DNA of 64,000 bases from Mugil cephalus (Eukaryota > Chordata > Actinopteri > Mugiliformes > Mugilidae): contig NC_061783.1 in NCBI RefSeq assembly GCF_022458985.1, positions 11,438,413-11,502,412 on the forward strand, written 5' to 3'. The notes below the pieces were generated by a model. That model did not search any database and was not told the DNA's origin. It saw only the letters and a program-made list of their open reading frames with translations. The translations under genes and the position numbers were made by a program. Shown here one piece after another: positions 1 through 64,000 of the stretch. Position 1 is the stretch's first letter. Each line of letters begins with the position of its first letter.

Positions 1-1095
1 ATAACCTCTCATTGAACAACTTAAATGGAGCCCAGACAGTCTTAAACTCCTAGACGGACATATTGGATTTGATTGCGTTAGCTTTCTGCCCGTGGTAGCA
101 CAAAATGTTTCGGTACCGTGCAAAGATTAGCCAAACTCTGCAAAGTTTTAATTCAACTAAATGAACAAAGCATTTACGTGCAACCCACTCTGTCCACAGT
201 GCATTGCAGCCTAACAGGCATTAACACAGAGCTGCTAAAGTGTAAGCACATTCAAACTGTTCTAATCAGCAGACATGGGTAGTCTGAGAACTTGAGATGC
301 TGGTACATGTGCCAAAGGGGGAGAGGAGGGTTAGACACAAGAATACTATTACACGCAGTACTGTGGCCAACATGCCTGCGCACAAATTGCCGCCAAAAAA
401 CCCTTCAGAGCAGAACTTCAGAAGCGAACTTTGTTGGTCTGCAGTTCCATGACAACACGTCAGTCAAGCGGAGGCAGTCCAACTCACAAACTCACTCGCG
501 GACCCTCTCTCCTTCACGCTGACCTCTACGCTCTGCTCTCACCCACTCACATCCCACCATCCCGCTGCCCCCCTCCAAGTCCAAAAAACACCATCACCAC
601 CACCTCCCCAGCTGCAGGAAATTCCTAATGATCTCCATCATCAGCGTGCGCGCTAGCATCTCCTGCCGAGAGCGAACGCGCGCACACGCACACACACCAG
701 CGTGAACACAAAGCATATAAATGAACAGGGACCAACACATAAACCATATGTACAGACAAACAAAGAGGCAGACAGACATTCAGACAGACACACGTCTAAC
801 GTAAACAGACTTCACACAGACCAGATACAGTGGCTGCTCAGCCAAGGATGCACGCAGGGGGACGGGAGAAGTAGCTCAAAACACTAGACAACACAAAATC
901 AGGACCCCCCACCCCCATTTGACTGTCTCACGATCTGCCTGTCTCTCCTGTTGTTTCTGCAGGAACCTACATGCTGTAGTTATTTTAAGACGGAGGAGGA
1001 CTGTATTACCCCTTCCTCTTCCTTCCTCCCTCACCCCCTCCTCACTTCTCTTCCTCACTGTTCCTTCTCTCATCTCACTAGCACCCCCCCCCACC

Positions 1096-1129
<34 letters not shown>

Positions 1130-2109
1130 CCCGCCGCCCCCAGTTTCTCTCCCACAACACACGCTCCCACTCCCCAACACCCCTCCTTCATCTTAAACTC
1201 AGCCTGACACTCTCTTTCCTCTCTCTCTCTCTCACTCTCCTGCAGGCAGTTTCCTGGCACTGCTGATGGCCGCCCCTCAGTCAGGTCATGTGACCGTTCG
1301 CGCCAGCTGGGAACGACTAGGAGTGCGCACACGTAAAAACACACAAACAGGGACACGCACAGGGATATGTCTGGAAACACATGCAAATACAGGAAGACGA
1401 AACCAACCACTTAGGTGCAAAGACAGAAACACTCCCACTTACAGTTCACACGGGTCCACACACAGACACGCACGCGCGCTAAGCTGACACGCAAACAAGT
1501 GCAAGCAAGGACACACGCTCACACTCCACACAGTCACGCTCAGACACACTTTAAACACCACACATACCGACACACAACATAACAGCATAGTCACGCATAT
1601 CTACCTCACACACAGAGGACACACAAACCAGATGCTTGGACCCCGACACACACTCAGACCTTGAGGCCAGTGTTTTGGAGAGGGGCCTCTGTGCTGCGGC
1701 CCTGACTTCCTGACTCCTCCTCCTCCTCCCTCCATACTCCTGTTCCACAGTTGCTGTGGGAGACGCTGCTGCAGCGCCCGTTGCCAAGGAGAAGGCTGCT
1801 GGCTGTTTGAACAACAATGGCCGCCTTGTGAACATTCCAACTGTAGGTACTGACAGCTCATCAGCCACAGCCTCGACACAGACACCTCTCAAACCGAACG
1901 CACCAACGCCACATCGCCGTACCTCTCTGGTTCTTGGCCTCAAGCCTGAGCGAGGCAACGCACAAAAGACACAAACACAGCGAGGCATGCGCACATACAC
2001 ACACACTCACACACACACATCTGCACACGCTCTAAGAAATTATGACTTCTGCTGAGAGGATAAGAAACCTTTCCGTCCCTCTGTGTCTACCTGCATCTCT
2101 TTACCATCT

Positions 2110-2111
<2 letters not shown>

Positions 2112-2155
<44 letters not shown>
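2112..2155. repeat. (CA)22 microsatellite
   Basis: An uninterrupted CA dinucleotide run of about 44 bases, the longest perfect CA tract in the left part of the window. It is probably length-variable. Confidence 0.95.
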
Positions 2156-2159
<4 letters not shown>

Positions 2160-2322
2160 GCGCAGTGCATTCATCCATCTTCCCCCTTCTCCCGACTACT
2201 CTCTGTCTTTCTCTCTTATCTCTTTCTCTCTCCTCCCCCTCCACAGCCTCCTGCTTTCACTCTCTCACTTGCTCCTCACTTGCTCATCCTCTGCCTCCCT
2301 CTTTCCATCTCAGGAAGTGTGT

Positions 2323-2325
<3 letters not shown>

Positions 2326-2354
<29 letters not shown>
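2326..2354. repeat. (CT)14 microsatellite
   Basis: Perfect CT dinucleotide run inside a broader pyrimidine-rich stretch (about 2160-2360). Confidence 0.9.
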
Positions 2355-2356
<2 letters not shown>

Positions 2357-2560
2357 GCACACACTATCATCCTGGCACGCACACATGTGGAGGACACACA
2401 TTCACACACACACACGGAGGCGCACACAATCTCTTTCTCTCCTGGAAGGTAGCGAATCTTTTGGTCCCTTGGGGGCATACACTTCCTCAGAGAAGGAGGG
2501 AAAGAAGAAAGAGAACTAGAAACAAGGGTGGAACGGGCAGGAGAGGAAGAGGAGGAGGAG

Positions 2561-2583
2561 GGAGGGAGGGAGGGAGGGAGGGA
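2561..2583. repeat. (GGGA)n tetranucleotide repeat
   Basis: Tandem GGGA units inside a purine-only stretch from about 2535 to 2600. A polypurine/polypyrimidine tract of this kind can form non-B DNA. Confidence 0.85.
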
Positions 2584-5451
2584 GAGAAGAAAGGGAGGAG
2601 AACAGGGTGAAAACTATATTCGCGGCGGGGATTTATAGGCAGACCCCTTAGTGCTCTGATAATCTGTTCATATTGATGGGACGACACTGAAGCCACGCTG
2701 GTGGAACGTTGAGACGACGCCGAAGCCAAATTGGGTGGTGGTGGTGGTGGTGGTGAGGTGTTGAGGAGAATCACTAACAAGTCTCTGCTTATCCTCTGAC
2801 TCACTGTTTTTAAACACACACATCCAGACACACACACAAACGTGCTAAAAACAACTCCAACACACAAGCATTAAGAAACATCCAAATCACACTGTACATG
2901 TGTAAAGTATGATGATGCGCAATTAAGTGTGTGTGTGCGTGTCAGTGAGTCTGGATATGTGTGTGTGTGTGAGAGAGATGGCGCGTATGTGTTTAGCGCC
3001 AGACACAGAGAGATGCTTTTGTGTGTGCGTGCGTGTGTGTGTGTGTACGTCTGTGTGTCTGCGTGTTTTCCCCATCTCTCGCTCCTCTTTAATAATTGAG
3101 CTGATTCTGTCCAGCTTGTTAGGGAGGTACACAGCAGCTTCACACTCTGTCTTTCTCTCCTTCTCATCCTCTCACGCGCTCCGTCTTTCCCTCCGCTGCC
3201 GCTCTCCCTTCATTTATCACTCCTTTTCCTCCCTGACCTCTCTGTCCTCTCTCTTTCTCCCCCCCCCACCTCCTCCCCCCCACACCCCCACCCCGTCATC
3301 TCTCTCCTCTCTCTTTCTTCGCAAATCCCTCCTGTTCTTTGACCTCTCCCTCGCCTCTCACAGCTTCACCCTCCTCCTCCACCTCGCTGCCCTCCATCAT
3401 CCCTCTCCTCTTGCCGCCCTCCCTCATCCCCTGGAGGTGAGAGGTCGAAGCTTCCTCTCCACTGTCAGACTCAAACCGGCTGCAACCAGCCTTGTGTGTT
3501 GGGTTGGTGGGGGGCGGGGTGGTGGTGGTGGTGGTGGGAGACAAGGAGAATGAGGAGGTAGGTGATGAAGGACATATATAGGAAAAACATGAGTGATAGG
3601 GAAAAGTAAAAGAGAAGGAGCAAGGAGAAAAGGGCCTGAAAGGACTGTTGCATGGAGGGTGGGGGGGTGGTGGAGGGGGGGGGCAGAGGGGTTAAATGAG
3701 GAAGGGAGGCGAGAGAAAAGAGCAGGGGAGATGTCTTCTTTTGAGTCACTGCCTTTGGCGCGGAGGAGCCGTTTTATGAATGTATCGTGTGGGAGGTGAC
3801 AGAATGGAGCATACAAACACTGCTTACACTAATGCTAAATGCTCGCTGTGTGTGTGGGTGCATGTGTGCGAGTATGTATTTGTGCCCGTGCACGCGCGTG
3901 CGTGTGTGTGTCTGATTGTGCATGTGTGGGAGTCGAACCATGCTTACCTGCCTGTGGCAAAAACCTATTTCACTTCAGGTGATGATGAGATTAATGGCAG
4001 TCGTAAAAGACCGGACCTTTCACCCCAAGGACAAAGGAATATCTAATTATTGTTTCTGCCGGTAGCAGCTTGTTGCATAGAGAAAATATTAAAAGTGCTT
4101 AAATATTCAGCAGATGTCAAGTAAAATCAAAGGTCTTATAGTAAATAAAGTTTTCTTTTAAAAAAAAAAGCCACTGTACACACGATCTCTGATATGGAAA
4201 TAACAGCTAAAGGAGCATTTAAGTAATTTGCATCTCAACATTGAGTTTACTCTGATGGCTCTACACGTAAACCAACGCCAGCCAGCTGAATCCTGTCACC
4301 TTGAAGAGATTGTTTATGTGAATTTCTGCCCTAAAATCAATTTCTGGTGTATTTTGAGAGGCATTTCAAGTACTGCATGATAATGGCCGAACTCATTCAC
4401 AACACTGATGTAAACCTGAAGCGAGGAGTTCAAAGAGGAGTGAAAGAATGATCTTCAGCTGTCGCTCACAAAACATCTGAGACCAAAAAAAAAAAAAACT
4501 CTTTGTTGCATTTGACAAATCTTGAACACAGCTAGAAGCCAATTTCACGAAATGAGACGCTTTGTAGTTAAAAGAAGAAGCCTGAGATTGTTTTTGGGGA
4601 ATCAGCATTTGAAAAGATTCCGTCTGCGGTAGGTTATCCTTTCCGATTCTGACTGCTGAAACGCCGTCTGATGGCATTGTTTGCGTGTGGCGTCTAACTT
4701 GAGATAGAAGATTAATCGCAAGACCACAAAGAGTTTCACGTGACGACATTGTCTCTGAAGTGAACCTACTTCTTGTTCAAAGCTGGTGCGTCAGTAAATC
4801 CCTCAATCAGACAATCAACAGGTGGCACCATCGTGAACATAACTCAAAATTCACGAAACACCAGAAAACGAACGGAAGCCACTGAACATACAGCGCGGTG
4901 CGGCGTTTTCGTGTGTCTGTGTGCGTTTCTGCATGTGTATACTTGAATTTGTGTGTCCATTCCTGTCTTCTCCATCTCCATGACGACCTCCATATCAAGA
5001 GGACGTCTGACTACGGCAACTTCACATGCTGATAGGCAGAAAGAGAAAACAGGTGATTGGTTGAGCTGTCGGCTGTCATATCAGCAGGGTGTATCCTGTG
5101 ACACTGCAACACACACACACACACACTCACACGCGCACACACACATTGACTTGTCTGTGCCATCAACCTACACGCCTACGAACTGCAGCAAGGCGCAAAC
5201 AAAAGGTACTTCGACACACCACACTTGGAAGTACACATCTGCAAGCATGCGCACACACACACACACACACACATACACATACAAAGATTTGAGAGACGAG
5301 ATGTGGTGTGTTAGGTGCGCTGACCCTGCCAATGAGGACAGGAGGAACATCAACGGAGCTACAAGGCCGTTGCTATGACAACTAGCCCCGCTCACACAGG
5401 TAGGAAGCACAATAGGCCTAAGCTGTTATATGTTCACACTCTCTCTGTTTG

Positions 5452-5483
<32 letters not shown>

Positions 5484-5964
5484 TTACACACACACACGCT
5501 CATGCACTCAAGACAAGTCTGACAGACAGCGGCTGAGTGCCAAGGTAAGGCCATTTCCTTTTCATTCCAGCATTCAGAGGGCTGAAATTATTCATTTTGT
5601 CCAAGTGGACCTGCCAATAAGGGAACTCAGTGTTTAGGCAGCGACCGAGAGAGTGAGACTGTGCGAGTGTGAGACAGACAGATAGACAGACGGACAGAGC
5701 ATCACTCTGCATACTAAGAGCACCTGCACTAGGGCAGCCTGTGCACGTCTCTGAGGGGCCCTTAAATAACGAACTGTCACTGCCCAGACACTGACATTGA
5801 CTTCTCTCATCCTCTCTCCCTCTCCTCTCCCTCAGTTTCCCTGCACTCTTTCTTTTCCTTTGCCCACCCCGCCTCCCACCACTAAACCACAGACAAGAGC
5901 TGATAATCACCACCATGAGTATGCCGTGTCTCCAGCCCACCGGCTCTGTTGCCACTGCAGGATA

Positions 5965-5991
5965 TGCTGCTGCTGCTGCTGCTGCTGCTGT

Positions 5992-6026
<35 letters not shown>

Positions 6027-6028
6027 TG
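5965..6028. repeat. Imperfect CAG/CAA triplet repeat (CTG/TTG on the plus strand)
   Basis: About 21 consecutive triplets. On the minus strand they are CAG with occasional CAA, so one minus frame reads as an uninterrupted glutamine run. No splice signals or homology support an exon here, so I treat it as a noncoding triplet repeat. Confidence 0.9.
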
Positions 6029-6742
6029 TCCCGCCTAACTGCCCCGACAGCTCAGGGGGGCTGCCGAGACTAGAAACCAAGAGGCCTGAATAGATGCTCA
6101 CCGGGCTCTCTCTCTCTCCCTCTCTCTCTCTCTGCCTCCTGTTTATTATATGTAGGGCAAACATCTGTTCTTCAACACTAGTTGAGGTCACGGTCTCTTA
6201 TCCTCACTTACATGTGAAATATTAGAAAAGTCCCATCAAACTAACCGGTCACAGGGGGAATCAGAAAAAAACAAGAGAAAAGCTGTGTGGGTCTTTTTTG
6301 CGTGTGGCAGCAGTGTGGCAGTACCTGGGGAGGCACCTTATACCGCTGCCCCTGCCTGCACTGTACATGTATTCAGCGATAATGAGGCTAATAGGTGAAA
6401 ATATTGAGAATACTCATAAAAACAGGTGGGGGGTACACAGGGTTCATTGCGCGCACATTCAAACACAGTGCGTGTGTGTGTGTGTGTGCGTATGTGTGTC
6501 TGAACATCACTATTTAAGGTCCAACCACACACGCTGCATGCCACAGTAAAGCCCAGATGACCCAGTAACACGAGCCCCGTTCGGTAACATCAATGAGGTT
6601 AATGTAAAAAAAAAAAATAAAAGATTTAAAAAAAAAAAACTCGAAAAAATAAGCCAGATGTGCGCAGCTGGCTGAGATGACAGTAAGCACATTTTTTTTT
6701 TTTTTTGGTGTTTTGTACATAAGACGCAGCACGCGCACTCAC

Positions 6743-7110
6743 CAAGGGAGAGAGAGGGAGAGAGAGAGTCTGGGGGCTCGCGCTGCTGCCCGCTGGAGCT
6801 GTCGCGGTGTCAACGCGCGGCTGTCGGCGGCTCGCGGCTCACTCCTCTTCTCGCCCGGGTCACGGAGCTGCAGCCGTCGGCGCGCTGCATTCCCCCTTCA
6901 TCTGAGCTCCCCGAGTCGGAGGCAGATAGTCCTCCCACATCAATGTAAACGCTGTCTCCTCCTGCCGTCGCGCGCCACCGTCTCGTGCAACTCAACGGGA
7001 AAAAAAGAAAAAAAAAAAAAAAACGTTCCTCTGGCTCACATCAATATCTGCACCCACAAAGACGGGAAAGCAGGAAAAAAAAAAAAAAAAAAAAAACGGG
7101 GGGAGAGAGA
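6743..7110 (-). promoter_or_regulatory. CpG-rich promoter block with putative noncoding first exon of a leftward gene
   Basis: The block is rich in GC and CpG in an otherwise AT-rich or simple-repeat setting. Read on the minus strand it ends in a textbook donor: exon ...CCTTG followed by GTGAGTG, with the GT at 6741-6742. No convincing ORF crosses the donor, so the exon would be 5' UTR. The gene would extend to the left beyond the window. In mammals the neighbour on this side of FGR is AHDC1, which lies on the same strand and has long noncoding 5' exons. That makes ahdc1 a candidate on gene order alone; no ahdc1 protein sequence is visible. Confidence 0.4.
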
Positions 7111-8084
7111 TTTTAAAAAATAAAATAGGTTGCAGGGACGTTGGTTAACGGTCCTCTGTCTAACTAAGGTGTTGACACAACCGCACTCGAGCCCTGCACT
7201 CTGGTTTCAGTGACAGGCACGGGACTCCCCGGTATGCGGGAGGCAAAAATCGACCGTGCGCCCGTGCGTCTCTGCCTCTGCAATTCCAGCTCTCCGTCTC
7301 TCGTGCGCCCCAGTCTCCGTTGTGCCTCTCCAACGTGCCTGCCTGTCAAAGCCATCCGGGCACCCGTAAACTGGCTTTGCTTTCCACCTCTGGAACCATG
7401 GGAACTGTAGTTTTCTGAAGACATAATCGTAACGATAATGAATTTCGATGGAGAGCCGGACATAAAGCCAGTGGGTGGGGACAAAATAGTTTTTATGTTC
7501 CATAATTCTAATAAATATTAAGTGTAGTTTTATACCCCTGAAAGCAATGACGCGTTTTAAGACAAATTTTATATCTACTGTGACTTCTGAATAAGCAGCA
7601 ATGTTTTATGTGCTCATATAGCTGGTCTGCTGTTCAAATCACATTTAAGTAAGAGTCGTTACATAGATTTCTCAGTTTTATACTGGTGAATCCTATTTTT
7701 AAACCAAGTCACATTTTGAAGATCTTAGTTTGGAAATACAGCTGTCAATTCAATTCGATTAGGTGTTGCAAAAGGTGCAGTATTAGCCCTGAAATGTCTC
7801 ATGAAAGTATTCTGGCGACTTGTCCAGGGTGTACCCCGCCTCTCGCCCGATGCCCGCTGGGATAGGCTCCAGCAACCCCCGCGACCCTAGTGCAGGAATA
7901 ACCAGTACAGAAGATGAGATGAGATGTCGCATGAAAGCATTTTTTTGTGAATCTATTAAATCTAAATCAACATTTTTTCTATTTTTTTTTTTTTTTTTAG
8001 ATAATACATGTTGATAAGACATTGTAAATATCCAAACATACACATAATAAGACACATGGCATAACCTGGATACTGTATCTGACC
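7111..8084. other. Spacer between the CpG block and the yrk 3' end
   Basis: Holds an A-run at about 7076-7097, a moderately CpG-rich stretch up to about 7420, and one L2/SINE 3'-tail fragment (7812-7926). I see no coding exon. Confidence 0.5.
7812..7926 (+). mobile_element. L2-type LINE / fish SINE 3'-tail fragment
   Basis: Carries the well-known teleost tail: a 'gcgacttgtccagggtgtacc' type start, 'gggataggctccagc' in the middle, 'cccgcgaccct' near the end, then a short GATGAGAT-like tail. A second copy in the same orientation lies at 55740-55856, with clear similarity over the whole length. Only the tail is present, as expected for a 5'-truncated retrotransposed copy. Confidence 0.75.
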
Positions 8085-8090
8085 TTTATT
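8085..8090 (-). terminator. yrk: Candidate yrk polyadenylation signal (AATAAA)
   Basis: TTTATT on the plus strand is AATAAA on the minus strand, about 930 bases downstream of the yrk stop codon. Another AATAAA lies near 8581. Which one is used cannot be told from sequence. Confidence 0.4.
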
Positions 8091-9020
8091 ACAATAATGA
8101 CAGGGGAAACTCAACATGAAGGTTACATTCGTGTCTAAAAACATTCATTTCAATCGCTGTCCTTCTGCAGTTCACTGACATTCATCTTTCTCCTTTATGT
8201 TTCACATTTCCCTCCCAATGGATGAAATTTGCATAAATGTTAATTAGATATAGAATTCTTTGTGATGCGCAGATATATCTGAGTTAAATTAAAACAACGA
8301 AAGAGACAATTCATACAAAATTGTCATACAAAATATCAAAGACAAATAGAGAGTCGTTCCTTACTAACCCATGGACACTTGCACTATTAAAGGTACTAAA
8401 AATGTAATTTGACCACTGTAAGGCACATGTTGGTGGTAAACCAGTTCCAGTGGTCTCTTTATCTAAAGCTCATGATAGGGATGAAAAGAGCGGCCGTGAC
8501 GTTCACAGGCGTTTATTGTAGACTGCGTTTTAAAATGTCTGACAACCTGTTGCACCTGCCATCATTTCTGTGTCAACATATTTATTTCAGGGAAACAGTC
8601 AATCTTCGGAAAGCTCTTCTTAAAAAGAGAAATCAAAGGACCTGAACATATATGGCAGCTGAACAGATCATGTACCCACTCGACATCCCCCCACCCCCCA
8701 ACGCAACCATCTACATCTTCTTTCAGTTCCTTGTTGTCATGGTTACAGAGTAAAGCAACATTACTGCAAGGCCTGACCAGAAGAGCTCAGACTCTGTTCT
8801 TGAGCATTGTTTACCGGTCTGTCCTGAACAGGCTGCAGTGATCAGTGTCCAAAGGATGGATGCTGTCTTAAACAATTAAACAAGGCAATGATATGTATTT
8901 ATATGTCATCAAATACACTGAAAGCATGTGTATTTCCTACAGCATGCCTGTCAGTGTATTTGTATGCTGGTGTCCATGTTTGTCCATTTATTGCTCCGTA
9001 TGTGTCTTCAACGTGTGTCG

Positions 9021-15774
<6,754 letters not shown>

Positions 15775-15797
15775 AATAACCGACACGAAGACGACGT
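15775..15797 (-). other. yrk: yrk 5' UTR part of the first coding exon
   Basis: An acceptor CTTTCACAG|ACGTCG ends just above 15797 and gives a 23-nt leader before the ATG. The remaining 5' UTR must come from an upstream exon. Confidence 0.55.
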
Positions 15798-18700
15798 CTG
15801 TGAAAGCCGGCAACAGAGACGTCATGCAGTGGTTATGATAAAACACACAGGTCTGTTTTTCTGCTCTTCAGTAGAAATTGATACTGGAAATTGATAACAC
15901 CCTCCACATTGGCACAAACAGGTTAAAGACCTTGATGTAACTGTAACTAGTGAAGCAACTATAACTTCCTCTGTGAATTATAGTTAAGTGACAGTAAAAG
16001 CAGGAAATCAATGACACAATAGTTAGAGTTCCGATGTAGTATTGTAGCATTAGAAACAATAAGTAGTGAGTAGGTGTTATTTTGTAAAGAACAGAGTGGT
16101 GATCAGCAGAGACCTGTGGCTTACACTCAATAACATATTTCATACTGCAGCATTCAATACACCTAGAAGGTCTGAAGTCAGATCTTGAAAAGAACATGCC
16201 TGCTCTGTTGCATTTTTAGCATTTTAGCATAACTATTTTTTACCAAACATCACAACGTTAACTTAACGTAGGTTGAATCTTAGTAAGTGGTGAAAGGTTG
16301 TGTGAACACAGGCCACGGTGTTGGATTTAAAACGTAAGCTGCTATTTTGTGGGATGACGTCAAAACGTGGAAGTCGGTGTTATGAATAAGACGTGACCTC
16401 TACTGACATTTTCTTAAACTGGCGGACAGGGTGGATGTGAAAAAAAAGAAGCTCAAATTAGACTCCACATCTTGCAAACTCCACATCCCCAGCTTGTGAG
16501 TTTGTACATTTTAAGCCTTGACTGTAACCTACTTTTGACCCGAATGGTTTGCAAAAATGCATCGTCACAGCTGACGTAACATTAGAGCTGCTTTCACTGA
16601 CTGTCTAGCACACTGCATTATGGAGGCACATTACTTGCTTAATTAATTAAAGGACCATTATGGGATGAAATAATTATTACAAAGTCCTGTCCGTACCCAC
16701 GACTTCAATCACAAGCCAGATAGAAAGTGAAAGTAGAACACATTAACAACATACGGGGAGTAAAAAAAGGGGAAACTAAAGAGAACTGTGAAGGGAGAAG
16801 TGACAAACTTTAGATAAAAAAACGAACTTCCCTCAAGCGGGAGGAGGGGGTAGAAGAGGGGGTGGAGGTAAGGTGGGAAGAGAAGTTAACTTTTTTCCCC
16901 ACCTGATGTCTTCCTCAGTCAGATCATCTGTCAGTCACCATCGCCACTGGAAAAAAAAAAAAAAAAGGGGGAAGACGTGAGTGACAAGGGCTGGAATGAG
17001 AAAGCAGAGCAAAGAGAGGATGAGTGGCAGAGAGCCAGAGAGGAAAAAGGTGGAGAACGTGTGAGAAAGGCTCAAGAGCACTAAAGTGTGAATTGACAAA
17101 GGGACGCATGAAGGCAGACACAAGGAGGTAGAGAGGTTTGAAAAAAAAAGAACTCAGAGACAGTCCGAGATAAGGAACGACAGAGAGAGATGTGAGGTTA
17201 GCCACTTCCCCTTTTAGTTGGCTGCTCTGAGACGGCGCAGTCAGTCATTCTCTCTGGTCACCAGCAGTGTGAATGCGTCTGAGCGTGTGTGGGTGTATGC
17301 GCGTGTGGTGAAATAAACCTGTAAATGTCATCACTGGACATGGGTAACCGTAGGAAGGTGGCTGCTGGAGTTGCTGCGAAATGTGTTTACGCAAAGGCCT
17401 TCGTGTCGATGGACACACGCGCATGCAATGCTGACTTCCAGTTTCAAAAGAGACACATTGTTTCAGTGAAACGTGTTGACAAAGCAAAAGCTCGGACCAA
17501 CATCGAGAGGAAATAACACGGAGGGAGAAGACCATAAAACGTTTTCATTGTGTGAGGAGACCCCTGCACGGTCATCAACATGAGCTTTCCTGATCAACAT
17601 GAATGTTAATCTCTTCAGGAAAACCTAAACCTCTACTGCCAAGTGCCGTTCTCATTGTGGGACTTTCTTTTTAGAGCCAGATGACGCTAAAAGGGACATA
17701 AGGCTTAAGGCAATAGAAGTGCGAGAACTGCTCGTAGGTCAAAGATGAAGCTGCTACCGGCGGCGAGTTCGCTAAACGTAAAGGTCCAGTGTGACAAATT
17801 CAGTGGCATCTTTAGGTGAGGTCATAGATTGCAACCAGCTCCTCTTGTCAAGGGTGTAGGAGAACGTTTGTTGGCTGCCACTTATATGTAAACATGTGGA
17901 ATATCCTCTCTAATACAGGTTTGTCTGTTCTTTTCTCTGTTACTGTGGAAACATGGCAGCGCATCATGATAGGCTTTATGTTCCCTATGTAGGTATTAAT
18001 GACTCACTCTAAGCTAACAAAAACCCAACAATTTATTGCTCCAGTTGATTACACCACTACCAAAAACATAACTTTGAATACATTTAGATATTTATATACA
18101 TATATATTAGTTCTGCTAAAATATTCTACACACTTGACCTTTAACGTTGTGTGTGGAAACAGCTGGTTTCAGGCATTAACGCAAGCAAACAAAGTCAAAA
18201 GTGCAGAATTTAACATGTTATATCTTGTTTGTTTAATCTGAACGAACTATTCATTTTAATTAATTCCATGATAATACAATCACCGTGCACCAACTCCTTC
18301 CCTTTGAGAAGGTTCAGCAGCAGTTTTTGAACTACGCCGATTATAGATTAGAACAAAAATAACAAAGCGTTATCAAATTCCCGCTTCTAAATGTGACGAT
18401 GTGTTGGGTTTTTTTGTCTCATGTGACTGAATATGTTTAGACCTTGTAGCGCTGCCCAGACAAACTGAGTGATCAGACGATGTCAAGTCAGGTTTTTTGT
18501 AAATTCTGTGGAAGGACTCTTTTAATTTTTACTAACATTTCACATTAGAAAAATGACAGTAATGAAAATAATCTTAAACTGATTCAACGTTACGGTCATT
18601 TTTTTGGAATTTTTAAGCCACCCTCCTTGATTATAACAGGGTCGACAAACTATTGGAAGACGCCCGTCGGTATAAGTCCGTACTACTGAACGAATGGCTG

Positions 18701-19484
18701 CAAACTGGCAACCTTTGGAGCTGACTCCAGGCTACATTAACCCCACCTATACTGAGGAATGTGGGGGAAGTCACACAGAGGAAGAACAATACAAGTTACA
18801 GCGGTGATGGATGAAAAAACGAAAGTAATTCCAATTTCTTATGATAAAAAAAAAAAGAGAGACCAGAGCTCCGCCGTGAGCAGCACCGAATTTGTTGAAA
18901 TTCCTTCCTTGAAAATCTGTAAAGCAGCAGAATCTATTATGGGCCACATCCAGAATAGTTTGTTGCTCACTCAGAGCAAAATATGCAAAAGCTTCACGCG
19001 TGCAGGATCCCGCACGCGCGCACACACACACACACACACACTCGTTCTCTATCAGGCTGGCCATCATGAGAGCTGCAGGAAGTTAGCCCTGTTAGAGTTT
19101 CCTGTCCACCCCTCACAAGGCTCCCCCCTTTTCCTGGAAACTCAGGACAGAGTACATCCACACACATCCACACAAAGTAGCTGCAGTGCAACAAAGACCC
19201 CCAACACATGTTTTCCTCCCTGTTGCTGCTGTTCTCTACTCGGTGCCAACACCCCTCCACCCACAGCCTTTCATATTCCCTCTATCGGCCCTCGCTGCTG
19301 ACTTCCTTCTTGTGCTAATGAACCATAAAGCAGAAGTGACAGGGGCAGAAGATGGCTCTTCGCTTTGATCTGTATCTCTCTGCTGACCTTTCTCTCATCT
19401 TCTCCTTCTTCTGCTTTTTCATGGATTAGAAGATAACCACAGACGAGGCTGACACAATCACACATAAGCATTCCCGCACAAACC

Positions 19485-19506
19485 GGGGGGGGGGGGGGGG
19501 GGGGGG
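19485..19506 (+). repeat. Homopolymer of 22 G
   Basis: Uninterrupted G run. It can form a G-quadruplex and is a likely site of length error in assembly. Confidence 0.95.
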
Positions 19507-20749
19507 AGGAGCAGGGCGGCAATACAAGTCATTGTTCTCATTCAGGTTCCTGTTGACCAGATATTCTTGACTGTCTTCCTCTCTGCACACAGAAGCTGTC
19601 ATAAAACATAAATAGAATCTAATCATTTTGTTAGAAATTAGCCAGAAATGTTTACGGTAAATTATAATAAAAAAAAAAAAAATACACAAATGAACTCAGT
19701 CAAGCGAAACAGCCCAAAGCAAGCACCTGTCACGGAGCAGACTGGTGTCCAAACCAACGGCGGTGTGTTTTCCCCTCACCAACTCGCGCTTTGTGGCAAT
19801 GATTTGGTTTTATGCTTCAATCTGTCTCAAACATTAGAAGCACTAGAGTAAAGTGTGAGCGTATGCGAGTGTGTGGGCGTGCAGTGGTAGTGTTGAGTTG
19901 TACAGTGGGGGTTGCACGGTGGGTTTGCTCACTGGGTACTTGTTGTTGTCATGTACTTGTGTTTTCAAATAACGTAGAATTACGCCTAGACTGAATAAAG
20001 TACTTTTAGAAAGTAGTTAAGATAGAGATATAGACGCACGCACAGCCTTTCAACTTGTCTAAAATACGATGTTGTATGAACAACAGGTCATGGACATCAC
20101 TTCTTCACAACGCGTCTGCCATCAAACCGTGCCTTTCGCCACAGTACTTTCCAAGTCTCTTGTAGTTAAGTTAAAACTGAACTTTGTTACACTGAGTGGC
20201 TGCTGACTGTCACAGCTGATTTTTTATAGCATCTGGCAAATACCAGAAGAAATACTTATAATACTCTGTGAACAGAAGCTGCTTCCTCTGGTGGGGAGGT
20301 GTGTGGTGTCGGTTTGTGATCAGGCAGCAACAAGAGTTGCTTTTACAGCGCAAGCTAATAAGTCATACACAGTATTTTTAGACTTCTGTCTTCATGTCAT
20401 TTCAACATTTAACGCTCGCACAGTTTCATATTAGACATTCTCAACTAAAAACAGCTTGTACTGGAAATACTACAAAAGAAACTAAAACTCGTGCAACGTG
20501 TGCGCAATCTCCAGAAAGAATAGAATTTCTTGACATTATCTTTTAATGCGCTGAAGTTGCAGAGACACCAGATACTTAAAGCAGCATGTGGCTGCATGTC
20601 GTCTCAGTAATTTAGTAAATCAGCCCTTTACGTAAAACCCATTACAGAGCAGAAGCACCGGAGAAACTACTGTGCTATTTTAAAAGTCACATTAATAAAA
20701 AGTAGCCATTACAAAATGAAAGCCCCGGACTCATAATGTTCAGTAGTTA

Positions 20750-21348
20750 CAGTCGATCCAGAAAGTGTCTAGAACCTTCACATTTTGAGCTCATTTTAAA
20801 TGAATATAACGGCACTTTGTACACTTTTGTTCAAGTTATTTTTTCGTTCTCAAAGACAATGTATTCTGACATCATTTGTTAGTTTGTGAAGTCCTTTTGG
20901 CATCAATTACATCTCTGCGTTCTTGGATGTATCTTCAAGATATTTGAGCCGTTCATCTAAAGCTTGTTCAGACTGGATGAGAAGCATCTTCAGGTCTGTG
21001 CTGTGGGTGGGCTCCTACCAAAGACGTGCCTCAGCCTCACGTTGTTTTGTCAGTATTTTGTCAACATCTCCGTATTTGCGTTGATCCGTTCTTCTGAACA
21101 ACCTTTGTGTCACGGCTGCTGCAGCACAAAGCGCCTCCCTAGCATTATGCTGGGACCACCGTGCTTCACCTTTGGGTCGATTTCAGCCAGAGAGTGAACA
21201 GCGTCTGGTGTTCGTCAGATACAGCGCTAAGAGTTCTGCCCCAAATGTTTGATTTTGAACGCATCACGGCACAAAATCTGCTTTGTCTATTTGACAAAAA
21301 AGTAATAGTTCAAACTCAAATCTGTTCAAGTTTTCCCTGAACCAACTG
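20750..21348. mobile_element. Decayed nonautonomous Tc1/mariner element
   Basis: The left end is TA|CAGTCGATCCAG and the right end, read inward on the minus strand, is TA|CAGTTGGTTCAG. These are CAGT termini inside a duplicated TA target, the signature of Tc1/mariner insertion. The inside contains a decayed stretch (about 21110-21190) like the 'CAGCATGATGCTGCCACCACC' region of fish Tc1 transposases. At 599 bp and full of stops, it cannot encode a transposase. Confidence 0.7.
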
Positions 21349-22104
21349 TATACAAATACCCCGGTCAGTGAGGTTTTATTTAAGGTCAAGCTAATTTTAA
21401 CTACTTCATGTATTCGTTTAACGTATAACAATTCGCCATATTTAATAAAGTCGTCACTTATCTCGTTTGTAAACCTAATCTTGATCTAAAAATAATGAAC
21501 AAATCTACAAAAATACATAGGAATATAGAAATGCTCGAAAAGTTGAACTCAACAAGACGCCGAGCACAAATAATTAATTATTTCCATAACTTTAGGACAG
21601 AATATTTGTTCACTTTAAACAATATAAGGAAGCAAATAAATTCTGACTCAAAAACCACAAGCACACATTCAGTGCATTCTTATAAAATCACAATAACACC
21701 GCCCTCCATCACCATCGTCACGCTCACAAACATCCAAATCCAAATGACACACCCTTTCCTGCACAGTGGACGGCAGATAAGCTGCTCCCAGCGGGGAAAT
21801 CCACTGCAGGCAGCAACGCTGGAGCACTCAAACGCACAGAAGACTGCAAGATCTGCGGCCTTCTATTTTATTTATTTATTTTTTAATCAAGTTCTGTGCT
21901 AAGCTCAGACTTTCTCCGCCCTTCCTCCTCATCATCTCTTTTTCTTACCTTTTCTTTCTCTCACCCCGCTCTCTCTCTCACCCCTCTCTCTCTCCCTCTC
22001 CCTCTCTCTCTCATCAGCAGGAAGCTCCTCAGGATGCAGAATGTGAGTGGGGAAGGAATGATAGGACAATGGGAAGCAAGCTGTCACCGAACCCTCACAC
22101 ACTT

Positions 22105-22137
<33 letters not shown>

Positions 22138-23739
22138 TCTCCAAGAGAAAGGACAGGGAGAAAGAGCTGGAAAGGAGCAGTGGAAAAGTAAGGTGTCTCG
22201 GTCACCAGGATGTCCTGTTTCCACGTGATGTCATCATATCCGTTTGATACAGAGGACTGAGCTGACTACATTTGTCATTTACGTTTGTCATCATCATTTG
22301 CATCTAGGAACATTTACACAATCTTCTTAAACATTAAGGACTCGAGGAGGGGTTCTGAGAGTGTCAACAGACTTCCTCGGGTCAAGAAAACACGTAGAGC
22401 CTCTCATCGCACAACGCACAGCTGACATCCTAAGGACATCCAAGAGCACTAGTGTCAGACTGTGGCAGAGCTCATCCTCGACAAATTTCTACAAACATTC
22501 ACCTGCTGGAGCTCTCAGCTGCTTGGTGGGAACGCTGCATGACGACGGTAATGTCCATTTCTAACCCCCCCATAAAAAACATCTCCACACCCCCTTCCTT
22601 CCTGCCTAGCCCCAAGGCTAAAGACAGGAACTGACCTCGTAACGAAACAGGAAGTGATGAAGTCCAGCCTTGAAAGGCCTAATCGCCGTTTTCCTCATCC
22701 AACCTTCAAGACTTCAGGAAAACTCCTCCACATCCATTCAACAAACTTCTCAGAGTTTGCGTAGAAACAAGTGTTTATGCTGATTAAAGAAAAGAATGTG
22801 CGATTATGCAACGCGCCTACATCACAGGAACACCTGCATGGGATCATATTAAACACCACAGATTGTTGGCTATGTTAAGGAAACAGGCAGCCTGGCCTTT
22901 TCCTCAAGGTGGTTTCCTGTCTGCCAAATAAATCACAGTCACATTTAATGGAGGGAGATTTTAGATCTTAGGCACAAATGACAATTTGGGAATGCATCCA
23001 TCACAGATGTGCAATGCACCGCCCAATTTGTATTTGTTTCTTTTTAACTACAAATATTCCACTTACTACAGTCATATATCTCATAAACTTGCCAGTCTTG
23101 CGAGGCACAAAAGTGTCACACATCAATGGGGCTGTGACCGACTTCTCTGGTAAATTCCACTCTTCTAACAATGCAATGTTGGCTGTTTGATTTCTAAATG
23201 TCATCCTCTGTGGGTGCCGTCCAGCAGAAGAGTGGAAGTAGGCCTACATGGTCGCACTTCATTAACTTCTGTCAGACAACTAACTTCCTTTTATTTAACA
23301 GCCAACTTAAAGTTACTCAATTTCCACACAAAAAAACCCCGAAATTAACAAATAATCCGACGGCTCAGTTAAAGCTACGCAGATGGCGCTGAGGTGAAGG
23401 TGTTGGGATGCTATATATAGTCTCTATATATATATATAAAAAGAAATGTTTGTAACACTCAACACTTTCACTGTCCTTTTAACTCGATTAATTTTAGTCC
23501 AGATTTTGGCCAAGTTCCTCTACACACCGAGAACCAAAACAGTGAAAAGTTAATTTTATAGCTAATGAAGGACAAAGGCGACCGTTTGTGACATAATTTA
23601 GGATAAAACATTCACAAAGTTCTTTAACAATGCAGTGTCAGTTCTTCAGAAACTACTTTAATCTAATTACAGTTGAGGGATAAATGTCGTTACATGTTCG
23701 GAAATCATTTACGGGATAAAGGGAGCAGAGAGTTGTTAC

Positions 23740-23980
23740 CTGGCCGAGGAGAGGCTGTTGTCCCGGGGGGTCGCGGATGCGGACGGAGCTGAGAGGGAGC
23801 TGTCCGGAGGCTCGAGGGGCGCACGGAGAAAAAGTCGCGCGCTGCTGCTGCCGCTCTGAAAAAAAGTAACAAGTGAGAGCGCGCGCGCGTCGTCCGGAAA
23901 GCTCGGAGTAATGCAACTGCTCGCGCACAGCAAGGACCGGCCCCGAGGAAGACGCGCCGCACGCACGTCTTGCAAGGTAT
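23740..23980 (-). promoter_or_regulatory. yrk: CpG-island promoter with yrk noncoding first exon
   Basis: A GC- and CpG-rich block, including a CG-repeat run (GCGCGCGCG), lies upstream of yrk. On the minus strand it ends at donor CTCGGCCAG|GTAACA (GT at 23738-23739). No ORF continues from it into yrk, so it fits a 5' UTR exon spliced to 15797. The start of transcription is estimated at the upper edge of the block. Linking it to yrk rests on strand and position. Confidence 0.55.
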
Positions 23981-24728
23981 ATACTTGATTCAGCAGTGGG
24001 CAAGAAACAACATTACTACTCTAATCCTTCTATCACTGCAGCCCGATGAATGACGGCGGTCGTAGCAAACATGTACAACGAACGAGATTAATTAATTAAC
24101 AATTAACAACATACAGTTTTCATTTAAGAGTAAGAGCACGCGGCAGGCTAACGATAAAGTAGGTTGCCGAAGAACACTACACTACACTACATTACCAGTG
24201 ACTTTGGGTCACTTTAAGGACAAGTTTTTAAAAAAATAACACAACGAAACAAAACCTACGTGGAGCTAATGTGGAAGTTTGCAGAAACCGTAACCCCACA
24301 CTTAACCGTAACTGCAAGCTGGGCGTCTTGACGATATGCAAGCGCAGGATTGGACGTGACACATTGACTCATATGGTGTCAATGACAGGAAGACTGAGAA
24401 TGAGACGTGTGACATCCGCGTAGCTACACAAAAAAAAGGAAAAGAAAATAGACTCTCGCCTAAGTAATGTTCACGTGTGAGGTTGTTCACCTTTTTATTA
24501 TCGAGCTGCACTTCATATTTCATAATTTCGTACTGGCAGAGCGTTTCTGTTTCATCCTGAAAGATTTTTCTACCTGATATAGCAGCGCCGTCACAATTTA
24601 TTTTAAAGTCTTTGTCGCCACCTTCGGGTCCGTCAATGTTACTCTGTACAGTAGAAATTGTACAAGACTGCGGAGTTAAATGCGTAGAACAAACTCACAA
24701 CACATTCTTCGATTTTGATAACAAAGTT
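23981..24728. other. Short yrk-sesn2 intergenic spacer
   Basis: Lies between the presumed yrk start and the sesn2 polyadenylation signal. I see no coding exon or recognisable repeat. Confidence 0.4.
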
Positions 24729-24734
24729 TTTATT
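24729..24734 (-). terminator. sesn2: sesn2 polyadenylation signal (AATAAA)
   Basis: AATAAA on the minus strand, about 415 bases past the stop codon. It implies a short 3' UTR. Confidence 0.6.
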
Positions 24735-25148
24735 GTATATAAAAATACATGTTGTTTTGTCTTGTTTTATGGCAGAAGCATGAGTAGTAATGCTGTGCCG
24801 ACCTGTATTCGTCAGATAAACCACAGAAGTCCTGCTGTCACTTAAATAATCACTTAGTTTTAGCTACATTCACAGACAACAAGCACGTCCTCTATGACAG
24901 AAATGTGTGCAAGACATTCGAGAGAAAACTCAAGGCTCAAGAGGGGAAACAAAACCTGATACACTTCAGTGCAATACAAGTAACAAATTTTAAATATATC
25001 TAATCTCCCAGTAGCAAAGCAGCATCAGAACATTAACACTGAAACATACGATATGCTCATATAAACATTCACTGTAGTGTGTGTCTGGTTGTGTGTGTGT
25101 GCAAGATCATCAAAGCTGGCTCAGAATCGATGCTACTATGTGTGAGTG

Positions 25149-28100
25149 TCATCTCATGTAGTGTGTGATGGCTCGTAAAGTATAAAGCAGGGCAGCCTGT
25201 AGCCGGGCTTCCATCACAATTAGGTTCGCATGAACCTGCAAAAACAAAAAGAAGGAAAAAGATGGAGAAAATGTGGGTTATTATCGTCAGGTCCGCGATA
25301 TACTTTCAAGTCCTGCATGTAAAGCTTCCTTCTCTGATGACATTTAAAAAGGAAGGAAAAGAAAGGACACAGCGAAATGCCAATTGATTGGTCCTTTGTT
25401 GAAAAGGTAGAGACGACATGTTAAAATGTCAAACGGTTTGTGACTGAAGAGGTGCGCGTTTGAACTCGTCCTTACCTTTTCAGAGGGCCTGAAGTGTCTC
25501 CAGAAGGCGTGATAAATGCGCGTTGTGGTCTGCTCTGGGTGACAGGCCATGGTTTTGACAAACACCTTCAGAGAGCGCTCCAGCAACACATTCACGCTGC
25601 CGTAGTCGTAATCATCGTAACTGCGAAACACAGATTGACAAAATGTGTTGGCCACACGGCAGGTACATGTTACTTTTGGCCGCGCACGCTTGACGGCTGA
25701 CGGCGCCGTACTCACCGAATCCCGTAGAGGCAGTGGATGTAGTTCCACAGAGCTTTTCTCAGAGTGTGAGTGTCCACGCCCTCGTGCATGGCCATCCTGT
25801 GGTAGGTCATGTTGCTCACCACCTGCAAAGTCATTACTTGTTCCTTAATTTATCCGTCTTCCAATAGTTATTAGTAATTGTTATCCATAGACTGTACATA
25901 AAGATGGGCTGAGGCAACTCCTCAAAAGTTGCAGCTGGCTGTAGTATAGACTCTAAAGCCTGCCCCCAAAGTACACATCAAATCATTTTGTCTCAATGTT
26001 GGTTTCTGTTACCAGTTCTTATCATGTTGTGGCATGTCCAAGAGTTATTTTTTAATAAGTTAACAGCAACTTAATTTTCGACAACAGTACTTGTGAAGCC
26101 TTAAAATTAAGTAATGAGGCGAACTCATTTGGATCTTTTGTTACAGGGCACGTATGAGGAGTGAGTTGTTCAAACAGAGAATGACTTTTTCTTCTCAAAC
26201 GGTTTCATCAAAGTCTTGTTGAAAGACGCACAGTTGTACAGCAGTATTTTACTCAAAAGGCAAATTTTTAAAAATATATATTGCATTGGGAATCACTGCT
26301 TTTCAGTTGTAGCGCGCTTCTATGTGGTGAAATGCGGCGGTACCTGAAATTTCTCATCCAGGAGCTGGCCCATGTCTGGCAGTAGTCTGTTGAGCAGAGA
26401 GTATCCGTGGTCCTCCCAGGAATAGTCCTGCACAAGAGACACCAGCATTAATGAATCTGTCATCTGCGATGATGCAGTGTACGTACACAGTAAAAATGTG
26501 TTGCTGTGGTGTATCTATGTTATAAAATATACCTGTGCTCTCATAGTAGGTGGGGACTGCTCTCCTCTGGGGGCAAAGTCTTCGTATCTGAACTCAGGTT
26601 CCTCCACCAGACACAGCACCAGGTCAGGTGGGGCTCCCCGTACCACCGCTGAAAGCAAACAAACAAACAAACAAAAAAAACCCTTTAGAGTCAGGAAAAA
26701 GTCATTTACGTGAATGACAGAGTGACGCGGTGGCGTTTGTACCTGTTGGTATACTTTCACTCCTCTCTCTCTCAAACCGAGTAGCCATCTCCTCCTGTGT
26801 ACACTCCTCCTCCTGCTGCTGCAGCTCCACCATCCTCTTCATCAGCACCTCCACCTCCATTGCTCCGTCAACTGTCTGAAGATGAAAAACAAACAAACTT
26901 AGTTTAGCTGTCACTAAACCAGCTACTCACACCTTTTGTCATCTTGGACATCTCGAGCTTGTGATCTTGCCTCCTGCCTGCCGTCTTCGTGCGCGGGGCT
27001 GTGAGGGCTGTGAGGGCTGCGGGGAAGGTGGCTGGGTGATGGAGGTTGGAAGGTGTAACCTCCAGTGTGGTCAGGTTCTGGGTTTAAACCGCAGCCCCAC
27101 ACAAAGGAGCAGAGGGAGTGAGCGTGCGCCATCAACACCACGGCGTGTATTAGTTCAGCCAGTGACCAGCGAGGGTCTGCCCCGGGACACACCAGCTCCT
27201 ACAGGGAAGAGAGGTAAATAGGGCAGGTAAGTAGAGCCGAGACTTCTACGTTAAGTTTATAGCCAAATAAACTCATGGAACGGTGCCAAACCACTCCCGT
27301 ATAAGCTAAACCTTCCCCCCAGCTCAGTCATAGTCATCAGTTATCTTCGTTTCAGGAGCACAGTCAGTTGCTTAAAGAAGCTTTGTTATCAAATCCTAAT
27401 GAATAATTCAACCCTGCATGATACGACTTAATTACTGAGGATTCTCCGTCATCCAGGTCAAAGCTAAATTTGCTAAGCTTGGAGTCCAGCTGCATTTGTT
27501 TCTGCCTGGCGTTAGATTAGCCTTAATAAGTAAATTAAAAGCCACAGAGTCAATAAAGTTGTCAGACTTGACAAATAGACAAGTGTGCAATCTTTTGTAC
27601 GTGCCGCAACCACTGTTTATCGACTTTTTATTTAGTTGGCAATTTCAACTGAGTGCCCTTATTTATTACTAAGATTTATGCATTTCCAAAATTGTCATTG
27701 GTATACCCTGCCATCAGCAAGTCCTGCAATCCTATGTGGCGCATTTTATAGCGGTTTAACAAAACCCATCATCATGACACAAAATGATGCTGACAAAAAT
27801 GTCCGGTGTATTAATTTACTGCCCATTACAGGGTAAACTACTGAGCGTCCACTGAACCAGGAGAGGTGCGTCAGCGAGAGCGTTTGGACGCCTGTCAAAA
27901 TTGTAACGTATTAAATCACATTACTATAATATGACAGTGCATGAGCAAAAGAGAGAGTTGGAGTGAGACTCAGACAGCGAGTGGGTGAGCTGGTGACGCG
28001 TCTGACCTGGATGTGCTGCTGTGTAATGAGCCAGGGTCTGTGTGCCAGCAGCTTGTTGAGCGTTTGCAGACTGCGGAGTTTGGTGGGAGCGTGCTCGAGG

Positions 28101-31100
28101 CCGCTCAGCCAGCTCTCTTCCCCTCCGGCCTCCAGGAAACCGGCGCTGTGCTGCTGCACCACGTACTGACAATGGTGCCGAGCCGCGGCCTGGGAGACAT
28201 CAGGACGGGTCCAGGTTAGTGAGAAGGCAGTAAAGCTCCCATTTAAAACTGGGCTCCGTCGCTCTGTCCAAACTCACGGATATCAAGAGCTCAGAGGTCA
28301 GAGCAGCAAAGCTGCACTTGGACAAGTTGATCACTTTGAGTTTATTAAAGACACAATGGCAGATGATGTGAAGTGCGTGTGAGTGATGAGAGTCATAAAA
28401 TTTTAACGCAGCATTTGCTACAGTTGTTGGATGCCCCTCAAGAAGATAATGACACTTTTTATTTACTGACTTTTCGCTCTCATATTTTATGGGCAATATA
28501 TGTCAACTTTAACCACCGTAGGCCTCTGAAATGTACCTGCAAAAGCTGACTGAGATTTACTCCACAAACTAATCCATCTAATCTTCTACCAACTGTTAAT
28601 TTTGACAGCAAATACATGGCGCCCAATTTGTCTCATTCCTAATGTTTTTTTTTTTCCCTGTTTAAACCTGTACTGCCCGGGATTGTGAAAGCAGTGTGTT
28701 GCAGGGGGAACCAGCATTGGAGCGATATTAATATAACTGTATCACCATGGTTATACCAGTGGAAACAGGAACCAAAGTACAACCATAACGTCACGGCTGC
28801 AGGCTGCAAGGTCAGCCATTATTTTGGATGTTAGGGGTGAAGAAAGTAAGAGCCAGGGCACTTGGAGCCCGTCACAGAGCAAATACAGGATTCAGAGGGT
28901 TTATAGCTGTTGTTGTTGCTGCTTCATTTGACACAAACACAATGAATATAGGTCGTAACTAGAAAACCCCATGGTCACTATCACATAGGCATACAAGTTT
29001 ATAGTAGAAATTAGATCAGAAATTAAGAACTCCTTGAATGTCAGGATTTAACCCCAAGTGTCAGAGCTTGCAGCAATAAGCTGACATAAAATCAAACCAA
29101 CAACGATCACATATTAAAAGATCATTTTTGGTCTAATCCAATAATGATCTGCACATCAAATCTAATTATTCACTTTTAAGGAAAAACGTGTTTACTATGT
29201 TTATTTGTTGTTCTTTCAATCAATGGCTGACCAAATCGATATACACACATTAGGTATTAACCTAGCTAGATAAAATCATTTTAAAATACAGTTGTGGACC
29301 AGTCTCATAGAAGCTGTTAAGTTCAACTAATTGCAAAAGAGTCTGCGACATTTGAGGGCCTTGTTCAAAGCAACTTTTATTGCCTCTGTAGTTAAATCTG
29401 GACATTTAGTGCAGCTTAGTGAAGTTGATCTGACAGGTGTCACTCATCAACAGCCATATTTCTGTGACTGTCTTACCATGATGGCGATGTAATGTCTCCA
29501 GTGTCGGGGTAAGGGGCCGTCCAGCTCCAACAACGCGTGCTGGGTCCTCAGGAAGCAACTGAGGTAGGCGGGGTGCAGCGCCATCACCATGGTGACGTGG
29601 TCCACACGGCCCAGTGAAAGAAAAGATTCAATGAGGATGTCCTGGTCAGAACCTTCTTTCAACATCTAAAGAGGAACAGAAAACGTTTACATCAGATGTT
29701 TCACAGCCAAGGAAGAGAACACTTCTTATGGCAGTTTTGTCTAAACATCGGAAACCTCAAAGTGGTTCAAATTGAAAACGGAGCAATTTTAGAACATTTT
29801 TTGCTCAGTCTGGACTCTAGGGAAGTGTGGTTGTCACTCACGCAGCCATCTTCGCTGCTGTGCACGGCAGATGGTTGAGCTGAGACTTATGGCTAACTGT
29901 CAGATTACTAAACCGAGCAGATGTGCCATACAGGAAGAAAACATCAGTCTGACTCATCACTCCAAAATGTCTGAGCCCGCAGAAAGATTTTTCACTGAAC
30001 GCCAACATGCACGTCGTCCAGTCGGCTGTAATTGAGGGCTAGCAACCTGCAACATATGCTGCCAGGTTCCCACCCTCTTCACGTCAAAATAGATTTATTG
30101 ACATGTGTTTTTACATCAATGCAAGTTGGCAATTTCTGTATTGTCATGGTTAATGGACCTGGACTTGGAAAGGGACTGGTTAACTTTAAGCTAGTGAGCC
30201 CTGAGGGTAACAGATGAATGGAGCCTCTTGATACTTACGGGTCACTATTGTTTTTCTGGAGCATGAGGTGTGGCTGCCAGGTGTTAAAAGAGGAGTGGAG
30301 GAATGCATCATTAGTCCCCCGGGGTGTTGTGGTAAACAACACGGCACAGAATAAGGTGGTGCTTTAACTATACCTTAAACTCACTCCCACTTCATCAATC
30401 TCAAGAGCCACTTTATCACAACACGGGTGCTCATTAGGACTGAGCTATTTTGGAAGTGGTGTGATAATGAACCCTTTCAGTGAGTCTAGAACAGCGCTTG
30501 AATCAATGCACCAAAATCAATGGACTTGAATAAAGTTTCTTCTCCTGGACCCTCGTGAGCTTCCTTTAAGAATAAAACGAATAAAAAAAAAGTTCTAAAA
30601 GTCGTAAATAAGCAGCCTTACAAAGCATAAAATGTCCGGAGCTGATAAAACACTTTATTCAGTGGAAAAATTAGAGTGAGTCACATATTAAAACCAGCGT
30701 CACTCATCAGCTTTGGCAACATAACACTGCCTCAGGTGAATCCTGAAGCAACAGCTTTGCAGTGTTGCAGCATAATATTTAGCTCCAGTGCATACAGTCT
30801 AACTGGTTATCAGAACATTTATGGGGGAATTACGCATACTAAAGAATACTGATAGCAACAGCTGAGACGAGTATTTATTTACAGATTTGTTTGATGGCAG
30901 TCTGCAACAACCGTCATAAAATCTAGAGATTAGACACGGAGGCCAGCTGTGTACTGCCCTGACACCAACACCAGAGACTACACAGTTAGCATTCAATGGA
31001 TAAAAGGTTCCACGACATCGCAATATCTCAGTTTTTCATTAAGAAATCAAACATGCGATCACATAATTTCCAGAAAGAAAATAGAACCAGCAAATTATTA

Positions 31101-32793
31101 TATTTATTAAAAAGTTATTTACACACCTCTTTTGCAGGAATAAAGGCACTTGGACCTGAAGCCAGGGCCCGAGGTACTTCAACTCCTTGTTGCTAGTGGC
31201 AATAAAAAAAAAAGACATACAAATTGTAAATATACCACACTGTAAAATAATAGTAAATATAATTATCATTAAATCTGCTCGTCTTGTTCTGTCTGACCAG
31301 CTGCCCAAAAGACAAAATATACTCACTTTACTATCACATAACATAAGGAAAATTCTCCTTGGCTCAAATATAGCAAATAAATAGTTTATTTGCATTGCCA
31401 TGAATCTAGTAGTCTAGCTACTAAACTGGAGGTTGTGACTAAGTGATTTTCAAACCAAATACAATACAAAAACACTTTAATTGTCCTTCCGGGGGTAATT
31501 TAGGGCACGAATGTACCAACCTACAAAAAGGAAGAAGGACTTTAAGCAACTTCACACAGTGTCTAAACAATTTAGGGGAGACTGATGACAGTGGGCAGCC
31601 TATAAACGGCCAACACAGGACATAAAAAGTCAGAGTGCATGAATTTATTTCTTGCATCAGGACTGTTCACCAGTCCAATGTCTTCTGGAATAAAAATGCC
31701 CTTCAGTTTGTTTAACATTCAGGCAGTCTAAAAGGCATTCCTATTAGCTTTAGATTACAGTGGTCACAGAGACGCTGTGAGATATGAAAGACTTTAAGAT
31801 AAATTAAAACTCTTGTCTGCAGGCAGCTTGAATCACCTTGAACTTGCCCAGGCCTATTTTGACTGCAGCTGCTGTACTATAACAGGAGAGCGCTGTTTCA
31901 TAAGCCTCAGCCCCCATAAAACGCCGGAGAGTTTTTAACTAAACCCATGCGCTTAAACTCACCGACATCGCGGCCGTGCGGGCAGCTGAACGCCACGAGT
32001 CCTCGCGTGATATCTCTAATCCAAAGTTAAATTAATTTAAAGTGCGTCAAAAGCTGCGTTGACTTTCTGTTTCGAGAAACTGCTGTCGTTTTTGGGAACC
32101 TCAGTGGCGGCGGGGGTGTGTCTGCTGGGGTTTTAAAGCGCCGGGAGGGGGCGTGTCTGGCCGGATTGCCTGTTTGTGCGCACACCGCGGCTCGGTCTTG
32201 CATCACCTCCAGTTCAACGTCTGATGAAATATCTGGCAGTCCGGTGGCAATGATAATTATCACCACCAATAAGTGATGATCAGCCGACAGGTTATCAACA
32301 ACTGCTGATAATGTCATACAATTTTACGTGAAACTCGCATAATGAGAACATTTATGGCTCCGACTATCTACCCACTGTGGCTGAATTAGTTCACATTAAA
32401 TTGTTTTTTTTAGCTCCTTGTTATTGATTTCAACTCGTGTCCACAAATTACCTGAGCGGTCCGCAGCAGCTCGGCGGCTCTCCCTCGCACCTCCTGCAGA
32501 GGACACGATCTGGACAGACGAAGAAGATGCAGCAGGGTTTGCTTGCTCAGCCGAGCCGAACCGGGCCGGTCCAAGCCTAAGGACGTCAGCACCGCCTGGC
32601 TCAGCTCCTCCAGGGCTACAGACCGTTCCCCTTCGTCCCTGCTGCACAGCCGAGATAAGCTCTTCACCGTCGGGCCAGCGTCCGACTCCGACTCGGACTG
32701 GTGGCGACATGAACGCCCGGAGCTGGACACCTGTCCTGTTTTGTCTTCTCCATTAGCCTGGCAGGTAGAGCCTGTCCCGGGATTACTGGCCAT
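25149..32793 (-). CDS. sesn2: Sestrin 2, 10 coding exons
   Basis: Stress-induced leucine sensor that restrains mTORC1 through GATOR2; cytoplasmic. Coding exons: 32452-32793, 29477-29665, 28007-28189, 26931-27198, 26743-26871, 26533-26648, 26344-26427, 25716-25822, 25476-25620, 25149-25235. They sum to 1650 nt, 549 aa plus stop. The donor of the fourth exon is AAAAGGT|GTGAGT; the earlier AG|GT choice would create a stop. Seen: [17 protein letters not shown] with Cys184, Tyr186 and His191, matching the catalytic Cys, Tyr and His of the sestrin AhpD-like fold; [40 protein letters not shown], the acidic patch used for GATOR2 binding in human SESN2; and a conserved end [10 protein letters not shown]...AITHYM. 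The start is the ATG at 32793 (G at -3 and +4). The 114-aa first exon is diverged and longer than in human SESN2. Assignment to sesn2 rather than sesn1 or sesn3 rests on the 1p35-type neighbours. Confidence 0.93.
31963..32140 (-). promoter_or_regulatory. sesn2: Candidate alternative promoter and first exon of sesn2
   Basis: Inside intron 1, the minus strand shows a GC box (CGCCCCCTCCC), a TATA-like CTTTAAAA (plus 32131-32138), about 130 bases of leader, then ATGTCG followed directly by the strong donor GTGAGT. The ATG (31966-31968) and donor are in phase 0, so this exon could splice to exon 2 and start a shorter protein, MS joined to MLKEGSDQD (437 aa). Human SESN1 is known to use several first exons. 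No transcript evidence is available here. Confidence 0.45.
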
Positions 32794-33260
32794 GTCCTGG
32801 TCCCCGCTTACCTGGGTTACTTGAGCTATCAACGTAGGTTTGATGCTGAATACTTGAGGAGTCTGTTGTCCGTCTTAGTTCACTGCGCAATCATCTCTCT
32901 CTCTCCCACAAATCATTAACAAAGACGGACCACCTTCCAAGCAGCCGGTCACTTCACCTTTAAAACCACCGGCTCCTTCACCGTGAAGAAAGCCGGTTAG
33001 CTCGCAACGCTAGCTCCCTAGCCTAGCTGCTGTAAACAGATGCTGCAGCCCGTTGAAAAAGAACATTTAACAGCCGCTCGCTGCTACAGAAACCGCGACA
33101 CAAAGCTGTGTACGCGGAGGACACTGCTCGAATACGGCACGCTTTAATTAAAGTTCAAATCGACACTTATAATAATTTACAGATTCCACCGGCTGCTTAG
33201 GTTCAGGTCGCTTCCGGTTCTCCCTTGTGACGTAATCGCGACGCGTTCGAAATCTTCCAC
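32794..33260 (-). promoter_or_regulatory. sesn2: sesn2 5' UTR and promoter
   Basis: CpG-containing region upstream of the ATG. It has an ETS-type CTTCCGG (33210-33216) and an ATF/CREB-like TGACGTAA (33228-33235), set close together as in many TATA-less promoters. The transcription start is not fixed by sequence. Confidence 0.45.
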
Positions 33261-34081
33261 TGATGAGCTCTGCCCCAGGACAGCAATTACTTTTGTGCTT
33301 AATTCCGGGATAATTCATATAATTGTGATTTAATATTTTCTGTTATTCTTTGCATTACGTCCATGCTCTTGGAGTATACTTAAAGTATTTATTTATTTGC
33401 TTTTTCCTAATCTTCTAAGGACCACTGCCTCCCATAGATTCACTGTATCTTACTACAAGTAATGTTTAAGTAAAATTACATACACTGGTTAATACCTGGG
33501 CGTCTGTAATACGTTATTATATAAAGTTTATTCTATAAACATAGTTGTTTTTTTTTTAATTAAACTGTTTAGCAATCAATGCTTTACGAACCAGTACATT
33601 TTCACATTTTTCAGAGCTTAAAGAGAGACAAAAGAAAAAAAAAGAAAATGGTAATGTAAAGACTTATTTTTAAGTGTCAGATCAGTTTATCATTGTGATG
33701 ATCCAAACTCCTTCCACAACTCCACTCTAATACTGGGGTTACTACACCCCTTTATTAGAGGGAAACCCATGGATCAAGGTCATTGCACTAATCTGTTGCA
33801 GTAAATCTGAACCCATCCAGCTCTTCTGTTCCTCAGAGCCCATGTTCAGGAGCCTCTGACTATAGAAATATTTTGCTCCTATATAACAAATGAACTGAAA
33901 CTACATGAAGAAGTGTATCATTTTCAGTGAGAGCATGTGTGTGTGTGTGTGAAATCTTAATTTGGAATATAATAGTTTCACAGTTTTATGTTTACTTCCT
34001 GAATCACCTTTATTTAGGAAAATAAAAAACATCAATGGCGTATCTTTATGATCAGACAAATATATTAATTTACCTGATCTA

Positions 34082-34116
<35 letters not shown>

Positions 34117-34346
34117 CATTAGGTAACTTTTTGTGGGGGTAGGAGAAGAAAGTTGAGAAAGATGAAAGGAGGAAAAGGGAAAGATGACAGTGACAAATAA
34201 ACAGACAAACAAGTGAAGGTAATGTGCGGCTCCATTGACGTGACAAGGCACACAGAGCCTCTGGGGTTTCAGGAACTTCAACATTGTGGCATAAACAAAG
34301 AAAAACCCTTCAGTCTACCGTCACCGTTTCCCTATGAGGGAAGACT
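33261..34346. other. sesn2-matn1 intergenic region
   Basis: AT-rich, with a (TA)n run at 34084-34115 and a short GT run near 33936. I see no coding exon. Confidence 0.5.
34084..34115. repeat. (TA)16 microsatellite
   Basis: Perfect alternating AT run of about 32 bases. Confidence 0.9.
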
Positions 34347-34352
34347 TTTATT
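34347..34352 (-). terminator. matn1: matn1 polyadenylation signal (AATAAA)
   Basis: AATAAA on the minus strand about 310 bases beyond the matn1 stop codon. Confidence 0.6.
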
Positions 34353-34663
34353 AACAAACACACAGGCTGGCTTTGGAGGATGACCTTCGGAGCGCGCACA
34401 CACACACACACACACACACAAAGGATGGTCCCCATGGCAACTGGCGCTTTGTGTCCCAGGAGACCCGAGGGTAGAAGGGTTGAGGTGGAGAGAGGAGGAG
34501 GAGGTTTGGGAGAGCTCAGGGTACAAGCAAGGGTCCAGGTTCACACACACACACACACAGGGGTCCCTCTTCAATATTTTACAGGAAGTAAACATTTTTT
34601 GTGTGTGTGTGTTTGTGTGTGGGTTGGTGTGCAGGTGTATAGAGGAGGGTGGGGTGCGAGCCC

Positions 34664-37600
34664 TCAGACGATTTTGTTCTCCAGCAGGGCGATCCTCTTC
34701 GACATAGTCTCTAGTAAGATTTAGTCAAGGACAGAAACAGTCAATAAGACAGACAATATAACAACAACATTTAAACACCCCTCACAGTAGCGTATTCTCA
34801 GAGCTGTCACAAAGGATATATTTTTTTGTTAGTGCCTGTAGGGCACCTTCTACTTTCTTTTGGAACTTTAGAAGGGAGTCACATTCACATGGGTCTGTGG
34901 GCGAGAAAGTGGTACAAGTTCAAGTTTTATTATACCAGTGTGCACACAGAAACAACAAATAACACAAGGATTTATTATGTTTGTAATTTAATGGAAACTT
35001 CTGACCTGGACAGACGTTAATCTGTAACTTCTTGGCGATCTGGGTCATAGTCTTGAAGTCAGCAGTGTAGAAGTAGTGCTCTGCAATAGGCTCAGAGGCA
35101 ATCACTTTCAGCTCTTCCTCAACTGCATTGCCCACTCCAACAGCGTGCATCCTAATGCCTGCCACGTAAAAAATAAAGATGCATTTCATTAGTCTACTTT
35201 CACTACACGCACGCATCAACATTTTATTTTCCGTTTTCCCTTATTACCCATCTCCTTGGCTTTTTTGGCAGCTTCTCCAATGTAGTCCTGGCTGCGTCCG
35301 TCAGTGAACACGACTGCCACCTTTGTAACTCCGGGCCGTGCACCCTGACCGGGGGTGAAGGTGACGTCGGTGATATGCCTTATACCGTGGCCTGTCATGG
35401 TTCCTCTCTCCATGTAGACCATCTTCTTCACAGCATCTTTCAGCTCTTTTTTGCTGTTATAGCGGCCCAGGGGGAATTCCTGCAAATGAAAGGGATTGGG
35501 ATGTTGAGAAGGGAGAGAAGGAAGTGATTTACCCTGGTGTTAGTATGAGCCCAAGGCATACAAACCTGTCTGACGGTGCTGGAGTACTGCACCAGTCCAA
35601 CATGAGCCTGGCTCTCAGAGACGTCCAGCTTGTCTATGATCTGGTTGATAAACTTCTTGACCAGCTCAAAGTTCTCAGGACGTACGCTCTTGGAGCCGTC
35701 GATCAGAAACACCACATCCGTTGCAGAGTTGCTGCAACCTGGTGATGTCATAAGAACACACACGGCGGAGCATGTAACCGCAGGAGCACAGTAATCACAT
35801 TTGGACAAAAACCTTCAGACACACACACACTCACCCCTGCAGCTGCGACCATCGTCCATGAGGGTAAAGCCATCTTTGCAGGCACACTTGTATGATCCTG
35901 GGCTGCTGATGCATACCTGCTCACAGTCATGATCCCCAGTAGCACACAGGTCTGACACTAGAGGTGGGGGTGGGTCTGTGTGTGAACGTGTGCATGCAGA
36001 ACACACACGTTCACACAGTTGCATATGTAAAGGCACACACACACACACACACACACATACAAAGAGGGGGTGGGTGGTTGGGGTTAGAAGGAGAAATAAA
36101 ACTATGTCAGTTGAGATCTAGCATCTATTTTTAATGATCCACTGTGACCTGCAGTTGACCTCGGGAATTTGTCATATGAGTGGACGAGGCACAAATCCAG
36201 TGGATCCTTAAAACAAACAGGTGGAAAAGATTGGAGTCGCCTGAAATTAGCAAAATCTGATTTGTTTTCTGTTCTGTTTCTAAGTGTGGCTCTTCCAATG
36301 ACAATCCACCACTGCAATCATGCAGCTCTGCCCTTGGATGAAACATCTGCAGCGAGACTGGCTGCTGCAAAGACAGCAGTCAAAACTGCCGCAGACTGAG
36401 AGCGCCGGAGGGCATCTCTAATTAGAGGTTTAATGATTGTCACTAATGGATTGGTAATTACAGATAGATCAGTCTCGCCTCTTGGTTATGTGAGAGTCGA
36501 CTGAAGAACAGGAGCAAATCTTGTTCCAAAAGGTTGTTTCTGCCCTGATGCCCCCATGCACTTCAATTTTTAAACAAGTCTGAATGAATGAGCTTGCTGG
36601 GGAGTAGCAGAGGACAAAAGGGAAGAAACAATAAACTGGAATGGAAAGGATGACAGCCCTGACACCTTACCCTCACTATAGGGCAGCCAGCAGACAGTGT
36701 TCTCCCGTCTTTGACTTTTTCTCAACCACTGACTAATCCCTCTTCTCTTGCTGCTAACTCTGCCCCTCTTCTTCCCCCACTCCCTTCTTACCACAGAAGG
36801 CCACCTGGAACTTCTTGGTGAGCTTCTCAATGACGCTGTAGCTCTCCACGTAGTCCACATGGTCGTCCAGGGGATCGCTGGCCATCTGCCTCAGAGTGCT
36901 CATGTCCACACGTCCCACACCGATGGCAAAAATCTCAATACCCGCATCTCTGGCACGCTTAGCTACGTCCTTCACATTGTCCTGGGGACGCCCGTCTGTC
37001 ACAATAATGGCAACCTGTAACAAAAATATGACAACATGAATATCAGAATTGTGGGATGAGGTGGACTGCATGTGTGGACACATCTAAACATGTGCCAGAC
37101 CTTGTTGATGTCAGGAGATTTGACACGAGCGCCCTCGGCCTCACTGAAAGCAATGTTCAGGGCAAACTGGATGGCGAGGCCGGTCATTGTTCCGGTGGAC
37201 AGGGGCTCGATTTTGGTCACTGCCTTGATCAGCCCAGCTTTGGTGCGGTGAGTCTTCAGAGACACCTGTGGTTCCATGACAACAAAGAAACTCAGCTAAA
37301 GTAAGTGACATGAAAGGGTTGAAAAATACTTTTAAAAGATCTAAAACCGCATCCATACCTCGCTCTGGACACGGCTGGCGTAGTTGACGACCCCCACACG
37401 GGTGGCGTTGAGTCCAACATCGAGCCCCTCGATGACTTTAGCCAAGAATACTTTAACTTGCTCGAACTCTGAAGGACGAACACTGCGGCTGCTGTCGATG
37501 ATGAACACTAGGTCTGTGGGACGTGTTTTGCACAAACCTGCCGCTGCACATGAAGAGAAATATAATTGTTATCCAAGAAAGTAAAACATAGTAGTGTGTA

Positions 37601-38763
37601 GATTTGTAAAGTATTCATCCTAATATTAATCTGAAAAGGTGGAAAAAAAATCAGGAGTGGAAAAAAAAGTGGGAGGAGCATGAGGAGAAAAGAGGTACTG
37701 AGAGGAAAAGGGTAGGTGTTGGAGGTTGGTGGGATGTATTTGGGAGGAAAGGGGTGGAAACAGAAAAACAGGACACGAGGAGGTAACGAGGGTGGAGCGA
37801 GGGAAAGGTGGAGGCAGAGATGGAGAGAGGACTGGCAGGAAAAACAAAGGTGAAGCACAGTAATAGATCAAATAACATTTCTAAGGGTATATATATAAAT
37901 ATATATAAAGACATGCTCCTGTGCATTACCAACTTCATCCATCTTTATTATTTAGTTATTAAAAAATGTGTTTTAGTTTAGTGAAAAACTGTGATTATAT
38001 TTTCACGAAAATTTCAGACCCCAGTTTAGATTTTTACTCAAAACAACGACACTACAACATACAAGTATTTTCCCTGAACAGCTTTACATGTAGAGATGGA
38101 AACACTAGATGGAGCAACGTGATGTAATTGGCCGTTAACCGAAACTTCAAATATCACTGATCTCCCTTCTCACCCTTCACCTCTCTGCCTCCCTCCAGTC
38201 CAAAATGTGCACATTATTCATTTAACCAATAAAAATCATTACTGACAGTATTTCTGCCAGTGGGGCAGCACCAATTAAATATGGGAAACCATAAAAACTT
38301 TGAATATATCTCTCAAAGTTCTCAAACATTTATTTAAACTAATTTCAGAGGTGCCGGCAATAACAATATGAGATCTTTTACGTTTTTTCTCCTGCTCACT
38401 TTGTTCTCATTTACGCTGGTGAAACTGCTGATACAGCTACCACATAATGTAAGGAGAGGACTTCAGAGGAAACTTAAAAGATTTTAAAGCTGTCATTAAA
38501 ACAACTTTTAGATGACTATATCTCACCTTTTGAGAGCAGTTTTTACATCTACTGAACTATTGTTCGGTTAAAGAGTGAAAACCAGTGTTGGATCCAATGC
38601 ATCATGATTAAAACCCTCCGAGTCCTCGTTTAGAGTTAGGCTCTGAGTTTAAAGGTTAAAGGTCATCTTTCTTACCCATGGCAGCGGCCATGCGCTGGTC
38701 TGCAGTGGCATGAGCTCCTACGAGGCCAAGCAGCAGCAGGAAAAGCGGCGGGGTAGGCGTCAT
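34664..38763 (-). CDS. matn1: Matrilin 1 (cartilage matrix protein), 10 exons
   Basis: Secreted adaptor of cartilage matrix that forms trimers and bridges collagen fibrils and proteoglycan. Exons: 38676-38763, 37359-37543, 37101-37265, 36792-37014, 35835-35957, 35566-35738, 35248-35479, 35006-35158, 34820-34894, 34664-34713. They sum to 1467 nt, 488 aa, close to human (496). Order: signal peptide (1 to about 21, [13 protein letters not shown]); VWA1 with metal-binding DSSRS at 46-50 and N-glycosylation site N75; one EGF module (221-262) with six Cys at 225, 232, 236, 245, 247 and 260; VWA2 with DGSKS at 275-279; and a C-terminal coiled coil (448-488) opening with Cys450 and Cys452, which cross-link the trimer. 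One EGF between two VWA domains is the matrilin-1 layout. Start context CACCATGA is strong. The last intron (34714-34819) is AT-AC. Confidence 0.96.
34714..34819 (-). other. matn1: U12-type AT-AC intron within the matn1 coiled coil
   Basis: The intron begins ATATCCTTT (minus strand, from 34819) and ends AC at 34714. A branch motif TCCTTGAC (34731-34724) puts the branch A 11 bases before the end. All three are the minor-spliceosome consensus. Splicing here joins ALTKK to [16 protein letters not shown], matching the human matrilin-1 coiled coil; no GT-AG choice does so in frame. AT-AC introns at this place are known in other vertebrate matrilin genes. Confidence 0.93.
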
Positions 38764-39400
38764 GGTGACAGCTAGAGGCGAGGGGTCCGAGCACGGGCGC
38801 ACACGGTCCTAGAGTGAGAAGCAGGAAGGGCGAAGGGAGATCCAGGCGATGGGGACAGCCACAAAGTGAGACCGAGTGACTCTGAGCTGCAGGTTATCAA
38901 TGCAAGAGCTTCACACACTCTGCCCACAGACACCCCCCTTCCACGGATGAAGTGTGTGCATGTGTGTGCGTCTGTGGGAAAGAGAGGGAAATACCAGCCC
39001 TGGGAGGACCTAAAGCAGTGGGCAGGGAAAGGTAAACACACCTCAATATGGCTACGACAGACAGGTAAGTGTGTATGTGAAGGAAGCGAACGTGCGTTGC
39101 GTGTGCGCTCCCGGTGCCTGAGCGGGTACAGTACGAGTGTGTGTCTGGCTGGGGGTACAGGAGCGGCTGGGGTTTGGTGCAGAGCGCGCGCCAATGCAGC
39201 CGCCCCAGGTTGGATTTGGCCAAAGCTCAAATAAACACCAACATGAATTCCTCTTTTCTCCCCGTGTTCCCTCGTATAGCAAACACGCATTTATGGTGCG
39301 GAAGTGAAGGAGCGCCGTCACACACAGCCGACAGTGTTCCCGCCGCGCCGCACGTTGGGATGTGTGTGCATTTCTCTATAAATTGAGGTATACAAGTCGT
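38764..39400 (-). promoter_or_regulatory. matn1: matn1 5' flank
   Basis: The region upstream of the start codon has no clear TATA box. A SOX-type CACTTTGTGG lies at about 38861-38870 on the minus strand; matrilin 1 is a known SOX9 target in cartilage, so the site is plausible but unproven. Confidence 0.3.
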
Positions 39401-39499
39401 TTCCTGGCTTCTCAAAGTCAGCTCAGAGTCATATTTGTATTTTTCTGTCAGTCTTTTTGTCATTTTCCATCATTTCTCCTAAAGCCTTCGAATTTATCA

Positions 39500-39541
39500 T
39501 ATGAATGAGAAGGTGTGTCCGAACCTTTGACTGGTAGTGTA
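39500..39541 (-). mobile_element. Tc1-like terminal inverted repeat fragment
   Basis: On the minus strand it reads ACACTACCAGTCAAAGGTTC then GGACACACCTTCTCATTCAT, the terminal sequence of a common fish Tc1 family. I see no matching opposite end nearby, so it is a solo end or a heavily decayed copy. Confidence 0.6.
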
Positions 39542-39980
39542 CGTTCAGATTTATAACCATCGACACTCAAAAATAAACTCATGGTCGAGATTTTAGTGCT
39601 TCTGAACAGATGCTTCACCATCACTGTCCTGTTGTCAGGGAGGCGATGGCCCCCCAGTGAGTAAACACAGTAGGAAAACACACTTTCATCCATACGTTCA
39701 CGTACACATCTATCTCTCTATAGAGTCCCCCCACACACACACACCAAACAGAGACCCCTCTTTTCCCTCCAACAACCCGCTCCACCCAACCTGCTCAACC
39801 CCGCATTCCACTGAACCCCCCCCCCTCCACCTTCCTCCTCCACACACACACCTCCATCCACACACAGGCCCCGAACAAGCCGCAATTGAGGGTGTTCTCT
39901 GGAAGGGAAAGGGGAGCTGAAGCTCGGTCTGTACAGTAACCAGTCAGACAGATTTCCTAAGCTGCAAATCCAACTGAACA

Positions 39981-40038
39981 GTGTGTGTGTGTGTGTGTGT
40001 GTGTGTTTGCGTGTGTGTGTGTTTGCGTGTGTGTGTGT
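39981..40038. repeat. (GT)n tract with periodic TTGC interruptions
   Basis: GT dinucleotides broken by TTTGCGTGTG units that repeat, giving a compound repeat. Confidence 0.85.
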
Positions 40039-42114
40039 TTTACAGTGGTGATGGTTTGGGGGGATGAAAGAGATGAGATGTTATTGCTGGACCGCGTGTC
40101 ATCTCTGGGACCGGTTTGTTACGAGAAGGCTTAAACGAGAAGACACAACACACACACACACATATATATTTATGCAAACGCACGTGGCGGCACACAGTAG
40201 AAACTCACATACGGGTTATGTAACGTTGTCTACCTGGCAGGCCCGACAAACATAAACATAAGCAGGTAGCTTGAGGAATCGTACCCTCCATCAGCTTTTG
40301 TGAACTATTTCACAACTCCGTGAAATTTACTCTCTTCTCATCATTTGCCGATTGCAGCTGAAAATTAAAAAAAGTGGATTAGAACGAGCCCAAAACTTTA
40401 AAAGGACAAACTTTTTTCTTATTTAACACTAAAATCACGTAACTCTCGACCAACCAATCTAGTTGCAGTTTACATCTGTGTGGACATTTGGATATGAAAC
40501 GTCATAAATTATTTGTTTTGTCCCATTAGACGTCTGTGAGATGTGAACGTAAGTAGCATTTGAATTCTTGGGGCCTTGAACGCTAAATTCTAAACCTTGA
40601 CATTAATATTGGACACTTGTGCCAAGACTGAAGAAGTTACATTTTGTGGGTTGTTAGTGTCATCCAGTCATCCATTTAGAAATCCAAAAACATCATGTCT
40701 CCATGTAACCCATTATTGTTAGGCATCTTTACACTTCTGGTTATGTCTGACCAAAAGAAAATCAATCAGAAACCAGATTTTATTCTGCTTTTCAAGTGAA
40801 AACTGGCCATTCGAAGTCTGTTTGATAAATCTTTGGTGTTGGAAAACTGCAGCATTTATGAATCTTTTTTTTTTTTTTTTACATTTATTTAAGAAAGCAA
40901 TTGGAATATTGATTAGTAAAGTGCAGCCACTGATTTATCAGCAATTAAATCATTTTTGATCGTCACCACAAACCCAATGATTTTCTTTTTTGAGTGATGT
41001 CAAAAAACATGCCTGTTTTTTCTGCCCTTCTTCTATTTACATGCTTGTAGCAAAACAGAATTCTAATATAAAGACATGGCATATTTGCTTTTTTACTGTT
41101 AAAGGAAATGTTCCTGTAAGTCCTCTTTCTCTGCCAACAGCCAAACCACCTTGGGGAGCTCAGTTTAGAAAATATTCTTCACAATGGTGCTGCCAGACCC
41201 ATAGAGTAAACGGGAAGAAGTGTAAAACAAACAAATCCCTTCAGCTCAGCCACGCTGCATGCCATCAGACATTTTTACAAGAGACGACATTCAAATAACG
41301 CTGCTTCCAGATATTTACAATCAAGAGTTATTTTATATTTGCTAAATTTGAACCTTCTGCAGTTAGCCCTATGTGCATATCTATTTATTTCATCCATCAG
41401 GTTGTTGTTTTCAAGAGTCCCTCGACCTTATGTTGCCTCTTTCTCCAGTCCCTACCAAGTCTATTAGTCATATCTTCTAAAAACAAACTGAAGTCTATTT
41501 GCAGTACAGAGCCAAGCGACTAGCGGATCGTCCGATTCAGTTTTGTTACACAACCAACATCGTTACTTTGAATTCGTTGTATCAACAAACCTTATCCATT
41601 AATATCAATAAACTCCAATACTTGACTTGACCGAGCGGTGTGATGTTTTCTTTGACTTTTTTCCCCCCATTTAGCCGGCGTGTGTGCGTGCATACTGTGA
41701 CAGGGTTTGGAAAGACTGTGAGGATTTCATGTTTGACCACATCCATAAATATTGAAACAAGTTGCCTTTCTTCAAATCTCAGAATACTGAGTAAATATTG
41801 ACACGGTGGGATCGGTGTGGAGAGAAGCATCCCATACCTGAGCTCACACACAAGTATATATGCACTCACACACACACACACACACGTATAGACATGCGTA
41901 AAGGCCGACACAGACGCTGGTGCCCTCCAGCTGTGCTCTGAGCACTCTCTGTTCACACCAGGGAAGTCGTGGAAAAATTAATTACAAAGTTAAACCGACA
42001 TGAAGCTCTCCTCAGTCACATGTGGGAGCTCACAGACACATGAATATCAACTATGTACACTGGCACCCGTGCAAGGCCAAAAGGAAGGCACAGAGTGTCA
42101 GACTTCACCGTCAA

Positions 42115-42139
42115 AAAATAAATAAATAAATAAATAAAA
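42115..42139. repeat. (TAAA)n tetranucleotide repeat
   Basis: Tandem AAAT/TAAA units, about six copies. Confidence 0.85.
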
Positions 42140-43796
42140 TCCAGAGTTAAATAATTGCTGCACTAAGTTTGAATACGGCTCTTACTCTTCATGCTGGTGA
42201 TGGAGTGAGTGTGTCTTTAAGAAATATTTCTGCACTGCAAATGAAGTTTGTGCGTGCGTGTGTGTGCGTGTGTTTGCTGCTCTTCTCCTGCCAACAGTAA
42301 CAGCTCAGTAGCCAGTAAGCAGGAAGAGAGAGGTTCATTAAAAACCCAAATACTGCCCTTACATAACCAACAGTTCTGTTCATCCCAGAACCCCCTGTGC
42401 TGCAAACACACTCCTCCTTCATCCCCATCTTCTTCTCCCTCCCACGCCTGCTGGCAGAGCCCACCCATCATCCTCCTCTCCTCCCATAGCAACTGCTCAT
42501 CTCAGCTCTCCTCCCTTGTTCCCAGACCAACACATTGCCTCGCTCCTCCATCTCCCCCCACCCCCCCTTTATCTGCTCCCTTGGTCCCTGCCACCTCCTC
42601 CTCATTCTCATCAAACAATTTCTTCTCTTACTCCCACATCATCCGAGCCTCACTTCAAACTTTACTTTAAGTACAGCAGGACTACGAATCAGGAATATTA
42701 ACTAGAGTTAAAAGCTACTTGTTTAACTCGCACTACTAAGAGCAAAAATGACACACTACTCCCAGATGTCTTTTTTAAGCTCAGGAAAAAGCCTTCAGCT
42801 CTTTTAGAGGCAGAGTTCTGGGACTTCCTTTCCACAAGTCTTTCTAACTGACTTGCATACTGAGGTTAAACAGAGCGGAAAGTGTAGTAAGTATGAGATC
42901 ACAACAGATGGCAACACAGATTAAGGATTTGGGCAGTATCAGTGAGGGTCTGAGACACCTCCGCTCTAGAGAGGACTCCGTCCTTAGTCTCTAATCCGAT
43001 GGTGGATATCGCACATGGTGAGACATACTACATGTCTCACCACTTTTCACTATTCAGCAGAACATAATATTCTGTGTGTGTGTGTGTTCCTGAGCGGTCT
43101 ATATTTGTTTAATTTAGAAATAACACAATTTACAATTACATTAAAAACCTATGTCTGATTACAAATTACATCACATTTTAATCTAATTTACACTGGACTG
43201 TGGATTAGCACTGAGACTGGGACTGTTAGAGACTAGAAGGAAGAAGCCATATGATAAATATAACTTTAAGAGCCATTATTTGTGCAGCAATTACCTTTAA
43301 AGAGGAAATATGTATGTGTTTTATTTTCTCTGATCACTCCCTGTGATGCCCGGCAACATATAGATGTTTTTATTACAGTAGGTAACATATATGCAACTTA
43401 TCTTGGTCATTTAGCACTATGTAAAATTTTACTTGTTCTACAAGTGTTGTCGCCTTTTTTCTTGATTTGAAAAGGTAACCACAACAAAATATAGACCAAA
43501 TGAAACATGGGTTTTGTTTTTGTGTGGATGCTACGCTCATGAGAATTGTTTTCTCTCTCTCATTATGTTTAAGCGTCTACTTTGCTGCCAAGGCATCTTT
43601 GCATCCATTTTGTGAGATGCTTGAACAATAACATACAAAATCTGGGTGTGTGCATGCAAGTACTGACAGGACGGTGAAAACAACTGCGCTGCAGTCTGGT
43701 GGTTCACGGCAAATTTCTCATCAAAATTATGTCTGGAAGTCCTGATTTAAATCAAAGCAAAGCAGGTTAGATTCAGAAATAAATGATCAATGAACA

Positions 43797-43802
43797 TTTA
43801 TT
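43797..43802 (-). terminator. nobox: nobox polyadenylation signal (AATAAA)
   Basis: AATAAA on the minus strand about 150 bases past the nobox stop codon. Confidence 0.55.
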
Positions 43803-43950
43803 GTAGCCCAGCTAAGTACAGCTCAACCAAGCTTGGTAGCAGTATTATGCTACTTAGACATCTTAACAGTAATACAACTAGAAAGCACAAAGATTCACAC
43901 GTCTTTTACTTAGAAAATTAACGCACACACACACTCAGACATTCTCAGAG

Positions 43951-46900
43951 TCAAAAATGTATCGGGGAGAAGTCGCACTGGAAGTGGCTGTGTATCTCTC
44001 GAGGACTGTCATACTCAATTTTTACACAAGGGGGCACTGGAGGACTTTCTGGAGAGGCAGAGCTGACCTGAGAAGGTAACAGGGATGAAACCTTGGCTGG
44101 ATTATTCTCCCCTCTGAGGCAAGAGGGCCGCAGACTCGACACAGGAGGGAGCACGGTGGTGATGCTGGTGGTGGTGTGGGTCTGGGTGTGAGATGATCGC
44201 TGGGAGTTTGCATGCGAAGGCCCAGGGTCCCCCCGCGGGAAGAACGAAGGGAGAGGGAGGCTGGTGGTGGAGGGAGTCTGGTGGTCCCGGGCAGATCCCA
44301 AGCTGGCTGGGTATGTTGGAGGGCACTGAGTATGCTGGTGCATGGCAGGCTGACTGTACATGTTACCCCACGGGTAAGACTGGTATGCTATCCCACCTGG
44401 ATGCAGATCCAAAGAGAAAATTGAGGTTTATTAGAGTAAATGTACAAATATTCGCATTATGAGTTTAAGTGTGACCCCCCTGATCATAAACAAGAAGTGT
44501 TCTCCTGCCAAGGTGATTCGTAATCATAACACTGTCCTGGAACAGATAAACTGAGCTGAGCCCAGTTAGACAGGAGTTTCAATCCCTCACTGGAGTGGTT
44601 TGTTTGTAGTGGGTACACCTGAACTGACAGCATTCCTTATAATTATGTAACCAAGTAGTTTAACTGATGGCGGTTGATTGTCACGGTCTGTGTTCCAACT
44701 GATTCCCGCCTTCTATCTCACATCCCTCCAGAGTTCTTGCAGCTCCTCCACTTTCTACCCTGCATGCGTCATGCAGCTCCATTATTCTCAGCCACCAATC
44801 ACTGCACTAGTTCACAACACGCACCAGAGCAGTGACAGGACATTATGTCGTCACAGTGAAGTGAGTTTTCCAGTATAAAATCTTGTCACTTTAGTTGATC
44901 CTATTCCAAAAACGTTGTCATAATTAGCGTTTGAATTGAGACGTGACCGAATAAAGAGTTTTTTGAGACCTAATCGTTTCATCCTTCAGTCTAACTGTAC
45001 CTTCATGCCAGGTTTGACTTTGGCCAGGGACAAATTCATGTTTTGAATTCTGAATGTACTGCAGTTTGCTTGTTTTTTTAATAATAATGTAGGACGCACA
45101 GTTTTATTTTTAGTTTTGGGTCCTTAAATATTAGCTCATCTCAGTGACTCACCGTGATGGCCAGCTGACTGCAGTAGGATTTGTCCAGTGTTCTGGGACG
45201 GGAAGAAGGCATGGCCACCGGTGGAGTAGGTCACCATGCCAGTTGAGTTTCCTCCAGGGCCGAATGTCAGATAGGAGGCAGGGTTGGAATCTGGAGGGTT
45301 TGGGGTGAGGTAGGGGGAGGGTGTCAGGTAGGCCATGCGGGGCAGAGATGTTTGAGGTTGATGCTGAGGCTGGCCGGGGGGGTAGGAAGCCTGGAGCTGG
45401 TATGAGAGACTGTTGTTCTGCTGGCCGGACGTCAGGTAGTCCAATTTCTCCGTAAAGTCAAAGACTGAACTGAGAACAACACAAAGCAGAATGTTGCTGT
45501 AAACGCACATAAATAGATATGTATTGTGTTAAAGTTACCATTACTGAGTCTAGATTCACAAGTAACACAGTTAGAGGCACTATGTCCAAACAACTCTGCA
45601 GAACAAGCATTTTTAGAGAAACCATTACTTTTACAGAAAGAAGGTTAAAAAAAAATGTTTCTTTGTAATTTGGGTGAAATGATCCTTCAAGTCTCTTAGC
45701 AGCGGGAGTGGATAATGTATTGATATTCATTGTTTGTTCGTTGAATTGTCTTGCACTGGTGTGTTTTTGAGTGCTGTGATATATAACGAAAGTCAAACAA
45801 ACATAATTTTGTACAAAGCAATTATTGACTGAGACTTCTCCCAGCATGGTTCCTGAAATATTTCAGAGCACCATCTGAAGCTGCCTCCCCACTACTGCGA
45901 GCACTGTGTGAGCCATCATTATATCAGTATTTCACAAGAACCCTCTCTGCCTACTCTCTGTCCTCCTGTCAGTTCTTGCACTTGTCCATGTTTAAATCAC
46001 CCTCTAGTATTCATGTCACAGTTTCCTGTGAGCTGAGCTGACCTGGTGTCTGTCTGCAGAGACTGGGTGTCACGATGGGCCAAGGTGGAGCCACCCTCCA
46101 GAGCATCCAGGAAAAAAGGAGGGGTGTGAATTGGGGTGTTGAGAAGTGGTGGAGTGGGGTTGGCAGGGTTGTAGGTTGTCGTGAAAAGGGGCAGGCAGGC
46201 TCGTCGCAGTGGGGGAGGGCTGTGCATGGGACGGGGGTGGTACTCTGCCAAACCCCCCTGAGAGGAAAACTGATGCTGGCCCGCTTCTCTCACTCTGCAT
46301 TGACCTTGGAGATGAAACAAACCGATTAAAAACTGAGAACAGACAGATACTGTAGTTTCCAGTTAATTTTAATGTCTCAACATGCTGCGTGAAGGTCCAC
46401 TGAGCCTGAACAGTTCTGTGGCATCAAGATAAAGCTCCTCTTAAGAAGGGCAAAAGATGAATAGTTTAAGCTGCTACAGACTCCAACTTATGCTATAAAG
46501 TCAATAATTTCACTATTGCTTCGAGTACTTCAGGTGACAGCATATTTTATTGCAGCATTTTGGAACCATATGAAACATTTCACTGGACAACTTGTTTTTT
46601 GTACTGCGCCATCTCCGTTATGCAATGTGCATTGAAATGAAATAGGGGACTGCAATTCATCCAGTCTGGGCATGTCCTCGTGGCGCTTTACCAGAAAATG
46701 CACAGCCATTACATAGCATAATTTATGAATACTTTTTGCAAAATAATTGGTAGGCTTCTAAGCAGACTCTTAACTGTGGAGACATTAAAAAAGTCAAGCT
46801 AATATAATGTGAGTTCATTACTTGGCAATACTTAACAAAGGCTTCACGGCTCACATAGATGAGAGAAACAGAATCTCTCAGAACTTAAACGGCTGCACAA

Positions 46901-49900
46901 AAACCTAACGCACTGAGAGTTTTTAAAATATGTGAATGTACGTGGATTTCAGCACCTGGGCTAGTGAGGCTGGGCTGAAGGTTGTTGTTGGAGGGTGGGG
47001 TCTGCGTGGACAGGGTGGGGATTGAAGGCACTACAGGAGGGAGCTGAGGCAGCTTGTTTGCAAAGTAACTAGAAACAGAGGAAAATGTGTTGGTGATGAA
47101 AAGAGAAGAAAAAACAATAAATCATCCAGCGACATATGCTCAACTAAAACATGAGACACACTGGTTTACCTGTTTGGTGCCAGTGAGGGCAACGTGTGAT
47201 TGATTTGGTGATGCGGGCTGCTGCTGCTGTATTCACTTCCTCTCTGTCTGTGATCAGGCTTTGCTGTGACGGAGCGTGCCTTCCTCCATTTAGCCCTTCG
47301 GTTCTGAAACCAGACCTGTGACACAGAAACATGCAGAGGGAGACAATGAAATGGTTATCGGCAAGTGGTGTGAACAGGAAGAGAGAGGGCAGAAGACAAT
47401 CAAATCTGTTCACAGGAAGGGGAAACCTATTTAAAAGTTTGTTTCTCATGGTAAGAAGTAGAACACCAAGCAAGTATGGTCTTACATAAATTTTCTCAGA
47501 CAGTTAATGGAGGAAGATGGCAGTCTAACCATTATTCTCTGAGGTGTGACACCAACTGACGCTGCAATGACTTTCCTCTTCTCTGCGTCGGGATAGTGAT
47601 CCTCCTGGAACAGGTTTTCTAAATGCTCTAACTGATCTGCACACAAGCGTACATGCACACACAAATTGGAGGTCAATTATTTCCACAGGGGTCAAATCTG
47701 AGCACATGTTGTGAAACAGACATTTCTCTTACCTGTGCTGTAGAGTGTCCGTGTCTTCTTCTTCGGTGCGGGCGGCAGCGCTGAACTGTCCACAGTCTCT
47801 AACACTGGGAGCAGAGGGAAGCTGTGGGCTCGGCCTCGGCCCCTGTTGTTGTAACGCAGGGAGCGCTGATGGGAGTAGACCTGGTTTATCTCCATCTGCC
47901 ATGAACCAGATGAACATCACCTCCAAGCTCAGCAACTCAATCAATAAAACATTATATCATTTAATGTGTTGATCCTTTGAAAATATCAATCTTGTGACTA
48001 CAGCTGAATAAGGACGACTAAAGTTGACGTGTACACCAAAAAGCCAATAACAATATTCAACTGATAAAACAGCTCCGAGGTTTACAGATCAATACTCAGA
48101 CTGATGTTTCAGCCGACATAGAGCAAAACTATTTAAAAAAGTCCTAAAAAATAAAAGTGGGTTCAGGACTTCAGGAAGTCTAAGTAATTCATTTGTGAGG
48201 CCTTTGTGCCCCATACAGTAAAAACGACACTTTGCTTTAGGCCAACATTCTGCACACAATGATTTCTCTCATTTTCTGTAATTTGTTGGTTAATTAAAAC
48301 TCAGAAAATACAGAAAAACACAAACTGCAATTTCTCAGGTGCAAAGTTTTCTTTTTTTCCTTTCTTTAGGTCAGGTTCAATGGGAAGAAATTTAGTATAA
48401 TAAGACAAAGAAAAGCAGCAGCCTTTGAAGATTTGTTTAAAACAACAGACAGAGTTTTACAATGAATCTCCTGTATTTCACCTTTCAGCAGCTTGTGTAC
48501 AGTATGTATATTGTACACTCTCAAGGACAGTTTTTGATTTGATATGGTTTAACTCGTAGGTCTTAAACAGGTCCACTGCAGGGGGGTTGCAAAAGTTGAT
48601 AAGACATTTTTTATATGTATTTCTTTGTTTTTTTTATTTTCCCCCCACAATTTTGCCACACTAGTTTAAAATTCTTTAAATACTCATTCACAAAAGCCAA
48701 TATCTTTTAGTATGTTAGTATATAGCTATGTTTAAAGTTAAAACTGGCAAGATAATAAGTGTATATATATATAACTGACAGATAAAAAAAAAGTAACTGA
48801 AAGATTGACAGTTTTAACTATAAACACTGTTAAATTCATGTAATATGCAGCGTTGTGATTGGTAGAGTAGCAATAGGGGGCGGGGCCTACTGTCTACAGG
48901 AGGCTTGGATTGAAATAAAAAAAATAATATTTGAACCTGTGTATTATTTATAGCTTATTATTGAATGCAAAATGATAATAAGAATGTATATTTAGAAATA
49001 GAACATATAGTCTCCATTAGTTTATGGGTCCCTGGCCTGAAAAATGTTAAAGACCCCTGGTATAACATTTGAAGCCTGGAATCAGGACAACTGAGATTTC
49101 CTACGACTTTTCAACTTTATATGCTGAACAGAAAAAAATCCAGATTACTATCACATGTCATGGTGTAGAGACAGTATGTCATACTGGAAAATAATGAGGA
49201 AGGTTACACTAAGATGAAATCATTTGCAACAGTTTGCAATGCTTCACTAAAGCTCTGTCACCCACTGATATCACACAACACCACACACTAAGCCCATATT
49301 CAAATACAAGATGCCTTTTCACAGCTGCATCATTAATAATGCAGAAGGTTGTGGGCGTGAATCGTTTCATGCAAATTAGACTGCAATTATTCAAAGCAAA
49401 TGAGATATTATTAGAAACCTGTTGCATTTCACTAGAACATGCTCAAGTGAATAAAAACAACATAAGATGCAGAATATTTTCAATCAGATGGAAGGTGAAA
49501 CATATTTCATGGAGTCTGAACGTCTGACCTGATGTGTTTCTGGAGTCTTTAAAATGCTACACAACAGTTCAGAACTGTTCTTTATACACATCTGATGATA
49601 AGTGGTGATGAGGTGTGCATCCTCACCTCGAGAGGCTGCGTCCCCTGCTGGGGGAGACTATGGGGTAGAAGGGGGCTGTGAGGCCTCTTGGTCCCTCGTG
49701 GCTGAGGAGGTGCAGGCTGAATTGGGACCGGAGGCTGTGAGGAGTACAGCAGGGGAATGGGAACTGGGGGACAATAAAGCCCCGTCGCCCCAATACCCAG
49801 ATACACTGAGTCAGACAAGTCGCAGCTGTTGATGAGGCCGACAGAAGGCTCAGACAGAGCCGAGCTCTCCTCCAAGCTCATCGCTGGCCCCCCCTGTGCT

Positions 49901-52006
49901 TTGTTTCCCTCCTCAAACCTCTCACCAACATCTTTTCCTCCTCTCCTGTTTCTCACCTGCTCACTTTGCTTCTTACCTCGCCTCTTCCTACTCTTCTTCT
50001 GCTCATCTTTCTGTTCTACACTTCTTGTTACTTCAGTCTCTTGTGTATCAGCGATAGTTTCCTTGGTGCTCTCAATCTCACTGTTTTCTATCTGCACCTC
50101 CAGCGCCTCCTCCGCATCCAGCCTACTCTCAGGCTTCACCTGCTCCTCCTCTTCTCCCGCTGTCGCCATCAGTTCCTTCTCTGATACAACTTTCTCTTCT
50201 TTCTTCTCCTCCCCCTCCTTCTCTTCTCGCTCCGTCTCCTCTCCTGCCTCTTCATCCTCCCTCTTACTAAACACTTCCTCCTCTCCTACTCTCCTCCTAC
50301 CTCTCATCTTCCCTTCATTGTCCTTTGTTTCCAAATCCTCCAGTTCCTCACACAGAAGACTTGGACAGTCTGTAACAAAGAGTAGTGAACATGTCATCCC
50401 TTATCTGCAATTTGTGTCTGTATTGTGGAGACGTACAGTGAGGGTCTCTGCATTTTGTACAGTTTTACATTAGCATCTTAATATTTCATATTATGGCTCC
50501 CTGGACACAAATCAATTCATAATGACTCTCTGCTCATCATCATTTTCTGATTTCTTCAAAGGAATCCATTTTTAGATTTGGCAACGAAAGTTGGTTTTGC
50601 AATCAAAGCCCGGAGTCATGTCATCTGCTCTTTACTTAACACACAGTGGGTGTATTAAGAAATGATCTACACTCCCTCACGGTTTTATTGGGACCAACAA
50701 CTGGTGAATACCAATAACCTTCATGAAGTTCAACGTTAGTGTAAGACTGATGATTTCCAAAGCAGAATTACTAATTTCAACATGTCATATTTTACCATAT
50801 TTGAACAGTAGCACCCAGAATGTCATAATATTTTCAAATTGCTTGTTTATTGGATATCCTATTGGATATACGTTGATCCTGCAATACTCTGGTTGGCCTG
50901 AATTTGAATAATTTTAAGACCACATTCCTATTATTGGGTAGGTCTCCCTTGTGCCTCCAAAACAGCTGTGACTCATCAGAGGATGGACATGGGTCTTCTG
51001 AAGGTGTCCTGTGGTTCTCTGGTAACACAGTGTTGTTAGTGGGGGGGTCTTTGGGTCCTATGAGTCAAGGGAAAGGCCCTCTGTGGATCATCTCACAGAT
51101 ACTTGATCAGTTTTGGGATATACGTGTTTTTGGAGTTGTTCCTAAACGTTGTTTCTAACCGGTTGGGGATTGCTGCCTGGTCTGATCTAGGTGTCTAAGT
51201 AACATCCACAACAATAACAGGTCCAAATGTTTCCCAGCAGAACACTGTACTGTCACAAGATGGTTGATGGTATTCACTTTTCCTGTCAGTGGTTTTAATG
51301 ATGTGGTTGATCCTACATAGAGCTATTATACAAAAAAAAAAAAAAAACTAAATTATTTGTATATACGGTTTGTGTCAAAATATGTGAGTATTTCCCTGTG
51401 GCTTTACCCACACATAATTCAGCATTGGACATATTTAATTCGAAGGGAGGTGACTTTATATCAGTTAATCCCACTTCGCTATCCAAGCAAAGCTCCTGGA
51501 GCTTATAAATACTTTTTAATTCACCCCAGGAAGTGTAAGAAATAACTTGATGACGTTAGAGGCGGTCTCTCTCCCACATTTCACGAAGCGTGTTGTGACC
51601 TGCAGGTCGAGTAAAACCTGATAAGGTCCATCCTCAGGAGGGGCTGCGGCCTGCAGTGACTTAATTAAGAGTCCCAGCTGTGCGGCGCCTCGTGCCACCA
51701 CACCTGGCCGTTAATTAACTCAGCACGGCTAGCTGCTGCTAAAGCTAGCTAACCTGTCCCCGTGTCCAAACGCCGGGTCGTGAGTGTTAATAACTTAAAA
51801 ATTGTCTCCGTGGAGCCGACTAGCACGGGGAGCCGCACTCGCAGGAAAGATTATGAGCTTTATATTGGAGTCTTCCAAAGTTCACTGAATGCTAAATAAG
51901 TTTTATGACTTTATTCGACGGTGGAAAAACAAATGCCAAAAAAGGCCAATAAAACAATTAAAGTGTCCTTACCAAAATCTTCGGCTAAACCACAGTCTTC
52001 GTCCAT
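43951..52006 (-). CDS. nobox: Nobox oogenesis homeobox, 9 exons
   Basis: Nuclear homeodomain transcription factor needed for early oocyte gene expression in mammals. Exons: 51973-52006, 49627-50369, 47733-47895, 47530-47636, 47170-47315, 46956-47068, 46043-46304, 45153-45469, 43951-44396. They sum to 2331 nt, 776 aa. The homeodomain (304-363) reads [14 protein letters not shown]...[12 protein letters not shown]...VGVTPQRIM then [11 protein letters not shown], with Trp351, Gln353 and Asn354 at positions 48, 50 and 51; this is close to mammalian NOBOX. The C-terminal half is proline-rich and keeps NOBOX landmarks (PLRRACLP, a GQILLQ motif). Exon 2 (248 aa) is strongly charged (Glu/Lys/Arg) and looks disordered. 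Introns split the homeobox after positions 10 and 46; the 46/47 site is typical of paired-class genes. The start ATG is in a 34-nt coding exon ([11 protein letters not shown]). Confidence is lower for exact N-terminal splicing. Confidence 0.9.
50890..51315. mobile_element. Decayed Tc1-like element in nobox intron 1
   Basis: Shows pieces in order from a widespread fish Tc1 family: a terminal stretch with 'TTTTAAGACCAC', 'GGTAGGTCTCCCTTGTGCC', 'CAAAACAGCTGTGACTC', 'AAGTAACATCCACA', 'TTTCCCAGCAGAACA', and the far end 'CCTGTCAGTGGTTTTAATG'. Most of the transposase is missing. The order and spacing fit an internally deleted copy. Confidence 0.75.
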
Positions 52007-54210
52007 AGCATTCAAAACCAATAAACTTGTACCAATAATCAATTAAGTCACGCTGAGTCATGAAGCGAATGGCTCCGGGGCTAATGAGGTTGATTGATTG
52101 ATTACCTCTGAGCAGTGAGACGGAAGTGGTGAAACTAAAGCAGCCAATCAGCGTTCAAAACAGGTGCAATAAAAAACTGATGAAAAGCCGAGAAGCCTGT
52201 CATGTGATTTGTTACCTTCAATCTACATTACTTGAGGAGCGTAAAGTGCTTGTTTTATGTATCTGTCTTATCTGACTGTGTTTATTTGTTTTTCAGGGAA
52301 AAAGAATAAGTAAATAGGAGTATTGTCTAGGAATGGTGTTTTTATTATATTTCATCATCTCAATAGCCCTGTACACACGCTAGGCCTATAATGTATTCTT
52401 GGTAAATTTATTTAAAATCCAATACACATTCACTATTTTTCTATAGGCTACTGCATGATTAAAACCTTTCTATCAAATAATCGGTGTAGTCCGTGCATGA
52501 ACAGATTACTTGTGGGTTAGAGTGTTGTAAAAATAATTAGGCTATTAATATGAATATAGAGTAGCTGTCTATATTTACACTTTAATCTTTCTTAAAATAT
52601 GAAAAACAAACGTGGAAATACTGTGAAACCGTGACAGGAGTGAATGGAGACTAAGAATAAATATATAAATACAAATATATATGTAAATGCAACGCATTGG
52701 AAATGTTGTACTTGGATGTTTTTATCTGTCTTCCACTCGAATTAAAAACTCCTGTGATCTGTGAGATCTATCCTGTGCCTCCTCATGGTGATCCAGACCT
52801 CCAGACTAGAACCCGCTGATGTAAGTTGCGGTTAAAGATTAGAAAATGGGAAAAAGGATCTTGCAAAATACATTAAAAGGATGCCTCTACGTAAGTGTAG
52901 CTGATAATGTCACGTTTAAATTGGGTTTGTCTTCAGTCTTCTTTGCTACAGTTGTTCCTCTATTACCCACCAGATGGGGTACTGGTGGTTGGACCCCAGA
53001 CGTGTGAGCCTCCTTCAATCTGCCCCAGCTCTCCTGTTCAGTTTGTGTTCTCCTGCTCTGCCCCTCCCTCTCAGAGGAGGCTCGCACACAACCCCCCTCA
53101 GCCTGTGTGTCTGTGTGTGGAGGCATATTTCCACATCAGCAGCCCCATAACCAAGGCCAGGACAGCTTGTTGCCGTCTTTGATTCCAGGGATGGCCAGCT
53201 GCAAACCCACTCCTCCACATCAGGTGACCTTGCGTGTTCCCATCTGGTGTGATGCTTCGAATGCAAACTGAAGACGAGGAATAATCTCCCTTCCTGTCTG
53301 CTCGCAAACCCCCCACGGACAGTTCATCTAATTATTTCGGTGCATAGTCAATTTTTAATATAACGCCTTAAGATTAATGTCATCTCTGTCTGTTTCTCCC
53401 TCAAGGGTCTGCAAACTTGAAGACGTCTAATGGGCTGTTACGATCTATACATATAGTTTACATATGCCATAGCTCAGAGGAGAGCAGGGTTGTGTTTAAT
53501 GTCAGAGGGTCAGATGCGGTATTTAGGCCAAGCTAATACTGGTGTGTGATAACACAGTGAGAGACTTTGTGTCTGCATGCAAATTCCTTTCAATGTATGT
53601 TACCAAAATATATTTATCTGCTGCTTCAAGAGCATTCGCTGCTGAGCCACGAGTGGACGCACAAAACAAAACCTCGGCCTCAAGTTTAAGCAATCCATCA
53701 CCGCAAGGAGAGCTGAGTCACAGTGAAGGCCGATAATTTAAAGGGGCAGTTCACCCACATTGAAAAAAATAAAATAAAATACATATTTCCCTTCAAACCT
53801 CATAAAGGCATAAAGGCAGTTTTGGCTTCACGCTTCCAAGATATCAAGAAGAGATTTCTGCTTCGACCGCGGAGAAACGGGTACAAATGGAATTTTCTCA
53901 CAGCACAGGAGAAACATGTCATTTAAATAATTCAGCGGCAGCATGTCTTTCCAGCAACAATGTCCTTGTGGATGATCCACAGACTCGATGACAACGGTCC
54001 TCACTGGAACCAGAGTACTTTCTACTAAACAAAGCTGTAATGTTGATTGTCTGTTCTCTGGATTTACAAGAGCAGCCAGGACACCACATCTAGAACAAGA
54101 TGTTGTTGTTTTTGAGAAAACCGCATGACCACTGTGAGCAGAAACAGAAAGGCCGCACATATGAAAAGTGATCTGCATGGTTACGTGTACTAGAGGCTAT
54201 ATATGCTTTT

Positions 54211-54231
54211 TTATTATTATTATTATTATTA
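54211..54231. repeat. (TTA)7 triplet repeat
   Basis: Perfect TTA triplets. Confidence 0.85.
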
Positions 54232-55739
54232 ATTTATTCATACAAAATTTTTACAAACTGCAGCTTTATTTGGGTGTTGGAGAGATTACTATCAATGAAA
54301 TCAAAGCACTTGAACATTACTTGAGTAGACTCTGGATTAGCTATTTAAATCGATTAAGATCATAGACGGCAAGCACACGTTCTCAGAAGCCTTTTCTGCT
54401 GCTTTTGATTATAGTGAATACTTAGATTTCACATCCGAACATGCTTCCCCTTCACCTGACTTTTTTTTCTAAAGCCCAGTGAATTCTTTTCATCTGCAGA
54501 CTGTGACAGCCTGCTTTCAGCGAGAGGTGGAGGTAGACACTGAACAGCCTGCGTGGAACACATAAACATTCGGGCCTTCACACTCACAGACACACTTACA
54601 GGCATTTTAAAGTTGCCACTAGGCCTGAGCTGAACGAGAGGAAGACACGCAGTCAAAGTTGCTGATTTCTGTGCTTCATTAAGTGAATGCAGAATTGCCT
54701 AGGCTCTAAAATTCCCAGATTCACTGCATGCTAATTAGTTTTGGTAATTTGATTAATGGTGTTTGCCAAGAAATTAGCATGACTTGACTACAGCATTAAT
54801 TAAAGTTGGGCTGGCTATTTTTTTTTAGCCCTGATTAGTCGGGGTAATAATTTTGTAGAACAGGAGTAGAGGTTGGTATCCAAGCCTCTATGAAAACTAA
54901 TAAACTGCACTGTGCAGTCTGTTGTGTGCACATTGAAAGGTATTTCAAAGTTTTGGATAAGACGCTTGATTGCAGTTTGAACATGTTGAATCAGCAGAGC
55001 CTGTTCGTCAGAGAGGCCACTCTGATCGGGTGATATCAGTTTATTGAGGCAAGACAAAAGCAAGCTAACAACAAAGTTGATGTACGCACACAGAACGCTT
55101 CACTCATGGCAATATACATCTTCACCTTTATCTAAGCCAACAGATCTCTGCAGATGGTGTGCATATGTGTTCAGTTCAGTTGTAGTTCCCCTTTTTGAGT
55201 AACAGTCACCTGCTGGTGGGGAGTTGACGCAGGTAGAAAAAGTACATGCTAGTTGGCCAGTGGCTCTTTGGGTAGTTGCCCAGGCAACACGGACACCGCA
55301 ATCTGCTTCTGCCAGTTTATTGCTTCTGGTTTCCAGTGGCTGTAAAGCCTCACTCCACCTGGCCAAGAAAATAACTAACACCTAATAACTGACACGTAAG
55401 TGTCAGTAAAACTACAACTTTTCAGTTTTAGTATTGACTTTTTGCAAGTATGAAAAAAAAAAATATTAGCCTCCTGAGGCCCTGTGTCCTCATGTGTCGA
55501 AGTTTTAGGTTTGTGGCAGATTATTCTGCTTCATTTAAACTTTTATCCTCTTAACTAGATACTAGTTGGTGTAAAAACATGACATTTCAGCTGATTCAAA
55601 AGTGGACAAGGTACAAAACACCATAAAATTTTACAGTTGAAACTTATAGTTATATATATTAACTTTTCTAGTTTAATATGACATGCAAATTCTATCGATA
55701 ATAATGAACTTTATCCTTGCTGATTGCCCTGCGATATGC

Positions 55740-55856
55740 TAGCGACCTGTCCAGGTGTACCCCGCCTCTTGCCCAATGCCAGCTTGGATAGGCTCCAGCA
55801 ACCCCCGCGACCCTAGTGCAGGATTAAGCGGTGCAAAAGATGAGACAAGATGAGAT
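55740..55856 (+). mobile_element. L2-type LINE / fish SINE 3'-tail fragment
   Basis: Second copy of the element at 7812-7926, in the same orientation and the same length apart from small changes. It contains 'GCGACCTGTCCAGG', 'GGATAGGCTCCAGC', 'CCCGCGACCCTAGTGCAGGA' and a GATGAGA-type tail. Confidence 0.75.
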
Positions 55857-58478
55857 CCTTGCTAATTAGCAAGTCCTCGATTGAGAACGTTGGGACTTCA
55901 TTATTTGCAATTCTGTCTCGTAATGTTCAGACATGAAAATTAACAGTTTCATATTTTGTTACATATCGGTGACTCCATTATAATATTGTGAAATAATCCC
56001 CGTGTCGACACATGAGGACATCATTTTTTTTTACCCAAATCTACTTCCTGTTCAAACATGATGCTTAGTTTTTAGCTTAGTTTGTATAGTTCTTAGATCC
56101 TAATAATCCCAAATAAAGAAAAATGGAGAAGTTAAAAATGCCAAACAAAAGCTCAGGTCTCAGGAGGTTAAATACCAAACAACCTGTTTTAAACCTTGAA
56201 TAGAGTAATGCAAAGGAAAAACAGCTAAATGTGTTCAGGGAGTCGCCATTAAACTGTTGAAAGACAGCTGAAATTGTCGCATCATGCAGCCACAAGTGTC
56301 AGGCGTTAGCTTGTGGTTTCATATCTGGCTTCCATTGAAAAAGAGTCTTCTGGGGAAGTAGGGTGAACATAGAATAAGGCTACCTCTCTATTTGCAGTCA
56401 CACGCTAAGCTAGGGTAACCGACTGCAGCTTGAAGTGCCACATTTACAACACTAGAATGAACAAATGAGAGAGGCAAGAAAATCAATAAGTGATTTCTCA
56501 AAATATAAGATTAGTCTTGAAATTGGAACGTGAAGGTGATCGGGCTCACGCTCATTACACTGAAGGATTTGGCTGGGTGGTCCTCAGAGGCCTGAAAGCA
56601 GAATTTAGCCCTAGGGCCCTCTAAAAGGTCATCCATTGTGTATTCTTGAGTGAGGCCTTGATTTATCCATTTTCGATTTAAGGAATAAAAGACGAGAGAA
56701 AACGAGATTTACCCAATCAGGTTTTTTATTTGGAACAGAGTGGCAGATTAGTGACAGGGCGGTGGCTTCGAGGATCCGCCTCCTCTCGCTCACTCAGCCA
56801 ATGACAGAAACTCAGCCTTAAAAAAATGCAAATGTATAAAAACAGGAATGGGAACAGCAAACATAGAATAGTGTAGCCCACACTGGGCTTCACACGCATT
56901 CACACACTTAGACTCACACACACACACATACAAATTAACCCTCTTTCACTCTCTCGCGCACACAGAGACACACACACAAGTCTTATTTGGCTACGCAGGC
57001 TTAGATGGGTACAAACGCACATGTTTACGCTTCGACAGTCACTTTAGAAAAGACAGTACGTGTTAAGATCATTCCCGCCTGTGAGAAAATGGTGCGTCGC
57101 CTGTCCGTCCGTCTGTCCTGCGGCAGAGAGACAGACAGGTGCACGAGTCAGACAGACAGCGAAAAGACACAGTCAGTGTGTGTGATCGAAGCCGCCGTGC
57201 GGGACAAGCATCTGCCGCGTCCAGCCGTGGACACACACACGTCGACAGGCTAGTCAGTGTACACAAGAGTCTGCTGTGAAATACCAAGGTGAAGCACTCA
57301 TGCATGCACACATGTGCAGGGGGCAGGTACAGGTGAGGTGTAGACGCACACACATGTGTATTCTCTCACTGGTGGAAAGGGGGTGGCGGCGAGGGGGGAG
57401 GGGATGGAGGGGGAGGGGAGGGTGGCAGGTGATTGAACACACATGAGTGGAAGAGGTGCGTTACCCGTCTGTGGAAGAGCGTGAGAACTGCTGGAGTAGG
57501 TAAACACACACCCGACCACAGTACATTCTGACTTTAACTCGCCCCTCTTTTCTTTCAAAACACACACGCGCACAAAAAGACACGCACAGGCATCCGCACA
57601 CACACCCAGACGAGTATAGATTTGACTCCCATGCATTTTTTTGATCTACAGTACTGAGTATAATAGAAGCTACTAGCCCAGTCGCACTGGTGTGGTTATT
57701 GTTACAATCTCTTAGATAGAAGCACAGCCCTCCCGTCTCCTCACCCCCCCCTCCTCCCTCCCCCCCCCTCCCCCTTCCCCAGAATGGTCCGACAGCAGGT
57801 TCAAGTTTTTCCTCACTGACACTAGCTCCTCTCATAACTCGAAGCTTCAACGACAAATGTTATGACGTGGGCCAGATAAGTGCGCGTGGGAGCGACTTCC
57901 TGCGAGCACTTTTTCATTAAAGCCCCCTCATGCTTCCCAGATGCCCCTCCTGCTCCCAAACAGAGAGCCAATGGTGGAAGGAAAAGAAAGCGAAGCATGC
58001 AAAAAGTGTGTTTGTGTTTGTGTGTGTGTGTGAGGAGGGGAGGGTTAGCGGATGTCAAGATGACCGGACATGTAGTTGTGCTTTTACACAAACAGAGCAA
58101 ACTCTAAACCAACCAGCAACTGATCGATAACTAATCAATAACGTACTGAAACCACCTGATCTGACTCGAATGATGAGCGACGACCGCCACACATGAGGAT
58201 GAGGGTGAGGGTGATGCTTTCGACATGACATGACGAACAGTGTATTTAAAAGTCCGTGTGGTGCGCTTAGATGCAAGTTTTACGTCTGCAGCTGTGTGTG
58301 TGTGTGTGTGTGTGTTTGTGTGACAGGAGCACAGCTCGTCTAAAGTGATGACGGATGTGATGAATAAAAACTCTTCATGATCATGCAGATGGTTAGTGAC
58401 GCCAGAAAGGATACGCTGATATTTACATATAAACTTTTTTTTTTTTAAACTGCTAAATACACATCCTCCTGTTTTCAG

Positions 58479-58540
58479 TTTATTATCATTATTATTATTA
58501 TTACGGCATTATTATTATTATTATAATTATTATTATTATT
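58479..58540. repeat. (ATT)n triplet repeat, interrupted
   Basis: ATT triplets with one short interruption near 58503-58508. Confidence 0.85.
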
Positions 58541-59035
58541 CACCATCCAGCCCAAGAACATTGATATATTATTGATTATTATTACTATCCATAACTAGTC
58601 TTTGTACAGCTTAGAGGAGCAGAGGTGCCCCCCCAGCTCGGTGTGAGCCGGGGTGGGGGGGTGGGACCAGACAAGTGTTTCCACAGCGGCTCCTTGACGT
58701 CGTGAAACACGCCGAGGGTTGAGCACCGTTTTCTGGTTGGCCGAGCACAGAGAGAGAGGTCAGCGCCACCTTCGAGCAGATCCGAGTGTGTGAGTGAGCG
58801 CGCGTGTGTGTGTGTTCGTGAAACTGCGTGTTTATGTGGCTGTAAGCTGTTTGTGCGTGTCTTTGAGCACCAGAGGGCCGGAAGGCACAAAAAAGACCTT
58901 TCCTCTCACCTTTGACCCTGGGCTCTGTGCGGCCAACCAGACGCTCTGCGTGTTTTCTTTGTTGGGGGGGGGTGGTGAGGGGCGGAGTCGAGCCCGGCGC
59001 TCTCTTGTTTTGTGTCCCTCAGCTCGCTCCACCCC

Positions 59036-59065
59036 CCCTCCTCTCCTCTCCTCTCCTCTCCTCTC
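59036..59065. repeat. (CTCTC)n pentanucleotide repeat
   Basis: About six tandem CTCTC units. Confidence 0.85.
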
Positions 59066-59564
59066 ACGTTTATTCGCTCCGTAAAACCAGAAGAGGAGCT
59101 CTTGTCTTGTGGCGGAAAACACAGGTTAAGAGCATGTGTTTTGTACCTTTTTTTCTTTTTTTTTTTACAAAATAATCATATTATCACATACAGAACAAGA
59201 GAATCTGTAGAATATTAATAACAACATTTACTTTAAAAACATCTCGTGTGTATGTGTTATTTTTTTTTTTTTTCTGAGTATATTTGGATTTTATTTCCTT
59301 TTTTTGTCCTCTTTTGTTCGTTTTCATTGAAAAGAAAGTTCCAAGTCCGCAGAGAGAAAGGCGCTCTTGAGTGTTTTGGAGACGAGAGGAGAGAGGGACG
59401 AAAGGAGTCGAGCAGATGAGGGGGGGAAGGCGACGAAGAAGAAGAAGAAGAAGAAAAAGAGGAGAAAGAGGAGGTGGAGGAGGAAGAGGAGGGCAGGGCT
59501 TAGAGTATCTTTCTTTCTTCTCTCGCTCGAGCTCTCTCCCTCGCCGTGCGGCGTTGTCTCTCTG

Positions 59565-62500
59565 TTATGCATAAAACTCCTCCTGCTTGTCTGGTTTCTG
59601 GTAGGTGACCGTGGCCTGTTTGGGTTCCTCCAGCGTGTAGCTGCCCTCGTCCTTCTTCTTCATCCTGTACACCAGCAGCATCACCAGGAAGGCGGCGAAC
59701 AAGGCGCCCACCACGCCCCCAACTATCACCGCTGGAACAAAACAAGAAACAGAACGTTAGAAGTTTCCCATTTACCCGCGAAGCGGAAGCTACAGACGCT
59801 ACGAACAAACACTAAAATGCCATTAGAGCCACTCGCACGTCCTGGGGGAGACTACAACACCTCACACGCCGCTTTAAAAAGGAGTCTGGAAGCAAGTCTA
59901 CTACAGCATCACTATCACCTGGCTGCTAAGTGAAGACTGATGAGCGTGAACGTGCCAACATTACATTCGGTGCTGCCAGCAGCTTTGTGATAAACTGCAG
60001 CCCTGCAGTGTCACATAGGGGTTTAACGCGTTTATCCATCTCCTCTCTGTTTCGTTTCGCCAATAAACTCAACAGATAAGTGTGCGGGTGCCCTCACTCG
60101 ATGAGTAAGCGACTTGCACTGATGCAGATGTAGCCAGCAAGTTATTTGAGGTTAGACAACCCTTCACTGTAAGGGTTTCTGACTTGTTGCACCACGTTTT
60201 GTAATTGAATTTCACACATAACTCCAACAAGTTTAGTCTAATCATGTAGAGTATGACTAAGTGCATTTACCATTTGCTTTTACAGTGTGATACTGGAGAA
60301 TATTAGTCAGTCCACATGTTCGCTGGAGTCCTTGATTAGAATTTACTTGACACTTTAGTTTATAACCAAGTACCTGCAAATATTTAGGACGTTCCCTTCA
60401 GCCTCAGCTGCGCTGTAGGGTTAGCATTAAGCTCAAAGCCCCCGCGGTTTTTGTAGCCTCCGAATAGTTAAACTACAGAGACATTTTTGGAGGTGAAATG
60501 CAGAACTGAAGTTTCTGATTAAAGGAATAAGACAGGAACGCAGTCCGGGAACTTGTTCTGCCCACAGAATATGCACAGCACTAGCTCTGAATCTATGAGC
60601 CCCGGTGGTTTGTGATTCACTTCTAACACACACTCTAGTCTAAATTCTGTTGCCTCCTGCTCTTTACCGATAACCAGGAAATCGGCGAAAACCAGGGCCA
60701 CCAGTCCTCCAATCAGAACAGCTGAAGGAGAGACAGAGAGCCAGTCAGGTCAGGCAAGTTGGCTGCTCCCTCACTTTCTACAGCAGCTCTTTGGGATGGG
60801 GAGAAGAGGGCACTTGAAAAGAAATTGGATTTACCCGGAGGGGTGGGGGGGTGAGGGGAGAGAAAAGAGGGTAGAGAGGAGAGGAGGGGTTGGATAACCC
60901 AAGAGGAGGATTGCTTGTTCTCAATGGGTCAAACGGGGCTAAGTAGCACATTCACTTATGGTGATGAATCTGCACCATGTGAATGGCTGTTTATCCGAGC
61001 AGCTCCCAGAAAGCAGGGCGAGCGTGCAGGAGGCAACGGGAAACGTTGTGTCAATCTAAAATGCGATTACCAAGTGATTTATGTGAGAGAACGGCAGAAT
61101 GACAGAGGACGCGATCAGGCAAAAATCCAGACCTGAACGCCAGAACCGGAACTTGTACTGACAGACACTCTTACCTATCAAAACCTCTTTTCTCTCCAGG
61201 ATGTTCTTCTGAGGCAGCTGAGCAGCAGAGCTTCCTCCGTCCACCGTGTTACCGCTCAGATCGGGATCCACTGGCATTAAACCTCGGCCGAGACCATTGC
61301 GGCGATCCTCGCGGATTTCGAAATCTCCGCTCGGTCCCACGGCTCCCACCTCATTGTTGCTCTCCTGAGACAGGGGAAGAAATGTGAGACTAATGACGGG
61401 AAATTTACATTTGGTCTAATCACATTGGTTCCACAGAGTGGCCGCACTGAAATGTTTCCAAACCAACGCAGAGAACTTTCCATGGCACAAGTTTGCCTTT
61501 TAAACAATGGGCCAGTGTGTGCTCTGATTGGTGGAAAGTTGCATATTGTCCAACACATATACACACTTCATAACATCTGGCAGCTTAATTACTATGAGGG
61601 GAAACTGGGGAAAATCTAAACGCATTGAGCTTTAATGCCGAGCTGCTGCAGATAAACAGAAGCACGCCAATCAGGGAAGTGACTCTGCTCTGTAAATAAT
61701 TAAGCTGTCAGTGTAAAAGAAGCAGTCAGGAAAAGAGCTGAGCATCAGACCTCAACGCTTTATTGGTAATGGCAGAAATTAGTCCATTAGTATGAAGTAT
61801 TAAATAAGCTAGTGTGTGAATCCTTAGTCAAACTTATGACTGCTTGTTATTCACATTTATCCTCATTGTTATTTCAGAATTCACGTACAGCTGCTTGTGT
61901 TTAGACATCGTTCAAATATGAGGGCTGGGAATGGTAATTACTGGACTTGATGCGGACATGGCATGTAAGTGTTTTCATGGGATTTGGAATAACATTTGAG
62001 AACAGTTGCTTCTCATGATGAAGTCCAGATGCGATGAACCCAGCTTAGAAGAGACTGAGCAGTTGGAAACTGTTCTACCATTAGCTCTAAAACTATTAAC
62101 ATGTTATTTTCCTCATTTTCTTTAATTGGAACAGGAGTGGCACATCATCCTTTCTGGGGAAGAGCAGTGGTGTTTTTGACGTCACTTCCGTCTTCTTGCA
62201 GCTTTGTGTTTTCTTGCAGTGAGTGATGAGGACAAACCCTGTCCCCGGATGACTCCTACCTGTGTTGCCGTGGGCTGCTGTGGTCGTGTCGTTCTCTCTG
62301 TCGGCGCCGCCTGAGTGGCTGTTGTCATGGGAACCCTGGGCCTGAACGGGACCCTGGTCTTTGCGGTGGTGACGGCCGAGGTGGTCGTCGTGGTAGGTGC
62401 GGCTGTCGTAGGCTCAGGGGTGGCCTCTGCTGCGGTGGCCGCGTCTTCTTCTGTGGTGGTTTCTATGTCCGGGTAAACCAGGGAGGGCGTGGTCGACAGG

Positions 62501-63116
62501 TAGATGTCATCTACGTCTTCTTCTTCTGTGGTGCTCAGGTCGTCTGAACCCGCAGAGGGTGCCGCGCTTTCCACGGGACTGGTTGCCGGGTTGGTGGTCA
62601 CCACGGGAACGGCTTCAGGTGACCGCGGGGTCGCGGTGGTCTGCGCCGCCGCCCTGATCCGCTCCAGCTCTCTCTCCCTTTCGAGCTCCCTCTCTCTTTG
62701 CCTTTCTCTCTCCCTCTCCCGCTCTCTCTCCCTCTCCCTCTCTCGCTCACGTTCTCTCTCCCTCTCCCTCTCCCTCTCCATCTCTCTGACCCGCTCCCTC
62801 TCCCTCTCCCTTTCTCTCTCCCTCTCCAACTGCCTCTCCCTTTCCTTCTCCCTCTCCAGCTCCATCTGTCTCTCCTTCTCCAGCTCTCGTTCTCTCTCCA
62901 GCTCCCTCTCCCTCTCATAGAATGCACCGCTCTCTCCGTCAGCCTCGGTGGTCGGCGGCGTGGAGGTGACGTCGTCCGGGCTGGGGCTGGGGCTGGGCTC
63001 GGCTGCGGGTGAGGCGGAGGGGGCGGGGCTAGTGGCCTGGGTCGTGGAGAGGAGGAGGGTCTCCTCCGTGGTGAAGGCCACGCCCAAAGACGTCGGCCTC
63101 ACGCTGATCTCAGGAA
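59565..63116 (-). CDS. sdc3: Syndecan 3, 3' part (partial gene)
   Basis: Type I membrane heparan-sulfate proteoglycan and co-receptor of growing axons and muscle. Exons in view: 62260-63116, 61175-61364, an optional 60668-60721, and 59565-59731. Without the optional exon this gives 403 codons and a stop, open at the 5' end. Seen: a Thr/Ser/Pro-rich mucin-like ectodomain as in syndecan 3; a glycosaminoglycan-type PSGDFE; the juxtamembrane stretch [19 protein letters not shown]; the transmembrane [11 protein letters not shown] with the GxxxG-type dimer motif; and the tail [19 protein letters not shown]...EEFYA with the C1 region and PDZ-binding EFYA. The tail and [13 protein letters not shown] specify syndecan 3 among the four. 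The signal peptide and N-terminal SGSG attachment exons must lie above 64000. Odd: a long Glu/Arg repeat in the ectodomain and a second transmembrane-like exon. Confidence 0.95.
60668..60721 (-). other. sdc3: Duplicated transmembrane cassette exon of sdc3
   Basis: 54 nt, phase 1 at both ends. The acceptor CTCTCTGTCTCTCCTTCAG is very strong and the donor is TTATCG|GTAAAG. Reading from the same split codon as the constitutive next exon it encodes [18 protein letters not shown]. The first 18 codons of exon 59565-59731 encode [18 protein letters not shown]. Ten of 18 residues agree and the DNA is alignable without gaps, so this is a tandem copy of the membrane-spanning exon start. Inclusion would keep the frame and add 18 hydrophobic residues before the normal transmembrane helix. 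It has no stop codon. Use is unproven. Confidence 0.6.
62658..62916 (-). repeat. sdc3: In-frame Glu/Arg repeat tract in sdc3 ectodomain
   Basis: About 86 codons made almost only of GAG/AGG-type Glu and Arg codons with a few Leu, Met, Gln, Lys and Val, encoded by a (GAGAGG)n hexanucleotide repeat (CCTCTC on the plus strand). The frame stays open. Such ER-rich runs usually form a rigid single alpha-helix, unlike the disordered Thr/Pro-rich sequence on both sides. Confidence 0.9.
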
Positions 63117-64000
63117 CTGGAGAGGAGAGAAATTAAAAGTATAAGTCAACAAATTACCGCACATGAAAGACTTATACTCTAACACAAACTGAGTCACAAT
63201 AATCAACAATAACCAGAAACTAACACCATATTACTCAACTGCTACGTCTACGTAATGTCAATAGCAGCGCAACAGATTACCGTAATAACTGTAGTCTGCG
63301 TGCACCATTTTTTCCCCTGTCATTCATAAAGATAAAATTGGTGACACTTATGGGGACAGTTATAGCAGGTCGTCCAAAACGACACAGCACCTTTTTTTGG
63401 CACAAGTCTTCTTGTTCCGTCTTCACCATGCCTCGGTATTAGGCATTCGGTATGAAGTGATATACCACTAAGCCCTGATTCAGACTAGGGATGTCAGGGT
63501 TACTTACATCCAATACCACTACCAGGAGGCCTTAAGAGGGCTTAATCAGACGGGCTCCTTCTTCTCTTCATTCATTCAGTTTACAGTAAGAGGGCATGTT
63601 TTAGATTGTCAATCTGAAAACTGAGCTTTAGGGAAACCTGTTTGTGGAGTACGTCTGACTTAAGTCAGTGGGTAGTATTGCTTCTAATTATATGAAGCTG
63701 CCACAAAAAAGGTGCCGTGAAAGCCGAGACGTCTTGACTTTCAGTCTCTTGGATACTACGCTACACTACGCTACAGGAGAATTATTTCCCGTATCCTACT
63801 TTCTCTGTGGTAACAGGCGTCTTATATCAGTGACACATAAACAGTGCATAGCCAGAGTTTGTTAGTCGTGAATTTAATGACGGCTTGGCGCAGCAATTGC
63901 AGTCACAATTAAATCGCCATTTTCTGCTCATTTAGCTCCCTGACAACAGAATGTAAATGAAAACAGCTACAGCAAACTGCGAGTTCAGCTGCATTAAATC
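63117..64000. other. sdc3 intron, no exon seen
   Basis: Follows the acceptor CTCTCCAG of the large ectodomain exon. No upstream syndecan exon (signal peptide or SGSG motifs) and no repeat is recognisable before the window ends. Confidence 0.5.

Follow-up and report, generated by a model that had tools for sequence, protein, structure and literature searches.

Can a syndecan carry a second, alternative piece of its transmembrane helix? The question is raised by a 54-nt block on the minus strand of the 64,000-nt stretch of Mugil cephalus DNA analysed here (the window), which holds a syndecan gene at its 3′ portion and belongs to contig C14 of a 635-Mb assembly in 24 contigs. Syndecans are described as having a single transmembrane helix. 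SDC4, for example, is so described in an excerpt of one study (PMC10708377). An earlier note on this DNA had read the block as a duplicated, phase-compatible membrane exon of syndecan 3 and had known of no alternative transmembrane exon in the family; at the level of titles and abstracts, none of the literature matches listed describes a syndecan whose transmembrane exon is duplicated or has an alternative. Our short answer is that, judged from its sequence, the block is a real duplicated membrane exon that is structurally capable of in-frame inclusion, that its use by the animal falls somewhat under even odds, and that the odds of a regulated function are lower still.

It is helpful to begin with the normal gene, which is probably syndecan-3 (sdc3) to judge by its juxtamembrane and tail sequence; this provisional name goes by a juxtamembrane stretch of 13 residues and a tail of 20 residues, both present in the translation, and the labels sdc2-like and sdc4-like used below, which presumably hold on the same footing, go by tail sequence as well. 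Its exons read in the window are as follows.

Positions 62260 to 63116, minus strand: ectodomain exon (here exon 3), 857 nt, phase 1 in and phase 0 out, delimited by its open frame and the splice sites CTCCAG/TT and CAG/GTAGGA.
Positions 61175 to 61364, minus strand: juxtamembrane exon (exon 4), 190 nt, ending in ILERKEVLI plus a G, phase 1 out; the Pfam Syndecan match starts here.
Positions 59565 to 59731, minus strand: canonical last coding exon, with the transmembrane helix, RMKKK and the cytoplasmic tail ending in EEFYA; TAA stop at 59565.

Joined, exon 4 and the canonical last exon match Pfam Syndecan (PF01034) with an E-value of 1e-32 and 112.3 bits, where the cut-off is 25.2, and hold both the transmembrane and the conserved cytoplasmic domain of that family, while the nearest solved chain for the canonical exon is the syndecan-2 helix of PDB 6ith (6ith_A, 2.1e-9). 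The canonical exon is like those of vertebrate syndecan-3 and of the syndecan family as a whole (PF01034, 6ith), with its single helix, its GGxx motif and its end; what differs here is that a second, diverged helix-coding block lies ahead of the normal one.

Two other features of the gene can be recorded in passing. The ectodomain exon contains a long Glu/Arg-rich, low-complexity stretch (window 62668-62916, minus strand), which is unlike the remainder of the exon and forms a tandem-repeat array of 249 nt, or about 80 residues. Just past the window end (L018, about position 6112, reverse strand), upstream of the ectodomain exon, lies DLYSGSGSG, which resembles a glycosaminoglycan-attachment site and may be sdc3 exon 2.

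The block itself, and the elements around it, are these.

Positions 60722 to 60781, minus strand: acceptor region of the copy, with a branch-point-like CTGAC about 24 nt before the exon (placed by eye), a pyrimidine tract and TTCAG.
Positions 60668 to 60721, minus strand: duplicated transmembrane exon, a candidate cassette exon of 54 nt, phase 1/1, encoding 18 residues.
Positions 60662 to 60670, minus strand: donor of the copy, TCG/GTAAAG, 3.69 bits, moderate, with A at +5.
Positions 60519 to 60667, minus strand: open read-through, translated solely on retention of the last intron, beginning with a 13-residue stretch and ending in VPVLFL and a stop.

Is the block truly related to the membrane exon? 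Here the evidence is strong. The 18 residues of the copy agree with the first 18 of the canonical exon at 10 positions, and the nucleotides at 35 of 54, for a BLOSUM62 score of 53 where the canonical segment scores 83 against itself. When all six frames of the window are scanned with these 18 canonical residues, the copy comes second, directly after the exon itself, and the next match listed scores 26. A score of 53 is reached by 0 of 200 windows simulated with a first-order Markov model (best 36) and by 0 of 100000 residue shuffles of the copy (best 49). The homology of the block at 60721-60668 with codons 1 to 18 of the terminal transmembrane and tail exon is, on the sequence, genuine and far above chance. 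The earlier note was right about the placement between the juxtamembrane and transmembrane exons, with exon edges at 61175, 60721-60668 and 59731 and phase 1/1, about the descent from the start of the membrane exon, and about the frame, which by translation is kept on both inclusion and skipping. The copy and the original form an adjacent, homologous pair that is entered in phase 1 in both cases and separated by a 936-nt intron, if the copy is an exon, as we infer. The copy preserves the helix residues Phe12 and Phe15, one Asp interrupts the hydrophobic stretch, and the GGVVG of the canonical helix has become GGLVA, so that, as had been noted, the second Gly of GGxxG is replaced by Ala and the GxxxG dimer motif is lost, with a small-xxx-small motif still present. 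In profile searches without the canonical exon, exon 4, copy and read-through tail together give 20.3 bits over residues 54-81, which is below the 25.2-bit gathering score and comes partly from exon 4; the inclusion form contains two stretches matching Pfam Syndecan and scores 114.2 bits, the skipped form 112.3.

Where did the copy come from, and how far did the duplication reach? Aligned exon against exon, none of 1000 shuffles does as well, but the 60-nt flanks, each tested alone, align at shuffle level (671 of 1000 shuffles as good upstream, 759 of 1000 downstream). A gapped local alignment does extend into the acceptor region (score 47), which means that the acceptor may also have been copied; a larger duplication, which this alignment might have indicated, was set aside because the flanks alone are at shuffle level. 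These comparisons are compatible with a duplication that stopped close to the edges of the exon and equally with flanks that have changed beyond recognition on either side of a retained exon, and the latter would imply selection. A 301-base DNA query spanning the block has a single match in the 635-Mb genome, the block itself, and a protein search of the same genome with the end of exon 4 plus the copy likewise returns only itself, although this second search is weak, since it failed to return the canonical exon. A genome search with the canonical exon as protein gave 10 matches, and the four best after itself, namely C14 at 17.47 Mb (sdc2-like), C11, C4 (sdc4-like) and C21, were compared as 9.9-kb stretches reaching 4.9-6.1 kb upstream of the exon; the other five (E 0.56 or worse) were left outside this comparison. 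In these stretches no comparable block is listed, in the sense of a score above 29 against the canonical helix or above 22 against the copy, the exons themselves aside. In bases shared with canonical sdc3, out of 54, the copy has 35, sdc2-like 36, sdc4-like 35, C11 32 and C21 26; in bases shared with the copy, canonical sdc3 has 35, sdc2-like and C11 31 each, sdc4-like 28 and C21 22. Being closest to the exon of its own gene, the copy most likely descends from that exon, and would be either old and constrained or younger and fast-evolving. As for more distant relatives, viral contigs yielded none (40 pattern stretches, 0 confirmed), and the search of genome contigs gave one weak bacterial match (38% identity over query residues 12-56).

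Besides the sdc2-like and sdc4-like exons, C11 and C21 carry two further syndecan-like terminal exons, that on C21 being distant (41% identity over residues 1-51). According to the excerpt of one study available to us, syndecan-1 is missing from bony fish, in which there are three core proteins (PMC8061687); the present genome shows, besides the exon in the window, four others homologous to it.

Could the copy be spliced? Splice sites were scored with hand-entered frequency matrices, and the two ends of the block fare rather differently. The acceptor scores 11.68 bits, close to the 12.20 of the canonical acceptor and equalled by 0.43% of 8656 AGs on both strands, whereas the donor, at 3.69 bits, is equalled by 12.5% of 8039 GTs and compares with 8.97 for the donor of exon 4. 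Moreover, among the GTs between 60725 and 60480, two that are out of phase score slightly above it (3.82 after 60634, 3.90 after 60621) and would break the frame if used, and the in-phase GT after 60632 (3.63, giving a 90-nt exon) practically equals it, with another after 60566 being weaker (1.84). The description of both splice sites as strong thus holds for the acceptor and has to be softened for the donor. A donor this good is found at 0.79% of positions, and since the canonical exon has no GT at the corresponding place, the copy's donor was gained. If acceptors of at least 11.6 bits (39 in the window, both strands) are paired with donors 30-200 nt away, and the length must be divisible by three, six pairs are open in phase 1, and the copy is the sole hydrophobic one among them (mean Kyte-Doolittle over 1.6). 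The two flanking introns contain no RBFOX-type GCATG; TCTCTC occurs at three places upstream of the copy and none downstream, these being raw counts.

Our tentative preference, which falls a shade short of an even bet and is drawn from the sequence features above, is that the block is a tandem-duplicated cassette exon that would add 18 residues before the normal helix, with the canonical segment staying the membrane span. A tandem duplication would have copied the first 54 nt of the sdc3 terminal exon, and perhaps the acceptor region too; the new copy would then have acquired an in-phase donor and so become a candidate cassette exon. Most transcripts would in all likelihood skip it, with a minority, perhaps confined to certain tissues, taking it in. 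Insertion is all that is open to it and it cannot replace the original, because the tail and the normal stop lie in the canonical exon, and for this reason a mutually exclusive, substituting pair was rejected. The splicing and everything after it we infer. On inclusion, 18 residues would follow the juxtamembrane exon before the normal helix begins; they amount to 5.0 helical turns, and five full turns would keep the helix register. By translation, the 48-residue inclusion form around the junction has a hydrophobic run of 43 residues with one Asp, against 25 in the skipped form, in good agreement with the earlier estimate of about 40, and such a run is an awkward span. In a hydropathy scan (with a homemade weighting of the scale) the best canonical window scores -1.47 and the best window of the copy -0.55. 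Under the positive-inside rule, a basic cluster such as RMKKK favours the cytosolic side, and the canonical segment, being more hydrophobic and having this cluster behind it, should remain the span, with the copy a hydrophobic extension ahead of it. The copy's Asp would then sit five residues before the span, near the position of the Glu in the skipped form (ADFLVI-AVIV as compared with KEVLI-AVIV), and inclusion would put more distance between the membrane surface and both the juxtamembrane shedding region and the heparan sulfate ectodomain, and would add a GxxxA/Phe packing face. In the excerpt of PMC8347082 available to us, dimerisation through transmembrane GxxxG is called important for the function of syndecans, and GxxxG, together with a nearby Phe in syndecan-2, is reported to support that dimerisation. 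Altered dimer packing, shedding or delivery of the inclusion isoform may be the outcome. The boldest form of this idea, namely that in teleost sdc3 a regulated cassette exon inserts a homologous 18-residue, five-turn segment before the helix and that splicing thereby tunes dimerisation and ectodomain shedding, we consider unlikely. In short, the duplicated, phase-compatible membrane exon of the earlier interpretation survives, and its isoform with altered insertion, dimerisation or shedding has to be held more loosely, given a moderate donor that is not unique and weak indications of selection.

The most serious competitor is a relic, that is, a lineage-specific exon duplicate that evolves neutrally, is rarely or never spliced and makes no functional protein; we think this possible, with a chance that lies clearly below one half. 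The moderate donor with its equal or slightly better neighbours would fit such decay, as would the Asp within the helix, the Gly-to-Ala change in GGxxG and the lower third-position G/C, which stands at 16 of 18 codons in the canonical segment and 10 of 18 in the copy. Selection was approached in two ways. Differences between the copy and the canonical segment fall 5:3:10 over the three codon positions, and over the 18 codons the pair gives dN/dS of 0.32/0.82 (NG86), 0.38/0.96 (LWL85) and 0.38/0.61 (YN00), ratios that range from 0.39 (NG86, LWL85) to 0.62 (YN00). If the canonical syndecan-3 helix is nearly invariant, nearly all the replacements belong to the branch leading to the copy, for which dN/dS would come to roughly 0.8-1.2, near neutral, as a relic would have it. 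We also simulated neutral evolution of the copy to the observed divergence and counted the runs that reached the observed score with an open frame. With all changes on the copy 0.2% of 50000 runs did so, and with 3, 5 and 7 synonymous changes on the canonical side the fraction rose to 0.9%, 2.4% and 6.8% (20000 runs each), the last figure being one that a relic could live with. The summed hydrophobicity was reached by 2.3%, 3.3%, 4.2% and 6.3% of neutral copies (0, 3, 5 and 7 canonical-side synonymous changes). The 10/18 identity alone was reached by 9.7% (all changes on the copy), which is not significant, and since merely 14-19% of neutral copies gained a stop, an open frame over 18 codons says little. 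Against decay stand the intact acceptor, the end of homology at a usable in-phase donor with flanks that show no detectable homology on their own, and the conservative character of the replacements, the BLOSUM score of 53 being set against a neutral mean of 27.6. Taken together, these data suggest constraint on the copy with modest force, and it is because the evidence for selection is modest that the decaying relic has to be taken seriously.

Two further readings accept the exon and differ in what it would make. In the first, the copy itself would become the membrane helix and the canonical segment would be re-entrant or retained, so that the isoform is misfolded, held in the ER or of dual topology, with less syndecan-3 at the surface. 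Both segments are insertable by the hydropathy scan, and the copy leaves the ribosome first; however, the RMKKK that follows the canonical segment, and the better score of that segment, favour the canonical span, and we regard this exchange of spans as quite improbable. The second, which we hold to be very improbable, is the tail-less syndecan-3 of the earlier note, in which the copy and the retained last intron are read to a stop. The frame is indeed open to 60519, as had been claimed, and retention of a last intron leaves no downstream junction to trigger decay. In the retained intron, however, a search for nine poly(A) hexamers (60667-59732) found neither AATAAA nor ATTAAA and only three weak variants (AGTAAA, TATAAA, GATAAA), and the tail has no RMKKK, the basic stop-transfer cluster of the normal protein. 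An intron-retained form could of course still employ the normal poly(A) site. The read-through tail was also considered as a homologue of the normal tail and rejected, no significant similarity being seen (525 of 1000 shuffles as good). Finally, an assembly artefact or a chance open frame, for which we found no supporting point, can be dismissed almost entirely, since 35% nucleotide divergence from the canonical exon does not agree with one exon assembled twice, the 301-nt query matches itself alone and a score of 53 excludes chance.

How does a cassette exon of this kind, our preferred reading, compare with known systems? Tandem duplicated exon substitution events, as described in the portion of PMC9741552 available to us, concern mutually exclusive homologous exons, and they are alike in that homologous neighbouring exons arise through tandem duplication. 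They differ in that here part of a terminal exon has been copied and only insertion would be feasible. The word 'syndecan' has no occurrence in the main text of that paper, in which a whole-word search for 'SDC' would miss 'SDC3'. In the horse CEACAM1 paralogues (PMC5856374), to go by the title and the start of the abstract, alternative splicing is paired with transmembrane exons, whereas in our case a homologous copy would lengthen the hydrophobic segment.

What, then, would the finding mean for the syndecans? If the copy is spliced, it would provide a natural experiment, confined to one exon, on the way in which syndecan output is set by helix length, by dimer packing and by how far the shedding region lies from the membrane, and a case in which partial duplication of a terminal exon gives rise to insertion and not to substitution. 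If it is a relic, it would show cleanly the decay of a membrane exon that had been duplicated.
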